Shown: one piece after another, positions 1 through 64,000 of the stretch
Numbering within the stretch: position 1 is the stretch's first letter
Layout of the letters: every line of letters begins with the position of its first letter
NCBI GenBank assembly: GCA_035606695.1
Contig: DATNEW010000001.1
Coordinates: forward strand, 62,001-126,000
Direction of reading: 5' to 3'
Length of the DNA stretch: 64,000 nucleotides
Source: Gemmatimonadaceae bacterium
GTDB lineage: Bacteria; Gemmatimonadota; Gemmatimonadetes; Gemmatimonadales; Gemmatimonadaceae
The notes under the pieces: generated by a model
Databases searched by the model: none
The model's input: only the letters and a program-made list of their open reading frames with translations
What the model was told of the DNA's origin: nothing
Translations under genes and position numbers: made by a program

Positions 1-35
1 AGCATTGACAAATGCTTCGCGCGCGACGCCGGAGA

Positions 36-81
36 AAATGAAAAACGCGGGGATGCCGCTCGCATGAGCGCATCTCCCGCG
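36..81 (-). terminator. Rho-independent terminator of the SRP RNA gene
   Basis: Read on the minus strand, a GC-rich hairpin (outer arms CGCGGG and CCCGCG, inner arms GATGC and GCATC, then GCT and AGC) is followed by GTTTTTCATTTT. It starts where the SRP RNA closing stem ends, so it most likely terminates that transcript. Confidence 0.75.
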
Positions 82-187
82 TAATACCCCAGGTCTGACG
101 AAGCGACGTCAGACACCTCGTACCGCTGCTACCTTCGGGGTCCTGACGGAGTTGGAAGGCTGACGCCCTCCGGGACCTGGGGCACCG
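82..187 (-). ncRNA. ffs: Signal recognition particle RNA, small bacterial type
   Basis: This is the RNA core of the signal recognition particle; it binds Ffh and directs membrane proteins to the translocase. On the minus strand the conserved helix 8 region reads GUCAGGACCCCGAAGGUAGCAGC, shown here as GUCAGGACC / CCGAA / GGUAGCAGC, matching the universal GUCAGG...AGCAGC internal loop. The ends close in a perfect stem, CCCCAGGUC with GACCUGGGG. Length is about 105 nt, typical of the Alu-less 4.5S form. It is flanked by a promoter and a terminator. The apical loop reads CCGAA instead of the usual GGAA tetraloop. Ends are estimated to within a few nucleotides. Confidence 0.88.
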
Positions 188-190
188 AGT

Positions 191-218
191 AATGTAAGCG
201 CGGTACCGCGTGATTCAA
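191..218 (-). promoter_or_regulatory. Sigma-70-type promoter of ffs
   Basis: On the minus strand TTGAAT (213-218) and TACATT (191-196) are separated by 16 nt. The predicted transcription start is near 184-186, which coincides with the first bases of the SRP RNA closing stem. Confidence 0.6.
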
Positions 219-325
219 GCACGCTCGACGTTGCGATGGACGGTGGGTTCGATGTTGCGCTCATGTTGCGCTCGGGGCGCGAGCGGTGACAGTTTTATGG
301 ACCGAACATTCCCCGAATACCTACT

Positions 326-748
326 ATGGCGGCGAAGAAGAAATCTGCAAAAAAGAAAACGCCGGTGCGCAAACCCGCGAAGAAGCGCGACGCTCCCATC
401 ACTCGGCTGCGTGAGATCTGTCTCGCGCTGCCCGAAACCGCGGAAGTCGAAGCGTGGGGCGAGCCGACGTTTCGCGTGAAAGGAAAGATCTTCGCGATGC
501 ATGCGTCCGACGGCAATCATCACGGCGCCGGGCGACCCGCGGTGTGGATTCTTTCCGTTGGCCTGGAGCAGGATCTCGTGCTACGCGCGCGGCCCGATCG
601 CTACTTCAAACCGCCGTACGTTGGACCGAGCGGGTGGATTGGCGCGTGGCTCGATCGTAATCCGCCGTGGAGCGAGATCGCCGAGTTGATTCGCGACGGC
701 TGGCGGAGGCGTGCGCCGAAAAAAGTCGCGGCCCTCCTCGGCGAGTGA
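326..748 (+). CDS. MmcQ/YjbR family protein with Lys-rich N-terminus
   Basis: A 140-residue protein. Residues ~25-138 match the MmcQ/YjbR (CyaY-like fold) family: LREICLALPETAE, the WGEPTFRVKGKIFA strand pair, RYFKPPYVGPSGWIG and a C-terminal helix with W-RRRAPKK. Family members are small soluble proteins of uncertain, possibly DNA-binding, role. The first ~22 residues are extremely rich in Lys, Ala and Pro (AAKKKSAKKK), like a histone H1 tail, and would suit nucleic-acid binding; that is inference. It stands alone on the plus strand and converges with the threonine ammonia-lyase gene. Confidence 0.8.
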   Translation: MAAKKKSAKKKTPVRKPAKKRDAPITRLREICLALPETAEVEAWGEPTFRVKGKIFAMHASDGNHHGAGRPAVWILSVGLEQDLVLRARPDRYFKPPYVGPSGWIGAWLDRNPPWSEIAELIRDGWRRRAPKKVAALLGE

Positions 749-751
749 GAG

Positions 752-778
752 ATCCGTCACTTCGCTCAGGATGACATG
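752..778. repeat. Single arm of the dispersed GTCATCCTGAGCG repeat
   Basis: AGATCC-GTCACTTCGCTCAGGATGACA lies between two convergent stop codons. It matches the right arm of the longer inverted repeat at 40759-40883 (CTCGCTCAGGATGACA). No complementary left arm is seen here, so this may be a decayed copy. Confidence 0.5.
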
Positions 779-800
779 CGCGGCGCCAACGCCGCGCCTG

Positions 801-1763
801 TCAATTCCACTTCAGTCCGCGCAGCTGATCGAGATTCACGTTGCCGCCGGAAAGCACGGCAACGACCTTCGAGCCTTTCGGCAGCGGCACGAGGCCGTGA
901 AGCAGCGCACCGACGGGTGCGGCCGCGGCGCCCTCGAGCACCAGCTTGCAGCGCTCCATCACCCAGATCATCGCCTCGAAGATCTCCTTGTCGGGCAGCG
1001 TCACGATGTCGTCGACGAAGCGTTGCACCACGGAGAAGTTGAGCTCTCCGGCGCGGCGCACGCGGAGGCCGTCGATGATCGTGTTGCACTCGATCGTCTC
1101 GAGCTTGCCCGCGTCGAGACTGCGGCGCATCGCCGGACCGTCGGACGACTCGACGCCGATCACCTTGATCTTCGGGTTGTGACTCTTGACCGCCATCGAG
1201 ACCCCGGAGATCAATCCCCCGCCGCCGATGGGCACAACGACGGCATCGACGTCGGGCCAATCCTGAATGATCTCGAGACCGAGCGTCCCCTGCCCCGCGA
1301 TGAGCTGTTCGTCGTCGAACGGATGCACGTACGTCAGTCCCTGCGTGCGCACCAGTTCCTTCGCCTTCTCATTTGCTTCGTCCCAGATCGTCCCGTGCAG
1401 CACGACTTCGGCGCCGTAGCCCTTGGTGGCGGCGATCTTCGCCGGCGTGGCGTTTTCCGCCATGCAAACGACAGCGCGAATACCGTGAATCTTCGCCGCG
1501 AGCGCGACCCCCTGCGCGTGGTTCCCGGCTGACGAGCAGACGACGCCGCGGCGTTTCTGCTCCTCGGGCATGAGGGCGAACTTGTTGAGCGGGCCGCGAA
1601 TCTTGTACGAGCCGACGCGCTGGAACATCTCGGCCTTCAGGCGAACGTCGTATCCCGTTGCTTCGCTCAATTGCCGGGACGTGAGCAGCGGCGTGTGCTT
1701 GATGTGCGGCGCGATACGCGCGCGCGTTTCCTCGAAGTCGCGAAGCGTCAGCGTGAACGGCAT
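801..1763 (-). CDS. Threonine/serine ammonia-lyase (catabolic type)
   Basis: A 320-residue PLP enzyme that deaminates L-threonine to 2-oxobutanoate and probably serine to pyruvate. The PLP lysine is K54 in GSYKIRGP. SSAGNHAQG is the substrate loop and IGGGGLISG is the glycine-rich phosphate loop; the C-terminus has the expected LSGGNVNLDQL. Length fits the short form without an ACT regulatory domain, so allosteric feedback by isoleucine is not expected. It is followed on the same strand by threonine aldolase upstream (1899-2921), giving two routes of threonine breakdown side by side. Could equally be annotated ilvA, tdcB or serine racemase-like; the exact substrate cannot be read from sequence. 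Confidence 0.9.
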   Translation of the reverse strand: MPFTLTLRDFEETRARIAPHIKHTPLLTSRQLSEATGYDVRLKAEMFQRVGSYKIRGPLNKFALMPEEQKRRGVVCSSAGNHAQGVALAAKIHGIRAVVCMAENATPAKIAATKGYGAEVVLHGTIWDEANEKAKELVRTQGLTYVHPFDDEQLIAGQGTLGLEIIQDWPDVDAVVVPIGGGGLISGVSMAVKSHNPKIKVIGVESSDGPAMRRSLDAGKLETIECNTIIDGLRVRRAGELNFSVVQRFVDDIVTLPDKEIFEAMIWVMERCKLVLEGAAAAPVGALLHGLVPLPKGSKVVAVLSGGNVNLDQLRGLKWN

Positions 1764-1856
1764 GTCGTCGGGTCCAGGAGGGTCAAAGGCTCGGGAGAGA
1801 GCGGAAAGTAACGACGTGTTCAGCGCGCCGGCCAGTCACGGGCTGCTCGCACCATG

Positions 1857-1910
1857 CGCGTGTTACGCGTGTTCCGCGCGCTACGCGCGTTACGCGCGTT
1901 ACGCGCGCTC
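1857..1910. repeat. Six 9-bp tandem repeats spanning the threonine aldolase stop codon
   Basis: Six consecutive 9-bp units of the form CGCGYGYTA run without gaps: CGCGTGTTA, CGCGTGTTC, CGCGCGCTA, CGCGCGTTA, CGCGCGTTA, CGCGCGCTC. The TTA of the fifth unit is, on the minus strand, the TAA stop of the aldolase gene. Confidence 0.85.
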
Positions 1911-2921
1911 CAGCAGGTCACGCAGCGTCTCGCCGGCGCGCCGGCAGTCCTCGGCGCTCACGTCGAGGTGCGTGACGAGCCGCAGCCGCGTCGGCGACCA
2001 CTCGGCCACGAGAATGGTCTGCTCGCGCGCCGCCATGGCGATTTGTCCGGCGATGGGCGATGATAGATCTATCATTACAATATTGGTATCGGGCGCCACG
2101 ACGCTCGCGCCGCCCGCGCCGTCGATCAGGCTCGCGAGCAGCCGGGCATTCGCGTGGTCGTCGGCCAGGCGATCGAGATGGTGGTCCAGGCCATACAACA
2201 CCGCGGCGGCGAGAATGCCGGACTGGCGCATCGCACCGCCGAACAGTTTGCGCGCGGTCCATGCCTCTTCGATGTGCTCGCTACTGCCGGCCAGTGCCGC
2301 GCCGACCGGCGCCCCCAGGCCCTTGGAGAACGCGACCATCACCGTATCGGCATACGATGCGATCTCGTCGAGCGGAACGCCTGACGCGACGCTCGCATTC
2401 CACAGGCGCGCGCCGTCCATGTGGACCGGCACATCGTGCTCGTCCGCGACGTCTCGAATGGCGCGCAGTTCATCGATCGGCGTAATCACACCGCCCGCGC
2501 CGTTGTGCGTGTTCTCGACGCACACGAGACTCGCCGCCGGGTAGTAGCGCGATTGTGGCCGAAACGCGGCGCGCAAATCGTCGGCGCTCATCGCGAGCCC
2601 GGAGGGGACCACGGTCAACACCTGGGCGCCGCTCAGCACCGCGGTCGCCGCGATCTCGCTATGGACGATGTGTGCATCGACGTCGAGGAGCACTTCGGTG
2701 CCGCGATCCGCGTGCACCCAGATGCCGGCCTGATTGGCCATGACACCGCTGGGAAAGAACAACGCGGCTTCCTTGCCGAGCATCGTGGCGACGCGCTCTT
2801 CGAGGCGGCGCGTGGTGGGATCGCCGTCGCGCTCGTCATCGCCCACTTCCGCGGCGGCCATGGCGGCGCGCATGCCGGGCGTCGGCTTCGTGACAGTATC
2901 TGATCGAAGGTCGATTGGCAT
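1899..2921 (-). CDS. Low-specificity L-threonine aldolase
   Basis: A 340-residue fold-type I PLP enzyme cleaving threonine (and allo-threonine) to glycine and acetaldehyde. The start chosen, MPIDLRSDTVTKPT, is the standard family N-terminus; a longer reading frame to 3110 runs through repetitive GC-rich DNA and is not believed. The PLP lysine is K200 in VAFSKGLGAPVG, and VHMDGARLWN (D169) binds the pyridine nitrogen. ENTHNGAGG is the conserved phosphate region. It lies 135 bp upstream of threonine ammonia-lyase on the same strand. The stop codon is formed by a 9-bp tandem repeat. Confidence 0.9.
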   Translation of the reverse strand: MPIDLRSDTVTKPTPGMRAAMAAAEVGDDERDGDPTTRRLEERVATMLGKEAALFFPSGVMANQAGIWVHADRGTEVLLDVDAHIVHSEIAATAVLSGAQVLTVVPSGLAMSADDLRAAFRPQSRYYPAASLVCVENTHNGAGGVITPIDELRAIRDVADEHDVPVHMDGARLWNASVASGVPLDEIASYADTVMVAFSKGLGAPVGAALAGSSEHIEEAWTARKLFGGAMRQSGILAAAVLYGLDHHLDRLADDHANARLLASLIDGAGGASVVAPDTNIVMIDLSSPIAGQIAMAAREQTILVAEWSPTRLRLVTHLDVSAEDCRRAGETLRDLLERA

Positions 2922-2937
2922 GCGGAGAAGATAGTTG

Positions 2938-3147
2938 TGTTGTGCCCGCGCGCCGCGGGCGCGCGAGGGAATGGCGCGGCTGACGCCGCAGGGGATGGCG
3001 CGCGCGGTGCGCGCAGGGGAAGCGGGCCTCGTCGTTGCCTGCGACCGAAGGTCGCGCCATGCCCGCCGAACGCAGTGAGGCCACTCCCGCGCGGCCGCAG
3101 GCCGCGCCACACCCTCGCGCGCCTACGGCGCGCGGCCTCAAGCGGCC
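2938..3147. repeat. Cluster of GC-rich mini-hairpins
   Basis: This intergenic stretch is a string of short GC palindromes, each closed by a 3-nt core and separated by 5-9 nt purine- or pyrimidine-biased linkers. Examples: GCGCGCCGCGGGCGCGC, GCGACCGAAGGTCGC, GCGGCCGCAGGCCGC, CGCGCGCCTACGGCGCGCG. A similar but shorter cluster is at 55391-55460. Open frames crossing it are read-through artefacts of the periodic GC sequence. Confidence 0.65.
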
Positions 3148-3987
3148 TCAGTCTGTCAGTACCTCTCTCTGCACCTTCCGAATTCGCCGCAGCTCCGCGA
3201 CCTGCCCCACCTCGCCGCCGAGAATGAAGATCATCGCGGCGTAGTAGAACCACACGACGACGATGACGATTCCCGTCAGCGTGCCGGTGTACAGCGACGC
3301 CGGATTGAACGTCTGCGTGTAGTAGGCGAAGATGGTTCGCGCTCCCTCGAACGCGATGCTCGTGAAGAGCGACGCGATCCACGCCGTCTGCGTGCGCACG
3401 CGGCGAATGGGCAGATACTTGTACAGCGCGAAGAACATCAGCGCGAGAAAGACGAAGGCGATCGATCGAACGATCCACGCCTCGAGACCGCCCATCACGT
3501 CCTTCCGCAGACCCATCTGCTCGAGGACACCGACGCCGCTGTGGGTGGCCAGCGTGGCGTAGGTGTTGACCGTCACGCTCGCGACGAACAACAGCGTGGA
3601 GACCACGGTGATCTTCACGTCGAAGATTTTGCCCGCGATGATGCCGCGCTCGCTCTCGATGTCGAACACGCTCGCGAGCACCGTGCGCAGCGATCCGAAC
3701 AGACGCGTCGAGAACCACACGAAGCCGATCGAGCTGTAGATCGTGATCGAACCGCGCGTCCGGAACAGCTCGGCGAGCAGCGTATCGATCGCCGAGTTGC
3801 CTTCGGCGTGGGAGGGCAGCATGCGGTCGATGTACTCGCGCACCGTCGCGGCGGAATGGGCCGCCGAACCGAGCTGCGCGTCGTGCACGAATAACGGCAG
3901 GATGTACGTCAGTCCGTTCACCAGCAGCAGGATGAACGGAACGGCCGCCAGGATCAGGTTGAAGGCGATCCCGCCGGCCAGAAACAA
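3148..3987 (-). CDS. YihY/BrkB-family integral membrane protein
   Basis: Inner-membrane protein of the YihY/virulence factor BrkB (formerly 'ribonuclease BN') family, function unsettled. Visible membrane segments include FLAGGIAFNLILAAVPFILLLVNG, VSTLLFVASVTVNTYATL, IAFVFLALMFFALYKYLP and LTGIVIVVVWFYYAAMIFILGG, about six in total. The coordinates start at a TTG (3985-3987), the only ordinary start codon, but the frame stays open upstream and encodes RDYAKRVWDNSGEDNVL, which resembles the conserved family N-terminus. The only other start-like codon before the in-frame TGA of the preceding gene is ATC at 4110, preceded by GAGGG 7 nt away. Starting there gives 320 residues. Confidence 0.85.
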   Translation of the reverse strand: MFLAGGIAFNLILAAVPFILLLVNGLTYILPLFVHDAQLGSAAHSAATVREYIDRMLPSHAEGNSAIDTLLAELFRTRGSITIYSSIGFVWFSTRLFGSLRTVLASVFDIESERGIIAGKIFDVKITVVSTLLFVASVTVNTYATLATHSGVGVLEQMGLRKDVMGGLEAWIVRSIAFVFLALMFFALYKYLPIRRVRTQTAWIASLFTSIAFEGARTIFAYYTQTFNPASLYTGTLTGIVIVVVWFYYAAMIFILGGEVGQVAELRRIRKVQREVLTD

Positions 3988-4113
3988 GACGTTGTCTTCA
4001 CCGCTGTTGTCCCAGACGCGCTTGGCGTAGTCGCGAAGCGTCCAGCCAAGGCTGACGTAGAACGGTCGGCCGTGGCGCCGGGATGCGGTGACCGGCGACG
4101 CGGTGGCGATTCG

Positions 4114-4596
4114 TCAGCCCTCGTCGTCGCCGGACAGTGCCGCGGCCCGAGCGCGGCTGCGCGGTCGCTCGGCGGGACGTTCACTCGCCGCATCGTTGGT
4201 GTTGTACGATGCCTTCGATTCGGCGATGCGGCGTTGGAGCTCCATCCGCGCTTCCTCGGCGGCGGCGCGCCCGGCTTCCATCGCGCGCTGCACCTGCTCC
4301 TTCTTGAGATCGATCGCCTGTCGCGCCGAGTCGATCTGTTCCTCGACTCGACGTCGCGCCTCGTCGAACGTGCCGACGACCGTGTCGGTGACGTTCGAGA
4401 CGGTATCTTCGGCCGCCTGGCGCACACGCGCCGCGCGGCGCTTGATGTCGCGCCGCGTCGCCGCGCCGGAGCGCGGGGCGAACAGCAGCGCCACTCCCGC
4501 GCCCACCGCCAAGCCGATGAGGAACGGCTTAAAGCCGGCCTCGTGCTTCTCGATCACGACATACCGTTCGTCGTCGTCGAAGTCGTACCGCGACAT
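4114..4596 (-). CDS. YtxH-domain protein with long coiled coil
   Basis: A 160-residue protein. Residues ~21-42 form one membrane-associated helix (GFKPFLIGLAVGAGVALLFAPRSG), the signature of YtxH/general-stress proteins. A long charged amphipathic helix follows (residues 45-125, many A/E/R/K heptads). The tail is Ser/Arg/Ala rich. RBS GGAGG lies 7 nt before ATG. Its TGA stop is in the same frame as the downstream YihY gene, with no intervening ATG, GTG or TTG for about 120 bp, so the two are probably translationally coupled. Confidence 0.75.
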   Translation of the reverse strand: MSRYDFDDDERYVVIEKHEAGFKPFLIGLAVGAGVALLFAPRSGAATRRDIKRRAARVRQAAEDTVSNVTDTVVGTFDEARRRVEEQIDSARQAIDLKKEQVQRAMEAGRAAAEEARMELQRRIAESKASYNTNDAASERPAERPRSRARAAALSGDDEG

Positions 4597-4620
4597 CTCA
4601 CTTCCTCCGTTCGCGATGAA

Positions 4621-6129
4621 TCAACGCTTCTTGGTGGGTGGTTTCTTGATGGCGCCGGACGGACGAGAAACCGACGCATCCGCCGGCGGCTTGACGTGCC
4701 TGCCGTTGTCTCCGTCCGAATCGCTGACGAACGCCACGTCCGACTCCGTCTGTTCCGCTTCACCGGTGAGCAATGCCTGCATGTCGCGGCGTACGTCGTC
4801 GGGGCTCACGCCAAGCAACTTGGCCGTGCGCCCCACGTCGCCGTTCGTCGAGGCGAACGTGCGCAGCGTCATCTGCCGGCGCGCCGAATTCATGCTCGAG
4901 CCGACGGGGATCGTGACCGACGCCGCGACTTCCGGCGCGTTGCGCAGATGGCGTTGCAACATGTCGTTCAGCACGATCTTGTCGCCGCGCGCCATGATCA
5001 CGGACCGTTCGACGGCATTCTTCAGCTCGCGCACATTGCCGGGCCAGTGATACGAGAGAATCCAGTCCCACGCCGCGGTATCGAAATCGGTGATCTGCTT
5101 GCCGTTCTGGCTCGCGTAGCGATGCAGGAACTCGTTGGCCAGCAGTTGCACGTCCTGCGAGCGCTCGCGAAGCGGTGGCAGATCGATCTGCACGACGGCG
5201 AGACGATAATAGAGATCCTCGCGGAGCTCGCCCTCGCTGATCGCCTTCTGCAGATCCTTGTTCGTCGCCGCGACGATCCGGATATCCACCTGGATTTCCT
5301 TCTTGCCGCCCAGGCGGCGAACCTGCCGTGTCTCGAGCGCGCGCAGGAGCTTCACCTGAATGTCCGGCGACATCTCGGCGACTTCGTCGAGGAAGATCGT
5401 CCCGCCGCTCGCCATCTCGAACGCGCCGGGCTTTTCGTTCGTCGAGCCCGTGAACGCGCCCTTCTCGTGGCCGAACAATTCATTCTCGAGAATCTCTTTC
5501 GGGAGCGCCGCGCAATTGAGCGCGAAGAACGGTCCCTTGGCGCGATCGCTCTTCGAGTGCACGGCGCGCGCAACGAGCTCCTTCCCCGTTCCGGACTCGC
5601 CGAGAATCAGCACGCTCGCCGTCGATGGCGCGACGGCGTCGATGATCTGATACACCTCGCGCATGGAATCCGACTGGCCCGTCAGCTCGCCGTAGTGCGT
5701 CAGTCCTTCGAGCTTGGACGTCAGCTCGCGGTTCTTCTGCTGCACGTTGAACTTGTCGATCGCCTTCGGAATGAGCGCCTTCAGGCGGTTCAACTTTTCG
5801 GCGTTGAGCGGTTTCTCGATGTAATCGTACGCGCCTTGCTGCATCGCCTGCACCGCGGAGTCCACGGTGGCCTGGCCGGTGATGATGATGCACTCGGTGG
5901 GGATCTGCTTCTGCTGCAGCTCGCGCAAGAGACTCAGACCGTCGAGCTTGGGCATCTTGAGATCGGCGAGCACCACGCCGTACCGGTCGTTGCTCAACTC
6001 CTCGAGCGCCTTCTGGCCGTCGGCGACGACGTCGACGGTATAGCCTTCGTCGGCGAGAATGGCGCTCAAGCCGGCGGTGATCGCCTGCTCGTCGTCAGCG
6101 ATGAGGACCTTCGCGTTTGGATGCTTCAT
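4621..6129 (-). CDS. Sigma-54-dependent response regulator, NtrC family
   Basis: A 502-residue regulator. The receiver domain (~6-118) has acidic pocket DD (12-13), phospho-acceptor D56 in VVLADLKMPK and K107 in IEKPL. The AAA+ domain has Walker A GESGTGKE (177-184), the sigma-54 contact loop GAFTGS (usually GAFTGA) near 224-229, and Walker B GTIFLDEV (243-250). The C-terminus carries a Fis-type helix-turn-helix (TLRTFASTNGDVGRTAKLLGVSPDDVRRDM). It would activate sigma-54 promoters when phosphorylated. The start was set at MKHPNAKVLIADDE; the longer frame adds non-conserved residues. The kinase-like gene lies 22 bp upstream, so they form a pair. Confidence 0.93.
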   Translation of the reverse strand: MKHPNAKVLIADDEQAITAGLSAILADEGYTVDVVADGQKALEELSNDRYGVVLADLKMPKLDGLSLLRELQQKQIPTECIIITGQATVDSAVQAMQQGAYDYIEKPLNAEKLNRLKALIPKAIDKFNVQQKNRELTSKLEGLTHYGELTGQSDSMREVYQIIDAVAPSTASVLILGESGTGKELVARAVHSKSDRAKGPFFALNCAALPKEILENELFGHEKGAFTGSTNEKPGAFEMASGGTIFLDEVAEMSPDIQVKLLRALETRQVRRLGGKKEIQVDIRIVAATNKDLQKAISEGELREDLYYRLAVVQIDLPPLRERSQDVQLLANEFLHRYASQNGKQITDFDTAAWDWILSYHWPGNVRELKNAVERSVIMARGDKIVLNDMLQRHLRNAPEVAASVTIPVGSSMNSARRQMTLRTFASTNGDVGRTAKLLGVSPDDVRRDMQALLTGEAEQTESDVAFVSDSDGDNGRHVKPPADASVSRPSGAIKKPPTKKR

Positions 6130-6151
6130 GCAATCTCTCGAGCGCCCTCGT

Positions 6152-6790
6152 CTAGCGAGGGAAGCTGATGGAAATGGCGGACGGTACCGCCTGAATTCGA
6201 ATTCCTGCATCGCGAAGAGCGTCGACGACCGCCCGATCGGGCTGTCGTAACTCCGCGCCGCCTCGACTTTCGATTTTCACGGTCACACCTGCATCGTCGG
6301 CCACTGCGCCGGCGACCACGTGCGGGGACGAGTCGATGGCGGCCAGCAGACACTCCGCGATCGCGAGCCGAGCCGCATTGCCCTCCGCCGACGTCGCGCC
6401 GAGGTCGTCGAGCGAGCCTTCCAGCTCGAGCGCACGGCCGTCTGCCTTCGCCGAACGTTCCAACAACGTGACCACGTTGCGCAGCGTGCTTGCAATCTCG
6501 ACCGGCGAGCGCGGCTCGCGAGCGAGCACCAGCAGCGCGGCCGACATGTCGATGACAATGTCGAATTGCGCGACCGCGGAATTGGCATAGGTCTTCACGG
6601 CCGACGCCGGGGAATCCGGCTTTTCGGCGCGCGAGCGCACCACCTCGAGATTCACCGACACCCCGTTGAGCGCGCCCTTGAGCTCGTGCGCGACGCGTGC
6701 GCTGACGCGATTGAACGCGCCAAGCCACAGGACGTCAACGCCCGAGACGATCGGCATTCCGGATGGTGGAGTGGCGAACCGTGCGCCCAT
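6152..6790 (-). CDS. Degenerate histidine-kinase-like protein
   Basis: A 212-residue soluble protein. Residues ~25-60 look like a dimerisation/phosphotransfer helix with an H-box, RVAHELKGALNGVSVNLEVV (H35 followed by E36, then L-G-L as in HELKNPL). The rest resembles a shrunken ATPase domain, but the N, G1, F and G2 boxes (N-x-x-x-N, DxGxG) are not visible. It lacks a sensor and membrane segments. It sits directly upstream of the NtrC-type regulator, suggesting a phosphotransfer, phosphatase or scaffold role like Spo0B or ChpT, which keep the helical hairpin but do not bind ATP. That comparison is inference. Confidence 0.6.
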   Translation of the reverse strand: MGARFATPPSGMPIVSGVDVLWLGAFNRVSARVAHELKGALNGVSVNLEVVRSRAEKPDSPASAVKTYANSAVAQFDIVIDMSAALLVLAREPRSPVEIASTLRNVVTLLERSAKADGRALELEGSLDDLGATSAEGNAARLAIAECLLAAIDSSPHVVAGAVADDAGVTVKIESRGGAELRQPDRAVVDALRDAGIRIQAVPSAISISFPR

Positions 6791-6802
6791 GCGCCCCCGC
6801 GC

Positions 6803-8209
6803 TCAATCGCTCAAATCCGCGTCGTCGGGCGCCGCGGCCACCGCCACCGCTTCGCTCGGATCGACCCGGTGGTGCACCGGCGGCTTCACGTATTTCTTGA
6901 CGATGCCCGCCGTTCCCTGAATGGCCAGCTGCTTGAAGAGAAAGCCGAACTTCTCGTCGTACGCGGCGGCGAGGACCGCCTTCGCATCGGCGGGAAGGTC
7001 CCACGTCTGGCGCTTGAACGGACCAATCGCCTTCTTGCGTGTTTTGTAGATGAACTGCTCGTCCGTATCGGTGGGCTTGCGCTCGTCTTTCGCGTTCTCG
7101 CGCAGCCACTCGTAGATCGAGTCGCGCAGCGACGCCGGCATGTGATCGTACAGCATGTTCTGGAAATTCGTCGCGAGGTGAATTTCCGCCGTCTCCCGCT
7201 TTGGGAAATTGTGAAACGCGCTGTCGGGCAGCGTCGACGCGCCGTGCTGTACCGCACCCGCGAGCCCGTACTCGTCGCGCGCCGCTTTCGAGAGCCGCTC
7301 GAGCGTATCGAGATCGAGCTTCACGTCGGCGATGCTGCCGTCGGCGAGCACCACGCCGCCATGGGACGTTCCGGATTGCACGCTGATCTTGGACAGGCCC
7401 GTCATGCCCTTCGGCAAGCTGCGGTTAAAGCCATCCATGTACGCGCGCATCTCTTCGACCGTGCTGTTCTCGGTTCCAACCTCGCCGATCTCGCCGCCGA
7501 CGGAGATCGTGACGCCCGCGGGCTGCAGCTCGCGCACGGTTTTCAGGATGTCGATACCAACTTCATAATTCAATTTCTGTTGTGCGTCGAGATCCGGCTT
7601 GTGGATGTCGACGAGCGTCGAGGTATCGATATCGATGTTGTAGAAGCCGGCGGCGATCGCCTCGCGCGCGAGCGCTTTGACCGCGTCGACTTCGGGCTTC
7701 GGATCGGCCGCGTACTTCTTCGCGTTCACCTGGAAGTGATCGCCCTGGATGAACAACGGTCCCCGGAAGCCCTCGCGCATCGCCGCGGCAAGCACCACCG
7801 CGACATACTCGGCGGGCCGCTGATCGGTGTACGCGATCTCCGAGCGCGCGATCTCGAGAATGAAGGCGCCCGCGTCGAGCTTGATGGCCGTACGGAAGAT
7901 CGACCGCGCCGTGTCGTACGTCATGCCCCGGACGTTGATCGCGGGCACCGTGAAGCCGTGGATCTCGCCGCGGCCGCGCGCCATGTAGAGATCCTGAATC
8001 GACGCCGGCTGCACGCCAACCGCCTGACCGATCTCCCAGATCAGCCAGCGGGCATGCTCTTTTTCGTCGGCCTCGCCGAAGACCGCGGCGCGGACGAGCG
8101 TGTCCATCGCTTCCGATTGGAGCGACGACTGCCCTGCTATCGATGCTTTGCCGTCTCGCACCGACACATCGGCGCCAAACAGGTTGTTGAGGGTATCGAG
8201 CTTGTCCAT
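6803..8209 (-). CDS. Class II ketose-bisphosphate aldolase (probable fructose-bisphosphate aldolase)
   Basis: A 468-residue TIM-barrel aldolase, longer than the usual 300-360. Recognisable metal and substrate motifs are IQGDHFQVN (His of the zinc site), YNIDIDTSTLVDIHK, VGGEIGEVGTENST, VQSGTSHGGVV and VQHGASTLP. The N-terminal ~90 residues and C-terminal ~130 residues (ending PPVHHRVDPSEAVA) are extensions relative to classical class II enzymes. Expected reaction: fructose-1,6-bisphosphate to DHAP and glyceraldehyde-3-phosphate. The neighbours pgi, pyk and tal support a glycolytic role; tagatose-bisphosphate or another ketose phosphate cannot be excluded. Confidence 0.8.
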   Translation of the reverse strand: MDKLDTLNNLFGADVSVRDGKASIAGQSSLQSEAMDTLVRAAVFGEADEKEHARWLIWEIGQAVGVQPASIQDLYMARGRGEIHGFTVPAINVRGMTYDTARSIFRTAIKLDAGAFILEIARSEIAYTDQRPAEYVAVVLAAAMREGFRGPLFIQGDHFQVNAKKYAADPKPEVDAVKALAREAIAAGFYNIDIDTSTLVDIHKPDLDAQQKLNYEVGIDILKTVRELQPAGVTISVGGEIGEVGTENSTVEEMRAYMDGFNRSLPKGMTGLSKISVQSGTSHGGVVLADGSIADVKLDLDTLERLSKAARDEYGLAGAVQHGASTLPDSAFHNFPKRETAEIHLATNFQNMLYDHMPASLRDSIYEWLRENAKDERKPTDTDEQFIYKTRKKAIGPFKRQTWDLPADAKAVLAAAYDEKFGFLFKQLAIQGTAGIVKKYVKPPVHHRVDPSEAVAVAAAPDDADLSD

Positions 8210-8248
8210 TTCCGGGAAATTGGGATGTAGCAGAAGATTACAGCGAAC

Positions 8249-8385
8249 TGCGAGTGGAAACAGCGATTGGAAACTGCGATTGGAAAAGGCGAATGGAAAC
8301 TACGAGTGGAAACGGCGCCTTTTCCATTCGGGTCTTCCATTCGCTGTTTCCATTCGCTCCTTCCAATCGCTCTTGCCAGTCGCCC
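8249..8385. repeat. Mirrored array: five 13-nt units followed by five inverted copies
   Basis: TGGAAA occurs at 8255, 8268, 8281, 8294 and 8307, exactly every 13 nt, in units like GCGANTGGAAACT. From 8321 the complement TTTCCA or a variant occurs at 8321, 8334, 8347, 8360 and 8373, again every 13 nt. The two halves are reverse complements around a centre near 8316, so the element can fold as one long hairpin of five repeated segments. It occupies most of the gap between pgi (stop 8408) and the aldolase start (8209), both minus strand. Confidence 0.9.
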
Positions 8386-8407
8386 TTCTCGTGCTTTTTT
8401 CTAATCG

Positions 8408-9793
8408 CTACACACTGTATCGCTCATCAGGCTTCGGTAGCAGGTTCCATTCCTGCCGAGCCTGCTCGGCGTCCGCCCGGCCGAGCATGGCGTACGTGAA
8501 CTGCTTGCCGAGCTCCACCCCGGGCTGATCGAGCGGGTTTACGCCGTACAACTCGCCGGCGTAGATGGTCGCGATCTCGAGCAGCATGAACAGCGCACCG
8601 AGGTGCCAGGCGTCCACGCGATCGGCGTGAATCGTCATGTTCGGGCGGCCACGTCGCGCCAACGCGCCGGCGGTGGCACGCTGCTCGATCGACAACAGCT
8701 CACCCAACTGATGCCCGCCGAGATAGCCCAGTTCCTTCACATCGGAATGTAGCCGGGGAATGGTCAGGTCGGTGCCGCCTTCGCGCACCGAAATGAACGT
8801 GACCGTCTTGTCCGGCGGACCCTCCATGAACAGTTGGACCTTGCTGTGCTGGTCCGTCGCGCCCAACGCGCCGAGCGGGGTCGGGCCGACACCCTTGTCA
8901 CCCTTCTCGCGATGCTTTCCCAGGCTCTCCGCCCACAACTGCACGAACCAGTCGGCGATGTCACGCAGCGGGTCGGAGTAGGGCATCAGAACGTGGATGT
9001 GTCGCCCAAGCTTGGTATCAGCCAGATACTGGAGCGTCGCGAACACGCCGGCGGGGTTCTGCGCGAGCCGATCGCCGGCGCATTGCTTGGCGATGTCGGC
9101 CGCGCCCGCGAGCAGTTGCGATGTATCGATCCCGACGAGCGCGGCGGGGAGGATGCCGACGGGCGTCAGCACGCTGTACCGCCCGCCAACCGCCGGGGGA
9201 ATGTCGAGCGCCGGAATCTTCTCCGCATTCGCGATCTGGCGCAGCGCACCCTTCTGCGGATCTGTCACGAAAACCAGATGGTCCGCCGGATTCTTGGTCG
9301 ACGCAATGAGCCGCTCACGAATGACGAGATACTGCGACATCGTCTCCGCGGTGCCGCCCGACTTCGACGTGACGATGAAGAGCGATCGCTCGAGCGACAG
9401 GCGGCCGAGGAGCGCCGAGATCGTGTGTGGATCGACGTTGTCGAGGACGTGAAGGCGAGGCTGACCACCCCGCTCCTCGGCGCCCAGTGAATTCCAGGCG
9501 GGCTTGAGGAGGGCCGTGCGAAGCGCGATGGGGCCGAGCGCGGATCCGCCGATGCCGAGCACCACCACGTCATCGAACTTGCCGCGGACGCGCGCGGCGA
9601 AGTCGGTGCTCTGGCGATGCAGCGCATTGTCGGACGGCAGCGCCAGGAATCCGAGATCGCCGGCATCGCGACGTCGACCGAGACCGGTGTGCGCGCGGCG
9701 GAATGCGTCGGGGACGGCGCTCCAGTCGGCGGCGGAAATGCCGCCGTCGATCACGTCGCCCATCATGTTCGTGTAGTCGATGCGAAGGGTCAT
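8408..9793 (-). CDS. pgi: Glucose-6-phosphate isomerase
   Basis: A 461-residue enzyme interconverting glucose-6-phosphate and fructose-6-phosphate. Motifs: VVVLGIGGSALGP (78-88), phosphate loop TSKSGGTAET (142-151), GGRYSVLTPVGILPAAL, the LGGHQLGELLSIEQRATAGAL segment with the catalytic His/Glu region, and NPLDQPGVELGKQ near the C-terminus, which is the conserved PGI signature 2 with the catalytic lysine. Length fits the short bacterial form. It lies upstream of the class II aldolase on the same strand and is separated from it by the mirrored 13-nt array. Confidence 0.95.
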   Translation of the reverse strand: MTLRIDYTNMMGDVIDGGISAADWSAVPDAFRRAHTGLGRRRDAGDLGFLALPSDNALHRQSTDFAARVRGKFDDVVVLGIGGSALGPIALRTALLKPAWNSLGAEERGGQPRLHVLDNVDPHTISALLGRLSLERSLFIVTSKSGGTAETMSQYLVIRERLIASTKNPADHLVFVTDPQKGALRQIANAEKIPALDIPPAVGGRYSVLTPVGILPAALVGIDTSQLLAGAADIAKQCAGDRLAQNPAGVFATLQYLADTKLGRHIHVLMPYSDPLRDIADWFVQLWAESLGKHREKGDKGVGPTPLGALGATDQHSKVQLFMEGPPDKTVTFISVREGGTDLTIPRLHSDVKELGYLGGHQLGELLSIEQRATAGALARRGRPNMTIHADRVDAWHLGALFMLLEIATIYAGELYGVNPLDQPGVELGKQFTYAMLGRADAEQARQEWNLLPKPDERYSV

Positions 9794-9818
9794 GGGAGTG
9801 GGGTCGGCATTGCGCCGG

Positions 9819-10601
9819 TCAGAGATCTATACGGACGGTCAAACCATCGAACGCCGGTGAAACGCCTCTCGGCAGCTCCGCCTCGAGATCGGCGTGCAGA
9901 TTGTCATGCGTGAGGTGCGTCAGGTACGTGCGTTCCGCGCCGACGGCCTTGGCCGCGCTGAGCGCCTCCGGAATGCTCAGATGCGTCGGATGCTCCGTGC
10001 GAAACAACGCGTTGATCACCAGCACCTTCGCACCGCGCAGCAAATCGAGCGCGTCCGGCGGCAGCGACTTCGCATCGGTGACGTAGGCAAGCGGACCGAT
10101 CCGGTATGCAAAACACGTGACATTGCCGTGCGGCACCTGCACCGCCGTGACCGTCAGATCGGCGATCTCGAAGGTCTGCCCGGGGTTCACGACATGCGCC
10201 TTCCCTTCGGGCTTGGCGGTGCCGGGCAGCGGCCGGATGTTGTCATCGAAGATGTACTGAAACTTGTCCCACAGATTGTCGAGCGTTTCCTTCGGGCCGC
10301 AAATCGGCAGCGGGCCGTCGCGATTCATCGTGATCGCGCGCAGATCGTCGATACCGTGCGTGTGATCCGCGTGCATGTGCGTATACAGCACCGCATCCAC
10401 GCGATCGATGCCGGCGGCAATCAGCTGCAGCCGCAACTCGGGCGGCGTGTCGATCAATACGCGCGTTCCCTGCCCGCTCTCGACGACGGCACCCACGCGG
10501 TTGCGTTTGTCCCGCGGATCGGGCGAGCGGCACACCTCGCAGTGACATCCGATTTTGGGAACGCCAAAGCTGGTGCCTGTGCCGAGGAAGGTCAGCTTCA
10601 T
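9819..10601 (-). CDS. MBL-fold metallo-hydrolase, PhnP-like
   Basis: A 260-residue metallo-beta-lactamase-fold phosphodiesterase. The metal motif is THMHADH (74-80), followed by further ligands in VPHGNVTCFAY, YVTDAKS and the C-terminal LTHLTHDN. The N-terminal GCHCEVC (18-24) resembles the structural zinc site of PhnP-type cyclic phosphodiesterases and YycJ-like proteins. Expected to hydrolyse a cyclic or linear phosphodiester; substrate unknown. It sits between pgi and pyk in a glycolytic gene string, so handling a stray sugar phosphate is imaginable but unsupported. Confidence 0.85.
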   Translation of the reverse strand: MKLTFLGTGTSFGVPKIGCHCEVCRSPDPRDKRNRVGAVVESGQGTRVLIDTPPELRLQLIAAGIDRVDAVLYTHMHADHTHGIDDLRAITMNRDGPLPICGPKETLDNLWDKFQYIFDDNIRPLPGTAKPEGKAHVVNPGQTFEIADLTVTAVQVPHGNVTCFAYRIGPLAYVTDAKSLPPDALDLLRGAKVLVINALFRTEHPTHLSIPEALSAAKAVGAERTYLTHLTHDNLHADLEAELPRGVSPAFDGLTVRIDL

Positions 10602-10634
10602 GCGATGGGCGATGGGCGGTGGGCGATGGGCGTG
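10602..10634. repeat. Heptameric tandem repeat GCGATGG
   Basis: Four 7-bp units (GCGATGG, GCGATGG, GCGGTGG, GCGATGG) plus a partial fifth (GCGTGG) sit immediately 5' of the MBL start codon, in the gap after pyruvate kinase. Confidence 0.8.
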
Positions 10635-10659
10635 GCTGCTACGAGAAACTCGCCACCTG

Positions 10660-12066
10660 CTACACGGTTTCGACCTTCAACAAGTTCGTCGTGCCCGGCA
10701 TGTCGAACGGCACGCCGGCGGTGACGACCACGCGGTCGCCCGGCAGCGCGAGCTCGCGCTGCTGCACCGCCTCGAGCGCGAGCCGCGCCATTTCCTCGTA
10801 TGTGTTGCAGTGCGGCACGAGCTCCGGCACCACGCCCCACACGAGCGCCATTTGACGATACGTGCGCGGGGAATCGGTGAGCACGAGAATCGGCACGCGC
10901 GGCCGCTGCGACGCCACGATGCGTCCCGTGAATCCGCTCTTCGTGACCACGAGGAGCACGGGAGCATTCAACATGTTCACGGCCGCGGCACTGGCGGCGG
11001 CGATCGCGAATTCGGTCGGCAGCACCGCGTCCGCGCGGCGACGCTCTTCGCGACGCTGCCAATGCTGCGGTTTGCTCTCGATCTCCACGATGATGCGCGT
11101 CATCGCCTCGACGGCGAGCCGCGGATACTGGCCGGCCGCCGTCTCTGCGGAGAGCATGACGGCGTCCGTCCCGTCGAGAATCGCGTTGGCGACGTCGCTC
11201 GCTTCGGCGCGCGTCGGCCGCGGATGCGTGATCATCGACTCGAGCATCTGCGTCGCCGTGATCACGGGTCGGCCAAGCCGGTTCGCCGTGGCGATGATCT
11301 GCTTCTGCGCGTACGGCACCTCCTCGAACGGCAGTTCGACGCCGAGATCGCCGCGCGCGACCATCACCGCATCCGAGGCGCGCACGATGGCTTCGATATT
11401 CTCGAGAGCTGAATCCTTCTCGATCTTCGCGACGACGAGCATGTGCTTCGGAATCAGCGTGCGAAGCTCGGCGATGTCCTCTTCTCGGCGCACGAAGCTC
11501 AGCGCCAGATAGTCGAGTTGCTGCTCGACGGCGAACGCGATGTCCTCGCGATCCTTGTCGGTGATCGACGGCGCGGAGACCTGAACGCCGGGCAGGTTGA
11601 TGCCCTTGTGGCTGGTGAGCGCGCCACCGTGGAGCACGCGTGCGTGGACGCGCGGCTGGTGCACCTCGAGCACGACCAGCTCGAGCAATCCGTCGTTGAT
11701 CAGAATGCGGTCGCCGACGTGCACGTCGTCGGCGAGCATCTCGTAGGTGACAGGGATCTCTTCGCCGCGCGCATCGTGCTCCGGCGCGAGCACGACGTCG
11801 GAGCCGTCGGCGAGGTCGCGCGACGTCTCGAGATCGCCGATGCGAATACGCGGTCCCTGCAGGTCGCCGAGGATGGCGACGGGACGGCCAAGCTCGTCGG
11901 CCACCTCGCGAACGAGCGCGATCGTGGCGGCGTGTTGGTCGTGCGTGCTGTGAGAGAAGTTGATGCGGGCAACGTTGAGGCCCGCTTCCATCAGACTGCG
12001 CAGGGCCTCGCGGCTGCTGCTCGCGGGGCCGAGCGTGCAAACGATCTTCGTTCGGCAGTATTTCAT
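10660..12066 (-). CDS. pyk: Pyruvate kinase
   Basis: A 468-residue glycolytic enzyme converting PEP and ADP to pyruvate and ATP. The N-terminus KIVCTLGPASSS...LMEAGLNVARINFSHST is diagnostic. VAKIEKDSALENIEAIVRASDAVMVARGDLGVELP contains the catalytic Lys and the Mg-binding Glu/Asp. TATQMLESMITHPRPTRAEASDVANAILDGTDAVMLSAETAAGQYP forms the A domain end, followed by a C domain. Complete and of normal length. It is downstream of transaldolase (31-bp gap) on the same strand. Confidence 0.97.
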   Translation of the reverse strand: MKYCRTKIVCTLGPASSSREALRSLMEAGLNVARINFSHSTHDQHAATIALVREVADELGRPVAILGDLQGPRIRIGDLETSRDLADGSDVVLAPEHDARGEEIPVTYEMLADDVHVGDRILINDGLLELVVLEVHQPRVHARVLHGGALTSHKGINLPGVQVSAPSITDKDREDIAFAVEQQLDYLALSFVRREEDIAELRTLIPKHMLVVAKIEKDSALENIEAIVRASDAVMVARGDLGVELPFEEVPYAQKQIIATANRLGRPVITATQMLESMITHPRPTRAEASDVANAILDGTDAVMLSAETAAGQYPRLAVEAMTRIIVEIESKPQHWQRREERRRADAVLPTEFAIAAASAAAVNMLNAPVLLVVTKSGFTGRIVASQRPRVPILVLTDSPRTYRQMALVWGVVPELVPHCNTYEEMARLALEAVQQRELALPGDRVVVTAGVPFDMPGTTNLLKVETV

Positions 12067-12074
12067 GTGTGGTG

Positions 12075-12108
12075 TGTCATCGTGAACGGCGCGCCGCTCA
12101 CGATGACA
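12075..12108. repeat. 34-bp near-perfect palindrome at the transaldolase stop
   Basis: TGTCATCGTGAACGGCGC is followed by its reverse complement with one mismatch. The minus-strand copy forms the last codons and TGA stop of transaldolase. It shares GTCATC...GAGCG with the dispersed repeat family (36821, 40759) and may act as a weak terminator between tal and pyk. Confidence 0.65.
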
Positions 12109-13207
12109 TGACGATTTCCTTCCCGAGGGATTGGGTTTTCTTGGTCAGGCCCGCCAGCAGCGTATCGAATGACTTTCCAAAGCTGGTGAGACCGTCGGCG
12201 AGCAGTTTGTCCGTGACGCTCTTCATGGAAATGCCGGCTTTCTCGAGCGACGCGATCGTCTGCTCGGCCTCGCCGACGTTCGCATCGACCGTGCGCTTGA
12301 CGACGCCGTGATCGCGGAAGGCGTCGATCGTCGCCGGCGGCATGGTGTTGACCGTGTGCGGGCCGATCAACTCTTCGACGTACATGACGTCGCGATACGC
12401 CGGATTCTTCGTGCTCGTGCTGGCCCACAGCGGACGCTGCACGGTCGCGCCTTTCGCCGCGAGCGTCTTCCAACGCGGCGACGCAACCTGCTCCTGAAAG
12501 AGCTTGTATGCGAGCTTGGCATTCGCGATGGCCGCCTTGCCCTCTAGCGCCTTGTTGTCGCCCAATCGCTTGTCGACTTCCGTGTCCACGCGACTCACGA
12601 AGAAGCTCGCGACGGAGTGAATGCGCGAGATGTCCTTCCCGTCTTTCACACGCCGCTCGAGGCCCGCCATATACGCATCGATGACACTGTGATATGCCTC
12701 GATCGCGAACAACAGCGTGATGTTGACGTTCACGCCATTCGCGGTGAGCTCTTCGACGGCCTTCGCTCCCTCGACCGTGCCGGGAACCTTGATCATGACA
12801 TTCGGACGGTCGACTGTTTTCCAGAGGCGCGTGCCCTCGGTCACCGTGGCGCGAGCATCGTTCGCGGCGGCCGGCGAAACCTCGATCGATACGTAGCCGT
12901 CGTCGCCGTTCGTCTGGTCGTAGACCGGACGGAAGATGTCGCACGCGTTGCGCACGTCGGTGGTCGCGATGAGCTCGAACAGCTCCAGCGCCGTGTGCTT
13001 CCCCTCGGCGGAGCCGATTTGCTCGTCGTAGACGTCGCCCTCGGCGAGCGCCTTCTCGAAGATCGTCGGATTCGACGTCATGCCGGTGAGCGAATCGTCG
13101 CGAATGCGCCGCTCGAGATCGCCGTTCTTGAGCATCTTGCGATCGATGAAATCGAGCCAGATCGATTGTCCGGCGTCGTGTAGTTGCGCGAGTCGATTGT
13201 CCGCCAT
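12098..13207 (-). CDS. tal: Transaldolase
   Basis: A 369-residue pentose phosphate enzyme that transfers a dihydroxyacetone unit between sedoheptulose-7-phosphate and glyceraldehyde-3-phosphate. SLTGMTSNPTIFEKAL (39-54) and the Schiff-base lysine K140 in NVMIKVPGT identify it, with INGVNVNITLLFA-type and SVASFFVSRVDTEVDK motifs. Length fits the longer actinobacterial/cyanobacterial class. The start MADNRLAQLHDAGQSIW was chosen; the open frame continues upstream without homology. Only 8 bp separate it from the upstream sorbosone-dehydrogenase-like gene, so they are probably cotranscribed. Confidence 0.95.
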   Translation of the reverse strand: MADNRLAQLHDAGQSIWLDFIDRKMLKNGDLERRIRDDSLTGMTSNPTIFEKALAEGDVYDEQIGSAEGKHTALELFELIATTDVRNACDIFRPVYDQTNGDDGYVSIEVSPAAANDARATVTEGTRLWKTVDRPNVMIKVPGTVEGAKAVEELTANGVNVNITLLFAIEAYHSVIDAYMAGLERRVKDGKDISRIHSVASFFVSRVDTEVDKRLGDNKALEGKAAIANAKLAYKLFQEQVASPRWKTLAAKGATVQRPLWASTSTKNPAYRDVMYVEELIGPHTVNTMPPATIDAFRDHGVVKRTVDANVGEAEQTIASLEKAGISMKSVTDKLLADGLTSFGKSFDTLLAGLTKKTQSLGKEIVMSS

Positions 13208-13215
13208 GTCTGCTC

Positions 13216-14511
13216 CTACTTCCCTGCGTACGTGATCTTGTAAATGCGACCGCCGGCATCGTCCGCAACGTAGAGTGCGCCGTCGGGACTCTGCGCCAAG
13301 CCAGTCGGGCGATGCGGCCCGCCGCGGGCCCCGGTCGCGATCGCCGGCGAAAAGTTGTCCGCGAACACTTCGTAGCTGCCGCCCGACTTGCCGTTGGTCA
13401 GCGGCTGGAACACCACGTTGAATCCGCCCTGCTTTTCCGGCGCGCGATTCCACGAACCGTGAAAGGCGATGAACGCGCCGTTCTTGTAGCGCGCCGGGAA
13501 CATCGATCCCGTGTAGAACATGAGCGCATTCGGCGCCCAATGCGCGGGCTGAATGGCCACGGGCTCCTTCTTCTTGGCGCACTGCGCCACCGTCTTGCCG
13601 TTGCCGCCGTATTCCGGCGCGAGCACCAGATGGTGCTCCTCGACGGAGTAGTAGCAGTACGGCCACCCATAATCCTCGCCCTGATTGACCTGCAACAACT
13701 CTTCCGCCGGGTTTTCCGCGTTGTACTTGAGCGTCACATTGGTGTCCGTCAGGCCGAGTTGCTTCGCGAAATCGCCGAGCTGGTCGCGGCCGTGCTGCGT
13801 ACTCCAGAGCTTGCCATCGGGGGCGATCGTGATGCCCACCGCGTTTCGAATGCCCTGGGCGAAATGATTGGACGCGGTTGGCGTCTGCTTCGCTTTGCGC
13901 GCGTCAAAGCGCCAGATACCGGCGCGCGTCTCGAGCTCGGTACACGGGTTCTCGCCTGGCACTCCCGGGGCGCGATCGCGCTTGCCCTGGCAGGAATTCG
14001 TCGGCGAGCCGATGTTCAGGTACAGTACGCCATCACGCGTGATGGCAAAGTTGCGCGTGACGTGGCCAGGCGCGAACGGAATCGAGTGGACAATCGTGTC
14101 AGGTCCACTCGCGGGCTTCAGGTCATTTGCCGCAAGCCGGTAGCGAACGATGGCAACGCGCAAATCCGCGGCGTCGGCGCCGCGCGCCACGACCGGGCTC
14201 GACTCGGTATAGAGATAGCCGTCGAACAGCGCGACCTGGCTGGAGTTGAATCCGCTCGCGAAGCGTTCGCGCGATACGTGGCCGTCGTGCTCTCGAACGA
14301 CCATGACCCCACCGCTGCCGCGTCCTTGCATGCCGACGAACAAATCGCCGTTCGGCGCGACCGCGATCGAGCGAACGCCGGGCAGCGAATCAGCGTACAC
14401 CGAAGCGCAAAATCCCGCCGGCAGCTTGAGGTCCGCCGTGTCACATCCGTTGGTCCGCTGTGCGCACGCCGGCGCGGCGATACCAAGCAACAGGAGCAGA
14501 GAGCGACGCAT
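13216..14511 (-). CDS. Secreted sorbosone/PQQ glucose dehydrogenase-like beta-propeller
   Basis: A 431-residue exported protein: signal peptide MRRSLLLLLGIAAPACAQ, then a six-bladed propeller of the soluble glucose/L-sorbosone dehydrogenase type. Family-like strings are FVGMQGRGSGG, YLNIGSPTNSCQ, GIRNAVGITIAPDGKLWSTQHGRDQLGD, NQGEDYGWPYCYY, APNALMFYTGSMFPARYKNGAFIAFHGSWNR and RPTGLAQSPDGALYVADDAGGRIYKI. Homologues use PQQ and oxidise sugars in the periplasm; cofactor residues were not verified. A gene of periplasmic sugar oxidation next to tal and pyk is plausible functionally. Confidence 0.85.
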   Translation of the reverse strand: MRRSLLLLLGIAAPACAQRTNGCDTADLKLPAGFCASVYADSLPGVRSIAVAPNGDLFVGMQGRGSGGVMVVREHDGHVSRERFASGFNSSQVALFDGYLYTESSPVVARGADAADLRVAIVRYRLAANDLKPASGPDTIVHSIPFAPGHVTRNFAITRDGVLYLNIGSPTNSCQGKRDRAPGVPGENPCTELETRAGIWRFDARKAKQTPTASNHFAQGIRNAVGITIAPDGKLWSTQHGRDQLGDFAKQLGLTDTNVTLKYNAENPAEELLQVNQGEDYGWPYCYYSVEEHHLVLAPEYGGNGKTVAQCAKKKEPVAIQPAHWAPNALMFYTGSMFPARYKNGAFIAFHGSWNRAPEKQGGFNVVFQPLTNGKSGGSYEVFADNFSPAIATGARGGPHRPTGLAQSPDGALYVADDAGGRIYKITYAGK

Positions 14512-14541
14512 GTTCGTGGGATGGGAGGTCCGTGAAAAGGC

Positions 14542-15621
14542 CTATTGGACGCCGGTCGGCGCCGCCAACGTCCGCGAAAAGAATGGTAACACCTTCGTGA
14601 TCATCCGAGCGCCGATCTCGCTCGTGTGCGTGCCCGGATACGTCTCGTAGGTGTGCGCGATTCCCGCCCGGTTCAGTGTGGCGTCCATCGAGTCGAGCGT
14701 GCCAGACGCGACGAGCTCATCGCGGTCGCCAACGTCGAACGCGAAGGCGCGCAGCCGTGTCAGGTGATCGCGGTAGGTGCGAACCATTTCTTCCGGCGAA
14801 TGTTCGATCCATCGGCGCTCGACGTCCTCGTTCGTCTTCCACCGGCCATCCTTCTCCTCGAATGGAAAGTCGACGTAGAAGGGCGGCTTGTTGACGTTCG
14901 GCGAAAAAGCGGCGCTCATCGCCAGAAAGACCTGCGGCAGAAATTGCAGGCCGCGGGCATCCATCGGCGACGTCAGACGCGACAGCGTTTGCCACACCGG
15001 CGCCATGCCGGGCGTGATGGTATGCGCGAACCGCGTGCAGCAGCCGCTCAGCGCGTAGACCGCGGAATACACGTCGCCTCCGTGCCGCTCGGCGAGCGCG
15101 AACGCGCCGTAGCCGCCCATCGAGTGCCCGGCGAGTCCGCGCGCGTCGGCACGCGCGATCGTGCGATACTTTCCGTCGATGTAGGCGACGAGCTCCTGAG
15201 CGATGAAGTCGTCCCAGTTTCCCGTCGCTTCGGAGTTCGTGTAGAAGCTTCCGCCGAGCCGGTTCGAGCCGTTCGGCATGACGATGATCATTTCGTGCAT
15301 CGCGCCCGCGGCGATCAACGAGTCGGCGCTGGTCTGGACGCTGAATCCGCGATAGCCGCGCACCCACACGCGCTCGTTGCTTCCAAAACCGTGCAACAGG
15401 TACAGCGTGGGGTATCGTCGAGTCGCGACGCTGTCGTACGATGGCGGCAGATAGACGAGCACCGCGCGGTTCGGCGAGTCGCCGTATTTGTTGTCCTCGA
15501 GCGCCTTCGGGTGGAGCGTGTCGGCGACGAGCCGGCCGGTATGTTGCGCGAAGCCCACACTCGGACGCGCGATCGCGACGAAGACGCCAAGGCACGACAC
15601 GACCAGCGATCGAAGCCGCAT
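14542..15621 (-). CDS. Secreted alpha/beta-hydrolase esterase (esterase D / CE1-like)
   Basis: A 359-residue exported esterase. Signal peptide MRLRSLVVSCLGVFVAIARPSVGFAQ, then an alpha/beta hydrolase: YLPPSYDSVATRRYPTLYLLHGFG, MIIVMPNG, and nucleophile elbow GHSMGG with S167. ERHGGDVYSAVYALSG follows, and the C-terminus has YETYPGTHTSEIG with the probable catalytic His. Similar to S-formylglutathione hydrolase-like, feruloyl and Ag85-like esterases. RBS GGAG is 9 nt before ATG. It lies 72 bp downstream of the six-gene carrier-protein operon on the same strand, but the gap makes membership uncertain. Confidence 0.85.
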   Translation of the reverse strand: MRLRSLVVSCLGVFVAIARPSVGFAQHTGRLVADTLHPKALEDNKYGDSPNRAVLVYLPPSYDSVATRRYPTLYLLHGFGSNERVWVRGYRGFSVQTSADSLIAAGAMHEMIIVMPNGSNRLGGSFYTNSEATGNWDDFIAQELVAYIDGKYRTIARADARGLAGHSMGGYGAFALAERHGGDVYSAVYALSGCCTRFAHTITPGMAPVWQTLSRLTSPMDARGLQFLPQVFLAMSAAFSPNVNKPPFYVDFPFEEKDGRWKTNEDVERRWIEHSPEEMVRTYRDHLTRLRAFAFDVGDRDELVASGTLDSMDATLNRAGIAHTYETYPGTHTSEIGARMITKVLPFFSRTLAAPTGVQ

Positions 15622-15693
15622 GCACGCTTCTCCGGAGATGGTGTGAAGGCCGGGCGGGAGGCGCTGCCTGTGTCCCGGCGGCTTCGAGGAAAT

Positions 15694-17442
15694 CTACTGC
15701 GAATACGTCCGCGCGAGATGGTCGGCAATCGAGCCGATCATCGCGTCGCGGCTGCGCTTCGCCTCGAAGGTATGGTTTGCGTCGTCGATGCGCCAAAGCG
15801 AAAGCATCCCGCGCCGGGTCAGAGACCGCACGGCACGGCTGGCGTTGATCATGAGCAGATCGTAGCCAGGGTCGAACCGAGAGAACACGAACGTGACGCG
15901 ACGCCGCGCCGCCGCAATGCGCCGGAGATCGGCATCGAGGTTGTCGCCACCGGACGCGATCGACCGTCCATGCAGCGCTTCGCGCACGCCGGCCACCTTG
16001 TTGCGTGCGATGTCTCGAAAGCGCAGCAGGACGTTTCGCGCGATCGACGTCATGCTGACGTCGTCACGAAAGAGCTTTGCCCACCCCGACACGCTGCGCA
16101 TCGAGCGCATGTATCGCTGCCATTCCTCGTAATGATTCGACGCCGGTTGATCGAGCGACATTCCGGGTTTGTAGTAGAACGTCAGGGGATTGATCAATAC
16201 GCATTCCGTGATCGCGGAATCGTCGAGATCGAGCGCCGCGTGGAACGACGCGTGTGCACCGGAGCAGAGGCCCATCAGCACGAATCGCTCTGACGCGCGT
16301 CGCTGTCGCAGCGCCGCCACCGCGCTCGCGATGACCGCGCTCGCACTCGGGACATACGGCCGGTTCTCTGCCTCGGCGTCCGGCGCAGGATTGTCACCGA
16401 GCCCGGGCAGGTCGAGGCGCAGCGAGCGCAAGCCGGCGGCGGCCAATGCGCGCGCCGCCATGACGTACAAGCGGTTGGGGCCGACGTGATGCGTCGCCCC
16501 TGCGTTCGACAGCAACACCACCGGGCCACGCGCGGCATTAACCGGCTCGCACAGGATGCCGAAGAAGCCGTGTTCGCCGCGAACGTGAACGATCGTTTCG
16601 CGAACGCCGTTCGCCGTGAATGACTGACGTAGAGAGGGCGGGCGCCTGAGCGTGATCTCGCCGCCCGCGCGAGCGGCGAGCCAGCCGACGATCTCGGCGA
16701 TCGCGCGCTCGGGGACCACGGTGTTGTGCGGAACGTCCACCATTCCCGCAAATCCGGGGAGCGATCGCTGCTCGACGCGGCGGCCGGCCGCGGACCAGGC
16801 GGTGTACAGCGCGCCGTCGTCGGGCAGATCGTCGCGCGGTGAGATAAAAATTTGTCTCGCGCTCGGCGGCGCCGCGGACAGGTCGAGGCACGCGAGCCCG
16901 GCCTGCGTGTCTTTAGAGAATGTGAATCCTCCGGGCTCGATGGCGCCGTCCGCCGAACCGGCGTTGCGGTTGCCGCCGGTCATGGCGAGCGCCTTGAGCT
17001 CGCGCACGTACCCGCGGCCCCGCACACACGGCGCCCAGAGTACGAGCGCGTCCAGTGCTTCGTGCTCCGACACTAACGCCGCGAGAGTCGCCCCCATGCG
17101 AAGTCCCACGGCCGCGATCCGCGAGCACCCGGACGCCCGCTTCGCCTCGCGAAACGCTTCGACGACTGACGACCGCCACGCCCCCATGCGATCGGCGTCC
17201 TCGTCACTCCCCGCCGAGTCGCCGCAACCGTCATAGTCGAAACGAAAGGCAGCCACGCCCGCCAGCGCGAGCTCGTCGGCCAACCGCCGGAGCGAGCGAT
17301 GCGCGTTGATGTACTCGTGGCCCACCGGAGGACAGATCACGACGACGAGATCGCGCGCCTCGTTCTTCGGTGCATGCAGCCACCCGAACAGCGCGCGCGA
17401 TTCATTCCCGAAATAGAATGGCGTCCGCTCGACGGCGGTCAC
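15694..17442 (-). CDS. Two-domain alpha/beta hydrolase with non-canonical nucleophiles
   Basis: A 582-residue fusion of two alpha/beta hydrolases, starting at a GTG whose bases overlap the stop of the GH2 gene (GTGA). Domain 1 (~8-258) has CPPVGHEYINAHRSLRRLADELALAG and FRFDYDGCGDSAG, but the elbow is GLRMG (113-117), with Arg at the nucleophile position. Domain 2 (~278-580) has LSNAGATHHVGPNRLY and RLDLPGLGD, and an elbow GLCSG (391-395) with Cys393, plus candidate D524 (RFDPGYD) and H557 (DANHTF). Both resemble exosortase-A-associated hydrolases. Last gene of the aminoacyl-carrier-protein operon; possibly a thioesterase or acyltransferase (inference). Confidence 0.8.
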   Translation of the reverse strand: MTAVERTPFYFGNESRALFGWLHAPKNEARDLVVVICPPVGHEYINAHRSLRRLADELALAGVAAFRFDYDGCGDSAGSDEDADRMGAWRSSVVEAFREAKRASGCSRIAAVGLRMGATLAALVSEHEALDALVLWAPCVRGRGYVRELKALAMTGGNRNAGSADGAIEPGGFTFSKDTQAGLACLDLSAAPPSARQIFISPRDDLPDDGALYTAWSAAGRRVEQRSLPGFAGMVDVPHNTVVPERAIAEIVGWLAARAGGEITLRRPPSLRQSFTANGVRETIVHVRGEHGFFGILCEPVNAARGPVVLLSNAGATHHVGPNRLYVMAARALAAAGLRSLRLDLPGLGDNPAPDAEAENRPYVPSASAVIASAVAALRQRRASERFVLMGLCSGAHASFHAALDLDDSAITECVLINPLTFYYKPGMSLDQPASNHYEEWQRYMRSMRSVSGWAKLFRDDVSMTSIARNVLLRFRDIARNKVAGVREALHGRSIASGGDNLDADLRRIAAARRRVTFVFSRFDPGYDLLMINASRAVRSLTRRGMLSLWRIDDANHTFEAKRSRDAMIGSIADHLARTYSQ

Positions 17443-19988
17443 GCGCGAATCTCCAGACGAGCCGGCGTGCGAAGGTTCAAGGCTTCGACGTACCCGCGCG
17501 GTGTTTCGGCGTCCGACGTCCGGCGCAACTGCACGCGATGCTCGCGCCCCGGCGCGAGATGAAAATAGTTGTCGTCCGGCGCGAACCCGCGGACGTCGAA
17601 TCGCACGCCGTAGAGGAAGCGATCGCTCTCGAGTCTCACGCTCCATGTGTCGTCGCCCGCGCGGGTCGTCTCGACGGCGAGAGTCGCATCCGTGGGTCGC
17701 ACGTCGAGCGCCGTCGCGAAGTGCAGCGCGTTCGCGGCGAACGATCCGTCGACATTGCGCAAGGCGGCGATCGCGACGTCGAACGCCGGCGGTCCGAAGC
17801 GATACGCATACGCCGTATCGTGGAATCCGCCAAGGACTTCTTCGGCGTCGAACGACGCGGTCGTGCTCGCCGCGACCTCGCATTCCAGCGAACGCTCGGC
17901 CACAATCGTCGCGCCATCGCGAACGAGCATCAGCGACACGGCGCCGTTCCACGCGTCACGGCGCTCGTTGACGACGTGCAGGCGAATGCCGTTGAGCCCT
18001 TCGTCCGTGATCGCGATTGCGACCGGCTGCCACGCGCGGCGCAAGTAGTAGTAGCAAGCCTTGGGAACGCCGCGGCTGTCGGTGACTCCCCACCCCGCGC
18101 CCGGCCAGAGATCTCGATAAAACCACACCAACGCGCCTCGACAACGACTTTCTGCGCGACGCCACTCCGCGAAGACACGCGACATTGCTTCGCCCGTCGC
18201 CACGCGTGCGAGATCGAGATATCGGCGCGTGTCGCAGTAGCGGAGGCGCTCAACGTCCGCGCCAAACAACGCGCGCATGCAATGATCGCGAACGTCCTCG
18301 AAATCCCAACCGGCGCCCGTGTCGCGCGGCGTCCGCTTCTTCCACCTCGGATCGTGAATCGCGGGAGGATCGCCGCGCATGATCGTGTCAACCACCTCGG
18401 GCTCCGGAACGTTCGCGAAGCCCAGGCATTCGGGCGTGAACTTTACGTCGGCGCCGCGAACATCGGCGAACGGACGGAGATACGCGCCGATCCCGTAATA
18501 GTGCGTGAGTCCCGAGCGCGTATGAAACGGAAGCGTGCCACCCGACGGCGTCGACGGAACATACGGCACGCCGGGATGGAGTTCGTTGCACAACGACGGC
18601 AAGACTTCCGCGAACAGTGTATTTCGCCACGCGTCGCGCGGCATGCCCAGCATCGCCGCCTGCTGTTCGACTTCACTGTTACCGCAATACGTCACCACGC
18701 ACGGATGTGCGGCTAACCGGCGCAGCTGCTGCGCCGCTTCACGCCGGACGCTCTCGACGAATTGGGGATCGTCGCCGGGATAATCCATGTTCGCGAACAT
18801 GAAGTCCTGCCACACCAGAATTCCAAGCTCGTCGCACAGTCGGTAGAATGCGTCCGACTCGTACACCATCGTCCCGCCGACGCGCACCATGTTCGCGCCG
18901 CCGTCGCGCAGCGTGTGCAGCGCGCCGCGAAGCGCGGCCTCGTCGACCGACAGGCCAACGACGTCCGTTGTCGTCCAGCAGGCCCCGCGGCAGAACACCG
19001 GCCGGCCATTGACGCAGAGTCCGAATTCGTCGTCGTCGCGCACCGCTGCGACATCGCGAAAGCCAATGGCACCGAGTGAAATCTCGGTTGTCTCGCCTGA
19101 CGCCGAGATGCGGAGCGCGCACGAATACAGCTTCGGCTCGCCATGCGTGTGCGGCCACCAGCGCACGACATTGGCGATCGACGCAACCCCACTCAGTCGC
19201 GCCGAGCGCTCGCCGTCGTCCACGTCCTCTTCGTGCGTGACATTCAACGAATGCGCCGTTTCACCGACCACGAGCTCGGCGCTCATGTGTTCGTCGGCGG
19301 CGTTGGTAAGCGCTGAGAATTCCACGACGCCATTGTCGTTCTCGACCGACGAACGCAGCGCGACGTTCCACAGCGCGCCAACGCCCCGGGTTTCGAGCAC
19401 CACCGGCCGCCACGGACCGACCGGCGCCGCGGGGATCGTCCAACCGGGGATTCGGCCGAGCAGCGTCGTGCGAATCCACCGCAACTGTTGCTGCCGAACG
19501 AGCTTGGTCTTCCAACGAGGTCGCGGCCGACGACGAGCCAGCTCGCTGTTGAGTGACCGGCAACAGATCACGAGCTCGTTGCGATCGTGCAAGCTGTCGG
19601 TGACATCCACTTCGTGCGACTCGAACATGTTCGTCGAACGCACCAGCGGCGCACCGTTCAACCACACGTCGGCGAGCGTCGCCAACCCGTCGAAGCGAAG
19701 CACGGAGCGTGCGCCGTGGCGCTCGGCCGACGCCTCGAACGATGTGCGATACCACCAGTCGCTCGCGTCGAAGTCGTCTTCGTCGTCGAGATCCCAGCGA
19801 CCGGCGGCGGCGAGCGCCTGCGCCACTGTGCCGGGCACGCGAGCCGGAATCCAATCGAGCTTGTGCGCGTGCAGCTGTCCTGGCTCGGCAACGCCGTTCG
19901 GCGCGGTGGCAGCCAGGAACCAGTCGCTCGAGAGCGGCAGCGTCCGCGCCGCTACAAGCAGCGCGCCTTGAGGTGATTGATTCCGCAT
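17439..19988 (-). CDS. Glycoside hydrolase family 2 protein (beta-mannosidase-like)
   Basis: An 849-residue protein without a signal peptide. It shows the GH2 order: sugar-binding jelly roll (~20-190, VPGTVAQALAAAGRWD, DWWYRTSFEA, RFDGLATLADVWLNG), an immunoglobulin-like domain, a TIM barrel (FCRGACWTTTDVVG, RDGGANMVRVGGTMVYESDAFYRLCDELGILVWQDFMFANMDYP) and a C-terminal beta domain. The acid/base region is VVTYCGNSEVEQQ (GNNE in mannosidases, here GNSE). The probable nucleophile is the Glu in FTPECLGFANVPEPE. Likely cytoplasmic; overlaps the DUF1839 gene by 37 bp and the hydrolase by 4 bp. Its substrate may be a glycosylated intermediate of the operon's pathway. Confidence 0.85.
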   Translation of the reverse strand: MRNQSPQGALLVAARTLPLSSDWFLAATAPNGVAEPGQLHAHKLDWIPARVPGTVAQALAAAGRWDLDDEDDFDASDWWYRTSFEASAERHGARSVLRFDGLATLADVWLNGAPLVRSTNMFESHEVDVTDSLHDRNELVICCRSLNSELARRRPRPRWKTKLVRQQQLRWIRTTLLGRIPGWTIPAAPVGPWRPVVLETRGVGALWNVALRSSVENDNGVVEFSALTNAADEHMSAELVVGETAHSLNVTHEEDVDDGERSARLSGVASIANVVRWWPHTHGEPKLYSCALRISASGETTEISLGAIGFRDVAAVRDDDEFGLCVNGRPVFCRGACWTTTDVVGLSVDEAALRGALHTLRDGGANMVRVGGTMVYESDAFYRLCDELGILVWQDFMFANMDYPGDDPQFVESVRREAAQQLRRLAAHPCVVTYCGNSEVEQQAAMLGMPRDAWRNTLFAEVLPSLCNELHPGVPYVPSTPSGGTLPFHTRSGLTHYYGIGAYLRPFADVRGADVKFTPECLGFANVPEPEVVDTIMRGDPPAIHDPRWKKRTPRDTGAGWDFEDVRDHCMRALFGADVERLRYCDTRRYLDLARVATGEAMSRVFAEWRRAESRCRGALVWFYRDLWPGAGWGVTDSRGVPKACYYYLRRAWQPVAIAITDEGLNGIRLHVVNERRDAWNGAVSLMLVRDGATIVAERSLECEVAASTTASFDAEEVLGGFHDTAYAYRFGPPAFDVAIAALRNVDGSFAANALHFATALDVRPTDATLAVETTRAGDDTWSVRLESDRFLYGVRFDVRGFAPDDNYFHLAPGREHRVQLRRTSDAETPRGYVEALNLRTPARLEIRA

Positions 19989-20926
19989 TCCCAGCGGCTC
20001 GCCATCGAATCGAGCGGGGTCAGGTCGAGCGGCTTCTTGCGCACCATCGCGCGCGCCAGCTGGAACTGAAAGGTCTTGGCCGCTTCAGAGATCTCTCGAA
20101 ACGCGGTCGCGCTCTCGTCTAGGCCTTCTTCGCCGTGGTGCCCGAGCCAGCGCAAGTACCGGGCGGACAGCTCGTAACACGCGCCAAACTGCCGCAGTGT
20201 CGCGAACGAGTATTGATGGAACTTCTCGATGTTCTCGTCGAGCAGCCCGGAAAGGTCCCGCTGAAAGCGCTCCCGAAATTCCGCGAACGGATTCGCGTTC
20301 GGCACCATCTCGAGATGCTTGCGCAGCAATGCCAGCGACTTTTGAACGACCTGTGGGAACTCTCCTGGCGCGCGCCGCATCTTCACGAGCTCGCAATACG
20401 GCGGCAGCTCGGCGGCATCGCGCGGCTCGCGCAGGCGCAGCACGTCACAGAAGTCGTCGCCCTCGAGGCGATAAAATCCCTGGCCGTGGAAGTAGCCCAG
20501 CCGTTTCGCGTCGACGTCGATGTCGGTGATCGCGACGGTCGACTTCTGATGCGCGATCTTGTATGCGCTGCCGGCCGTATCGGGGAGATAGAACGAATCC
20601 AGCTCCACGAGCACCGGCCGTCCGCGGCTCACCTGCTCCTCGACGTGCGCCACCAACGGACGCCAGATCGCAAGCTCCTGCACGTCGAGGCCGTACAGCT
20701 CGTAGAGATCGAGGAGCGGAAACTTGAAGAAGGTCCACTGATCGCCCTCGAAGTCGATGGCGAAGGTGAACGGCAGCGCCGCGACGGGATCGTGCCCCAG
20801 GGCGTGCAGCAGCTCGATCCAGATGTCGACGTAGCAGTTCGTCTCCGCCCAGAGGCGGCTTTCGTCGCCGTGAATCTGATGGCGCTCGTACGTCGAAGGA
20901 TCGAGCGCGAGCACGCGCTGCATCAT
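19952..20926 (-). CDS. DUF1839 protein, possible cysteine aminoacyltransferase
   Basis: A 324-residue cytoplasmic protein of family DUF1839, often found with amino acid:carrier-protein ligases. Its ATG overlaps the ligase stop (ATGA). Residues 28-40 (ETNCYVDIWIELL) place C31 at the start of a helix. Then RGRPVLVELDSFYLP (D110) and YKIAHQKSTVAITDIDVDAKRLGYF (H126, D136 or D139) follow. This Cys...PVLVELD...H...D layout resembles the papain/C39-like N-terminal domain of BtrH, which moves an acyl group from a carrier protein in butirosin synthesis. The resemblance was judged by eye. A role as transferase from the aminoacylated carrier is therefore inference. Confidence 0.8.
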   Translation of the reverse strand: MMQRVLALDPSTYERHQIHGDESRLWAETNCYVDIWIELLHALGHDPVAALPFTFAIDFEGDQWTFFKFPLLDLYELYGLDVQELAIWRPLVAHVEEQVSRGRPVLVELDSFYLPDTAGSAYKIAHQKSTVAITDIDVDAKRLGYFHGQGFYRLEGDDFCDVLRLREPRDAAELPPYCELVKMRRAPGEFPQVVQKSLALLRKHLEMVPNANPFAEFRERFQRDLSGLLDENIEKFHQYSFATLRQFGACYELSARYLRWLGHHGEEGLDESATAFREISEAAKTFQFQLARAMVRKKPLDLTPLDSMASRWECGINHLKARCL

Positions 20927-21849
20927 AGGCCGAGCATCGTGCGAACGTCGGCCGGCCACGAGCGGGTGTCGAAGCCGTGTCTCTTGAACAGCGCCAGCGC
21001 GATGCGCTCGAGACCAAACCCGATGCACGCCGTGTGTGCTGGATTCCCGTCGGCCGTCCGAATGTCGAACGCCACGCCGAAGTGATCGAGGTGATAGTTG
21101 CACGACGTGACCGCCGTCGGCTTTTCCTCGCATGCCACGGGCACGACGAGCTCGAACTTTAGAGTTTGCTCACGCTGCGTCGCCGCCATCACCCGGCCGC
21201 CGCGGCCGAAGAATGGATCGCTGGCGACGACGGGCTTCGCATCGAGACCGACGGAACGCAGCATCGCTTCTCCGCGCTGCAACCATTCGTCGCGATGCGC
21301 GACGGCTTGCTCGGGCGTACCGAGCCGCACGTACTCGCGCTGCCGGAAGATCTGCATCCGGGCCGGATCGCCCGACGGCTCGTGGCGAAACACGAACGAG
21401 CGCAGATCCACGGTGCGTCCTTCCGGCGGCAGCGTTCCTGTCGCGGTCGGATACAGCGGGTAGCACGCCGCCGGCGTCATCATCACGTCGGTCTTGCACA
21501 ACTCCTTCGTCCAGTCGTCGCCCGCCGATTTCTTGTTGCACAACTGCGCATGGCCGCGTTCGTCGCCCATGAAGCTGTGGACGGAGCCCATGAGGTTGGG
21601 GAACGTCTCGAGATGATCCGTGCGCTCGTAACTCGCGCGGGCGAGAATCGGCGGAAAGCGCATCACTTCGGGCTGGAGATGCGCGCCCATGCGCGTGACG
21701 TAACCCTCGAACCCTTCGATGACCTGCTCGAACGCGCCGGCCAACCCGTACACGCCGGGCACGCCCGACGGAATCAGCAGCCGTGCGTCGATGAGCGACG
21801 TCAAATACTCCTGGTAGACGTCCGCCGCGGGGGTGGTCGCGGTGCCCAT
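20923..21849 (-). CDS. Amino acid:[carrier protein] ligase (truncated seryl-tRNA-synthetase homologue)
   Basis: A 308-residue class II aminoacyl-tRNA-synthetase-like enzyme without the tRNA-binding arm. Known homologues activate glycine or alanine with ATP and load it on the phosphopantetheine of a dedicated carrier protein instead of tRNA. Motif 2 is FRHEPSGDPARMQIFRQREY and motif 3 is GFGLERIALAL. Candidate zinc ligands C129, E172 and C275 keep the spacing of the characterised Bradyrhizobium enzyme (Cys131, Glu176, Cys279). The carrier gene is in the same operon (23080-23334). Start ATG is 3 bp after the upstream stop. Confidence 0.92.
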   Translation of the reverse strand: MGTATTPAADVYQEYLTSLIDARLLIPSGVPGVYGLAGAFEQVIEGFEGYVTRMGAHLQPEVMRFPPILARASYERTDHLETFPNLMGSVHSFMGDERGHAQLCNKKSAGDDWTKELCKTDVMMTPAACYPLYPTATGTLPPEGRTVDLRSFVFRHEPSGDPARMQIFRQREYVRLGTPEQAVAHRDEWLQRGEAMLRSVGLDAKPVVASDPFFGRGGRVMAATQREQTLKFELVVPVACEEKPTAVTSCNYHLDHFGVAFDIRTADGNPAHTACIGFGLERIALALFKRHGFDTRSWPADVRTMLGL

Positions 21850-21852
21850 CGG

Positions 21853-23049
21853 TTATGCCTCTCGCAACGCGAGCAGCATCGTCGCGTTGTGATTCGCGAT
21901 GCGATCGTTGTTGACCATCAATGCCGCGCCGTACGCGTCGCGAAGATGGCGGCCCAGCGCGTACTTGGAATCGTTGCGGTAGCCGTTGATGCCGCAGATG
22001 AGCATCGCGCGGCCGACGATGTCGACGATCAGCTGCGAGCTCGAGAGCTTGAGGTTGTTCGTCCGAATCGCGAACCCGAAGTTTCGAAACGCTTCACTGT
22101 CATTGCCGGCGAGCAGACGATGGTAGTCGTTCACCGCGGTCGTGACATTGTTGCGCATGCCGTGCAGCACGATGTCGACCTCGGCGAGCCGCAAGCTCGA
22201 CGTCGGCGGCATCTGCGGATTCTTGCGCGCCTCGCCCCGCACATACGCGCGCGCGCGATTCACCGCGTCGCTCGCGATGCCAAGCCACAGCGACGCCCAC
22301 ACGATGTGCGAGAAAGGATGCATCGTCTGACTCAGGATGTCGGCGAACGGCGCGGGCAGCACCTGCTCGGTTTTCCCCGTCGCCGTCACGACGAATCCCG
22401 AGCTGCACGTTCCACGGAAGCCGAGCGTGTCCCACGACGAGATCGGCTCGAGCGAATAATCTTCCTTCCAGATCATCACGTGTACCTGATCGCTCGCCGG
22501 CGCATCCGGCGCGCGGCGGCACGTCACGAGGATCTGGTCCGCGTGCTCGCCGTACGAAATGACCGGCGCCTTCTTCGTAAGGCGGAAGCCGTCGGCTTCC
22601 GCCTCCAATGCGCAGATGCTCGAGCGCAAATCGCCTCCCACGCCGAGCTCCGTCGTCGCCGACGCGATGAGCCACTGCTCGTCGACGAGATCGCGCAGAT
22701 ACTGTTCGAAGTACGGCGACTGCTGGCCGTGATGAACGATGCACGCCGCCTGGATCTGGTGCATCGCGAACACCATCGCCGTCGATCCACAGTACTGGCC
22801 GAGCGCTTCGCAGATGCGACCGATGTCGATGACGCTCAGTCCCATTCCACCGAATTCCTCCGGGACGTAGGCGCTCAACAGCTTGAGCTCTCGGAGTGCA
22901 TCGATGCCTTCCTGAGGAAAGCGCGCGCAACTGTCGACCGATGATGCGGCCGGTTGAATGACATCGCGCCCGATCTCGTGGACACGATCCAACAAGCGAT
23001 CGACGTCGACCACCGCACCGCGTGCTTCACGCTCCAACATCGTGCTCAT
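21853..23049 (-). CDS. Acyl-CoA dehydrogenase-like flavoprotein
   Basis: A 398-residue FAD enzyme of the acyl-CoA dehydrogenase superfamily: N-terminal helical domain (LLSAYVPEEFGGMGLSVIDIGRICEALGQYCGSTAMVFAMHQ), a beta domain (SATTELGVGGDLRSS, VISYGEHADQILVTCR, GFRGTCSSGF) and a C-terminal four-helix domain. RBS GGGGAG precedes ATG at 23049; an in-frame start 21 bp upstream is less likely. In this operon the natural substrate is probably the aminoacyl group on the carrier protein, as with prolyl-carrier-protein oxidases of pyrrole pathways; that is inference from context. Alternative: a simple fatty acyl dehydrogenase. Confidence 0.85.
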   Translation of the reverse strand: MSTMLEREARGAVVDVDRLLDRVHEIGRDVIQPAASSVDSCARFPQEGIDALRELKLLSAYVPEEFGGMGLSVIDIGRICEALGQYCGSTAMVFAMHQIQAACIVHHGQQSPYFEQYLRDLVDEQWLIASATTELGVGGDLRSSICALEAEADGFRLTKKAPVISYGEHADQILVTCRRAPDAPASDQVHVMIWKEDYSLEPISSWDTLGFRGTCSSGFVVTATGKTEQVLPAPFADILSQTMHPFSHIVWASLWLGIASDAVNRARAYVRGEARKNPQMPPTSSLRLAEVDIVLHGMRNNVTTAVNDYHRLLAGNDSEAFRNFGFAIRTNNLKLSSSQLIVDIVGRAMLICGINGYRNDSKYALGRHLRDAYGAALMVNNDRIANHNATMLLALREA

Positions 23050-23079
23050 GTGTTGCTCCCCGCCGCCCAAGCGGCCGTA

Positions 23080-23334
23080 TCAGGCGACCGCCTGCTTGTC
23101 CGTGAGTTGCCGGATCGCGTCAGCCAACGACGCAATGCTGCCGAAGGTCTTTCGGCTCAACATCGAATCGGGAAACTCGACGTCGAACGCGTCCTCGAGC
23201 GCGAGCATCAGCCCGACCGTCGCGAGCGACGTCAGACCGGCGCTGTACAGATCGCTGTCATCGCTGAGATTCGCGATCGGCGCGGCGAGTCGTCCGTGCT
23301 GGCCGACGATCTCTCGTACTTTTTCCGCGTGCAT
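23080..23334 (-). CDS. Acyl/aminoacyl carrier protein
   Basis: An 84-residue four-helix carrier protein. The phosphopantetheine attachment serine is S36 in SAGLTSLATV (DSL-type motif, here TSL). DDSDLYSAGL and DVEFPDSMLSRKTFGSIASLADAIRQL are typical of carriers paired with amino acid:carrier-protein ligases. RBS GGAGG lies 7 nt before ATG. First gene of the operon; the next gene starts 30 bp downstream. No phosphopantetheinyl transferase is in the window, so modification must rely on one encoded elsewhere. Confidence 0.9.
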   Translation of the reverse strand: MHAEKVREIVGQHGRLAAPIANLSDDSDLYSAGLTSLATVGLMLALEDAFDVEFPDSMLSRKTFGSIASLADAIRQLTDKQAVA

Positions 23335-23351
23335 CCACTGCCTCCACGACG

Positions 23352-23388
23352 AAAAGCCCTCGTCGGGCGATCTTCGCGCGACGAAGGC
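23352..23388 (-). terminator. Hairpin with T-run ahead of the carrier-protein gene
   Basis: On the minus strand GCCTTCGTCG and CGACGAGGGC can pair around a 13-nt loop and are followed by TTTT, only 17 nt before the carrier-protein ATG. It may terminate the upstream M28 peptidase transcript, or act in the 5' leader of the carrier operon. Confidence 0.5.
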
Positions 23389-23457
23389 TTTCAGGTTCAG
23401 CTGGGTTCAACGTGATACGTCATGCGTGTGACATAACGCACGACGTGCGCCACTCGT

Positions 23458-24858
23458 TTATCGGGGCACCGTCTGATCCAGGTCGGCGAGCGCATACGCG
23501 AACACAGCCATGGTGGCGATGCATTTTTGAAAGTCGGCGCGATCGATCACGGTCATCATGTCGCCCCACGAATGGTGATACCAGAAATACTTCGTGTCGT
23601 CGACGTCGAGCGACAAGCCGGGAACGCCGCGTTGCAGAATCGGTCCAACATCGGCCTCGCCTTCCCCTTCGATCACGCGCGTCGCGCCGATGCGCTCGAG
23701 TAACGCACCAACGGGCTTCATGAATGCCAGGCCGGCGGCCGTTCCTTGAAAGCGAACGCCGTTCGGACGAAAGACGCCGTTGTCGCATTCCATCGCGACG
23801 TCGTGCTTCGCGAGCTCGGCAGCATGCGCATCTCGATACGCTCGCCCGCCGCGTCCACCGTTCTCTTCGTTCGTCCACAGCACCACGCGCACGGTACGCT
23901 TTGGACGAATGCCCAGCTCTTTCATTAGACGTACCGCTTCCCACGCGGCGACGCTGCAGCCGCCGTCGTCCATCGCGCCCTCGCCCACATCCCACGAATC
24001 GATGTGGCCGCCGAGCACGACGACTTCATCGGGCCGCTCGCTGCCGCGCAGTTCGGCCACCGCGTTGCGCGACGGCGCGTCGGGAAGCTGGTGTGCGCCC
24101 ATTTTCAACGTGACGATGAGGCGCTCGCCATGCCGCTGCATGCGGTGCAGCATCTCCGCGTCCTCGATGCTGATGGCCGCAGCGGGAATCTTCGCCACGG
24201 TCGAGTCGTACCGCGTCGAGCCCGTATGAGGATTCTGAATCGAGAACGACGAGATCGATCGAATGAACGTCGCGACGGCGCCGGCCTTCGCCGCGGCCGC
24301 TGGTGCGCCGCCGCGATACACGACGGCCTCGCGATAGCCATCCAGGCCCGGCTTGTCAGGCGGGAATGGATGATCGAACAGCACGATCTTGCCTTTCGCT
24401 TCGCTCGCGTGGCGCTCGAGATCCTCGAAGCTGTCCACCACCAGCACCGGCGCCGTGATCCCACCCGCCGGCGTTCCGACGCTCATGCCGAGTCCGAGCA
24501 TGTGCAGCGGCACGCTGCGTGGACTCACGAGCTCGGCGGATTCGTCGCCCCGTACCCAGTGCGGGACCATCGCCGGCTCGCCGCGCACGTTCGACAAACC
24601 ATCGCGCCGCATCTCGGCCAGGATCCAGTCGAGCGCATCCTCGAGCGACTTCGAGCCGCTCAGGCGATGGCCGAAGCGATCGGTGAGAATCGAGAGACGA
24701 TCGTATGCCGCCGTGTCGGCGAGCGCCGCCTGAACGAGGCGATCCGCGTTCGATCGAACGGCGGCGTTGATGTCCGTCTGTGCCGCTGCGGCGTGTGATA
24801 GGGTGCCGGAGAACGTGACAGAAACCGCAGCGATTCGTACCGCGTGACTCAGTCGCAT
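23458..24858 (-). CDS. Secreted M28-family metallopeptidase
   Basis: A 466-residue exported zinc aminopeptidase or carboxypeptidase. The start MRLSHAVRIAAVSVTFSGTLSHAAAAQ is a signal peptide; a longer frame to 25209 is not supported. Zinc motifs: VVLGGHIDSWDVGEGAMDDGG (His-x-Asp and bridging Asp) and WTNEENGGRGGRAY (Glu-Glu). A PA-like insert (GGITAPVLVVDSFEDLERHASEAKGKIVLFDHPF) precedes the catalytic domain. The closest general architecture is glutamate carboxypeptidase-like (Q family, M28B). It probably digests peptides in the periplasm or outside. Divergent from the DUF4097-like gene. Confidence 0.9.
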   Translation of the reverse strand: MRLSHAVRIAAVSVTFSGTLSHAAAAQTDINAAVRSNADRLVQAALADTAAYDRLSILTDRFGHRLSGSKSLEDALDWILAEMRRDGLSNVRGEPAMVPHWVRGDESAELVSPRSVPLHMLGLGMSVGTPAGGITAPVLVVDSFEDLERHASEAKGKIVLFDHPFPPDKPGLDGYREAVVYRGGAPAAAAKAGAVATFIRSISSFSIQNPHTGSTRYDSTVAKIPAAAISIEDAEMLHRMQRHGERLIVTLKMGAHQLPDAPSRNAVAELRGSERPDEVVVLGGHIDSWDVGEGAMDDGGCSVAAWEAVRLMKELGIRPKRTVRVVLWTNEENGGRGGRAYRDAHAAELAKHDVAMECDNGVFRPNGVRFQGTAAGLAFMKPVGALLERIGATRVIEGEGEADVGPILQRGVPGLSLDVDDTKYFWYHHSWGDMMTVIDRADFQKCIATMAVFAYALADLDQTVPR

Positions 24859-24997
24859 GTGTAAGGATGTAAGGATGTTGTGGAGTGAGGTGGCGGGAAT
24901 ATACGCGAGTGATCTCCCAACCATCCATGCGCGCCCGGTGTCAGTACTAGCGGCCGAACTTCGCGGCCGCCCCACGCCCGCCCCGAGGGAATTCATC

Positions 24998-25807
24998 ATG
25001 CGCCGACTCGTGATTACCTCCTGTTTGATCGCAACCTCCGTAGTATCTGCCGCATCGATAGCCGCGGCGCAGTCCGGCCACGCCGCTCGGTTCCTCGACA
25101 ACTGCCACAACAACGGCGGCGACGAGGAGCGTTTCTGCGAGGTCCGCAACTTCACGTTGCCCGCGGGGCGTGCCCTCAACGTCGACGGGCGCGAGAATGG
25201 CGGAATCACCGTGCACGGCTGGGATCAGCCGGGCATCCAGGTCGTCGCGATGATCCAGGCGCAGGCCGAGTCGCAAGCCGAGGCACAAGGGATCGCGAAA
25301 GCGGTCAACATCCTGACCAACGGCAGCGAGGTGCGGTCCGACGGGCCCGACACGGGCCATCGTCAATCGTGGTCGGTGAGCTACGAAGTCTACGCGCCGC
25401 GGCACACCGATCTGACGTTGACCGCGATGAACGGCGGCTTGGCAGTCGACGGCATCGAATCCAGGATGGATTTGCGAACCGTCAACGGCGGATTGAGCCT
25501 CTCGAACGTCAACGGCGACGTGCACGGCGTGACGATGAACGGCGGCATCAGCGCCGACCTGAATGGCGATCGCTGGCAGGGCGCGGGGCTCGACGTCACG
25601 ACGACGAACGGCGGCGTGAAGGTCTACCTGCCGGCGAACTACTCGGCGCAGCTCGAGACGGGCACGACGAACGGCCACATGAACATCGACTTCCCCGTGA
25701 CCGTCCAGGGTGCGTTGACGCGCCGGCTGTCGACGCAAATTGGCGGCGGCGGCGCGACGATCCGCGCCATGACGACCAACGGCGGCGTCTCGATCTCGCG
25801 TCGCTGA
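24998..25807 (+). CDS. Exported DUF4097-like beta-strand repeat protein
   Basis: A 269-residue exported protein. Signal peptide MRRLVITSCLIATSVVSAASIAAAQ, then a repeating beta pattern with many NGG turns: TAMNGGLAVDGI, RTVNGGLSLSNV, VTMNGGISADL, TTTNGGVKVYLP, TTNGHMNIDFP, MTTNGGVSISRR. This is characteristic of DUF4097/adhesin-like right-handed beta-helix proteins of unknown function. RBS GAGGGA sits 7 nt before the ATG. An upstream in-frame start at 24857 would precede the signal peptide and is rejected. Two cysteines (CHNNGGDEERFC) near the mature N-terminus may form a disulfide. Confidence 0.85.
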   Translation: MRRLVITSCLIATSVVSAASIAAAQSGHAARFLDNCHNNGGDEERFCEVRNFTLPAGRALNVDGRENGGITVHGWDQPGIQVVAMIQAQAESQAEAQGIAKAVNILTNGSEVRSDGPDTGHRQSWSVSYEVYAPRHTDLTLTAMNGGLAVDGIESRMDLRTVNGGLSLSNVNGDVHGVTMNGGISADLNGDRWQGAGLDVTTTNGGVKVYLPANYSAQLETGTTNGHMNIDFPVTVQGALTRRLSTQIGGGGATIRAMTTNGGVSISRR

Positions 25808-25876
25808 CGCGCATCGCGGCACCGCGCGCGGGCAGGCGCACTTGCCTGCCCCGCGCGAAGAGGCTATTAGCTAGGC

Positions 25877-26260
25877 ATGCCTCGCACGCGCCGCCACATT
25901 CTTTTGAGTTTACTCGTTCTCGCGCTGCTGCCGGCGTGTCATCCACGGCACGATCCAGCGATCGAAGAGGACGACTCGGACGCCGTCACGCTGTCCGTGG
26001 TCAGTCACCACCGTCTGAACGTCGTGATCTACAACGTCGCTCAGGGCCATCGCGACCGAATTGGCGAGGTGACCGCCGCGGGAACAACGTCGTTCAAGCT
26101 GCATCTCCGGCGCTACGCCGCCAACGAGCTCGTACTGTTGGCGGATCCCATCGGTTCACCCACCGAGGTGAAGACCGAGACGCTGCATCTCGTCGCCGGG
26201 GACGTGCTCGAGTGGACGCTCGAGGACGATCTCGCGCGGTCGCACTACGAGATTCATTGA
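25877..26260 (+). CDS. Small lipoprotein, unknown function
   Basis: A 127-residue protein. MPRTRRHILLSLLVLALLPAC is a lipoprotein signal with lipobox LPAC (lipid on Cys21). The mature part is a short beta-rich domain (VTLSVVSHHRLNVVIYNVAQGHRDRIGEVTAAGTTSFKLHLRRY) ending in acidic ELVLLADP...GDVLEWTLEDDL. The pattern of 'nonpolar binding, vesicle to surface' is similar in style to small Gemmatimonadota lipoproteins, but no named family is recognised. Sits 69 bp after the DUF4097-like gene, same strand. Confidence 0.65.
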   Translation: MPRTRRHILLSLLVLALLPACHPRHDPAIEEDDSDAVTLSVVSHHRLNVVIYNVAQGHRDRIGEVTAAGTTSFKLHLRRYAANELVLLADPIGSPTEVKTETLHLVAGDVLEWTLEDDLARSHYEIH

Positions 26261-26294
26261 ACTACTGAACGCGCCGCGAAGCCGGCAGAGTGGT

Positions 26295-26735
26295 TTACTT
26301 CGCTCCAGTGCCGTTCGGCAATCCGCTCCCTCCGCTGCTCGCGCCGCTTCCCTGAAACGCCTGCCGCGCCGCCACGAGCGCGACGATCGTCGCACCGGTG
26401 AACAGAATCGTCCGCGCGCGTGAAAAGCGACGCTCCGCCATGCTGGCGATCAACGGCCGCCCAACCGACAGGTGTTCGCCCTTGTATGGCGTGTCCGTGC
26501 CGTCGCGCAACGTAACGCTCTCCAGCGAAACGATCAGGGTGTTCGCCGAGTCGCGCGTCACACGCCCCGAAACGGTCTGCGCCGCGGGACCGATCTGTCG
26601 CGAGAGCGCAACGGCTCCCGAATCCGTGAGATTGAGCTGCATCTCGTGGCCGACGGGAGACGGTCCGTCGACCGGATAGTATCCATAACAGGCGCCGGCG
26701 AGCAGCAGCGGCGCGATCATCAGACGTCGTGACAT
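26295..26735 (-). CDS. Small lipoprotein with C-terminal membrane segment
   Basis: A 146-residue protein starting MSRRLMIAPLLLAGACYGYYPVDG: lipobox LAGAC. The middle resembles a small beta domain (VSGRVTRDSANTLIVSLESVTLRDGTDTPYKGEHLSVGRP). It contains a hydrophobic stretch near the end (TILFTGATIVALVAARQAF) and finishes with a Gly/Ser-rich tail. An alternative start 33 bp upstream (26768) adds MFTLFHPASSI. No family recognised. Downstream of the SusC/SusD operon on the same strand, but separated from it by a strong palindrome. Confidence 0.6.
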   Translation of the reverse strand: MSRRLMIAPLLLAGACYGYYPVDGPSPVGHEMQLNLTDSGAVALSRQIGPAAQTVSGRVTRDSANTLIVSLESVTLRDGTDTPYKGEHLSVGRPLIASMAERRFSRARTILFTGATIVALVAARQAFQGSGASSGGSGLPNGTGAK

Positions 26736-26772
26736 GATAGATGAAGCAGGATGAAACAGGGTGAACATGACG

Positions 26773-26804
26773 CGCCCGGCCGGTACGATCGTACCGGCCG
26801 GGCG
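26773..26804 (-). terminator. 32-bp perfect palindrome after susD
   Basis: GCCCGGCCGGTACGA and its exact complement TCGTACCGGCCGGGC join without a loop, plus one more C-G pair. It begins 14 bp after the SusD stop and has no T-run. It is most likely the 3' hairpin of the SusC/SusD transcript. Confidence 0.6.
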
Positions 26805-26817
26805 TCATCGTTACGAC

Positions 26818-28188
26818 TCAGCTACAGGCGTTCGGATCGTTCGCGTTCCGAACGGTGAAGAGGTTCTGCGCCGAGCTGGCCGGCGTGTTCGGGTTCGTCT
26901 GCTCTTCCGTGAGGCCGTAGAAGATGCGCCCCGGAATTCTCGACTTCGAGCGCGCAGGCTTGAGCGCCGGCAGACACGTGCGCTTGTAGTCATTCCAGAC
27001 TTCAGGGTTCTGATACAGCGAGATGTACTTCTCGGTCATGATGTCGTTCAACGTGAGCGCGCCCGACGCGATGGTCGCCTTGCCCAACTCCGTGCGCACG
27101 TTGTTGAACGCCGTCGCGGCCGATGCCTTGTCGCCCGTCTGGAAGGCGGCTTCGGCGATGATCAGCTGCGTCTCGTCGTAGGTGATGACCGGCTGCGCGA
27201 AATCGTCCGTCACGCGTCCGGCGCCGACCAGGTGTGAGATCGAATCCGCCGGAGTCGATCCGGTGGTGACGTCGTAGCCACCGAATCCACCGTCGGCGTT
27301 CGGGCCGAAGTAGTCCGCGAGACGCGGATCCTTCTGCGCCTTCATGAGATTCACGAGCACCGAACCGGCGACGAGATCGTTGCCGAACGACGAGGTCTGG
27401 AACTGCGCCCACATGTTGCGCTCGGACGTCGCACCCGTGTGTGCGGTCTTCCAGTCGTGAGCGGGCGCGCTGATCCCCTTCCGCGCCTCGGTCAGCGCGT
27501 TCGTGTACTGCGCGTTGCCGAGCTTTTCGACTTGATGCAAATAGATGCGCGCCTTGAGCGTGTGCGCGGCTTCAATCCAGTTGGCGCCGTTTCCGCCGTA
27601 GACCAGATCGAACGCGCCTGGACCGGTTCCTCCGGCGCCAATGTCGGCGATCGCCTTGTCCAGCAACGCGAGGACGTCGGTATACACCTGCATCTGCGGC
27701 TCGAACGCCGGCGTTACCGTACTGCCGACTGCGTCCGCATAGGGAATGTCGCCCCAGATGTCCGCGGCGAAGGTGATGTCCATCGCCTCGAGCACTTCGG
27801 CAATGCCCTTGTACAGCTTGTCGCCCGACGCGTCCGCGCGCGATTCGACCGCGCGGAGTCCGATCAACCCGCCGCCGTTGTAAATGTTCTGGAACGGCGT
27901 GTCGAACGTCGACGCGTCGATCGTATACGTACCCTGCGTGTCCACGAAGCGGCCGTTGATCCCGGCGCACTGCTGCATCCATTCGCAGATGAGCATCTCC
28001 ACCGGCCCTTCTTCATTGGCGAAGATGTTCGTCAGGTCGCCGATGAACAGCTGATTCGTGTTGGCCACAGTCGGCGCGTTCGGATCCGCCACGGCCTTCT
28101 CCGAATTCAGAAAATCCGAACAGCCGCCGAGCACCGTCAGGCACAGCGCCGCGGCCGCGATTGATGATTTCCTCATGAGGATATTCAT
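26818..28188 (-). CDS. RagB/SusD family nutrient-uptake lipoprotein
   Basis: A 456-residue outer-membrane lipoprotein; lipobox LGGCSDF near residue 22-23. It shows the SusD N-terminal pattern (FLNSEKAVADPNAPTVANTNQLFIGDLTN), the helical TPR-like core (DKLYKGIAEVLEAMDITFAADIWGDIPYADAVG) and the typical AHTLKARIYLHQVEK and ITYDETQLIIAEAAFQTGDKASAATAFNNVR segments. SusD proteins capture oligosaccharides or peptides at the cell surface and act as the lid of the SusC transporter. The gene follows susC after 7 bp, so the two are co-expressed. Substrate unknown: no degradative enzyme is in the same operon. Confidence 0.92.
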   Translation of the reverse strand: MNILMRKSSIAAAALCLTVLGGCSDFLNSEKAVADPNAPTVANTNQLFIGDLTNIFANEEGPVEMLICEWMQQCAGINGRFVDTQGTYTIDASTFDTPFQNIYNGGGLIGLRAVESRADASGDKLYKGIAEVLEAMDITFAADIWGDIPYADAVGSTVTPAFEPQMQVYTDVLALLDKAIADIGAGGTGPGAFDLVYGGNGANWIEAAHTLKARIYLHQVEKLGNAQYTNALTEARKGISAPAHDWKTAHTGATSERNMWAQFQTSSFGNDLVAGSVLVNLMKAQKDPRLADYFGPNADGGFGGYDVTTGSTPADSISHLVGAGRVTDDFAQPVITYDETQLIIAEAAFQTGDKASAATAFNNVRTELGKATIASGALTLNDIMTEKYISLYQNPEVWNDYKRTCLPALKPARSKSRIPGRIFYGLTEEQTNPNTPASSAQNLFTVRNANDPNACS

Positions 28189-28195
28189 GTCGGGG

Positions 28196-31100
28196 TCAGC
28201 GGTTGAGGTTCACGGTCACGACGAACGAGCGCGTGAGCGGGAGATTGAAGTAGTCCGTGCCACCGACGCGCGAGGTCGCACCACCGACGGTGGTTTCCGG
28301 ATCGAGGCCGGTGTACTTGGTCCAGGTCTTGAGGTTACGTCCGGCCACGCGCAGTTCGACGCTGTTCATGCCAAGCGACCGCGCCACCCACGGCTGATCG
28401 AACGTGTAGCCCACCGACAGCTCGCGCAGCTTCACGTAGCCGCCGTCCTCGATGCACGGATCGTCGATCCCGGTGAACGGGCACGCCGCGAGATTGTTCG
28501 TGCGATACCAGTTCTCACCGACCGGGAACGCCTGGCCGGCGCCCGGACCGGTCACTGGCCCCGGATAGAAATCCGACTCGCCGAACGCCTTGAGATTGCC
28601 CGTGCACGTCGCCGTTGCAGCGCCGGTGCACGTCGCGCGAACGCGCGTATCGCCCGCCGTGCCGTAGCTGTACAGCGCGCCCTTGGTGCCGTTCCAGACG
28701 TCGCCGCCCTTCTTGATATCCACGAGACCCGAGAACTCCCACTTGCGATACCGGAAGCTCGAGTGCGCGTTGCCTGTCCACTTGGGATTCGGGTTGCCGA
28801 TGATGCGCTCGGTGTTGTCGACGCACGGCATGAACGAATCGCCGCAGCCATCGTGCGTGCCGTCGTCGATGTACAGCGTGCCCTTCGGCTTGCCCGCGCA
28901 GAACTGCGACAGATCCACGCCCGGGATCGCGTCGTTCGCGCTCAGTCCGCAGCGCACCCAGCCCAGGCTCCGAATGACGCCCAACGGCTGGCCGACCTGC
29001 GCCACCGTCTGGATCAGCACGTTGTCGGTGAGCAGGAACTGCGCGCCCGACAGCGCGTCGACGTTCGACTTGTTGTTGCCCCACCCAAGACCGACGTCCC
29101 ACGAATAGTTCGGGCGCGTGAGCGGACGCAGGTTGAGCGACAGCTCCGTGCCGCTGTTCGAGAACACGCCGCCGTTCTTCGCTTCACTGGAGAATCCCGT
29201 CGACGGCGCGATCGGCAGCACGAGAATCACGTCGGACGTCTTCGATTTGTACCACGTCGCGCTCAGATCGGCCTTCTCACCCCAGAAGCCGACGTCGAAG
29301 CCCGCTTCCGTCTCCTTCGTGCGCTCGGGTTTGAGCGTCGTTGCCGGCTTCGTGAAGCTGGTGAACAGTCCGCCGAATCCGCTCTGGGTCGGCGTAAACC
29401 CGGTGCCCTGCGCGATCGAGCCAACGAGGTTCGTTCCGCTGAACGTCGCCGAGGTCAAATACGGCTGTGGTTCCTGGCCCGCTTCACCATACGACAGACG
29501 CAGCTTGCCAAACGTCAGGAAGCTCGGCTTGTACGCATTCGTGAACGTCCACGCCGCACTCGCCTTCGGGAACAGGCTGCGCGTGTTGTCGCGGCCGAAC
29601 GTCGTCGAGCCGTCGTCGCGCAGTGCTCCGGTCAGGAACAGTTGATTGTAGACGTCGAACGTCGCCTGCCCGAAGTACGACTCGTTGTGAATCTGCGTCT
29701 GGAAATCACTCGGCGGATCGCGCGTCAGCGTGTTGAGAATGCTGAAGGGCTGCGGCGCGATCAACGTGCGGCCCACGACCGAGAACGTGCGGTAGTTGCG
29801 CGAGTTCAAATTCTGGCCGAGCGTCACCGTGCCGGCGAAATCGTTCGACAGGTGCCAGTTCGCCGTACTGGTGAGGTTGTGATCGAGCTGGTAATCGGTG
29901 ATGCGGCCTTCCGTCACGCGCCCACCCGCGGCGACGTCCGAGCACTCCGCCGGACATCCCTCGAGGCGCTCGTCCTGCGAGTAGTCGGCGCCCAGCGTGT
30001 AGTTGAACTTCAGCCAGCCGGTCGCGATGTACTCCGCATTGATGTTGCCGTACGAGCGGTTCGACTTTTGATCGTTCAACTCTTCATACAACGTATAGAA
30101 CGGGTTGTTGAAGATGCGCGTCTGACCCGCGCTTGCCGGATCGCTGCCGTCGACGTTGTACGAACGATGCAGGCCGGTGATCGGGTTGAGGAACGGCAGG
30201 TTGTTGAAGTCGGGCGGCGTGCGGAACAGGCCCAGCAGCAGACCGTTCACGTTGTTGCCGCGCTGCGTCATGTGCCCGCGCGTGTCCGCGAACGAAAAGT
30301 TGCCGCCGACCGTGAAGCCGTCCGTCAGATGATGGCTGGCGTTCAACCGCGCGGTGGACCGATTGAAGAAGTTGTTCGGGCCAACGAACACGCCTTCGTT
30401 GTGATTGTAGTTCCCCGACAGATAGAACGTCGTGCGATCGTTGCCGCCCGAGACGCTCAGCGTGTTGTCGAGAATGTGGCCGGTGTCGAACGCTTCGCTC
30501 GCATGGTCGAAGGTCTGGCCGCTGACCGGCGCGCCCCAGCTGCGAAGGCTCGCGTTGTTGAACTTGCCGAACGCGCCCTTGCCGAAGCCCGTCTGCAGCG
30601 GCTCCTTGCGCGTCACTTCGTCGTTCGAGCCCGAGCTGCGGAGCGAGTACCGCGTCGCACCCGAGCGCCCCTTCTTCGTCGTGATCAGAATGACGCCGTT
30701 GGCCGCGCGCGCGCCGTAGATGGCCGCCGCCGCCGCACCTTTCAGGATCTCGACGTTCTCGATGTCCGCCGGGTTGATGTCGATCATGCTGTTCGGCGCG
30801 GACGTGCCTTCGAGCTCGCCGCCGACGTCCTGACCGCCGACGCCCGTCGTGGAACCAGCGTCGATCGGGTTGAAGTTCGTCGTCGAAAACGTGGTGTTGT
30901 TCACCGGCACGCCGTCGATGATGAACAGGGGCTGCACGTCACCGTTCAACGTGCGCAAGCCGCGGATCGTGATCTTCGACCCGGCGCCCGGATCACCGGA
31001 CGACTGCGAGACGACGACGTTCGGCGCCTTCCCCGCCAGCGCTTCGACGATGTTCGGCTCGTTCGACTTGACGATGAGGTCCGGCGACACGGCGTTGCGC

Positions 31101-31501
31101 ACGTTGCCGAGTTTCTCGACTTCCGTCGCCGTGCCGGCCCCCGTGATGACCACTTCACCCAGTTGGAGCGGATTCGCTTCGAGGAGGAAGTCCTGCGTCG
31201 TCGAGCCCGGATTGACCGTGATCCGCACGCTCTTCGGCTTGTAGCCGACTCGGCGCGCGGTCAATGTCACGGTCTGCCGGTTGACGCGAATGCCCGGTAC
31301 CGTCAGCGAGTAGGAGCCGTCGTCGCGCGACAACGCGCCGAGGCCCAACTCCGTGAGCGAGATCGTAACGCCAGCCAGGCCGGTATTGCCTTCACCCGTG
31401 ACGCGTCCCGAGATGACCGCGGCGTCTTGCGCGGCGGCGAGCCCGGGAACCAGCGCCAGCATGCCTAGACAGACGAGGATACGGCGGAACGAGAGTGCCA
31501 T
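28196..31501 (-). CDS. SusC/RagA-type TonB-dependent outer-membrane transporter
   Basis: An 1101-residue outer-membrane porin. Signal peptide MALSFRRILVCLGMLALVPGLAAAQ, then a carboxypeptidase-regulatory-like beta-sandwich (VISGRVTGEGNTGLAGVTISLTELGLGALSRDDGSYSL), a plug domain (GKAPNVVVSQSSGDPGAGSKITIRGLRTLNGDVQPLFIIDGVPVNN ... IENVEILKGAAAAAIYGARAANGVILITTKKG) and a large beta-barrel ending in VNLNR. The plug signature is diagnostic of the SusC/RagA subfamily. Start at 31501 has GGAGGAG just upstream. It imports a ligand captured by SusD, energised by TonB/ExbBD encoded elsewhere. Confidence 0.95.
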   Translation of the reverse strand: MALSFRRILVCLGMLALVPGLAAAQDAAVISGRVTGEGNTGLAGVTISLTELGLGALSRDDGSYSLTVPGIRVNRQTVTLTARRVGYKPKSVRITVNPGSTTQDFLLEANPLQLGEVVITGAGTATEVEKLGNVRNAVSPDLIVKSNEPNIVEALAGKAPNVVVSQSSGDPGAGSKITIRGLRTLNGDVQPLFIIDGVPVNNTTFSTTNFNPIDAGSTTGVGGQDVGGELEGTSAPNSMIDINPADIENVEILKGAAAAAIYGARAANGVILITTKKGRSGATRYSLRSSGSNDEVTRKEPLQTGFGKGAFGKFNNASLRSWGAPVSGQTFDHASEAFDTGHILDNTLSVSGGNDRTTFYLSGNYNHNEGVFVGPNNFFNRSTARLNASHHLTDGFTVGGNFSFADTRGHMTQRGNNVNGLLLGLFRTPPDFNNLPFLNPITGLHRSYNVDGSDPASAGQTRIFNNPFYTLYEELNDQKSNRSYGNINAEYIATGWLKFNYTLGADYSQDERLEGCPAECSDVAAGGRVTEGRITDYQLDHNLTSTANWHLSNDFAGTVTLGQNLNSRNYRTFSVVGRTLIAPQPFSILNTLTRDPPSDFQTQIHNESYFGQATFDVYNQLFLTGALRDDGSTTFGRDNTRSLFPKASAAWTFTNAYKPSFLTFGKLRLSYGEAGQEPQPYLTSATFSGTNLVGSIAQGTGFTPTQSGFGGLFTSFTKPATTLKPERTKETEAGFDVGFWGEKADLSATWYKSKTSDVILVLPIAPSTGFSSEAKNGGVFSNSGTELSLNLRPLTRPNYSWDVGLGWGNNKSNVDALSGAQFLLTDNVLIQTVAQVGQPLGVIRSLGWVRCGLSANDAIPGVDLSQFCAGKPKGTLYIDDGTHDGCGDSFMPCVDNTERIIGNPNPKWTGNAHSSFRYRKWEFSGLVDIKKGGDVWNGTKGALYSYGTAGDTRVRATCTGAATATCTGNLKAFGESDFYPGPVTGPGAGQAFPVGENWYRTNNLAACPFTGIDDPCIEDGGYVKLRELSVGYTFDQPWVARSLGMNSVELRVAGRNLKTWTKYTGLDPETTVGGATSRVGGTDYFNLPLTRSFVVTVNLNR

Positions 31502-32107
31502 GCCTCCTCCAGCGAGCCAATTGGCTTGTGAAACAATGGGCCGACGGGACGCGTGGGACGAGCCGATGCGCCACCGCGGCGAGGACACCACGTATTGCTG
31601 CGTGATTCTGCGCGTTACTGCCCGTTACCTCCGCTCGTGCGGATTGCAACGATTTGCTGCGACCAGAACTGCGACAGAACTGCGACCGAGACTGCGGCTA
31701 CGCCTGCAGGCCCGGCTTACGGCCGGGCACGACACGGCCTCAGTTGTCGGTCTTTCGCTGCCGTTCGATGGCGATCCTCAGAACGCTCGAACGCGCGTCA
31801 CACGGCTGGAGTGTGGTCCATCGATTGGGTCCGGCTTCGGACGGACTTCGAACGGAGAGCAATCGCGAACGCGCGGGCCCAGTGAGCCGCGTCACCGAAT
31901 AAACCCGATGTGCTCCCAATTCGTCACCAGAAAGTTCACAATTTCCTGGCGCATAATGTATCCAATCTTCACACGACGCTGATATCTACTGACGAATCGC
32001 TGATGTCGATTCCTTAATCCTGATATGACACGCGCGCCACGAATCTGGTTCACCGCACAGTCGCGCGATGCCGCCAGCACTCGATTCGTCCCACGAACGT
32101 CTATTGA
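31502..32107. other. Long non-coding gap between susC and the BTAD regulator
   Basis: No convincing gene. 31640-31740 contains short direct repeats of ACTGCGAC and a GCCCGGC/GCCGGGC hairpin. 31900-32040 is clearly AT-richer than the surroundings (for example TAATGTATCC and GATATCTACTG), as expected for a regulatory region; it probably holds the minus-strand susC promoter and a long 5' leader. No specific promoter hexamers can be defended. Confidence 0.5.
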
Positions 32108-32224
32108 GGGTGTCGCCTTGGCGCGTCGCGTTAGCGCGCCGCTATGGCGCGTCGCCTTTGCGTGCCGCTTTAGCGCGCAGCTTTAGCGCGCCGCTTTCGC
32201 GTATTGCCTTAGCGCGTCGCTTCG
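32108..32224. repeat. Nine 13-bp tandem repeats spanning the BTAD gene stop codon
   Basis: Nine contiguous 13-bp units run from 32108 in perfect register: GGGTGTCGCCTTG, GCGCGTCGCGTTA, GCGCGCCGCTATG, GCGCGTCGCCTTT, GCGTGCCGCTTTA, GCGCGCAGCTTTA, GCGCGCCGCTTTC, GCGTATTGCCTTA, GCGCGTCGCTTCG. The TTA ending the eighth unit (32209-32211) is the TAA stop of the regulator on the minus strand, and the ninth unit encodes its last residues. Confidence 0.9.
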
Positions 32225-35091
32225 AGGCGCTGCTTCGCCGACCGCGCCGTCGCCGTGTCCCCGGCCGCCAAGGCCAGGTCGATCTGCAGCTGCAATCCCG
32301 TCGCCCGATAGCGAGGCCACCCCCGCATGAACGACCGCCGCTGCAACGCCGCCAGCCCGCGGCGCGGGTCGCCGAGCCGCTGATACTCGCGCGCTACGAC
32401 GAGATTCGCATACCGCATCGCGTCCCCGACCGCCGGCCCGCTGAGCATGAGAGAATCCATATGGGCCAGCCGCTCGGCCGCGCCCTTCCCGCGGGCTTCG
32501 ACCGCGAGCGACGTCTCCAGGAGCTCCGCGCACGTCAGCGGATTCGCGCCGACCGGCACCGGATACCGCGAGACCGCCGCCGCGCGCAACGGCGCGACGA
32601 CCCGCCTCGCCGCCGCGGTATCGTGCTGCGCGATCGCCCACTGCCCGAGCACGCACTCATCGGCCATCCGCACCGCGCTGTCCGCGCCCGTCGCGGGCCG
32701 CGCGCCGGCGGTGAGCCGTTGCAACGCATTCGCCGCCTCGCGCGCCGCGACACGATTGCCCTTCGAATAGAGCGCATCGAGGACACGCAGCCGCAGATGC
32801 GGATGCAACGACGGTTGATACGATCCCAGCTCGCCGGTGATCGTCAGCGCCGCATCGAAGTCGCCGGCATTCAACGCGCGGCTGTGGCGCGCGAGCGTGA
32901 GATCCACGAGCTCCGCGTCGCTCAACGGCCGACGGCGGAGAATCTCGATCGCCCGATCGCCGTCCCGCGTCGACACGCCGTCGAACTGACTCGTCATCGC
33001 GATCGCGCGCAAGGCGCCGTTCGGTGCGTCGTCCAGCGCGCTCCGCACGCGCGACAACGCGCGCGAGTCATCGAGCGCCTTCGCGACGCGCCAGCGCACG
33101 AACACCGCGAGCGCGTCCGCCGTGTCGGCCGGCGGCTGCGTCGCGAGCAGCGTACGCAACGCCGCGACATCGCCTCGACGCGCCAGCAGCAAGGTCAACA
33201 TGCGGCGCGCCGGCGAGAACGACGCATCGAGCGCGAGCGCGCGGCGAAACGCCTGCTCCGACCGATCGAGCGCGTCGTGCATGCCGAGGAGGTCCCCGTC
33301 GTAGTAGAAGCTTTCACCGAGCTGAAACCAGCTCTCCGCGCGATCCGGCGCGACGCGCACCGCATCGCCCCAGGCATCGAGCACTTCAGCGGCGGACGAA
33401 GGCTGCGGATATCGCGGACCGGCGAACGCGCGCAGAAACGCGCGATCGCTCACCGACAGATCGTCCTGCTTCGCCCACGCGATCGCCACGCCCCGATCGT
33501 GCTGTTCCGCGGCGTTCACGCGATCGGCCGCGATCGCGAGACCGAGCGCCGCGATGGCGAAGCCCTGATCCTCGGAGAGGGCCTGCGCGTACGCGCTCAT
33601 CGCCGCGTCGTAGTCGGCGCGGCGATATGCGGCGCGCGCGCTGAGATACGCGCGGACCGCGCGCGGCGACGTCGTGCGCGCACCGGCGAGCGCGAGCGTT
33701 CGGTCGCCGGATTCCGGAACGATCAAACCCGTGATCAATCGGTCGGTGATCGCGATCAGGCTGTCGGTGTTCGCGGCGACGCTGGCCGTGACTTTCACGC
33801 GCCGCGTGTCGGCGTCGATCACGGACGCATGGACGACGAGGCCAGTCGGTGCATCGTCGATCGAACCGATCACGATCTCGCCGGCGCCAAGCCGTCCGGC
33901 GACGCGCGCCGCCGCACTCGGCGACACCAGGCTGTCGGCCGATGCGGCGGCGCGCCACACCTGGAGCACGTGCGCCGGATCGGCGGTGCGCTTGCGATCG
34001 GCCTCGCCGATTCGCGTCGGCAACAGATCGAGCAGCGCTTCGCGCAAATAGGCAGCCGACGCGCTCGACGATCGCACGCGGAACGGGCTCACGGCAATCG
34101 TCGCGCGTCGCAGCGCTTCGCGATCGTTCGCGATACGCGATGCGGCGGCCCGCGCCGCGGCCACGACGGCGATCAACGCCGCGGCAAACCCGATCTGCCA
34201 GCGCCGGCGGCGATGTCGCGCGGAGCGCACGATGCGCGCGGTATCGCGCAGATCAACGCCGACAGGCGAAGCACTGTTTTGATCGCCCACATCCACATCG
34301 AGCTGGACGTCGACATTCTCACCGGTGCCCGTGCGCACGCTCGCTTCCGCGCTGATCCGTTCGACCTCGTGCCGCAGCGCGGCGCGTCGGATGGTCTCGA
34401 CGAGCTCCGCGACGGCACGGTCCGGTGCAAGCTCGAGCTCGGACCGTAGTCGCTGCTCGTACGAGCGCGCGCGCAACATCGCCGCCCCTGCGTCTCCCGA
34501 CGCCATGAGACAGCGCATGAGCGCCGCGCACGCGGGTGCGCTCAATGGATCGTGATCGGCGAGGCGGGTGCGCCACCGGAGCTCGTTCGCGACATCACCG
34601 CGCTCCATAGCCTCCTTCGCCAACACCTCCAGCGCCTCGGAAAATTGGCGCGAGAGCCGATCGCGTTCCGCCGTCAGCCAGAACTCGAACTCTGACTCGC
34701 CGGTGAGGTAGAAGCCGTCGAGGAATGGACCCGCGTACAGCTCCACGGCGTCGGCCAATCGGCCGTCATCGATCGCTGTGCGGAATTCCCCGACGTCCGA
34801 CGAGAGGATGTCGGGGTTTACCCGGAGGTCGCTCCCATTAAGAAAGATTCGCTCCGAGCCGAGCGCTTTTCGTATATGGTACAGCGATTGAGTAAGTGCG
34901 TGGCGTGTTCGGTCGGGATCCCCGTCGCTCCACAACACCGCAAGCAGCTTGTCGCGTGAAATGCCGCGTTCGCCAACGCAAGCGAGCACCGCGAGAACGG
35001 CGAGCAACCGCCGCTGCCCGGCCGCCCCCGACAGCAACTCGCCGTCACGGGTCAGGTACACACTTCCGAGTGTATGGAGGCGGAGAATCAT
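32209..35091 (-). CDS. Membrane-anchored BTAD/SARP-type transcriptional regulator with TPR region
   Basis: A 960-residue protein. Residues ~1-95 form a winged-helix DNA-binding domain (LRLHTLGSVYLTRDGELL...RLLAVLAVLA...SRDKLLAVLW...ALTQSLYHIRKALG). Residues ~97-240 form the BTAD all-helical domain (EFRTAIDDGRLADAVELYAGPFLDGF). A basic stretch RHRRRRW leads into one membrane helix (~299-318, GFAAALIAVVAAARAAA). A TolB-like domain (TIAVSPFRVRSS...) and many TPR-like repeats follow to the end. This is a CadC-like topology with DNA binding inside and a sensing domain outside. Located upstream of susC, on the same strand, so it may control susCD. Confidence 0.85.
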   Translation of the reverse strand: MILRLHTLGSVYLTRDGELLSGAAGQRRLLAVLAVLACVGERGISRDKLLAVLWSDGDPDRTRHALTQSLYHIRKALGSERIFLNGSDLRVNPDILSSDVGEFRTAIDDGRLADAVELYAGPFLDGFYLTGESEFEFWLTAERDRLSRQFSEALEVLAKEAMERGDVANELRWRTRLADHDPLSAPACAALMRCLMASGDAGAAMLRARSYEQRLRSELELAPDRAVAELVETIRRAALRHEVERISAEASVRTGTGENVDVQLDVDVGDQNSASPVGVDLRDTARIVRSARHRRRRWQIGFAAALIAVVAAARAAASRIANDREALRRATIAVSPFRVRSSSASAAYLREALLDLLPTRIGEADRKRTADPAHVLQVWRAAASADSLVSPSAAARVAGRLGAGEIVIGSIDDAPTGLVVHASVIDADTRRVKVTASVAANTDSLIAITDRLITGLIVPESGDRTLALAGARTTSPRAVRAYLSARAAYRRADYDAAMSAYAQALSEDQGFAIAALGLAIAADRVNAAEQHDRGVAIAWAKQDDLSVSDRAFLRAFAGPRYPQPSSAAEVLDAWGDAVRVAPDRAESWFQLGESFYYDGDLLGMHDALDRSEQAFRRALALDASFSPARRMLTLLLARRGDVAALRTLLATQPPADTADALAVFVRWRVAKALDDSRALSRVRSALDDAPNGALRAIAMTSQFDGVSTRDGDRAIEILRRRPLSDAELVDLTLARHSRALNAGDFDAALTITGELGSYQPSLHPHLRLRVLDALYSKGNRVAAREAANALQRLTAGARPATGADSAVRMADECVLGQWAIAQHDTAAARRVVAPLRAAAVSRYPVPVGANPLTCAELLETSLAVEARGKGAAERLAHMDSLMLSGPAVGDAMRYANLVVAREYQRLGDPRRGLAALQRRSFMRGWPRYRATGLQLQIDLALAAGDTATARSAKQRLEATR

Positions 35092-35256
35092 GCGGCGAAG
35101 TCGACTTCTGATCCTGATCTGAGACCGGCTGGCTATAAATGGTCGTACAAACGGGCGGAACGCAACCTCGCTTCAATCGTCCAGGCGTACTACCCACAGC
35201 CCCGAAACGCCACAGCGCACCAACGCGCGGGACTCGTCGCACACACTCACTCTCGG

Positions 35257-36078
35257 ATGTCCGCCGCCGTACCGCTCAGCTTCCCCCCCGCGGATTCGTC
35301 CGCCTCGCCGGCACCGTCCGCTCGGCTCCCGATCAGCGTGGTGATTCCGACGCTGAACGAAGGGATCCAAATCGGCGCGGCCATCGCCGATCTCGCGTGG
35401 GCCGACGAAGTGATCGTCGTCGACGGAGGCTCGACGGACGAGACGGTATCGATCGCCGAGCGCGCGGGCGCGAAAGTCTTGTCCGTGTGCGGTGAAACGA
35501 TCGCGAGCCAGCGGAACGCGGGGATCGATGTCGCTCGTAATCGGTGGATTCTCGCGCTCGACGCCGACGAGCGTGTGACGTCCCAGCTCCGGGCGGAGCT
35601 CGGGCAGGTGGTGGCCGGCCGCAATCCCACCCACGCGGCATACCGGATGAAATTCCGGAACCACTACCTGGGCCGGGAGCTTCGCCATGGACCCTGGGGA
35701 CGCGATTGGCACATTCGGTTGTTCACGCGCGAGCGGCGGTACGTGACGCACCGCGTGCACGAACATCTCGAGCCAATCGACGATGTCGGCGCGCTCACCG
35801 GGCCAATTCTCCACTATCCCTATCGCGATCTGGCGCACCACATTGCCAAAATCGTGAAGTACGCGCGCTGGGGCGCTGAAGACCTCGCCGCACGCGGTCG
35901 CACCGCGGGGCTCTGGGAGCTGGCCATGCGCCCAACGTGGCGCTTCCTGCGTGATTACGTTGTCTTCGGCGGTTGGCGCGACGGTGTCGTCGGCTTCGTG
36001 GCGGCCGCGGTCAGCGCATTCGCCGCATTCCTCAAGTACGCGTTTCTCTTTGCCCGGAGCCAATCGACCGAGACATGA
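35257..36078 (+). CDS. Family 2 glycosyltransferase (WaaE/KdtX-like)
   Basis: A 273-residue GT-A glycosyltransferase: ISVVIPTLNEGIQIGAAI (26-43), EVIVVDGGSTDET, and the metal-binding DADE (102-105). The following KFRNHYLGRELRHGPWGRDWHIRLFTRERRYVTHRVHEHLE is typical of LPS core WaaE-like transferases. The C-terminus has an amphipathic or membrane-associated segment (YVVFGGWRDGVVGFVAAAVSAFAAFLKYAFLFAR). The start was put at 35257 because the upstream in-frame residues from 35074 are not conserved. It overlaps the deacetylase gene by 4 bp (ATGA), so both act on the same glycan. Confidence 0.88.
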   Translation: MSAAVPLSFPPADSSASPAPSARLPISVVIPTLNEGIQIGAAIADLAWADEVIVVDGGSTDETVSIAERAGAKVLSVCGETIASQRNAGIDVARNRWILALDADERVTSQLRAELGQVVAGRNPTHAAYRMKFRNHYLGRELRHGPWGRDWHIRLFTRERRYVTHRVHEHLEPIDDVGALTGPILHYPYRDLAHHIAKIVKYARWGAEDLAARGRTAGLWELAMRPTWRFLRDYVVFGGWRDGVVGFVAAAVSAFAAFLKYAFLFARSQSTET

Positions 36079-36791
36079 AGCTCACGATCCTCATGTATCA
36101 CAAGATCGATGAGCTCCGTCCCGACGTTCGATTTCCCGGCAACTACGTCACCCCGAGACAATTCGAGCAGCAGCTCGATGCCCTGCTCCTGTGGGGCTAC
36201 CGCACGATCTCGCTCGAGCAATGGCTCGACTATCGCGCGGGCCGTCTGCGCACGCTGCCGAACAAGCCGCTCGTCCTGACGTTCGACGACGGATACACGT
36301 GCTTCGACCGCAACGCGTGGCCCACCATGCGTGCGCGCGGCATGTCGGGGGTCGTCTTCCTCGTTGCGGGCGAGATCGGCGGATGGAATTCGTGGGACAA
36401 AGAGGAGCGGCGCGAACCGCTGCTGGGCCTCGAGCGCATCCATGCGCTGCGGCGCGAAGGAGTGTACTTCGGGTCGCACAGCGTCACGCATCCGCCGCTC
36501 GCGAAGATCGACGAGCGCCGCACGCTCGACGAGCTCACGCGCTCGCGCGCGATCCTCACCGACGTCCTCGGCCACGAGGTCACGGCGTTCGCGTACCCGT
36601 TCTCCAATCAAAGCGCCGCCGTGCGGGCGCTCGCACGGCAGGCGGGCTATCGCTGCGCCGTGCGAGGCAAGGGACGCATGAACTGGCGCTGGACGGATCC
36701 CTACGGCCTGCGGCGGATCAAAGTCGATCATCGGACGACCTTGCCGCAGCTTAAGAGAATGCTCTTTATAGAACGCTATTTGCGCGTGTGA
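36075..36791 (+). CDS. Polysaccharide deacetylase (NodB homology)
   Basis: A 238-residue carbohydrate esterase 4 protein. Motif 1 is TFDDGY (69-74), motif 2 is SHSVTHPPL (His-x-x-x-His metal ligands), and AYPFSNQS is motif 3. TILMYHKIDE at the N-terminus is the usual opening. No signal peptide is evident, so it may work in the cytoplasm or on lipid-linked glycan. The start ATG overlaps the glycosyltransferase stop. Together the two genes probably modify a surface polysaccharide or LPS. Confidence 0.9.
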   Translation: MKLTILMYHKIDELRPDVRFPGNYVTPRQFEQQLDALLLWGYRTISLEQWLDYRAGRLRTLPNKPLVLTFDDGYTCFDRNAWPTMRARGMSGVVFLVAGEIGGWNSWDKEERREPLLGLERIHALRREGVYFGSHSVTHPPLAKIDERRTLDELTRSRAILTDVLGHEVTAFAYPFSNQSAAVRALARQAGYRCAVRGKGRMNWRWTDPYGLRRIKVDHRTTLPQLKRMLFIERYLRV

Positions 36792-36820
36792 GATGTCGGG
36801 GCGCCGGGGCACGGCAGTGT

Positions 36821-36913
36821 GTCATTCCGAGCGGCAGCGAGGAATCCGCCGTCCGGGTCAGAGGGACGTCTCTCTCCCGGGATGCCAGATTCCTCGCTGC
36901 CGCTCGGAATGAC
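36821..36913. repeat. Inverted repeat of the GTCATTCCGAGCG family
   Basis: Two perfect 26-bp arms, GTCATTCCGAGCGGCAGCGA-GGAATC (36821-36846) and its complement (36888-36913), flank a 41-bp loop. The element sits between two convergent genes; its right end reaches the first base of the VPS10-like gene's stop codon (36913). It can act as a bidirectional terminator. Confidence 0.9.
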
Positions 36914-39900
36914 TACTTCTCCGCCCCGAGCAGCGTCTTCGCCTGCGCCTCCACGGCGTCGAGCTCCTTCCGCAGCTCCTTGTACCGATCGATCGCGTCC
37001 TGACCCACTTTCTGGTCGGAGCGCGTCGTCATCCCAGCCAGATACGTGATGTTCGTCTGCAAGCCAGGCTGGCCATAGCGAATGCCCTCGCCGGCGCCGA
37101 ACAACGTCGTCGCCAGCGCACGAATCGCCGCGGCCTTGGCGTCCGTCGCATTCTGCGCCGCGGTGCGCGCCGAACGAACGCGCGCCGCCAAGCGGTTCAC
37201 CTCGTTCACCATGTCGCGCATGCGCACGTTGTGATCGTATTGCTCGCGCAGGTCCGCGGCGGTGATGTGATCCGCGGCGAGACGCGGATCGATCGTGAGC
37301 GTGAGCGGCTCGGTATCGCTCCAGCTTCCCGACGTCATCTTCACCTTGTACGCGCCGGGCGGGACCATCAAGCCGGCATCGTTATTGAAGTCCCACGTCA
37401 ACCGGTTCATGCCGGCGTTCGCGGTCAACCGGACGCGCGGCGCCGCACGCCGCGGCCCCGGATTCTCTTCGTCCGCGTTTTCGGCGGGCGCCGCATCGGC
37501 CGCGGCCGCGGTCGCCGCTTCGCTCGAGTAGCTGCGCACGACCTTGTTGTTCGCGTCGAGCACGTCGATCGTCACTGGGCCGCCCGCGTGCGCGAGATAG
37601 TAGTCGACCATCGCGCCGTATGGCGGAAACTGCGCCTGGCCCGTCTCCACCGCGCCGCCACGGCCGCCGCCGCCGAATCCGCCGCGGCCGCCCCCCAACC
37701 GCGCGCGCACGGCATCGCGCGGCTTGAACAACACGGCGGTCGCTGACGCGGTCTGGGCGCCGATCTGCGCGAGCGGCGTCACGTCGTCCATGATCCACAT
37801 CGACCGGCCCTGCGTCGACACGATCAGATCGTTCTTGTAGCGCTTGATGTCCGTGATCGGCACCTGCGGCATGTTGCGATCGAACGGCTGCCAGTGCCCG
37901 CCGTTGTCGAACGAGATGAACATCCCGAATTCCGTACCCGCGTAGAGCAGCCCTTCGCGGTTCGGATCCTCGCGCACGACGCGCGTCGGCCAGTCGGCCG
38001 GAATGCCGTTCTTGCCATCGGTCAGCCGCGTCCACGTCTGGCCGTAGTTATCAGTTTTATAAATATACGGTTGGAAATCGCCCAGCAGATAGCGATAGAC
38101 CGCGTAGTAGGCCGAGCCCTTCCGGTGTGGCGAGGTCTCGATGTACTGCACGCGGCCGCCCGGCGGCAGATCCTTCGGCGTCACGTTCTTCCACGTCTTG
38201 CCATTGTCGCGCGTGACGTAGAACGGCCCGTCGTTCGAGCCCGTCCAGATCACACCCGGCTCGAGCTTCGATTCGCTGATCGCATACAGTGTGCTGTAGA
38301 ATTCTTCGCCCGTCACGTCGCGCGTGATCGGCTCGCCGGAGCCGAGCTGCGACGGCCCGGGCGGATTCGCCGTGAGATCGGGCGAAATCTTCTCCCAGTG
38401 CACGCCGCCGTCGTGCGAGCGATGCAGATACTGCGAGCCGTAGTACACGACGCTCGTATCGTGAAACGAAACCTCCATCGGTGACACGCGCTGGAAGCGA
38501 TACATCAGATCCTTCGCGTCGTTGCCGTAGAGCGACTGGCCGCCGACCCAGTAGTTCCGCTCCTGGCGCGTGTTCATGTCCATGATCGAGAACTGGCCCT
38601 TGCAGGCGCCGTAGACGATCTCCGGATTCTTCGGGTGGGGCATGATCGGCCCCGTTTCGCAGCCCGGACCCGTGATGAACGGCTCCGTCTCGCCCGGCAC
38701 CGGGAAACTCGGCTCGATGAGCGTATTGTCATCCTGCTGCGCGCCGTACAGGCGGTACGGGAACTGATCGTCCATCCACACGCCGTAGATCTCGGCCGTG
38801 GGCTGATTGAGCTGCGTCGACCACGTGCGGCCGCCGTCCTGCGAGATGTTGGCGCCGCCGTCGTTCGACTGGATCAGGATCTGGCCGTTCTTGCCGTTGA
38901 TCCAGATGTCATGGTTGTCGCCGTGCGGCGGGCGCACCGTCGTCCAGTTCGCGCCGCCGTCGGTGGACTTGTAGAAGTTCTCGGCGCCCGCGTAGACGAT
39001 GTCCGAATTCGTCGGATCGACCCCCAAGGCGACGTAATAGAACGGGCGCGTAATTAGTTGCGCATAGTTACTAATGAGCTTCCAACTCTGGCCCTGGTCT
39101 TCCGAGCGGTACAACCCGCCGCCCGGCTTCGCCTCGACCAGCGCATACACGCGGTTGGGGTTTTGCGCGCTCACCGCGAGGTTCGCCTTGCCCACGAGCT
39201 CCGTCGGCAGGCCGTTCGTGATCTTCGCCCAGTGCTCGCCGCCGTCGGTCGACTTGTAGAAGCCGACGCCGCTCGAGTTGTGCGCGCCCGAGATGATCGT
39301 CCACGGCTTGCGCTGGCCGCGCCACATCCACGCATACAGCACGTCGGGATTCGACGGATTCACCTCGAGATCGGCCGCACCGATCGAATCCGACACGTAC
39401 AGCACCTTGCGCCAGTTCTTGCCGCCGTCGGTGCTCTTGAACACGCCCCGCTCGTCGTTGTTCTTGAACGCGTTGCCGATCGCCGCAACCCACACCGTGT
39501 TCGGGCTCGTGGGATGCACGCGCACCGCGCCGATCTGCCCCGATTCGTACAGGCCGGCGAACGACCAGTTGTTGCCGCCGTCCGTCGACTTGTAGATGCC
39601 GCGGCCCGTCGAAACATTGCTGCGAATGTCATCGGAGCCCGTGCCCAGGTAGATGACATTCGGATCCGACTCGGCGACCACGATCGATCCAGTGGATGCA
39701 ACGGGAACCTTCCCGTCCGTGATCGGCGTCCACGACGCGCCGGCGTCCGTCGTCTTGAACACACCGCCGCTCGCGACGCCCATGTAGAACGTGCGCGGCT
39801 GCGACGTTACGCCCCAGACTGTGGTGACACGCCCGCCGCGCGGCGGACCGACCATGCGGTATCGCAGACCGTGAAAGAGGGTTGTGTCGACGGACGACAT

Positions 39901-40002
39901 CATCGGGCGTGACGCCGCGTGGGGCTGTGGGGCCTGCGGTGCCTGCGCGCCCATGGGCGCGCTCAATACATAGACGAGAGCGGCGATCGAACGAACGCGC
40001 AT
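36913..40002 (-). CDS. Sortilin/VPS10-like beta-propeller exported protein
   Basis: A 1029-residue exported protein. After signal peptide MRVRSIAALVYVLSAPMGAQA come many BNR/Asp-box repeats of the form S-TDGG-NW (FKTTDAGASWTPI, YKSTDGGNNWSFA, FKSTDGGKNWRKV, YKSTDGGEHWAKI, YRSEDQGQSWKLI, FYKSTDGGANWTTV, NISQDGGRTWSTQ, HRSHDGGVHWEKI, FVTRDNGKTWKNV, DNYGQTWTRL). The propeller is followed by a Gly-rich linker (GGGRGGFGGGGRGG) and a beta domain with helical tail. Databases often call such proteins glycosyl hydrolases, but no catalytic residues are evident. RBS GGAG is 5 nt before ATG. Confidence 0.85.
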   Translation of the reverse strand: MRVRSIAALVYVLSAPMGAQAPQAPQPHAASRPMMSSVDTTLFHGLRYRMVGPPRGGRVTTVWGVTSQPRTFYMGVASGGVFKTTDAGASWTPITDGKVPVASTGSIVVAESDPNVIYLGTGSDDIRSNVSTGRGIYKSTDGGNNWSFAGLYESGQIGAVRVHPTSPNTVWVAAIGNAFKNNDERGVFKSTDGGKNWRKVLYVSDSIGAADLEVNPSNPDVLYAWMWRGQRKPWTIISGAHNSSGVGFYKSTDGGEHWAKITNGLPTELVGKANLAVSAQNPNRVYALVEAKPGGGLYRSEDQGQSWKLISNYAQLITRPFYYVALGVDPTNSDIVYAGAENFYKSTDGGANWTTVRPPHGDNHDIWINGKNGQILIQSNDGGANISQDGGRTWSTQLNQPTAEIYGVWMDDQFPYRLYGAQQDDNTLIEPSFPVPGETEPFITGPGCETGPIMPHPKNPEIVYGACKGQFSIMDMNTRQERNYWVGGQSLYGNDAKDLMYRFQRVSPMEVSFHDTSVVYYGSQYLHRSHDGGVHWEKISPDLTANPPGPSQLGSGEPITRDVTGEEFYSTLYAISESKLEPGVIWTGSNDGPFYVTRDNGKTWKNVTPKDLPPGGRVQYIETSPHRKGSAYYAVYRYLLGDFQPYIYKTDNYGQTWTRLTDGKNGIPADWPTRVVREDPNREGLLYAGTEFGMFISFDNGGHWQPFDRNMPQVPITDIKRYKNDLIVSTQGRSMWIMDDVTPLAQIGAQTASATAVLFKPRDAVRARLGGGRGGFGGGGRGGAVETGQAQFPPYGAMVDYYLAHAGGPVTIDVLDANNKVVRSYSSEAATAAAADAAPAENADEENPGPRRAAPRVRLTANAGMNRLTWDFNNDAGLMVPPGAYKVKMTSGSWSDTEPLTLTIDPRLAADHITAADLREQYDHNVRMRDMVNEVNRLAARVRSARTAAQNATDAKAAAIRALATTLFGAGEGIRYGQPGLQTNITYLAGMTTRSDQKVGQDAIDRYKELRKELDAVEAQAKTLLGAEK

Positions 40003-40140
40003 GAATGCTCCTGTATGCTTCTTGAACGTTTGGCTGGTCAGTCGTTTCGATAGCTGACGACAACGATCCTCGCGAACGCTGAGGCCGCCCGGCACGCGCC
40101 GTGCGAACTTGTCGCCGCGACTGCTTGCGGAGAGACGATA

Positions 40141-40743
40141 GTGAAGACTACCCAAATCTGGATCAGATCGCTTGTGGCCGCGACTTCGGCGGCGGCGCTG
40201 GCGACGGTGACGGCGTGCAAGAACAGCGGCGAGGCACGTCAGGCGGCCGGCGCCATGGATACATCAATCGCGCGAACGACCACCGATGTGCCGGCCGAAG
40301 GTCCGGCGGTGCACGTCACTCGCACTGACACAAAGAGCGTCGAAAAAGCGACGGAATACAAGCTCACGGCGGACAATTTCGGCAAGTTCGTCGCGGCCGC
40401 GGACAGCATCGCCGCGCTTCGCGGACGCGATTCGACGATCAATCAGTTCCTGTCGCAGAACATCGACGATGCCGGCGCCGGCACCACGGACGCCGGGCTC
40501 AAGTGGCTCGAGTCCAATGCGGCGCTCAGCAACGCCATCAACAGCGCGGGCATCTCGACGCGCGACTACTACGTCGCGTCAATCGCCATCGCGTCCGGCG
40601 AGCGATTCATGAACGACCCCAACGCGGCGCCGCCGACTCCGAGCGCGCGGCCGAACGCGGAATTTCTGCGCGGGCAGCAGGCGGCGCTCGATCACCTCAA
40701 GGCGCTGCGGGAGAACCGGCCGGTCGTGGTGGTGAAGCCGTAG
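40141..40743 (+). CDS. Lipoprotein of unknown function
   Basis: A 200-residue protein starting at GTG. The signal KTTQIWIRSLVAATSAAALATVTAC ends in a plausible lipobox (TVTAC). The mature part is Ala/Thr rich, then helical (YKLTADNFGKFVAAADSIAALRGRDSTINQFL, AGLKWLESNAALSNAINSAGISTRDYYVASIAIASG), ending with FLRGQQAALDHLKALRENRPVVV. No named family is recognised. Divergent from the VPS10-like gene across 138 bp. Confidence 0.65.
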   Translation: MKTTQIWIRSLVAATSAAALATVTACKNSGEARQAAGAMDTSIARTTTDVPAEGPAVHVTRTDTKSVEKATEYKLTADNFGKFVAAADSIAALRGRDSTINQFLSQNIDDAGAGTTDAGLKWLESNAALSNAINSAGISTRDYYVASIAIASGERFMNDPNAAPPTPSARPNAEFLRGQQAALDHLKALRENRPVVVVKP

Positions 40744-40758
40744 GGTTGCCCGGCCTGC

Positions 40759-40883
40759 GTGTCATCCCGAGCGGAGGCGCGCAGCGCCGCAGTCGAGGGA
40801 CCCCGTTCTCAGCGGAGCGCTGCATAGAACTCCTCCGTCGGGAAGGGGGTCCTTCGACTCGCTCCGCTCGCTCAGGATGACAC
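40759..40883. repeat. Inverted repeat of the GTCATCCCGAGCG family
   Basis: Outer arms GTGTCATCC (40759) and GGATGACAC (ending 40883) flank further complementary blocks (GAGCGGAG / CTCCGCTC, GTCGAGGGACCCC / GGGGTCCTTCGAC). The element ends one base before the stop codon of the converging gene at 40885, similar to the copy at 36821-36913. Confidence 0.85.
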
Positions 40884-40884
40884 G

Positions 40885-41193
40885 TCAGCGCCCCGTCACG
40901 AAGCGCAGTACGATCGCCGCCGCAAGCAGCATCACGAACACACCCATGATGAGCACCATCCGCCGCCGCGCGGCCGGCTCGATGTACGGTCCGGCATGGT
41001 CGTCCAGCGCCAGCACGACTTCACGCGCCCGGTCGTAGTCGGCGTCGTTCATCACGTAAAAATCCATCGGCCGATAGTAGCCCGCCGAGGTGACGGAGCC
41101 GGCATTCGTCGTGAACGCGATGTCGTTCGCGTTGAGCGCCAGCTCGACGCTCAGGCGATGCGTTTCGTCGCGAGCTCGGATGAGGCTGCGCAT
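40885..41193 (-). CDS. DUF2007-like small protein with C-terminal membrane anchor
   Basis: A 102-residue protein. The first ~65 residues resemble DUF2007 (putative signal-transducing) proteins: SLIRARDETHRLSVELALNANDIAFTTNAG, then MDFYVMNDADYDRAREVVLALDD. The C-terminus is a single membrane helix (MVLIMGVFVMLLAAAIVLRF). Start MRSLIRARD was chosen; upstream in-frame residues run across the promoter of the M14 peptidase gene. Family assignment is by pattern only. Confidence 0.65.
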   Translation of the reverse strand: MRSLIRARDETHRLSVELALNANDIAFTTNAGSVTSAGYYRPMDFYVMNDADYDRAREVVLALDDHAGPYIEPAARRRMVLIMGVFVMLLAAAIVLRFVTGR

Positions 41194-41266
41194 GGATTGA
41201 GTATATCGCACTTGCCGCGAGGCTGCACCGGCGCGTAACATCCGCTCGCCTCCCTCCACAGACTCG

Positions 41267-43567
41267 ATGAAAAAGTCGCTTCCTTGCACGCTCGCGCTGC
41301 TCGTCGCGGCGCTCCTGCCCCACGCCGCCGCCGCACAACGCGCAATTCCAACACCGGCATCCATCCTTGGTTTCGAGCCCGGTGCCGACCGGCATCTGCC
41401 GAGCTGGAAGCAGATCGTCGACTACTTCACGGCACTCGACAAGGCGAGCCCGCGCGTCAGCGTGCGAACGCTCGGCCGGACGACGCTCGGCCGCCCCTTC
41501 ATCGTCGCGTTCATCTCGGACTCCGCGACGATCGCGAACCTCGATCGCTATCGCGAGATCCAGCGCAAGTTGATGGATCCGCGGCTGCAACGGCCGGGCG
41601 AACGACAGCAGCTGATCGATCAGGGCAAGAACATCATTCTCGTCACGTCGGCGATCCACTCGAACGAGTCGGGTGGTTTCACGACTCCGCTGGTGCTCGC
41701 CGACCGTCTCGCGCGCGCGGCCGATCCCGAAGCGCGAACGATTCTCGCGAACACGATCATCATGCTCGTGCCGTCGCAAAATCCGGACGGCGTCGACATC
41801 GTCGGCGACTACTATCGCTCGACACTCGGCACGCCGAACGAGGGGCGCGATCCGCCGGACCTCTACGCCAAGTACGTCGGCCACGACGACAATCGCGACT
41901 GGTACGCGTTCACGCAGCTCGAGACGCGCTACACCGTCGATTCGCTCTACACGCCGTGGGACCCGGAGATCGTCAACGACATCCATCAACAGGGGTCGAA
42001 TGAGGGCCGCATCTTCATTCCGCCGTACATGGATCCCGTCGAGCCGAACATCGATCCCATTCTCACCGCGGCGACAAACTCGCTCGGCATGTCGATCGTA
42101 CAGCATCTCGTGAATCACGGGTTCACGGGGATCGGAAGCAATGCGGCGTACGATCAGTGGTCGCCCGCGCGACAATACTCGCTCTACCATCGCGGCGCGC
42201 GCCTGCTCACCGAAACCGCGAGCGCGCGCCTCGCGACGCCGATCGACGTGCCGTTCGATCAACTGCGCCCGGCGCGCGGCTACGATCCGCGCACGGCGAC
42301 GTGGAATTTTCCCGTCCTCTGGCCCGGCGGACATTGGACGTACGGCGACATCGTTCGCTATCAGACCGCCGCAAGCTGGGCACTCTTCCTCGAAGCGGCG
42401 AACAATCGCCGTACGTGGCTCGAGGGCTACGCCGCGCTCGGCGATCGCGCGATCGGCAACTTGCCGGCGTGGGGACGCGATGCGTGGCCGTCGGCGATCG
42501 TGATTCCGAAAACGCAGCCGGACACGCAAGCGCTCAAGCGTCTCATCTGGACGCTGCAGCACGGACAGGTCGAGGTGCGCGAGTCGACGGCGCCCGCGAC
42601 GGTCGATGGCAAGACGTATCCGACCGGCAGCTATGTCGTGCTCACGAAGCAGCCCTTCGGCGGCTACGCCAAGACGCTGCTCGAGAATCAGCAATATCCC
42701 GATCTATTCGATTATCCCGGTGGTCCGCCGAAGCGTCCGTACGATGTCACGGCGCACACGCTGCCGCTGATTTTCGGGGTCGACGTCGCGCACGTAACGG
42801 GAACGGCGCCGAGTACGGGTGGTGTCATCCGGAACATTCCGGAACCGGCGTACACGTCGCCGCTGAGTGGCAGATCGACGAAGCGAATCGCGCTGTATCG
42901 TCCGAGCGCATCGCAACCGATCGACGAAGGCTGGACGCAGTTCTTGTTCGACAACTATCATGTCCCGATCACCGTGATCACGGAAAAGGATCTCGCGAAC
43001 GGCGCGCCGAACGATCGCTTCGATGCGATCGTGTTCCCCGAGGGTGTCGTGGGTGGTGGTGGCCGCGGCGGACGTGGTGGCGGCAACGCGACGGCAGACG
43101 TTTTTCCGGCGATCGACGCGTTCGTGCGAAACGGCGGCAACGTCCTCGCGTTCAACGCCACGTCGAACGCGATGATCGACGGCCTCAAGCTGCCGGTGAA
43201 GAACGTGCTCGCGGGTGTGCGCAACAACGACTTCTACGCACCCGGATCCATTCTCTCGGTCGAGGTCAAACGCGATTCGCCGGTCGCGCGCGGTTTCACG
43301 GCGAGCATCCCGGCGATCTGGTTCGAGAACAGCCCCGCGTTCGAGATCACCGATCCGTCTCAGGCTACCGCGGTGCTGACCTATCCTGCGTCCGGCAATC
43401 CGCTGCTCTCGGGATGGCTGCTCGGTGGTACGAAGCTCAACGGAAAAGCGGCGCTGGTCGATGTGAAACATGGGAAGGGGCACGTTGTGCTTTACGGTTT
43501 CCGACCCCAATATCGGGGGCAGTTCGTGTCGACGTACCCGTTCATCTGGTCGGCGATTTCCGAGTAG
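41267..43567 (+). CDS. Secreted M14-family zinc carboxypeptidase
   Basis: A 766-residue exported peptidase with signal peptide MKKSLPCTLALLVAALLPHAAAAQ. The zinc motif is HSNESGG (H131, E134). DNRDWYAFTQLETR contains the substrate-binding NR pair, and NDIHQQGSNEGRIFIPPY the third zinc His. The catalytic domain (~45-330) is followed by a long C-terminal part that includes a glutamine-amidotransferase-like segment (IALYRPSASQPIDEGWTQFLFDNYHVPITVITEKDL...VFPEG) and ends GHVVLYGFRPQYRGQF. This architecture is common in Gemmatimonadota and Bacteroidota secreted peptidases. Start has a reasonable signal and is 73 bp from the divergent gene. Confidence 0.9.
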   Translation: MKKSLPCTLALLVAALLPHAAAAQRAIPTPASILGFEPGADRHLPSWKQIVDYFTALDKASPRVSVRTLGRTTLGRPFIVAFISDSATIANLDRYREIQRKLMDPRLQRPGERQQLIDQGKNIILVTSAIHSNESGGFTTPLVLADRLARAADPEARTILANTIIMLVPSQNPDGVDIVGDYYRSTLGTPNEGRDPPDLYAKYVGHDDNRDWYAFTQLETRYTVDSLYTPWDPEIVNDIHQQGSNEGRIFIPPYMDPVEPNIDPILTAATNSLGMSIVQHLVNHGFTGIGSNAAYDQWSPARQYSLYHRGARLLTETASARLATPIDVPFDQLRPARGYDPRTATWNFPVLWPGGHWTYGDIVRYQTAASWALFLEAANNRRTWLEGYAALGDRAIGNLPAWGRDAWPSAIVIPKTQPDTQALKRLIWTLQHGQVEVRESTAPATVDGKTYPTGSYVVLTKQPFGGYAKTLLENQQYPDLFDYPGGPPKRPYDVTAHTLPLIFGVDVAHVTGTAPSTGGVIRNIPEPAYTSPLSGRSTKRIALYRPSASQPIDEGWTQFLFDNYHVPITVITEKDLANGAPNDRFDAIVFPEGVVGGGGRGGRGGGNATADVFPAIDAFVRNGGNVLAFNATSNAMIDGLKLPVKNVLAGVRNNDFYAPGSILSVEVKRDSPVARGFTASIPAIWFENSPAFEITDPSQATAVLTYPASGNPLLSGWLLGGTKLNGKAALVDVKHGKGHVVLYGFRPQYRGQFVSTYPFIWSAISE

Positions 43568-43614
43568 TCGCGCGATAGTTCGCAGATCACAAAAAACCGC
43601 GTGGATTGGGGCTT

Positions 43615-43650
43615 AACGGCGCGGCGGTAGTTTACCGCCGTCGCACCGTT
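43615..43650. terminator. Stem-loop after the M14 peptidase gene
   Basis: CGGCGGTA and TACCGCCG pair around a 3-nt loop, enclosed by AACGG/CCGTT. It lies 48 bp after the peptidase stop. No T-run follows, so termination would be weak or Rho-assisted. The rest of the 43568-43784 gap shows no gene. Confidence 0.45.
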
Positions 43651-43784
43651 GCCCCCTCCGCTGCCCGCTCGTCTGAACCTTGGAGCGGCGCGAGTGTACG
43701 AAGGTCCAGTAGTTCCCTCCCGCCGCACCCGTCCGCATCCCTCCCGCGCACGTCGTCGCAAGCCCCTCCTGCTCCGTTAGTCTC

Positions 43785-44501
43785 ATGCAGTTGCGCAGGC
43801 ATCTCCCCTCCGCCGGGCGAATCGTCATGGTAGTCGCAGCCGCGATTGCCGCCGCCGGCATCGCTGATTGCGCCACCTTCGGCAAGGTTGGCAACGGCAC
43901 GTTGGCGGGAAACCTCGAGCCGACCGTCGCGCGAAATCGCGCGTCACTCACCGAGTTGCTCTCTGCCTCGGGCGGGACGTACATCGCCCGCATTCTCGCC
44001 GATCGTGACTCCACCTTCGAGCGTTGGCCCGATCACGTATCGAATCCGTTGCGCGTCTGGATCGATTCGAGCAGCGCGTTGAGCGGACCGCAAAGCGGTT
44101 TTCCCGCGGCCGTGCGTGAAGCGTTCGGCGAATGGGATACCACGGGCATTCCGCTGCGATTCATGTACGTGGCCCGCCCGGGCGATGCCGATATTCGCGT
44201 GCGCTGGACGGATCATTTGGACCGCAAGACGGGTTCAACAACCTGGCGGACCGATCGCTATGGCTGGTTGACGGGCAGTGACATCACGCTCGCCACACAC
44301 ATCAGCGACGGTCACGTGCTCGACAGCCGCGGTATGCGCGCGATCGCGCTTCACGAAGTCGGTCACGCGCTGGGGATGAGTCATAGCATCGACGGACACG
44401 ACATCATGGCGGCGCTCGTGCGCGTCGATGGATTGAGTCAGACGGACCGCAACACCATCAAGCTGCTCTACTCGTACCAGGCCGGACGCGTCGCCAACTG
44501 A
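43785..44501 (+). CDS. Exported matrixin-like (M10) zinc metalloprotease
   Basis: A 238-residue protein with a hydrophobic N-terminal export signal (RIVMVVAAAIAAAGIADC). The mature domain has LRVWIDSSS and AVREAFGEWDTTGIPLRFMYVARPGDADIRVRWTD, then the extended zinc motif HEVGHALGMSH (HExxHxxGxxH) near residue 190, followed by the Met-turn region DIMAALVR. This is the metzincin signature of matrixin/archaemetzincin-like families. Secreted or lipid-anchored; the Cys at the end of the signal could be a lipobox. Confidence 0.88.
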   Translation: MQLRRHLPSAGRIVMVVAAAIAAAGIADCATFGKVGNGTLAGNLEPTVARNRASLTELLSASGGTYIARILADRDSTFERWPDHVSNPLRVWIDSSSALSGPQSGFPAAVREAFGEWDTTGIPLRFMYVARPGDADIRVRWTDHLDRKTGSTTWRTDRYGWLTGSDITLATHISDGHVLDSRGMRAIALHEVGHALGMSHSIDGHDIMAALVRVDGLSQTDRNTIKLLYSYQAGRVAN

Positions 44502-44530
44502 CCGGCTCGGTCAATCACGGAACGATCACC

Positions 44531-45463
44531 ATGCGCCTCTCTCGCCTTCTCGTCGCAGGCACCGTCCTCCTCGGCGCCTGCGACACGCAAGCCAAGCAGC
44601 AGCTCCGGGCTCTCGCGCACGCCGACTCGATGCGCACCGATTCACTCGTCGGCGTGAAGAACGATCTGCTGAGCGAGGTCATGACCTCGACGCAATTCGT
44701 GAACGACGTGAACACGGAGATGGCGAAGCTCAAGTCGCATACGCCGGCGAAGCTCAGCACCACGCTCTCGAGCGAGTCGGACATCGCGGCGATCAAGGAA
44801 GAACGCAGGGCGGTCGTGCAGCGCATTCACGAGCTGGTCGCCCGGCTCGACTCCAGCGAGGCGCGCGTGGCCTCGCTTCGCGCCCGCGCCGCGAAGTTGT
44901 CGAAGCACGACTCGACCCTCGTCGCTCAAGTCGCGCAGTATGAGAAGACGATCGCCGATCTGCGGCAAACGGTCGAGCAGCAGAAGGCGGAATACGAAGC
45001 GACGATCGCCAAGCAGAATCAGCAGATCGCCTCGCTCAATTCGCGCGTCGATACGATGTCGCGTGAGAACGTGCGCCTGGCCGGTGAGAAGACCGCGCTC
45101 ACGGATACGGTGAGCACGCTCACCACCGAGAAGAACACCGCGTATTACGTGATCGGGACGAAGAACGAGCTGATCAAGCAGGGCGTGCTCGTTGAGGAGG
45201 GCCACAAGCGGCTGCTCGTGGTTGGCAGCCGCACGGTTTCGCCCGCTCGTGAGCTCGATCCGTCGAAGTTCACGCGCATCGATCGTCTGCGCGATCGCGT
45301 CATCAACTTCCCCGCGGGCGACTACACGATCTTCTCGCGGCAGAATCCGAGCTACGCCAGTCCCTTCGCCGGAAAAGACGGGAAGATGAGTGGCGGATTG
45401 CGCATCGATCAGCCCGAACGATTCTGGGAGCCGTCGCGCTTCCTCATCATCGTCAAGGCCTAG
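44531..45463 (+). CDS. Coiled-coil lipoprotein, unknown function
   Basis: A 310-residue protein with lipobox LLGACDTQ (Cys17). Residues ~25-205 are a long heptad-repeat coiled coil rich in E/K/Q/L (KQQLRALAHADSM, TIADLRQTVEQQKAEYEATIAKQNQQIASLNSRVDTM). A C-terminal globular part (YYVIGTKNELIKQGVLVEEGHKRLLVVGSR ... PSRFLIIVKA) resembles a domain seen in Bacteroidota coiled-coil lipoproteins. It lies 29 bp after the metalloprotease gene and is probably cotranscribed. Role in envelope structure is a guess. Confidence 0.75.
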   Translation: MRLSRLLVAGTVLLGACDTQAKQQLRALAHADSMRTDSLVGVKNDLLSEVMTSTQFVNDVNTEMAKLKSHTPAKLSTTLSSESDIAAIKEERRAVVQRIHELVARLDSSEARVASLRARAAKLSKHDSTLVAQVAQYEKTIADLRQTVEQQKAEYEATIAKQNQQIASLNSRVDTMSRENVRLAGEKTALTDTVSTLTTEKNTAYYVIGTKNELIKQGVLVEEGHKRLLVVGSRTVSPARELDPSKFTRIDRLRDRVINFPAGDYTIFSRQNPSYASPFAGKDGKMSGGLRIDQPERFWEPSRFLIIVKA

Positions 45464-45470
45464 CCGCGCC

Positions 45471-45824
45471 CTACCCCGCTTTCTGCAGCGCTCTCTTGAG
45501 CGTCTCGCCCAGTACGGTCGGCTCGGGCGGCACGAGCAGCGTCTCGATATCGTGCTCGGCGGCGAGCTGACGTACGCGCGCCAGCGCGTCGCTCGTTCCA
45601 AAGATCACGACTGAAATCCGGCGCATCGCGGCACGCCCGAGCACCTCGCCGCTGCATCGACCCGGATCCTCGCAATCGAGCAGGCAGACCTTGGGCTTCA
45701 CGCGGCGAATGGATTGTTCCGCGTCTTCGGGCGGGCGCGCAAATCGAACGGCATATCCCAGCGTTTCGATCAGCGCGCCCAGCAGCGCGGCGGCGACGGC
45801 GTCGTCGGAGAGAATCAGGATCAT
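45471..45824 (-). CDS. Receiver-like protein lacking the conserved lysine
   Basis: A 117-residue stand-alone receiver-like domain: MILILSDDAVAAALLGALIETLGYAVRFAR supplies the acidic DD pair, and CLLDCEDP places D50 as acceptor. The conserved Thr/Ser is in VIFGTSD, but the Lys before the last loop is replaced (TLLVPPEPTVL instead of a K-P). Such pseudo-receivers may be phosphorylated poorly or not at all. No output domain is present. Confidence 0.7.
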   Translation of the reverse strand: MILILSDDAVAAALLGALIETLGYAVRFARPPEDAEQSIRRVKPKVCLLDCEDPGRCSGEVLGRAAMRRISVVIFGTSDALARVRQLAAEHDIETLLVPPEPTVLGETLKRALQKAG

Positions 45825-46002
45825 CGGCTCGATGGGTGGTCGGTCGGATCGCCTCGGTTCTCAGTAGGCACGATTGGACGAAGGTGCCGCAAAGGCCGAA
45901 CCATCCGGCTTGACGCGCACGAAATGCAGGGAGAAATTCCGGCGCCGACCTGATCCGATTCCCACAATTCTAATCGCTCGTCCCACGCGGAGCGCCCCCG
46001 AC

Positions 46003-46305
46003 ATGATGGCCTTCGACCGCACGCCGTCTACGCCTACGCTCGATCCCGCCACGGTCGATGCGCTGCGCGCAGTACTCGGTCGATCGATCAAACAAGGTAA
46101 TCACGCCGACGACTTGCGCGGCTTGTTGTGCGCCGCCGCCGACGAAGCGCGCACGAAAGGAATTCCCGCCGAGCGTCTGTTGGTGTTGCTCAAGGACATC
46201 TGGTACGGCCTGCCCGAGGTCGCCAGCGCGCCGAGCGGCGACGCAGCGACCGCGCTCCTTCAGGACCTCATCAGCCGCTGCATTCAGGAGTACTATTCCG
46301 TCTAG
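46003..46305 (+). CDS. Small helical protein upstream of hrpB, unknown function
   Basis: A 100-residue protein, MMAFDRTPSTPTLDPATVDALRAVLGRSIKQGN, mainly helical (DDLRGLLCAAADEARTKGIPAERLLVLLKDIWYGLPEVAS). No family recognised. An in-frame start at 45874 exists but the extra residues look random. Its last codons contain the AGGAG that precedes the proposed hrpB start, so the pair is probably translationally coupled. Confidence 0.7.
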   Translation: MMAFDRTPSTPTLDPATVDALRAVLGRSIKQGNHADDLRGLLCAAADEARTKGIPAERLLVLLKDIWYGLPEVASAPSGDAATALLQDLISRCIQEYYSV

Positions 46306-48850
46306 CAGGGCAGCAAACGGCCCGCCGGCCGGCGGGCTGCCGATCGAGCCGCTGCTTCCGGCTGTCACCGACGCGCTCGCGACGCATCGGTCGCTGGTCC
46401 TCCAGGCGCCACCCGGCGCCGGCAAGACGACGCTCGTGCCGATCGCGCTGCGCAACGCGCCCTGGCTCGCGGATCAGTCCATCGTCATGCTCGAGCCGCG
46501 CCGCCTCGCCGCACGCGGCGCCGCGTTTCGAATCGCCGAGCTGCTTGGCGAGCGCGTCGGAGACACGGTGGGCTACCGCATGCGCGGCGATACGCGCGTC
46601 GGCCCGCGCACGCGAATCGAAGTCGTCACCGAAGGCGTGCTCACGCGCCGCTTGCAGCGCGACCCGACGCTCGACGGCGTCGGCATCCTGATCTTCGACG
46701 AATTCCACGAGCGAAGCCTGGACGCCGACCTAGGGTTAGCGCTCGCGCTGCACACACGGACACTCGTGCGCGACGATTTGAGAATACTCATCATGTCCGC
46801 GACGCTCGACGGCGTCGCGATCGCGCGCTTCCTTGGCGATGCACCCGCGTTGGCGAGCGAGGGACGAACCTTTCCCGTGACGACGCTGTACCGGCCGCCA
46901 CGGCCCGACACGCGCATCGAAGCGGCGGTTACGGGCGCGGTGCTCGAAGCACTTCGCGACGAGAGCGGAGACATGCTGGTGTTCCTCCCCGGCGCGGCCG
47001 AAATCCGTCGCGTGGAGCGCGCGCTCGCCGAACGCGACGTGTTCGGCGCGATCGTCACGCCGCTCTACGGCATGCTCTCGCAGAGCGAGCAGGATCGAGC
47101 GGTGCGCCCCGACCCCGGCGGGCGCCGCAAGATCGTGTTGTCGACATCGATCGCGGAAACGAGTCTCACGATCGAAGGCGTTCGCATCGTCGTGGATTCC
47201 GGTCTCTCGCGCGTTCCACGTTTTTCGCCGCGCACCGGCATGACCCGCCTCGAGACGACGCGCGTCTCGCGCGCGTCCGCCGACCAGCGGCGCGGACGCG
47301 CCGGCCGACTGGAACCCGGCGTATGCTATCGATTGTGGGCCGAACACGACGATCACGCGCTGCTCGCGTCGTCGCCGCCGGAAATCACGAACGCCGATCT
47401 CGCGCCGCTCGCGCTCGATCTCGCCTCGGCCGGCGTCGCCGATCCTTCCGCCTTGCGTTGGCTCGATCCACCGGCGCCGGCGGCATTCTCGCAAGCGAAG
47501 GAGTTGCTCGCCGAGCTCGAGGCGATCGACGCCAACGGCCATCTCACGGCGCACGGTCGTGAAATGGCGGAGCTGCCGGTGCATCCGCGCGTTGCCCGCA
47601 TGCTGCTTCACGCACGACGGCACGGCAACGCCGCGACCGCGGCGCATCTCGCCGCGCTGCTCGGCGAACGCGACCTGTATCGCGGAGTCAGCGGAGCAGC
47701 CGGCGCGATCGACGCCGACTTGTCGTTCCGGATCGCGGCGATGAACGATGATCACGCCGCGATGCCGGCGGGCGCCGAGCTCGATCGTGAGGCGGTGCGC
47801 CGCGCGCGAACCGAGTCCGCCCGCTTGGTGAGGCAGCTCGACGCGACGCGCGCCATGCCTTCTTCTTCAGAGTCGCACGACACGCTCGGGGTACTCGCTG
47901 CGTTGGCCTACCCCGATCGTGTCGCGCAGCGCCGGCCGGGCGAGCGAGCGCGCTACGTCCTGCGAAACGGCCGTGGGGCAGAGTTGGTCGGTGGACAATC
48001 GCTGACGCAGGCGCGCTACATCGTCGCCGTCGAGCTCGACGATCGGCGCCCCGAGAGTCGGATCTTTCTGGCGACACAGATCGATGAATCGGAGATTCGC
48101 GATCTGTTCGCCGCGCAGATCGTCGCCGATGATTCGATCGCGTTCGACGACGCGACCGGCGCGGTCGTCGCGCGGCGACGCGAGTTGCTCGGCGCGATTG
48201 CGCTGCGCGACGTCGATCTGCCGAACCCCGATCCCGACGCCGTGCTCACCGCGCTGCTCGATGGCATCGCGCGGCACGGTATCGCGCAGCTGCCGTGGTC
48301 GGATTCCGCGAAACGTATGCGCGAGCGGCTCGCGTTCGTCGCGCACCACGATTCCTCGTGGCCCGATGTGTCCGACGCCGCGCTCGAGCGCCGGCTGGCC
48401 GAGTGGCTCGCACCCTCACTCTCCGGCATTCGGCGCCTCAGCGACATCGCGCGCGTCGACCTCGGCGGCGCCCTGTTCGCGCTGCTCGACTGGCAGCAGC
48501 GTCGCGCGCTCGACGAGCTCGCCCCCTCGCACCTCGTCGTACCGACGGGATCGCGCATCGCGGTGGACTACACCGATCCTGACTCACCCGCGCTGGCGGT
48601 GCGCCTGCAGGAAGTGTTCGGACTCACCGAATCTCCGCGCGTCCTCGGCGGACGCATTCCGGTCACGATGCACCTGCTCTCCCCGGCGCAGCGGCCGGTG
48701 CAGGTGACGAAGGATCTGGCCGGCTTCTGGCGCACGAGCTACTTCGACGTCCGAAAGGAGCTTCGCGGGCGCTATCCCAAGCACGAATGGCCAGAGGATC
48801 CACGGTCCGCCTCGCCGACGAAACGAACGAAGCGCCGTCCGCCCGGCTGA
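46295..48850 (+). CDS. hrpB: ATP-dependent RNA helicase-like HrpB
   Basis: A DEAH/RHA helicase of 851 residues if started at ATT 46295. Motifs: Walker A APPGAGKTT, Ia LEPRRLAARGAA, Walker B variant DEFHERS, III SATLDG, V TSIAETSLTIEGV, VI QRRGRAGR. The C-terminal HrpB domain (DYTDPDSPALAVRLQEVFGL, FDVRKELRGRYPKHEWPEDP) is intact. The frame is open from an ATG at 46058, but that would translate the upstream gene out of frame for 80 residues of low-complexity. HrpB normally begins LPIEPLLP, which fits a start near 46295, where AGGAG lies 4 nt upstream of ATT. Role of HrpB unclear (possibly RNA metabolism or stress). Confidence 0.92.
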   Translation: MPSSRAANGPPAGGLPIEPLLPAVTDALATHRSLVLQAPPGAGKTTLVPIALRNAPWLADQSIVMLEPRRLAARGAAFRIAELLGERVGDTVGYRMRGDTRVGPRTRIEVVTEGVLTRRLQRDPTLDGVGILIFDEFHERSLDADLGLALALHTRTLVRDDLRILIMSATLDGVAIARFLGDAPALASEGRTFPVTTLYRPPRPDTRIEAAVTGAVLEALRDESGDMLVFLPGAAEIRRVERALAERDVFGAIVTPLYGMLSQSEQDRAVRPDPGGRRKIVLSTSIAETSLTIEGVRIVVDSGLSRVPRFSPRTGMTRLETTRVSRASADQRRGRAGRLEPGVCYRLWAEHDDHALLASSPPEITNADLAPLALDLASAGVADPSALRWLDPPAPAAFSQAKELLAELEAIDANGHLTAHGREMAELPVHPRVARMLLHARRHGNAATAAHLAALLGERDLYRGVSGAAGAIDADLSFRIAAMNDDHAAMPAGAELDREAVRRARTESARLVRQLDATRAMPSSSESHDTLGVLAALAYPDRVAQRRPGERARYVLRNGRGAELVGGQSLTQARYIVAVELDDRRPESRIFLATQIDESEIRDLFAAQIVADDSIAFDDATGAVVARRRELLGAIALRDVDLPNPDPDAVLTALLDGIARHGIAQLPWSDSAKRMRERLAFVAHHDSSWPDVSDAALERRLAEWLAPSLSGIRRLSDIARVDLGGALFALLDWQQRRALDELAPSHLVVPTGSRIAVDYTDPDSPALAVRLQEVFGLTESPRVLGGRIPVTMHLLSPAQRPVQVTKDLAGFWRTSYFDVRKELRGRYPKHEWPEDPRSASPTKRTKRRPPG

Positions 48851-48869
48851 CGCGCGTTGTTAGCGTTTG

Positions 48870-50354
48870 CTAATGCTTCGCCTTGGCTTCCTTGCGGAAT
48901 TCCAGGTCGCGCACGCGCGAGATCGTCAGCATGAAGCCCGAGACCTCGCCGCGGTCATCGCGCACGACGAGCAGATACATTTGGTCACTATTTGCGAATA
49001 AATCGGCGGTGAACGGCGTGAACCGAATGTCTTCCGCTTTTGGCCGCTGCATCACGAGCGCGCCCTCGCGGCCGACCAGTGTCACCGAAAGTCCAAGCTC
49101 GTCACTGTAGTATTGCCCCGTGATTTCGGCGAGCTGCTCCGCCTTGCGCCGCGTTTCCGCGGCCGAATCCGCCGAGGTGCGCGTGGCACCGGCCGCCCAT
49201 GCGCCGGTCAGCCGCTCACCGGTGTGATCCGGAGTCGCCACGGCAACCTTTTGCGGCACGATACCGAGCACCACGAGCGCCACCTGCTCGGCGAGCGACG
49301 TCGATGCCGCAGTCGTATTGCAGAGCGTGATCACCGAGACGTTGCGATCGGGAAAGCGCAGGAATTCGCTGCGAAACCCGCCGTATGCGCCGCTGTGCGA
49401 GACCGTGCGCAAACCACCGAGTGTTCCGAGGGCGAGGCCGAAACCGTATTGCACCGGCGCGGCGTCATTGAGGCGGCCAGGCTCCTGAAGCAACGCGACG
49501 CCGGCAGTGCCGCCGACCTGCGCGGACGTGAAATTCGCGTCCCACTTCGCCAGGTCGCCCACCGTCGTGAACACGCCGCCGTCGCCGACGACGTCGGAAT
49601 TCGACTCGCTCACACGAAGCTTGGCTCCTGAGGCGTCGTAGCCGACGGCGGCATCCGGGATGTGCTCGGTGTGATCGTCGCGAAACTCCGTGTGCGTCAT
49701 GCCGAGCGGACGGAAAATGCGCTCGTCGGCGAAGTCACGCAGCGAACGTCCCGACGCGCGCCGAACGATGATCGACAGCAGGGCATACCCGGTGTTGCTG
49801 TACAGGAATTCGTCGCCCGGCCGGAAATTGAGAGTTTTCTGATGCGAGATGAGATCGAGAAACTGCGCCTCGGTGAGCGTCCCGTCCGCCGGCCATCCGG
49901 CGACACCGAGGAGGGTGTAGTAGTCGCGCAGTCCGCTGGTATGTTGGAGCAATTCGCGCACGGTGATTCGCGCGCCGAACGACGGCAGCTCGGGCACCCA
50001 GCGCTGAATCGAATCGTCGAGCGACAGGCGGCCGTCCTGGGCGAGCAGGACGACGGCCATCGCGGTGAATTGCTTGGAGAGCGAGGCGACGTAGAATCGC
50101 GTCCCGGGGGTGATCGGAACGCGCCGATCGACGTCCGCCAACCCGTACGTACGCGTCAGCGCGAGCGAGCCATCGCGAGTGAGACCGACGGCACAGCCCG
50201 GTGTTCGCGCGGTAACGAAGCGCCCGAAGACCGAATCGACCCACGGTCCCGCCGACTCCAGCCGCATGGCGCTCTGAGACGCGGGGCTCTGAGCGGTCAG
50301 CGGCGCGGAGCACAACCCAACGGCCCCAATGGCGAGCGCAACGCGACGAAGCAT
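48870..50354 (-). CDS. Secreted serine hydrolase, class C beta-lactamase fold
   Basis: A 494-residue exported protein with signal peptide MLRRVALAIGAVGLCSAPLTAQ. The catalytic motifs are SLSK (SxxK), YSN in FLYSNTGYALLS, and HSG in TVSHSGAYGGF. The fold is that of class C beta-lactamase/esterase EstB/D-aminopeptidase proteins; a C-terminal lipocalin-like domain (AEITGQYYSDELGLSVTLV) follows the catalytic domain. It is more likely a peptidase or esterase than an antibiotic-resistance enzyme. Converges with hrpB (19-bp gap). Confidence 0.9.
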   Translation of the reverse strand: MLRRVALAIGAVGLCSAPLTAQSPASQSAMRLESAGPWVDSVFGRFVTARTPGCAVGLTRDGSLALTRTYGLADVDRRVPITPGTRFYVASLSKQFTAMAVVLLAQDGRLSLDDSIQRWVPELPSFGARITVRELLQHTSGLRDYYTLLGVAGWPADGTLTEAQFLDLISHQKTLNFRPGDEFLYSNTGYALLSIIVRRASGRSLRDFADERIFRPLGMTHTEFRDDHTEHIPDAAVGYDASGAKLRVSESNSDVVGDGGVFTTVGDLAKWDANFTSAQVGGTAGVALLQEPGRLNDAAPVQYGFGLALGTLGGLRTVSHSGAYGGFRSEFLRFPDRNVSVITLCNTTAASTSLAEQVALVVLGIVPQKVAVATPDHTGERLTGAWAAGATRTSADSAAETRRKAEQLAEITGQYYSDELGLSVTLVGREGALVMQRPKAEDIRFTPFTADLFANSDQMYLLVVRDDRGEVSGFMLTISRVRDLEFRKEAKAKH

Positions 50355-50501
50355 TCAGGTTCCTCCATGCGAAACGTCGTAAATGGGGCCCCGGCTGTCC
50401 AGCCATGGACGGGCCGAGCGGTTCTTCGTCACGCTGGCGTTGGCCTTGCAGACTCTTCAACGGCTACCCCGCAGACCGCCCCAAGTGCTTGGAGACATGA
50501 A

Positions 50502-50621
50502 ATGGCCGAAATCCGCGTCGAGCCGAAGCCGCGAGCCTGGACCCGCGCGCTCGCACTCATTGTTGGGCTCGCCGTCATTGCGGCGGTCGCGTACTACTTT
50601 CTCGTCTACCGGAACGCGTGA
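50502..50621 (+). CDS. 39-residue single-pass membrane peptide
   Basis: MAEIRVEPKPRAWTRALALI followed by VGLAVIAAVAYYFLVYRNA: a short basic head, then one membrane helix to the C-terminus. RBS GGAG is 7 nt before ATG. It lies 42 bp upstream of the PRC-barrel gene. No known family, but the RBS, composition and neighbour make it likely real. Confidence 0.65.
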   Translation: MAEIRVEPKPRAWTRALALIVGLAVIAAVAYYFLVYRNA

Positions 50622-50663
50622 ACCTTCGCCAAGCTTGATCTGACGCGAGGGCAGGAGAAGCAG

Positions 50664-51221
50664 ATGGAACACAACGACCGAGATGGCCGCGATGCCGCCG
50701 GCATTGGCCCGTACGCACGCGAACGCGAACGCCTTACGCCCCTCAGCACGCTGGACTCCTGGCGCGTCTCCGAAGGTGAGCCGGACATTCGCGGCTGGGA
50801 GATTCGCACCGTCAGCGGACGGCAGCTTGGCTCCGTCGCCGATTTGCTCATAGACCGCGAGGCCGGCGAAGTCGTGATGATCGACGTCGATCTCCCGGGC
50901 ACCGATCGCCACACGTTCGTTCCACTTCGCGTCGTGCACCTCGACCGGGCGACGCGAGTCGTGCTGATGGATTCCGCCGACCTGCCGGACTCGGATCTCG
51001 CGCGCTCCGACCGCGCAATCGGGAGTGGGTCGCCGGATTCGACTGGTACGGTGGGCTATCGCCGGGCAGACCGCGAGGTCGTTGCCGATCGCGCGCTGCT
51101 GGCCGACTCGGCGCCGCTACCTGAGCGACTCGACGCGAGCGATGCAACCGCCGGCGATCCGGCTGCCGAGCGGCGCCGCGGCGACCGGCGCCGCATCGAT
51201 CGACTGAGCACGGATCTGTAG
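50664..51221 (+). CDS. PRC-barrel domain protein
   Basis: A 185-residue soluble protein. Residues ~38-100 form a PRC-barrel (DIRGWEIRTVSGRQLGSVADLLIDREAGEVVMIDVDLPG, VPLRVVHLDRATRVVLM). The C-terminal half is acidic and basic low-complexity, ending RRRGDRRRIDRLSTDL. PRC-barrel proteins bind RNA-processing or photosynthetic partners and occur as stand-alone stress proteins. Good RBS AGGAGAAGCAG before ATG. Confidence 0.82.
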   Translation: MEHNDRDGRDAAGIGPYARERERLTPLSTLDSWRVSEGEPDIRGWEIRTVSGRQLGSVADLLIDREAGEVVMIDVDLPGTDRHTFVPLRVVHLDRATRVVLMDSADLPDSDLARSDRAIGSGSPDSTGTVGYRRADREVVADRALLADSAPLPERLDASDATAGDPAAERRRGDRRRIDRLSTDL

Positions 51222-51237
51222 CCTCCACGGGGGCGGG

Positions 51238-52356
51238 TTACGCGCGTAGCAATTCCGCGACGTGCGAGCGACCGTTCACGAGAATGTCAGCCACGGCGCG
51301 CCCACAAAGCGCGCCGATGACGTTTCCGGTCCCGGAATACGCGCCGGCGGCCCAGACCCCCGGCCGCACTTGTTCGAGAATTGGTAAACCAGTTTGTGTA
51401 TAGGCGACCGTCGCCGCCCAGCGATGCGTGACGGCCGCCTTCACCGCCAGCGTCTCGCGTAAGAGCCGCGTGAGCGCATCCTGCACGACGTCGGTCGGCG
51501 TCCCTTCCGTTGTCCACTCCGCGTCGCCGCCGACATCTCTGAAGCCGCCGACCACCACGCGCGAGTCCGGGCGCTGCTGCCAATAATCCAAGCCCCAGCG
51601 GGCGTACACCGGGCGCGGCCAATGGACTTCCGGCGCCGGCGCGGTCGCGAGCATCTGCAGGCGCGCGCTGCGCACGCGCGATCGCAACTCGGGCAGCAAC
51701 AGCTCGAGTGTCCCGTCCACCATCACGACGATGTGTCGCGCGGTGATTCGCCCGCGCGGCGTGTCGACGCTGCCGGGAGAGACGTCGATCGCCGGCGTGC
51801 GTTCGTACAACCGCGCGCCGCGCTCCATCGCGTGCCGCGCGAGCTCGCGGCAGCGCGCCGCGGGATCGAACGCCGCATCGGCTGGAAACAGGAGTCCCCG
51901 CCCTTCGGGCCCTTGATACTCCTCGACCGGCAGCTTCGACGCGCGCATCGCCTCGAGTTGCCGCCGGCAGTCCTCGAGCTCATCGTCCGATGACGCGATG
52001 CGCAACGACCCGGTCCGCCGCACCGCCCCCGGCGTCTCGGCCGCCATGTGGTCGATTTGCTTTAGAGTTTCCTCATAAATCGTCTTGGCGGCGTCGCGTC
52101 CGAGGCGTTCGACCGCGTCGTGGTGAAACATCGCCAGGCCGCCGAGAAGGAAGCCGCCGTTTCGTCCGGCGGCGCCGGCCGCGACACTGACCGCGTCGAT
52201 GCCGATCACCCGCTGCCGCCCGGCCGCGAGCGCGTTCACGCAGGCGAGGCCGGAGCCGCCGAGACCGATGACGCAGACCTCCGCCTCCACGTCGCCCGCG
52301 AGTACAGGCAGCGCGAAGGACTCGCCTTCTCCCCACAGCGGCTGATTCGTCGTCAC
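51238..52356 (-). CDS. FAD-dependent oxidoreductase, DAO family
   Basis: A 372-residue flavoprotein, starting at GTG (VTTNQPLWGEGES). Dinucleotide-binding motif is EVCVIGLGGSGLACVNALAAG; RNGGFLLGG follows; the C-terminus has WAAGAYSGTGNVIGALCGRAVAD, matching glycine/D-amino-acid oxidase (DadA/GcvT-like) proteins. Substrate is probably an amine or amino acid; not identifiable. An in-frame start at 52542 would overlap the adjacent divergent permease gene's promoter and is rejected. Confidence 0.85.
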   Translation of the reverse strand: MTTNQPLWGEGESFALPVLAGDVEAEVCVIGLGGSGLACVNALAAGRQRVIGIDAVSVAAGAAGRNGGFLLGGLAMFHHDAVERLGRDAAKTIYEETLKQIDHMAAETPGAVRRTGSLRIASSDDELEDCRRQLEAMRASKLPVEEYQGPEGRGLLFPADAAFDPAARCRELARHAMERGARLYERTPAIDVSPGSVDTPRGRITARHIVVMVDGTLELLLPELRSRVRSARLQMLATAPAPEVHWPRPVYARWGLDYWQQRPDSRVVVGGFRDVGGDAEWTTEGTPTDVVQDALTRLLRETLAVKAAVTHRWAATVAYTQTGLPILEQVRPGVWAAGAYSGTGNVIGALCGRAVADILVNGRSHVAELLRA

Positions 52357-52532
52357 GCGAGAAATGTATGCGCGCCCGTGTTGCAATCGGACACGGTGAG
52401 ATGCGTCCACATGCGTCGGGATTCGTCGGGAATTCCGGCCGCCATCGAAACTCGCGAGCGCACGATCGCGTACGCCGGGATACACCGCCGGCACACCGTG
52501 TTCCCCCCCACCCGCGCGCAGGCAGGATCGGC

Positions 52533-54953
52533 ATGCAGTCATTCCTCCGCGACATTCGCTACGGCGTTCGCAGCCTGATCAAGAGTCCCGGCCTCGCGCT
52601 CGTCGCGACGCTCGCGCTGACACTCGGCATCGGCCTGACGACGACGATGTTCAGCATCGTCTACGGCGCGATGATGAAAGGGCTGCCCTTTCCCGACGGC
52701 GATCGCATCGTCGCGGTACAGCGCTCCAATTTCGCGCGAGGCATTCAGCAGCAGGACATACCGATTCTGGACTTCCTCGACTACAAGGCGCAGCAACAGA
52801 GTTTCACCGGCGTCGCCGCGGTCACGTCAGGAACGATCTACGTCAGCGGCGACGAAAAGGCCGAGCGCTATGATGGATCGTGGATCACGGCGAACACGTT
52901 CGATGTGCTCGGTGTGCGCCCCATGCTGGGCCGAAACTTCCGCGCCGGCGAAGACACTCCGAGCGGCGACAAGGTCGCGATCATCGCGTACAACACGTGG
53001 CATGATCGGTTCGCCAGCGATCCGAACATCGTCGGCAAGAATGTGCGCGTGAACGGCGTGCCGTACACGATCGTCGGCGTCATGCCCGAGGGTTTCGCAT
53101 TCCCCAACAACGATCGGATCTGGATTCCGCTGCAAACCGACCCGAACGCATCGAAGCGCGGTGAGGGTCAGTTCGTCTCGGTATTCGGGAAGCTCAAGCC
53201 GGCCGTCTCACTCGACCAGGCAAACGTCGACGTCGCGACGATCGCGAAGCGCCTCGCCGGCGAATACAAGGAATCGAACGACGGATTCACGGCGTACGCC
53301 CGCAATTACGTCGAGAACTACATCGGCAAGCAGCCGCGCCAACTCTTGTACACGATGCTCGGCGCGGTCTTCTTCGTTCTCTTGATCGCGTGCGCGAACG
53401 TCGCAAACCTGCTTCTCGATCGCGCGGCACATCGCACGAAGGAAGTGGGCATTCGGACGGCGCTCGGTGCATCGCGTACGGCGGTCATGCGCCAATTCCT
53501 CGCCGAGGCATTTGTTCTGTCGCTCGTCGCGATGGCGTTGGGCATTGGCGTGGCGTACTTCGGCATCGCCGCGTTCAAGCGCGCCATCTCCGTGACGCAG
53601 ATCCCGTTCTTCATCGACATTCGCCTGCATCCGCCCGTGTTGATGTTCTCGATCGCGATCGCGTTTCTGACGACGCTCGTCGCCGGAGCGATTCCGGCGT
53701 ATCAATCGTCGCGCGCCGACATCAACGAGATCCTGAAGGATGAGACGCGCGGCGCGTCGAGCTTTCGCATTGGGCGCATCAGCAAGGCGCTGGTCATCGT
53801 CGAAATCGCTCTGTCGTGCGGGCTGCTCGTCGCGGCCGGCCTGATGATCAAGAGCGTCGCGAAGATGCGCGGCATGAACCCCGGCTTCGAGACGACCACG
53901 GTCTTTACGGCGCGCATTGGCTTCCCGGCCGCGTACACCGATTCCGCGGCGCAGTGGCGCTTCTTCGACGACGTCATTCAGCGCGTCGCCGCGTTGCCCG
54001 GCGTGAAAGCGGCATCGCTCAGCGCCGGTCTGCCCGGAGCGCGACAGGGGTTCGGCGGCAATCGCTTCAGCCTCGAGGGCAAGACGTACGTTGCCGACAA
54101 GGACATGCCCAACGCACGCAGTACGTCGATCTCACCGGGCTACTTTGCGACACTCAATACCCCGCTCATGCGCGGACGCGTTTTCTCTGATGGCGACCGC
54201 AAGGACACGCCGGCGGTCGTGATCGTGAATCAGGCGTTCGTGAGGAAATTCTTCCCCAATGACGACGCGCTCGGCCGCCGCATTCGATTCGGCGGGCTAC
54301 AAAGCAAGGCGCCATGGGCAACGATCGTCGGCATCGTCGGCAACCAGTTTACCGGCGATCAGAACGACCCGAACGGCGCGGTGATCTATCAGCCGCTCAC
54401 GCAGCTGCGCAGCAACTTCGTGTACATCACCGCGCGCACGAGCGCCAATCCGATGGCGCTCACCTCCGCGGTGCGCGGCGCGGTGTCGTCGCTGAATGCC
54501 GACATTCCACTCTATTGGGTGCAGTCGCTCGACACGGCGATCGCCGAGCAGCTGTGGTTCGTTCGCGTGTTCGGCACGATGTTCATGATCTTCGGGTTCG
54601 TCGCGCTCTTCCTTGCATCGGTCGGCCTGTATGCCGTGATGTCGTTCTCCGTCAGCCGCCGCACGCGCGAGGTCGGCATTCGCATGGCGCTCGGCGCGCA
54701 GGGGGGTCACGTCGTACGCATGATCTTCGGCCAGGGGATGGTGCAGCTCGGCATTGGCATGGCGTTTGGTCTCGCGATTGCGCTGGGCATCTCGCGACTG
54801 TTGGTGTTCATCCTGTTCGACGTGCAGCCGCGCGATCCGGCGATCTTTGGCGGCGTCGCGGCAGTGCTGGCTCTCGTCGGCTTGATCGCCTGCCTCGTGC
54901 CGGCTCGGCGCGCAACCATGGTCGATCCACTCGTTGCGCTACGGAGCGATTGA
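52533..54953 (+). CDS. ADOP-type MacB-like permease
   Basis: An 806-residue inner-membrane protein with two MacB/FtsX-like halves: an N-terminal membrane segment (GLALVATLALTLGIGLTTTMFSIVYGA), a periplasmic MacB_PCD domain (GSWITANTFDVLGVRPMLGRNF), an FtsX domain (LLYTMLGAVFFVLLIACANVANLLLDRAAHRTKEVGIRTALGASR), then a second repeat ending MDPLVALRSD-like. This is the acidobacterial duplicated orphan permease layout; the ATPase is absent and may be shared. Function probably export of peptides or antibiotics; unknown. Start MQSFLRDIRYGVRSL fits the family. Confidence 0.92.
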   Translation: MQSFLRDIRYGVRSLIKSPGLALVATLALTLGIGLTTTMFSIVYGAMMKGLPFPDGDRIVAVQRSNFARGIQQQDIPILDFLDYKAQQQSFTGVAAVTSGTIYVSGDEKAERYDGSWITANTFDVLGVRPMLGRNFRAGEDTPSGDKVAIIAYNTWHDRFASDPNIVGKNVRVNGVPYTIVGVMPEGFAFPNNDRIWIPLQTDPNASKRGEGQFVSVFGKLKPAVSLDQANVDVATIAKRLAGEYKESNDGFTAYARNYVENYIGKQPRQLLYTMLGAVFFVLLIACANVANLLLDRAAHRTKEVGIRTALGASRTAVMRQFLAEAFVLSLVAMALGIGVAYFGIAAFKRAISVTQIPFFIDIRLHPPVLMFSIAIAFLTTLVAGAIPAYQSSRADINEILKDETRGASSFRIGRISKALVIVEIALSCGLLVAAGLMIKSVAKMRGMNPGFETTTVFTARIGFPAAYTDSAAQWRFFDDVIQRVAALPGVKAASLSAGLPGARQGFGGNRFSLEGKTYVADKDMPNARSTSISPGYFATLNTPLMRGRVFSDGDRKDTPAVVIVNQAFVRKFFPNDDALGRRIRFGGLQSKAPWATIVGIVGNQFTGDQNDPNGAVIYQPLTQLRSNFVYITARTSANPMALTSAVRGAVSSLNADIPLYWVQSLDTAIAEQLWFVRVFGTMFMIFGFVALFLASVGLYAVMSFSVSRRTREVGIRMALGAQGGHVVRMIFGQGMVQLGIGMAFGLAIALGISRLLVFILFDVQPRDPAIFGGVAAVLALVGLIACLVPARRATMVDPLVALRSD

Positions 54954-55040
54954 GCCCGATCGTATTCGTGCGGGAGTTACGCGAGGTTGGCGTGCGCGTC
55001 CATTGACGTACGCGTTACGTACGCTTGGCGTACGCTGGAA

Positions 55041-55069
55041 TTGACGGCGGTTGGCCCGATCGATAGCTT
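55041..55069 (+). promoter_or_regulatory. Predicted promoter of the tRNA-Asn leader
   Basis: TTGACG (55041-55046) and TAGCTT (55064-55069) are separated by 17 nt. The predicted start is about 55076, almost on the leader ATG (55077), so the leader peptide mRNA could be leaderless. Confidence 0.5.
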
Positions 55070-55076
55070 GGATGCC

Positions 55077-55142
55077 ATGACGAACCGCGCCAATAATTCC
55101 AATAATCGCAATAACCGGGGCTGCTCCCCGACGACTGGCTGA
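55077..55142 (+). CDS. Asparagine-rich leader peptide (21 codons)
   Basis: ATG...TGA encodes MTNRANNSNNRNN followed by RGCSPTTG: seven Asn in 21 residues (positions 3, 6, 7, 9, 10, 12, 13), five of them as AAT, a rare codon in such GC-rich DNA. The gene is too short for most gene finders. It precedes a terminator and the tRNA-Asn (GTT) gene, whose tRNA reads exactly these codons. This is the classical layout of a ribosome-stalling leader peptide for attenuation. Function is inferred from layout only; a mini-ORF ATG-CCA-TGA overlaps the start. Confidence 0.65.
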   Translation: MTNRANNSNNRNNRGCSPTTG

Positions 55143-55177
55143 CGCGCGTTCGTTCACGATTTACGCGGCCCGCCAGT
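55134..55177 (+). promoter_or_regulatory. Predicted antiterminator stem of the tRNA-Asn leader
   Basis: ACTGGC (55134-55139) pairs with GCCAGT (55172-55177), and CGCG (55143-55146) with CGCG (55164-55167). This shares 55172-55174 with the terminator stem and cannot form together with it. The upstream segment CGCGCCA (55086-55092) can pair with the same 5' arm (55136-55146), forming the protector 1:2 stem. Confidence 0.6.
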
Positions 55178-55193
55178 GATGGCGGGCTTTTTT
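55168..55193 (+). terminator. Attenuator terminator ahead of tRNA-Asn
   Basis: GCCCGCC (55168-55174), loop AGTGAT, GGCGGGC (55181-55187), then six T. A textbook intrinsic terminator located 76 nt before the tRNA. Confidence 0.85.
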
Positions 55194-55204
55194 GCTAATA
55201 CTGT

Positions 55205-55255
55205 AGTCGCGGAATTCCGAGCGAAGGTGCGAAGCGCCGAAGCGAGGAACAATCT
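55205..55255. repeat. Partial copy of the dispersed CCGAGCG repeat
   Basis: AATTCCGAGCGAAGGTGCGAAGCGCC-GAAGCGAGGAACAATC resembles the GTCATTCCGAGCG...GCGAGGAATC arm at 36821-36846. It is degenerate and lies in the spacer between the attenuator and the tRNA. Confidence 0.45.
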
Positions 55256-55269
55256 TCTTCAGCAAGTGA

Positions 55270-55342
55270 TGGGGCGTAGGTCAATTGGCAGACCGTCCGG
55301 CTGTTAACCGGAAAGTTGATGGTTCGAGTCCATCCGCCCCAG
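55270..55342 (+). tRNA. tRNA-Asn (anticodon GTT)
   Basis: Full cloverleaf: acceptor TGGGGCG/CGCCCCA; D arm GGTC-AATTGGCA-GACC; anticodon stem TCCGG/CCGGA with loop CTGTTAA (GTT); variable AAGTT; T arm GATGG-TTCGAGT-CCATC; discriminator G. The 3' CCA is not encoded. The gene is monocistronic: it has a 17-bp terminator directly after it. Its charged product would decode every Asn codon of the leader peptide. Confidence 0.95.
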
Positions 55343-55351
55343 TTCGAACAC

Positions 55352-55389
55352 AACACAAACGCCCACGCAAAAGCGTGGGCGTTTGTGTT
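55352..55389 (+). terminator. Terminator after tRNA-Asn
   Basis: AACACAAACGCCCACGC, loop AAAA, and a perfect 17-bp complement GCGTGGGCGTTTGTGTT. It ends transcription of the tRNA. Confidence 0.85.
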
Positions 55390-55390
55390 G

Positions 55391-55460
55391 GCGGTTGGGT
55401 CGCGGCTCCGCCGCGGTGGTCGGGCCGCGCAACGCGCGATGGTGAGGCCGCCTTCGGCGG
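55391..55460. repeat. GC-rich mini-hairpin cluster
   Basis: CGCGGCTCCGCCGCG and GGCCGCCTTCGGCGG-type palindromes joined by TGGT-like linkers (GTGGTC, ATGGTGAG, TGGTTCTG). Same architecture as 2938-3147 with different sequences. Confidence 0.55.
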
Positions 55461-55469
55461 TGGTTCTGA

Positions 55470-55697
55470 CTAGACGGCCTTCAGCTGCCCTTCCAAAAAC
55501 CCGAGTACGCCCATCACGCTCGGAATCAGCACCATGATCGCCCCGGCGGCGAGCATCAACCACCGCTGATGCAGTCGCGCCGATACGCCCGGAATCAGCG
55601 TCGATAACAACAATGCGACGCCAATCAGCGTCGCATCGATGAAAATTCCCAGAATGACGCCGGACGCCGCGCTCCAGAGGAGGATCGACGTGCGCAT
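55470..55697 (-). CDS. Small two-helix membrane protein, unknown
   Basis: A 75-residue hydrophobic protein: ILLWSAASGVILGIFIDATLIGVALLLSTLIPG and LMLAAGAIMVLIPSVMGVLGFLEG form two or three membrane segments. Unrecognised. Lies just upstream in the same direction as, and downstream of, the L,D-transpeptidase gene (24-bp gap), so possibly cotranscribed. Confidence 0.55.
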   Translation of the reverse strand: MRTSILLWSAASGVILGIFIDATLIGVALLLSTLIPGVSARLHQRWLMLAAGAIMVLIPSVMGVLGFLEGQLKAV

Positions 55698-55721
55698 GCG
55701 TGAGGCCGTGGGTGGAGCGTC

Positions 55722-56273
55722 TTACGGCTTGATCTGAATCGGCGCGCCGGGCGGCACCGCACGCCAGATCTCTTCGATCTCCTGATCGGTCACCGCGATA
55801 CAACCTTCCGTCCAGTTGTACTGCACGTGCGCCGCGCCAATGCTCGCGTACTTCGGCGGCAGACCGTGAATCATGATGTCTCCGCCGGGCGCCACGCCGA
55901 GCGCGTTCGCGCGCTGCACATGCGCCGCATCCGGATAGGAGATGTGCAGCGCCATGTGATACTTGCTCTGCGGATTCTTGAAATCGATGTGGAACACGCC
56001 TTCCGGCGTGCGGCCGTCGCCGATCTTGATCTTGTCGCCGACCGGCTGCGTCCCCAGCGCGACGCGATACGAGCGAACGGGCAGGCCGCCCAGGAACAAC
56101 GTCAGCGTACGTTTGCTCTTCTCGACCACGATGCTGTCGGCGATCGGATTGCTTTTGATCCCCACGACAGGCGTGTGGATGATCGTCGGCGTGACGACCT
56201 TCGACAGGATGGACGTAGAATCCGAAGGTCCGGATGCGAGCAGGGCGACAGCGCCGAGCAATACGGAGATCAT
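55722..56273 (-). CDS. L,D-transpeptidase (YkuD family)
   Basis: A 183-residue exported protein. A short signal (MISVLLGAVALLASG) is followed by the catalytic domain: SIVVEKSKRTLTLFLGGLPVRSYRVALG, GDGRTPEGVFHIDFKNPQSKYHMALHISYP, and the active site HGLPPKY...WTEGCIAV (catalytic Cys in the T-E-G-C-I-A-V motif, H in MIHG). L,D-transpeptidases make 3-3 peptidoglycan cross-links or attach lipoproteins. The gene is complete and of usual length. Confidence 0.9.
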   Translation of the reverse strand: MISVLLGAVALLASGPSDSTSILSKVVTPTIIHTPVVGIKSNPIADSIVVEKSKRTLTLFLGGLPVRSYRVALGTQPVGDKIKIGDGRTPEGVFHIDFKNPQSKYHMALHISYPDAAHVQRANALGVAPGGDIMIHGLPPKYASIGAAHVQYNWTEGCIAVTDQEIEEIWRAVPPGAPIQIKP

Positions 56274-56461
56274 AGAATAGGCAGGACTACGCCAGAGAAC
56301 TGGCTGGAGGCGGGAACGCGTGTTTTGAATGGCCGTTCTATGAAGGAACGACGCTCAATATACGAGTTGCGCAACGTCCTGCACCAGACCGCCTCGGAAT
56401 TTTTCGCCAGGCTCGGCCGTAGCCGCGCACTTCTTCCCTGTTTACATCGGTTACTTCAACG

Positions 56462-57007
56462 CTAAGCCCGTACCAACCGGTCGAAGTAGGCCTTCCTCAC
56501 CTTGGCCACCTTTGGTGCCACGACGATCTGGCAGTACGGCTGGTCCCCATTCGCCGAGAAGTAGTCCTGGTGGTACTCCTCCGCGACGTGGAACTGCCCG
56601 ATCGGCTTCACCTCGGTCACGATCGGATCGTCCCACACCTTGTTCCGATTCAGCTCGTCGATGACCTGCTCGGCCACGTCGCGCTGTTCGGTCGAATGGT
56701 AGAAGATGGCCGACCGGTATTGGCTGCCGACGTCCGCGCCCTGCCGATTGAGCGTCGTGGGATCGTGGATCGTGAAAAATACGCCGAGGAGATCGCGATA
56801 CGAGATCGTCGCGGGATCAAACGTGATCTGCACGACCTCGGCATGCCCGGTCATTCCGGAGCACACGTCGCGGTACGTCGGTTTCGGATACTGGCCGCCG
56901 GTATAGCCGGACTCGACTTTCTCGACGCCCCTGAGCTGACGAAACGCGGCGTCCAGACACCAGAAGCAACCGCCGGCAAGCGTCGCGAGCTCGAACTGTT
57001 GTGACAT
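56462..57007 (-). CDS. msrA: Peptide-methionine (S)-S-oxide reductase
   Basis: A 181-residue enzyme repairing oxidised methionine. Active site is GGCFWC, followed by ESGYTGGQYPKPTYRDVCSGMTGHAEVV, the full family signature. The start was placed at MSQQFELATLAGGCFW with AGAGG upstream. The upstream frame to 57067 is not conserved. It is monocistronic with its own gap on both sides. Confidence 0.93.
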   Translation of the reverse strand: MSQQFELATLAGGCFWCLDAAFRQLRGVEKVESGYTGGQYPKPTYRDVCSGMTGHAEVVQITFDPATISYRDLLGVFFTIHDPTTLNRQGADVGSQYRSAIFYHSTEQRDVAEQVIDELNRNKVWDDPIVTEVKPIGQFHVAEEYHQDYFSANGDQPYCQIVVAPKVAKVRKAYFDRLVRA

Positions 57008-57051
57008 GATGAGAAACCTCTGACGTATTGGCGTATCAGCGCGCTGAATGA

Positions 57052-57095
57052 TGAAGTCCGGGTCCACGATATGGTATCGCGGCGCCCGGACTTCA
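57052..57095 (-). terminator. Hairpin after the sigma factor gene
   Basis: TGAAGTCCGGG (57052-57062) pairs with CCCGGACTTCA (57085-57095), enclosing an inner CGATA/TATCG stem. It lies 29 bp after the sigma factor stop. No T-run, so the strand and use are inferred. Confidence 0.5.
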
Positions 57096-57123
57096 CATGT
57101 ACGTCGTCAAAGCCACGAACGGA

Positions 57124-57996
57124 TCAGGCGGCGAGCCCGTCGCGCAGCACTTCCGCCGTGTCCGACTCGCGCAACCGCTTGAGCGCGCGATCGCGAAGCT
57201 GACGCACACGCTCCCGCGTCACTCCCAGCTCGCGCGCGATCTCCTGCAGCGTCATCGGCCGGTTGCCCTCGAGACCGAAGTACAACGTGAGCACGCGGCG
57301 GTCGCGCGGCGGCAATACCTCCAGCGCACGCGTAATCGCTTCGCGACGCGAATCGCTCTCGATGCCGCCCGGGAGAACGTCTTCGTCCTCGCCCCGATCG
57401 AGCACCAGCGTTTCACCCAGCGTGCGGCCGCCATCGCCCATGGTCGCCGGCTCGTCGAGCGAGCGCGTCGGCTGAAGCAGCGCCACGAGCCCGCGCGTCA
57501 CGTCGAGCGAGAGGTCGGCGACCGTCGCGATCTCTTCCTCATACGGTTCTCGCGACAGCTTCTGACGCAGCACTTCCTGCGCGCGGGACACGCGCGACAA
57601 GTCGGCCGCTCGATTGAGCGGTACCTGGACCGTGCGCCCCTGCTTCTGCACCGCCGAGTGCAACGCCTGGCGAATCCACCACACGGCGTAGCTGATGAAG
57701 TTCACGCCGACGTCCGGATCGTACTTGTCCGCGGCGCGCACGAGACCGGCGTTCGCCTCACTGACCAGATCGCCGAGGGGGACCCCGCGGTTCTGGTATT
57801 GTTTGGCGACGGAAAAAGCAAAGCGCAGGTTCGCGCGAATCAACTCGGAGCGGGCACGTTCGCGCTCGCCGTCGTTCTTGGCGCGGCGCATCTGGCGGGC
57901 GAGCTCCTTTTGCTGCTGGGCGTTGAGCACGGGCTCGCCCCGCAGCTCATCGATGTAGAGATCCAACAGGTCGCGATCGTCGCTCGTCGTGTACAT
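57124..57996 (-). CDS. Short sigma-70 family factor (group 1/2-like)
   Basis: A 290-residue sigma factor starting MYTTSDDRDLLDLYIDEL. Region 1.2 (LLDLYIDELRGEPVLNAQQQKELARQMRRA), 2.1-2.4 (RANLRFAFSVAKQYQNRGVPLGDLVSEANAGLVRAADKYDPDVGVNFISYAVWWIRQAL), 3 (VPLNRAADLSRVSRAQEVLRQKL), and 4.2 (MTLQEIARELGVTRERVRQLRDRALKRLRES) are all present. It lacks region 1.1 and the long non-conserved insert, so it is probably a stress or alternative group-2 factor rather than the housekeeping one. RBS AGAGGTGAG precedes ATG. Confidence 0.93.
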   Translation of the reverse strand: MYTTSDDRDLLDLYIDELRGEPVLNAQQQKELARQMRRAKNDGERERARSELIRANLRFAFSVAKQYQNRGVPLGDLVSEANAGLVRAADKYDPDVGVNFISYAVWWIRQALHSAVQKQGRTVQVPLNRAADLSRVSRAQEVLRQKLSREPYEEEIATVADLSLDVTRGLVALLQPTRSLDEPATMGDGGRTLGETLVLDRGEDEDVLPGGIESDSRREAITRALEVLPPRDRRVLTLYFGLEGNRPMTLQEIARELGVTRERVRQLRDRALKRLRESDTAEVLRDGLAA

Positions 57997-58022
57997 CGCT
58001 CACCTCTGGCGCCTCCAGGCAC

Positions 58023-58051
58023 CAATAATCATGCAGTTATACAACTGTCTA
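58023..58051 (-). promoter_or_regulatory. Predicted promoter of the sigma factor gene
   Basis: On the minus strand TAGACA (58046-58051) and TTATTG (58023-58028) are 17 nt apart. The spacer contains CAGTT and AACTG arms around ATAC. Confidence 0.4.
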
Positions 58052-58109
58052 AACGTTCGGCGTCGCGATGCGGACTTCGTGCCGCGGCGCCATTGATACT
58101 TCTCTGGAG

Positions 58110-58457
58110 TTACGCTCGCTTCGCCGCGGCGGACTTCCGCCGAGACGGTTTGGCGCGCACCGCGGCGGACTCGGTCGTCTCGGTGACGTCCATGCGGCGA
58201 CGCAATTCCGCCATGTACGCTTCGAGCACCGCGGGGCGCGTACGGTAATACACGAACTGCCCATCGCGCCGCGACTCCACCAATCCGGCGCTCGCCAATT
58301 CCTTGAGGTGGTGCGAGATCGTCGCCTGTCGCACGGGAAAGCAGCCGCACAAGCGCTGACATCCCATTTCGCGCTGTTTGGCGATGTGCTCCAGAATCTC
58401 GAACCGCCGCGGGTCGGCTAACGCCTTCGCGATGCGTTGGAACTGCTCGAGGTCCAC
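58110..58457 (-). CDS. ArsR-family transcriptional repressor
   Basis: A 115-residue winged-helix repressor starting at GTG (VDLEQFQRIAKALADPRRFEILEHIA). The recognition helix is QATISHHLKELASAGLVESRRDGQFVYYR. The preceding segment MGCQRLCGCF places cysteines where ArsR/SmtB metalloregulators have ELCVCDL, so metal or thiol sensing is possible. The frame is open to a TTG at 58517, which would extend it across the promoter. Basic C-terminal tail AKPSRRKSAAAKRA. Confidence 0.85.
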   Translation of the reverse strand: MDLEQFQRIAKALADPRRFEILEHIAKQREMGCQRLCGCFPVRQATISHHLKELASAGLVESRRDGQFVYYRTRPAVLEAYMAELRRRMDVTETTESAAVRAKPSRRKSAAAKRA

Positions 58458-58489
58458 GGCCAGCCATACTCCGGAGATCGTATGATAGA

Positions 58490-58503
58490 TAGATAATCGT
58501 CTA
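58490..58503. promoter_or_regulatory. Possible ArsR operator
   Basis: TAGA-TAATCG-TCTA, an inverted repeat 33 bp upstream of the proposed ArsR start, in an AT-rich patch (58475-58510). Position suggests autoregulation; the match is short. Confidence 0.35.
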
Positions 58504-58678
58504 ATTGTACGCTTCAAGGGGGGTGGAGTTCCCGGAGAGGGAGCGGGAGCATGAGCGGGTCAGTGAAAACATTTGGATAAGCCGAAATCCATACGCCTGA
58601 GCCTGGATAGTCGTCCTTTCTTGCAGCGGGGTTCGCCGACCGCTCGCCGAGGGCCCAATTGCTGCCTCTTCTCCTGAT

Positions 58679-59914
58679 ATGACGTCTATCAAACCCATGC
58701 CGAAGCCGGCAACGCCCGACGGACTGGCCCGTCTCCTTCCGTCGAAACGCCTCACCGATCTCCCGACCTACGTCTTCGCGTGGCTGGACGAGCTCAAGGC
58801 TGACGCCCGATCCCGCGGGGCGGATCTCATCGACCTCGGCATGGGTAATCCGGACCAGCCGACGCCAAAAGCGATCGTCGACGTCATTACCGCCGCGTAC
58901 AACGATCCGAAGAACCACGGCTACCCGCCGTTCGACGGCACCGAAGGCTTTCGCACCGCCGTCTCGCGATTCATGCGCCGCCGCTTTGGCGTCGACGTCA
59001 ATCCCGCGAACGAAGTCCTGGCGTTGAGCGGCGCGAAGGAAGGAATCGCGCACGCGACGCTCGGCTTCGCCGACGAGTCCACGATCTCACTGGTCCCCGA
59101 CATCTATTACCCCGTGCATGCGCGCGCGACGGGACTCGTGGGCGGCCGCACCTACCTCGTGCCGCTGCGCGCCGAGCGTGGGTTTCTGCCGGATTTCCGC
59201 GCGATTCCCGAGGACGTGCTGCGCCAGTCGCGTTTGCTCGTCCTGAACTATCCGCACAATCCGACCGGCGCCGTCGCGCCGCTCGAGTTGTACGAGGAAG
59301 CGGTGGCCCTCTGCCGGAAGCATGGCATTTTACTCATTTCAGATCTCGCATACAGCGAGCTGACGGACGGCGTCGTGGCGCCGAGCGCGCTGCAGGTGCC
59401 CGGCGCCAAGGACGTCACGCTGGAGTTCCACTCGTTCTCGAAGACCTTCAACATGGCCGGATCGCGCATCGGCTTCGCCGTCGGCGGCCGCGAGCTCATT
59501 CACGCCCTGCACGGCGTGCGCACCAACATGGGCTACGGCACTCCGACGCCGATTCAGGCGGGCGCGGCCTACGGCCTCGACCACATCGAGGAGCTCGAGA
59601 AGCCCGTCGTCGCGCGCTACAACCAGCGGCGGCGCGCCCTCATCGAAGGATTCCGGTCACTCGGCTGGCAAACCGAGCCTGCACGCGGAACGATGTTCGT
59701 CTGGTTGCCGATCCCCGTAGGCTTCGGCGCGCAGGAATGGACGCGCTACCTCATGGACAAGGCAGGCGTGGTCGTCACGCCGGGCAACGCGTTCGGGCCG
59801 GGCGGCGAACGATTCTTCCGCGTCTCGCTCATCGCCGACGAACCGGTGATCGCGCGCGCGATCGCGCGATTGCGCGAGGCCGGTATTCGCTACGACATGG
59901 CGAAGCCCACCTGA
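58679..59914 (+). CDS. Class I/II PLP aminotransferase (alanine/DapL-like)
   Basis: A 411-residue fold-type I transaminase. Motifs: DLGMGNPDQPTP, YPPFDGTEGFRTAVSRFM, LVLNYPHNPTGAVAP (Asn of the active site), ISDLAYSEL, and the PLP lysine in HSFSKTFNMAGSRIGF. LL-diaminopimelate aminotransferase-like and alanine aminotransferases (AlaC-type) share this pattern; the substrate cannot be fixed. Start at the ATG just after an AT-rich promoter region shared with arsR. Confidence 0.92.
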   Translation: MTSIKPMPKPATPDGLARLLPSKRLTDLPTYVFAWLDELKADARSRGADLIDLGMGNPDQPTPKAIVDVITAAYNDPKNHGYPPFDGTEGFRTAVSRFMRRRFGVDVNPANEVLALSGAKEGIAHATLGFADESTISLVPDIYYPVHARATGLVGGRTYLVPLRAERGFLPDFRAIPEDVLRQSRLLVLNYPHNPTGAVAPLELYEEAVALCRKHGILLISDLAYSELTDGVVAPSALQVPGAKDVTLEFHSFSKTFNMAGSRIGFAVGGRELIHALHGVRTNMGYGTPTPIQAGAAYGLDHIEELEKPVVARYNQRRRALIEGFRSLGWQTEPARGTMFVWLPIPVGFGAQEWTRYLMDKAGVVVTPGNAFGPGGERFFRVSLIADEPVIARAIARLREAGIRYDMAKPT

Positions 59915-59971
59915 TCGGCGACGGTCTGCCTGGCTCGACTACTGCATCACAATCGGGCACAGGAGGAATCC

Positions 59972-60178
59972 ATGGCCGACGAACGCAAACTTCACGACGA
60001 CGTTTCCATCGCCTCGCAGAGCTCGGCGAGTGCATCGAGCAGCGGCGCGACCACGCCATCGACCGGCGACGCGATGTCCGACCCGGCAGACGCGATCCCG
60101 GTCCCGCCCGCGATGTCGCCCGCCGAGATCGACGAACGCGCGCAGGCGGTCGAAGCCGTTCGCGACGCCCAGCCCTGA
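59972..60178 (+). CDS. Small disordered protein, unknown
   Basis: A 68-residue Ser/Ala/Pro-rich protein (MADERKLHDDVSIASQSSASASSSG ... AMSPAEIDERAQAVEAV) with no predicted fold except a C-terminal helix. A strong RBS AGGAGGAA precedes the ATG. 57 bp after the aminotransferase on the same strand. Composition argues for an unstructured or linker protein. Confidence 0.6.
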   Translation: MADERKLHDDVSIASQSSASASSSGATTPSTGDAMSDPADAIPVPPAMSPAEIDERAQAVEAVRDAQP

Positions 60179-60181
60179 CCG

Positions 60182-62893
60182 CTAGCCGTTTCGCAACGCT
60201 TCCGTCGGGCTGACCTCTGTCGCTCGGCGGGCCGGCAGCGCACACGCACTCGCCGCGACGACCCCAAGCAGGGCGGTCACCGCGGCGAGCGTTGCGACAT
60301 CGCTTCCTGACACGCCGACGAGCAGGGAGTGCAGCCATCGATCGACGACGAGCGCTCCCGCGATGCCCAACAGCAAGCCGACGGCCGCCATGCGCGTGCC
60401 TTCAGCGAGCACCAGTCGCATGATCGCGCCCGGCGTCGCGCCCACCGCGACGCGTACACCGATTTCGTACGTGCGCTGCGATACGCCGAAGGACACGACG
60501 CCATAGATCCCGATGCCCGCGAGGAGCAGCGCGAGCGCCGCGAAACCGCCGAGCAGCAACGTGGCGAATCGGCGGCTCGCGATCGAATCACCGACGACGT
60601 GATTCATGGTCGCGACTTCCGAGATCGCGACATGTGGGTCGAGCGACCGAACGACCGCGCGCATCTGCCTCGCCAGTCCCGGGTCGTTCGCGGCCGACCG
60701 CGCCACGAGCGTCATCGATCTCGGCATCGCGTACGCGCTGATGCCCGATTGCGCGTACGGGAAATACATCGTCGGCGGCGGATCGCGCTGAATGCCGCGC
60801 GAGCGCACGTCATGCACGATGCCGACAATCGTCACCCATGGCGACTTGTCGCCGAACATCTTGAGCGTGCGGCCGATCGGATCGACGCCGGGATACAACA
60901 TCTTCGCCATGCCTTCACTGATCACCGCGACCGGGGCCGCGTCCATGCGGTCCTGCTCGGTGAGCAGCCGTCCGCGAACCAGCGCGATGCGCATCGCCTT
61001 GAAGTAGCCGGGCGTCACCTGCTCGGGGTTCGCGCCCGGCGACTCGGCGATCGTCTTCACGACGTGGCCGTCCACCATGATCGACCACGTGTTGTCCGCG
61101 CCGGAGATCGGCAGCGCGCCCACGGCGCCGACGGCTGACACGCCGGGCAATGCTCCGGCGCGCGCCGTGAGTTGCCGCATGAATCCGTCGGAGACGGTGT
61201 CCGAGTACGTGCGCGGCATCGTGACCTGCATCGTCGTCACGCCCGCGGGATCGAAGCCGAGATCGATCGCCTGAAGCGTTATGAGACTTCTAATCAATAG
61301 CCCGGCGCCGGACAGCATCACGACGGCCAGCGTGATTTCCGCGACGACCAGCAAACGGCGCACGATGCCCGAGGCGATGTGTGTCGTCTTGCCGCCTTCG
61401 CGCAGCGTATCGACCGTGTTGCCGTTTCGCGCGTGCAACGCGGGCACGATGCCGAACACGAGGCCCGTCAGCAGTGTAACGAGCGCCGTGAACGCGATAA
61501 CCCGGCCATCGATCGTCACCTCGTCGACACGTGGCAGATCGGCCGGCGCGAGCGCTACAAGCACACGCGTGCCCGCCCACGCCAATGCCATGCCCCCTAC
61601 GGCGCCAAGCATCGCGAACAGCATGCTCTCGGTGAGCATCTGCCGCACGATGCGCCCGCTCGAAGCGCCAAGCGCGGTGCGCACGGCGACTTCCTTTCGC
61701 CGCGCTTCGCCGCGCACCAGCAACAGGTTCGCCACGTTCACGCACGCGATCAGCAGAATGAATCCCACGGCGCCGAGCAGGGCGAGGAGATACGGGCGCG
61801 TCGGCCCGAGAAGGAATTCTCGAATCGGCGTGACGATCCCCTTCACGGGACTACCCGCCGCATAAGTCTCCGGATACATCTGCGCCCACCGCGACTCGAG
61901 CATGCGGACCTGCGTCCGCACCTGCGCGAGCGTTGCGTGCGGCGCGATCAGGCCAACGAGCCGCAGGTAGTGATTGTTGCGAGTCCACAGACTGTCGGGA
62001 TTGAGCCGCCAGGGCACCCACAACGTCGCGTCGCGATCGGGGAACACATACGTCGCCGGCATCACGCCCACGATGGTGAACGGTGCGTCGTTGATTCGAA
62101 TCGTCTTTCCGACGACGCGCTCGTCCGACGCGAACTCCTGCACCCACAACGTGTGGCTGATGATCGCCACTCGGCTGTGCGTGAGCGGTGCGTACTCGTC
62201 GGCGGCGAACGTTCTCCCGCGAAGGGGTTTGACGCGCGCGACGTCGAAGAAGTCGCGCGACACGCGGGCCGCGCGCGTTCGCACCGGATCACCAGCCGCC
62301 GGCGCCAGCACGACACTCGGCGTGCTGTAGGCCGCGAGCTTCTCGAGTCCGGGCACTCCGCGTTGATAGTCGATGAATTCCGGCTCGGAGACACTCTCGT
62401 ACGGTGCGTCGTGCGAAAGATCCACGATGCGATCCGCATGCTCGAACGGCAGCGGGCGAAGCAAGACCGCGTTCACCATTGTGAAGATCGCGGCGTTCGC
62501 GCCGATGCCCAGCGCGAGCGTCGCGAGAATGATGATGCTGAATACCGGACGCCGCGCCATCGAGCGGGCCGCGTATCGAAGATCTTGCCCCAGGATCGAC
62601 ATCGTGTTCTCGCGTCGGTGAGAGTAGGAGCGGATCACTGCCGGAGCGCGGTCGTGATCTCGATGCAGCCAGGCGAATCGCTCGCTCATCGCCGTATACA
62701 CGAGATCGGGCGTGAGCTGCAGCCAGGCACGCGCGGCACGCCCGACTCCTCGGCGTTCGCGGCCAACGCGATCGCGGTAGAACGCAATCATGTCGGCGGC
62801 GTAGCGCTCGCGAAACGACCGCGGATACAAGCGCAGCAGCATCCGATACACTCGCTCGCCCGGAGCGCGCGCCGGGTCGCCGCGTCCCGTCAT
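60182..62893 (-). CDS. ADOP-type MacB-like permease with N-terminal extension
   Basis: A 903-residue inner-membrane protein. Residues ~1-95 are a cytoplasmic ADOP-specific region (RVYRMLLRLYPRSFRERYAADMIAFYRDR), followed by LGQDLRYAARSMARRPVFSIIILATLALGIGANAAIFTMVNAV and a MacB_PCD/FtsX repeat duplicated (EARRKEVAVRTALGASSGRIVRQMLTESMLFAMLGAVGGMALAWAG ...). It ends SPTEALRNG. No ATPase is encoded nearby. ATG overlaps the PadR stop by ATGA; expression is probably controlled by PadR. Confidence 0.92.
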   Translation of the reverse strand: MTGRGDPARAPGERVYRMLLRLYPRSFRERYAADMIAFYRDRVGRERRGVGRAARAWLQLTPDLVYTAMSERFAWLHRDHDRAPAVIRSYSHRRENTMSILGQDLRYAARSMARRPVFSIIILATLALGIGANAAIFTMVNAVLLRPLPFEHADRIVDLSHDAPYESVSEPEFIDYQRGVPGLEKLAAYSTPSVVLAPAAGDPVRTRAARVSRDFFDVARVKPLRGRTFAADEYAPLTHSRVAIISHTLWVQEFASDERVVGKTIRINDAPFTIVGVMPATYVFPDRDATLWVPWRLNPDSLWTRNNHYLRLVGLIAPHATLAQVRTQVRMLESRWAQMYPETYAAGSPVKGIVTPIREFLLGPTRPYLLALLGAVGFILLIACVNVANLLLVRGEARRKEVAVRTALGASSGRIVRQMLTESMLFAMLGAVGGMALAWAGTRVLVALAPADLPRVDEVTIDGRVIAFTALVTLLTGLVFGIVPALHARNGNTVDTLREGGKTTHIASGIVRRLLVVAEITLAVVMLSGAGLLIRSLITLQAIDLGFDPAGVTTMQVTMPRTYSDTVSDGFMRQLTARAGALPGVSAVGAVGALPISGADNTWSIMVDGHVVKTIAESPGANPEQVTPGYFKAMRIALVRGRLLTEQDRMDAAPVAVISEGMAKMLYPGVDPIGRTLKMFGDKSPWVTIVGIVHDVRSRGIQRDPPPTMYFPYAQSGISAYAMPRSMTLVARSAANDPGLARQMRAVVRSLDPHVAISEVATMNHVVGDSIASRRFATLLLGGFAALALLLAGIGIYGVVSFGVSQRTYEIGVRVAVGATPGAIMRLVLAEGTRMAAVGLLLGIAGALVVDRWLHSLLVGVSGSDVATLAAVTALLGVVAASACALPARRATEVSPTEALRNG

Positions 62894-63252
62894 GCCGGCG
62901 CCGGCGAAATGATTTTTCGGCGAACGCCCAGCTCGATGAGCGCGCGCAGCCGCTCGAGCTCCGCGGCGAGGACGCGGCGGCCGAACGGTGTCAGGCGATA
63001 GTAGCGTCGCCGCTCGTCGTCGTCGGCGAAAGACGGGCGACGTTCGGACTCGTCGATCAATCCGTCGGCTTCGAGGCGACGGATGGTGCGATACAGGTTT
63101 CCCGCCTCGAGCTCGATCGAGCCGTTGGTGTGCTCGATGATGTCCTGGCGAATGCCGTAGCCGTGGCGGTCGCCGGCCGAGAGCATGGTGAGTACGAGCA
63201 GCTCGACGGGCTTCAGTGGGAGCTGCGAGGTAAACGGGGGGTGTGCGGGCAT
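62890..63252 (-). CDS. PadR-family transcriptional regulator
   Basis: A 120-residue winged-helix protein, MPAHPPFTSQLPLKPVELLVLTMLSAGDRHGYGIRQDI, with LYRTIRRLEADGLI as the recognition helix and RRRYYRLTPFGRRVLAAE as the wing. PadR proteins repress neighbouring transporter genes and release on ligand binding. Its stop overlaps the permease start (ATGA). A perfect palindrome lies in its promoter (63269-63289). Confidence 0.9.
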   Translation of the reverse strand: MPAHPPFTSQLPLKPVELLVLTMLSAGDRHGYGIRQDIIEHTNGSIELEAGNLYRTIRRLEADGLIDESERRPSFADDDERRRYYRLTPFGRRVLAAELERLRALIELGVRRKIISPAPA

Positions 63253-63268
63253 GTCGGCTGGGAGACGG

Positions 63269-63289
63269 ATATAGTCATTTCGACTATAT
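63269..63289. promoter_or_regulatory. Probable PadR operator
   Basis: ATATAGTC, 5-nt spacer, GACTATAT: perfect 8-bp inverted arms 17 bp upstream of the PadR start codon. The minus-strand TATAGT inside it could serve as the -10 box, so binding would block the promoter. Confidence 0.65.
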
Positions 63290-63431
63290 GCATTCGACAC
63301 CGAAATGGCCAGAATGGTTGGCGCCGGTCCGGGAAACTCGGACGGGCTGGACCGTAAATGCTCTTGCGGAGCGCGACGGGATGCACCGATAATGATCGCT
63401 TCGGTACAAATGGCTCTTTGGAGGGTCGACG

Positions 63432-63842
63432 ATGGTTCTCCCGCAGCGCGCCCGTCGCGAGGACGAGTTCAGTCTGGTGCCGCCAGACATCGCCAACTCG
63501 GCGCGGCGCTATCAGGAGCTCAAGGTCGTCGAAAAGGAGCAGCTCGCGCTCATGGCGCGGCACAACCTGCTTCTCGACTGGCCCGTTGAGGTCCGCGACA
63601 CCGTGATCGAGGCTCGCGAGGCGATTCGCGAAGTGCGCGCCGCGCGGGACGCGTTTCGCGCGCAGGTGCGTGAGTTCGTCGTTGCGCTCCGCACCATGAA
63701 GGAACCGTTATCGAACGTCCTGCGCCACACGCGCTCGATGATCGAGCTGCTGGAGCACGCCGGCGCGATTCAATCCGACGGGGGATGGCTCGAGGCGGAA
63801 GTGCTGGAGTGGGCGATCGAAGAGTACGAGAACGCCGCGTAA
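63432..63842 (+). CDS. Small helical protein, unknown
   Basis: A 136-residue, largely helical protein (IANSARRYQELKVVEKEQLALMARHNLLLDW, EVRDTVIEAREAIREVRAARDAFRAQVREFVVALRTM). RBS GGAGG is 7 nt from the ATG. No family recognised. Possibly regulated in common with the divergent PadR gene (179-bp shared intergenic region). Confidence 0.65.
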   Translation: MVLPQRARREDEFSLVPPDIANSARRYQELKVVEKEQLALMARHNLLLDWPVEVRDTVIEAREAIREVRAARDAFRAQVREFVVALRTMKEPLSNVLRHTRSMIELLEHAGAIQSDGGWLEAEVLEWAIEEYENAA

Positions 63843-63882
63843 ACCAGCACGAAACCGACCCTAAGGCAACACGAAGGACGCG

Positions 63883-64000
63883 CTAAACGCGCGCTCTCCA
63901 CTCCGCCGTCGACTCGGGAACGAGCCGTGCGCCCCACTGCCCCACTTCGAGGATGTAGTAATCGCGCTTGAGCGGATTGCGCGGATCCACGACCTCGTAA
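63883..64000 (-). CDS. Partial CDS at window edge (C-terminal 38 residues)
   Basis: The minus strand from 64000 reads YEVVDPRNPLKRDYYIL then EVGQWGARLVPESTAEWRARV and ends in TAG. No family can be assigned from this fragment. The 5' part lies outside the window. Confidence 0.6.
   Translation of the reverse strand, partial: YEVVDPRNPLKRDYYILEVGQWGARLVPESTAEWRARV

Follow-up and report, generated by a model that had tools for sequence, protein, structure and literature searches.

The window, a stretch of 64,000 nucleotides from a Gemmatimonadaceae bacterium, carries on its minus strand a gene cluster transcribed in the order carrier protein, flavoprotein, ligase, DUF1839 protein, GH2 glycosidase and double alpha/beta hydrolase. 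The DUF1839 gene (19952..20926, minus strand) encodes a protein of 324 residues, P0001, which matched Pfam PF08893 over residues 10-320 with 414.8 bits (gathering score 22.5; E = 3e-124). An earlier note on this DNA had proposed this reading frame and this family, and both were confirmed; the strand, which it had not stated, is minus. It had also described an ATGA overlap of the ligase stop and the DUF1839 start, which is indeed found at 20923..20926 on the minus strand. The upstream gene, referred to there as the ligase that loads the carrier, encodes an amino acid:carrier protein ligase: its seryl-tRNA-synthetase-like product P0002 (20923..21849, minus strand) reached 447.6 bits with NF005479, above the cut-off of 357. 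The closest PDB entries to this protein were 4h2w and 3mey at E around 1e-80 (1.3e-80 for 4h2w), the solved Bradyrhizobium ligase aligning over residues 23-308, and C129, E157 and C275 showed no variation at aligned positions among the ligase relatives in this comparison. Amino acid:carrier protein ligases assayed from other sources use glycine, alanine or serine as substrates.

The carrier protein P0004 (23080..23334, minus strand) scored 112.6 bits with NF005480, whose cut-off is 72, and its phosphopantetheine serine, Ser36 in the motif GLTS, was kept in 75 of 75 sequences. Between carrier and ligase lies the gene of an acyl-CoA dehydrogenase-like flavoprotein, P0003 (21853..23049, minus strand; PF02771, E = 2e-15; PF00441, E = 5e-7), the ATG start of which is internal to the listed open reading frame. 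The GH2 glycosidase P0005 (17439..19988, minus strand; PF22666, E = 2e-27) is beta-mannosidase-like, with the beta-mannosidase 5n6u matching at E = 1e-59; its proposed nucleophile E520 was retained in 70 of 70 relatives and E439 in 68 of 73. The double alpha/beta hydrolase (15694..17442, minus strand) resembles a fusion of the exosortase-A-associated hydrolases 2 and 1; with TIGR03101 it gave E = 2e-25 and with TIGR03100 E = 8e-39, neither match reaching its curated cut-off.

Conservation of the cluster

Carrier, flavoprotein, ligase, DUF1839, GH2 glycosidase and double hydrolase are the conserved members of the cluster. Among 78 DUF1839 loci longer than 6 kb, the carrier was present in 72, the flavoprotein in 76, the ligase in 69 and the GH2 glycosidase in 73; the ligase stood immediately ahead of DUF1839 in 68 loci, and DUF1839 immediately ahead of GH2 in 61. 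Of the 76 loci with both genes, 39 have a DUF1839 start codon that overlaps the ligase stop codon at -1, the register of the window. An AcpS-type phosphopantetheinyl transferase was encoded near DUF1839 in 15 loci, and exosortase A, sulfotransferase and glycosyltransferase genes were found in the vicinity at some loci. Judged by record titles, the cluster occurs in at least eight phyla: Pseudomonadota, Acidobacteriota, Planctomycetota, Chloroflexota, Actinomycetota, Myxococcota, Gemmatimonadota and Abditibacteriota.

Ligase and DUF1839 also went together at the level of whole genomes. In a sample of 200 genomes from the phylum of the window, 7 had DUF1839 and 6 a ligase above the cut-off, all of them inside those 7; in 274 genomes of another class, 3 had DUF1839 and 4 the ligase, with 3 in common, and in the fourth ligase genome a carrier adjoins the ligase with no DUF1839. 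The hypergeometric p values, which ignore kinship, were 8e-11 and 1e-6, respectively. The seventh DUF1839 genome of the first set, the one without a ligase, holds an orphan DUF1839 in which C31 is replaced by alanine (L007), surrounded by no cluster genes apart from a marginal carrier-like stretch. DUF1839 without the cluster was also seen on a conjugative Rhizobium plasmid. All key residues are intact in four plasmid-borne copies, those of Azospirillum, Rhizobium, Caballeronia and Methylobacterium.

No ligase adjoined DUF1839 at nine loci; genome-wide, none was found in eight of these genomes and a weak match in one. All nine clusters retain C31, H126, S/T129 and H147. On the tree, the ten ligase-less rows require six changes, indicating that the ligase was repeatedly lost or replaced. 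One of these loci, L050, encodes immediately ahead of the carrier gene an amino-acid adenylation domain that stands alone (TIGR01733, 360.9 bits against a cut-off of 317.4). Its presence there in the absence of the ligase suggests that DUF1839 needs the aminoacylated carrier rather than the ligase itself. As a substitute shared by the nine loci this domain was rejected, since it matched only at L030 and L083, where the ligase is present, and at L049, on the opposite strand; for most ligase-less loci no substitute loading enzyme was found. At two other ligase-less loci an FkbH-like gene was observed near DUF1839, at L048 (profile TIGR01686) and at L056, there by sequence similarity to that of L048 only.

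Conserved residues of DUF1839

Conservation was determined over 87 DUF1839 proteins, namely that of the window, 6 from its phylum and 80 from GTDB genomes. The motifs ETNCYVDIWIELL (C31), RGRPVLVELDSFYLP and AHQKSTVAITDIDVD (H126), to which attention had been drawn before, are present in P0001, and the two residues named in them are conserved in the family: C31, the proposed nucleophile (codon 20834..20836, minus strand), in 86 of 87 proteins, L007 being the sole exception, and H126 (codon 20549..20551, minus strand) in all 87. Invariant as well were H19, K128, Y145, H147 (codon 20486..20488, minus strand) and D110 (codon 20597..20599, minus strand), which is part of the motif ELDSFYL. Position 129 (codon 20540..20542, minus strand) was Ser in 59 and Thr in 28 proteins, and position 130 was Thr or Ser in 86 of 87. 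H19, H147 and S/T129, each kept in 87 of 87, had been omitted from the earlier residue list. That list contained instead an Asp at position 136 or 139, which did not hold: residue 136 is hydrophobic (Ile in P0001), 139 varies, and of D135, D137 and D139 in this stretch of P0001 only D137 is conserved (86 of 87).

Predicted fold and structural relatives

The AlphaFold2 model of P0001, built with 55 sequences, had a mean pLDDT of 94.6 and a pTM of 0.91. It comprises a papain-like domain at about residues 1-186 and a C-terminal helical bundle at 190-323, with C31 as the first residue of a long helix, 31-42, in papain-like placement. The predicted fold is therefore of the papain type, its central helix beginning with a Cys, and papain-fold chains top the ranked structure matches to the model. 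Foldseek against the PDB returned AziU3, CtaG and CcbD at E values from 5e-8 to 4e-5, the next match having 0.07. VIA-align gave the same enzymes, CcbD with Z 19.6 (286 residues, 3.5 A), AziU3 with Z 18.2 and CtaG with Z 16.8, followed by peptidases that matched the N-terminal half only, at Z of at most 7.7. The alignment with CcbD, AziU3 and CtaG spans model residues 14-324, so that the papain domain and the C-terminal helical domain are both included; P0001 is thus predicted to share the two-domain architecture of these papain-fold transferases. Neither of the outcomes that the earlier note had named as refuting its idea was seen: the predicted fold is papain-like, with matches over the whole length, and C31 and H126 are conserved in the family.

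The description of P0001 in that note as a BtrH-like transferase stood in part. The predicted fold, the Cys nucleophile, the carrier context and a mechanism of the BtrH/CcbD type are in line with it, but by sequence the protein is not a BtrH_N member: PF14399 scored 12.4 bits, below its gathering score of 29.7 (E = 0.19). HHalign of DUF1839 with small profiles of BtrH_N homologues from the searched genomes gave no alignment, phmmer with P0001 and hmmsearch with the 55-sequence profile found no relative among PDB sequences, and the BFVD viral structures held no match at E of at most 0.001. A relation between DUF1839 and BtrH would be visible in structure only, sequence profiles being blind to it. 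An LDxxYL-like motif, that around D110, nevertheless recurs in similar form and at the same place in BtrH_N homologues.

Discussion

We propose that DUF1839 is a free-standing papain-fold acyltransferase, working like CcbD, CtaG and BtrH, that would transfer an aminoacyl group from the carrier to an acceptor amine. Based on the model and on analogy with these enzymes, we consider this assignment probable, and DUF1839 probably performs the missing next step after carrier loading. In CcbD, carrier-bound proline is first taken up by the enzyme's cysteine and then joined to a thiooctose through the amino group of this sugar, a ping-pong reaction that uses a Cys-His-Glu triad (PMC12945683). This chemistry, together with the whole-length fold match, supports the idea of a carrier-to-amine transferase.

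As acceptor, an amino sugar or a glycoconjugate is the most likely. A sugar is favored because glycosidase and polysaccharide genes surround DUF1839: the GH2 gene in most loci, and at some also those for exosortase A, sulfotransferase and glycosyltransferase. A prediction from 2010 points in the same direction, where an ORF of the Atu2574 type adjoining the amino acid:carrier protein ligase was proposed to be a ligase that forms an amide with an amino sugar of the cell surface (PMC2922099). From its neighborhood, which is that of DUF1839, Atu2574 would be a member of this family. Deducing the amino sugar from the type of GH2 enzyme was tried and rejected, the nearest solved relatives being beta-mannosidases, which lend no support; the amino sugar is accordingly an inference. 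Transfer to a small amine, a lipid, a hydroxyl or the amino acid of a second carrier, with a product other than an aminoacylated sugar, is a possible but less probable outcome. CtaG and AziU3, the other two near structural relatives besides CcbD, are not known to use sugars; the nearest solved GH2 enzyme is no glucosaminidase; and CcbD itself accepts many amines (PMC12945683). The presence of GH2 in 73 of 78 loci with its proposed nucleophile unchanged, and the polysaccharide genes near some loci, argue against such acceptors and for the sugar.

As for the catalytic residues, C31 as nucleophile, proposed in the earlier note, is supported, whereas H147 with S/T129 appears likelier than the pairing of H126 with D136/139 given there. 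The titles of the CtaG entries in the PDB list the variants C11A, H128A and D144N. A separate model of residues 1-149 (pLDDT 83.8) gave modest VIA Z values of 4.5-6.9, and its last residue, 149, paired with CtaG residue 146 in seven of eight CtaG chains and with 148 in one. This places H147 at D144, provided that the final residues hold no gap. The same VIA rows pair residue 149 with staphopain residue 143 and, in phytochelatin synthase Alr0975, with residue 203; H147 would thereby presumably fall on Asn141 and Asp201, respectively. In the full model, DSSP gave a hairpin of strands 128-137 and 142-147 in which H147 lies opposite residue 132. The papain His is located three residues ahead of the strand partner of the Asn, and the same offset from residue 132 brings S129 into the His slot. 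We therefore regard H147, in the slot taken by Asp, Asn or Glu in the relatives, as the most likely catalytic His in the model, with S/T129 in the usual His slot. Both placements agree with 3D modelling published in 2023, in which the DUF1839 triad is C-(T/S)-H and the His and Thr/Ser have traded places (PMC10318531).

A triad of near canonical order in which H126 rather than H147 is the catalytic His, H147 or some other residue completing it, seems unlikely. H126 is invariant, and in the BtrH homologue L092 the spacing of 16 from the Asp of LDxxYL to the His equals that from D110 to H126; but H126 lies two residues ahead of strand 128-137, the hairpin register assigns the His slot to S129, the fragment alignment to CtaG puts H147 in the third slot, and the published modelling found the switched triad. 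H126 is thus probably not the base in this model. Located just before the strand, it more likely belongs to the acceptor site: if S129 corresponds to CcbD H131, H126 falls at the place of CcbD M128 and L129, which bind the sugar, as does CcbD D114 (PMC12945683). D110 may be the equivalent of D114, and a role of H126 in acceptor binding is our guess. D137 was rejected as third member of the triad; although conserved, it sits in the model where its strand enters the turn, remote from the hairpin end near C31.

The predicted fold alone does not tell a transferase from a hydrolase. A hydrolase with water as acceptor, either clearing misloaded carrier like a type II thioesterase or acting as a peptidase, is nevertheless improbable: papain-fold enzymes are mostly hydrolases and the JBC survey of 2023 placed DUF1839 among papain-like proteinases (PMC10318531), but the three near relatives, matched with their C-terminal helical domain, include amide-forming transferases, peptidases match the N-terminal half only, and DUF1839 is nearly always a member of the cluster, a constancy unusual in an optional proofreader.

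For the proposed transferase the following sequence of events can be envisaged. An amino acid would first be loaded by the ligase onto the phosphopantetheine of the small carrier, and the aminoacyl group may then be modified by the flavoprotein. The group would pass to C31 of DUF1839, forming a thioester. H147, held in place by S/T129, would activate first this cysteine and later the acceptor amino group. Attack of the acceptor amine on the C31 thioester would finally yield the amide.

The closest parallels are the lincosamide condensing enzymes CcbD/LmbD (PDB 7yn1, 7yn2, 9dkr, 9dks), which share with DUF1839 the fold over its whole length, a cysteine nucleophile and an aminoacyl donor on a carrier charged by a separate enzyme. 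Identity to CcbD is however only 11%, its Cys-His-Glu triad contrasts with a probable Cys-(S/T)-His in DUF1839, and its donor is loaded by an NRPS A domain, whereas that of DUF1839 would usually be loaded by the tRNA-synthetase-like ligase. CtaG of closthioamide (PDB 9qvj and others), whose mutated D144 aligns with H147, and AziU3 of azinomycin (7wuw, 8gs1) are likewise similar over the whole length, at 9-16% identity, but differ in pathway and product. BtrH, the butirosin acyltransferase (PF14399), would be expected to belong to the same superfamily and follow the same logic, transfer from an acyl carrier protein to an aminoglycoside, and its homologues share the LDxxYL-like motif, but no BtrH structure was among the matches.

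The function that the earlier note offered for an uncharacterized family is thus supported, yet not wholly new. The amide-ligase prediction of 2010, made without fold, active site or mechanism (PMC2922099), and the papain fold of 2023, where DUF1839 was assigned to the papain-like superfamily with a guessed acyl-CoA-dependent role in the cell wall (PMC10318531), had been published separately. In the part of the literature searched, the match to CcbD, CtaG and AziU3, the co-occurrence with the ligase, the exchange for an adenylation domain and the link between both predictions were unreported.

Taken further, and tentatively, the data hint at a small but widespread pathway in at least eight bacterial phyla. 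A tRNA-synthetase-derived enzyme would charge a free carrier protein, from which a transferase of papain fold, its triad swapped to Cys-(Ser/Thr)-His, would pass the amino acid to a sugar and so produce aminoacylated glycoconjugates; an NRPS adenylation domain could take over as loader with the transferase retained. Our assignment provides a candidate for the next enzyme of the pathway, names the residues likely to serve as its nucleophile and base, and offers the known mechanism of CcbD for comparison. It would reveal a papain-fold transferase using a rearranged triad and would point to an unnoticed, widespread aminoacyl modification.

Discussion

The acyl-CoA dehydrogenase-like protein of the cluster (window 21853-23049) carries an invariant motif, M-[VI]-x-N-[DE]-R, in its C-terminal region, with N388 and R390 present in all 82 of 82 proteins. 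This motif sits at the place of the catalytic Glu found in many acyl-CoA dehydrogenases and, given this position in the sequence, the protein may be a flavin oxygenase or another variant.

The double alpha/beta hydrolase (window 15694-17442), found in the majority of related clusters, combines in a single chain matches to exosortase-A-associated hydrolases 2 and 1, both below the cut-off. An exosortase A is encoded at L048:1987-3432, in one of the loci with a ligase-less cluster. Downstream of this cluster lies an FkbH-type protein (L048:15847-17493, matching TIGR01686), as is the case, by similarity, for a second ligase-less cluster (L056:15440-17068). The tRNA-synthetase-like ligase was likewise absent from the L050 cluster and its genome; there, a stand-alone amino-acid adenylation domain (L050:5904-7442) immediately precedes the carrier gene.

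DUF1839 also occurs outside the cluster. A copy on a conjugative Rhizobium plasmid (L089:13962-14948) keeps every key residue, and no other cluster gene was found nearby on the plasmid. The orphan L007 (L126:9225-10112), the longest branch in the DUF1839 tree, bears the substitutions C31A, T130V and R245H, and the genome carrying it lacks the ligase. As a separate observation, the catalytic cysteine seems to be missing in four BtrH_N homologues from Gemmatimonadota (L102, L103, L104 and L105).

In Bradyrhizobium, bll0957 and bll0958 are the gene of the structurally solved ligase and its acyl-CoA dehydrogenase neighbour. Under low oxygen, both are listed among the genes altered in a phaR mutant (PMC10888616), which hints at the conditions in which the pathway operates.

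Follow-up and report, generated by a model that had tools for sequence, protein, structure and literature searches.

Why should a gene for a single tRNA stand behind a short open reading frame rich in codons for its own amino acid, followed by a transcription terminator? This question is raised by a locus in the window, a stretch of 64,000 nucleotides from a Gemmatimonadaceae bacterium (genome of 5.9 Mb in 50 contigs), a member of a soil-bacterial family. For bacterial tRNA genes, the usual descriptions place control at the promoter or in processing. Here, the original prediction had proposed a promoter, an Asn-rich leader ORF, a terminator and a tRNA-Asn gene, and re-reading of positions 55041-55342 bears out this layout: we observe, from 5' to 3', a promoter, a 21-codon ORF, a 9-pair terminator with its T-run, a 48-base dispersed repeat and tRNA-Asn(GTT). 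We interpret the segment as a ribosome-mediated transcription attenuator that senses charged tRNA-Asn and whose regulated gene is the second tRNA-Asn gene of the genome, and we give this reading a probability of roughly 85%. The features are collected in Table 1.

Table 1. Features of the tRNA-Asn locus, in positions of the window
Feature	Position	Strand	Basis or remark
Predicted sigma-70-type promoter, TTGACG-17 nt-TAGCTT	55041-55069	+	Hexamers recur in leaders of relatives
Promoter hexamers	TTGACG 55041-55046; TAGCTT 55064-55069	+	17 nt between
Leader ORF MTNRANNSNNRNNRGCSPTTG, seven Asn codons	55077-55142	+	Conserved in relatives
Putative protector 5' strand, long-range, partner about 55136-55154	55079-55092	+	Predicted fold; compensation test
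Local hairpin CGGGG-CTGCT-CCCCG	55116-55130	+	Weakly supported without alignment (z -1.9)
Antiterminator 5' strand GACTGGC, sharing bases with the final leader codons	55133-55139	+	Covariation with 55172-55178
Intrinsic terminator GGCCCGCCA-GTGA-TGGCGGGCT, then T-run	55167-55188	+	9 pairs
Dispersed repeat between terminator and tRNA	55208-55255	+	About 60 genome copies
tRNA-Asn(GTT), second and divergent tRNA-Asn of the genome	55270-55342	+	tRNA search
Likely terminator hairpin 3' of the tRNA	55352-55387	+	Next gene on opposite strand

The tRNA-Asn gene is the sole tRNA gene in the window. It had been described as monocistronic and is so here, because the next gene lies on the other strand and follows a likely terminator hairpin. 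The dispersed repeat was probably inserted and lies outside the switch; copies of it measure 45-48 bases (GCGGAATTCCGAGCGAAG...AGGAACAATC) and often form tandem pairs, about 57-60 bases apart.

The leader is a short ORF with several codons for asparagine, the amino acid of the regulated tRNA (AAC at 55083; AAT at 55092, 55095, 55101, 55104 and 55110; AAC at 55113), and it is separated from the tRNA gene by an intrinsic terminator. Across the 16,338 codons of the window, Asn accounts for 2.9% and AAT for 0.87%, which agrees with the view that the leader is Asn-rich and that five of its seven Asn codons are of a locally rare kind. At the window Asn frequency, at least seven Asn in 20 residues would arise with P = 1e-6, and among 373 short ATG ORFs in the window this leader is the only one with more than four.

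Of 49 tRNA matches in the genome, one is a further tRNA-Asn(GTT) (tRNA-Asn1, beginning TCCCCGA), which is preceded by a plain promoter without any leader. This plain type is also present in most leader-positive relatives, and in 10 genomes the plain tRNA-Asn genes show no leader and terminator layout. Because a plain tRNA-Asn accompanies it both here and in most leader-positive relatives, the leader-bearing gene (tRNA-Asn2) is a second copy, probably inducible, beside the ordinary one. Its product has the fold of an ordinary tRNA and carries U1-A72 and G73. We considered descent from a tRNA-Gln ancestor and rejected it, the best match among the genome's own tRNAs being tRNA-Lys, with a low score. 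Among the 48 distinct tRNAs of this genome, a cognate-rich ORF and terminator in the tRNA-proximal layout were seen only at tRNA-Asn2, and no convincing leader precedes any of the others.

Relatives retain this arrangement. For the family sample, 179 Gemmatimonadaceae genomes were searched for tRNA-Asn and the upstream DNA was read, and a covariance model of the leader (R1) was made from 16 aligned leaders. In this sample the model gave 25 matches at E <= 3e-12, and each of them lies immediately 5' of a tRNA-Asn gene, on the strand of that gene. One genome has two tRNA-Asn genes with a leader before each, and genus g8 contributes three loci with a more diverged leader (L035, L036, and L043). 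When the scan was widened to 395 genomes of the phylum, one further match appeared, in a second family (G386), where the leader MTRRNRNRNHNIGPHRGSV is followed by a terminator and tRNA-Asn begins 12 nt past the terminator stem. In this second family, about 16 of the 30 tRNA-Asn loci read have an Asn-rich leader and terminator of differing sequence, with leaders such as MITFAVLGSNRNRNLNSNSGGRAA and MYKTATPNHNRNSNRCFRGTGRA and GC-rich terminators that differ likewise. A strict pattern search for antiterminator plus terminator yielded few extra loci, including some chance matches.

Counting both families, about 40 tRNA-Asn loci have retained an Asn-rich ORF together with a terminator. Asn makes up 192 of 916 residues (21%) over 42 leaders versus the 2.9% window background, a figure that is only depressed by the inclusion of a mis-picked ORF with zero Asn (L198), and the leader is thus neither unconserved nor Asn-poor in relatives. 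In 21 of 28 family leaders, an Asn codon lies exactly nine codons 5' of the stop. The leader is missing from most family genomes and is therefore evolutionarily dispensable. At three loci of genus g3 (L022, L026, and L047), the tRNA-Asn2 promoter is followed directly after the start by a terminator-like hairpin and T-run, with no leader ORF before tRNA-Asn2; this hairpin may be either a relic or a different control.

The promoter was recognised in 20 of 42 leaders, compared with a mean of 1.1 and a maximum of 5 in shuffled sequences, and in 17 of the 20 leaders with a scored promoter the -10 element ends 5-7 nt before the ATG. Given this spacing, the leader RNA probably starts at or beside the A of the ATG, i.e., as a leaderless mRNA.

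The core of the antiterminator pairs ACTGGC (55134-55139) with GCCAGT (55172-55177) inside the 5' arm of the terminator, and the two structures are mutually exclusive. The leader stop codon adjoins the antiterminator strand, so that a ribosome at the stop would cover this strand and one at an upstream Asn codon would leave it free. In an alignment of 26 leaders that was fitted to a model without the antiterminator, 88% of cells are paired between the two strands (55133-55139 with 55172-55178), 18 cells changed on both sides versus 5.8 in shuffles, and the score of 0.297 compares with values of at most 0.155 in slid controls. An alignment-free test, in which the pairing of a strand with its own partner is set against its pairing with the partners from other leaders (10,000 permutations, kinship not removed), gives z -5.6 for the antiterminator (0 of 10,000) and z +0.7 for a control pairing. 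This is the pattern expected of the mutually exclusive pair that the original prediction had drawn. An antiterminator extended past the stop codon was rejected, as it displays no compensation (z -0.1 in the alignment-free test). The terminator and the local hairpin covary too in the leader alignment, the latter appearing in relatives as CTCC/GGAG within CGG../CTGG. With 6 pairs the antiterminator of this genome is short, and it does not stand out in rank from other possible partners. The folding energy of the leader is by itself unremarkable and uninformative (z = -1.4); the case rests on conservation.

The third pairing that had been drawn, a protector stem, fared less evenly. Compensation lends it moderate support (z -2.9, 21 of 10,000 permutations; 25 leaders, kinship not removed). 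For 40 of 41 leaders, a fold model has the 5' arm of the terminator more often sequestered with a ribosome at the Asn codons than with one at the stop. Sequestration is 0.70 without a ribosome, 0.76 when stalled and 0.48 at the stop, the last value being low partly through the design of the test. Since the arm is modelled as mostly sequestered even in the ribosome-free state, close to the stalled value, the protector may be weak, and termination in the absence of translation would not be assured.

From the conserved Asn-rich leader and the covarying antiterminator, which support the attenuation interpretation, we infer a dependence on charged tRNA-Asn that could operate as follows. RNA polymerase would initiate at or near the leader ATG with a ribosome trailing behind. 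When Asn-tRNA is ample, the ribosome would reach the stop codon and cover the antiterminator strand, the terminator would form, and transcription would end before the tRNA. When charged tRNA-Asn is scarce, the ribosome would pause at the AAT and AAC codons, the antiterminator strand could pair with the 5' arm of the terminator, and polymerase would enter tRNA-Asn. If no ribosome translates the leader, the antiterminator strand would be masked by the long-range protector, and transcription would terminate. The net effect would be a feedback that adds an inducible tRNA-Asn gene to the ordinary one. Counted against attenuation are the absence of the leader from most family genomes, the short antiterminator of this genome, the possibly weak protector and one relative, L015 (G115), without a leader stop codon. 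Its TAG reads TCG and the ORF continues through the terminator, either as a natural variant or through an assembly error.

Raising a tRNA while its amino acid runs short is not obviously useful, and one possible purpose, compatible with attenuation, lies in asparagine synthesis. In genus g29 and in G146, an E. coli-type asnB carries an Asn-rich leader and terminator (L085, L183, L184, L185, and L186), and the presence of Asn leaders on asnB thus links these leaders to asparagine. Close AsnB relatives (E <= 1e-110; 99 genomes) occur only in g29, G146, and G014, and the model search gave no leader before tRNA-Asn in any of these. This suggests, from small numbers, that tRNA-Asn and asnB may be interchangeable as leader targets. 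Asparagine can be made on tRNA-Asn by bacteria that combine AsnRS with GatCAB and an AspRS of the non-discriminating type; AsnRS and this indirect route coexist in Deinococcus, Thermus, and Bdellovibrio, and the route requires a tRNA-Asn with U1-A72 (PMC4206432), as tRNA-Asn2 has. Tentatively, then, a non-discriminating AspRS might load tRNA-Asn2 with Asp for GatCAB to convert to Asn-tRNA, and the attenuator would control a biosynthetic gene in the classical manner, with the tRNA in the place that asnB holds in other genera.

The restriction of AsnA to g29 speaks for this purpose, as does the lack of an AsnB-type match at E <= 1e-60 in eight leader-positive genomes (G085, G086, G088, G102-G105, and G114); both AsnA and AsnB-type matches are thus missing from several genomes with the leader. 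Against it, AsnRS is found in practically all genomes, this genome has two TIGR01536 matches, tRNA-Asn1 bears U1-A72 as well, and some genomes are incomplete. It is conceivable, though we rather doubt it, that tRNA-Asn2 is the platform for AspRS/GatCAB synthesis and that AsnRS uses the plain tRNA-Asn1. The corresponding rule, by which the Asn leader stands on asnB where a genus has the E. coli-type gene and on tRNA-Asn where it does not, is likewise possible rather than probable. If the indirect route holds here, the tRNA would be a biosynthetic component and its attenuation of the classical sort. Asparagine made solely on tRNA was rejected as a general cause, with AsnRS near-universal and AsnB-type proteins in many genomes.

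The attenuator might instead respond mainly to the decoding of AAU, for example to the queuosine state of tRNA-Asn(GUU), a queuosine tRNA, or to a general slowing of translation, and not to Asn supply. AAT does take an unusual share of the Asn codons, 5/7 in this leader and 60% over the 42 leaders versus 30% in the window, but AAC codons are also retained (L024 and L188 have mostly AAC), slow codons are common in attenuators, and the asnB leaders point towards asparagine. We consider this response unlikely.

A quite improbable alternative is that the tRNA has its own promoter downstream of the terminator (TGCTAATAC, about 55193-55202), leaving leader and terminator as an unrelated short transcript. 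The spacer between terminator and tRNA measures 81 nt in this genome and holds this extended -10-like match, and spacers of 75-125 nt occur at some other loci; here, though, 48 of the 81 nt are the dispersed repeat, and leader and tRNA-Asn remain linked across two families. In eight relatives (L067, L046, L071, L188, L021, L024, L030, and L065), the spacing is merely 9-15 nt, which leaves no room for a promoter, and there the tRNA must therefore be read through the terminator. A downstream start, which the original prediction had named as a competing possibility, is thus excluded in these relatives, while in this genome the longer spacer could hold one.

Also quite improbable is a switch meant for a gene downstream of the tRNA, with the tRNA merely carried along. 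The close-set genes of genus g21 and the ATP-grasp-like protein of G386 might suggest it, but here a terminator-like hairpin and an opposite-strand gene follow, and the genes 3' of the tRNA vary between genera. The g21 gene, which starts MPFRILVTDDVDQEG or similarly and lies close 3' of tRNA-Asn (L016, L017, and L041), is probably a D-3-phosphoglycerate dehydrogenase. In G386, the ATP-grasp-like protein (MKASVSTARTIVMLTGANYPDLAADDRVL...; L178) begins directly after tRNA-Asn and may be co-transcribed.

Leaders of this kind also stand before other genes. A leader of the same architecture, MSNSFRRAQLLQSLTPNSRKRSG, precedes a terminator and the gene for the large subunit of glutamate synthase (L083; G006:C65, about 78559-78686). 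The leader MTTSRFMPFSKCKPLSSTGIWLTHA, conserved with some variation in genus g8, lies with a terminator before an aspartate-aminotransferase-like gene (L076, L077, L081, and L084), which suggests further leader-peptide attenuators in the family.

Compared with known systems, the locus shares with the attenuators of amino acid operons (trp, his, leu, thr, and ilv) a short ORF rich in regulatory codons, a stop codon beside the antiterminator strand and an arm common to antiterminator and terminator. It differs in its target, a tRNA, in its predicted leaderless mRNA and in its phylum, Gemmatimonadota, and not every member shows a strong protector. The asnB leaders of the same family are alike in having an Asn-rich ORF and terminator before the gene, and in g29 the terminator arm is complementary to the end of the ORF; they differ from the tRNA-Asn leaders by their classical enzyme target, and no description of Asn-rich asnB leaders was found in the literature searched. 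T-box riboswitches follow the same logic, with uncharged tRNA leading to read-through, but sense by direct tRNA binding and not via a translated ORF. The leader gave no Rfam match to the T-box (stem I, specifier loop, T-box sequence) even at a permissive threshold, and it matches no Rfam leader family.

Leader-peptide attenuation is known for pheST. In addition, a his leader precedes hisS/hisZ (PMC2965389). In these aminoacyl-tRNA synthetase attenuators, as in the tRNA-Asn switch, the target supplies the sensed aminoacyl-tRNA; here, however, the product would be the RNA itself. Naville and Gautheret report leader peptides only from Proteobacteria, Actinobacteria, and, newly, Firmicutes, and do not mention tRNA genes as targets (PMC2965389). 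Our literature search, which covered open-licence papers, likewise turned up no tRNA gene under leader-peptide attenuation, in keeping with the novelty first claimed for this locus, and no description of leader-peptide attenuation in Gemmatimonadota. The class of mechanism is old and known for enzyme genes; here its target would be a tRNA gene. If our reading is true, how well its own codons are read would set the switch on a tRNA gene, closing a direct loop, and such a codon-specific switch would make the matching of single tRNA levels to demand directly testable.
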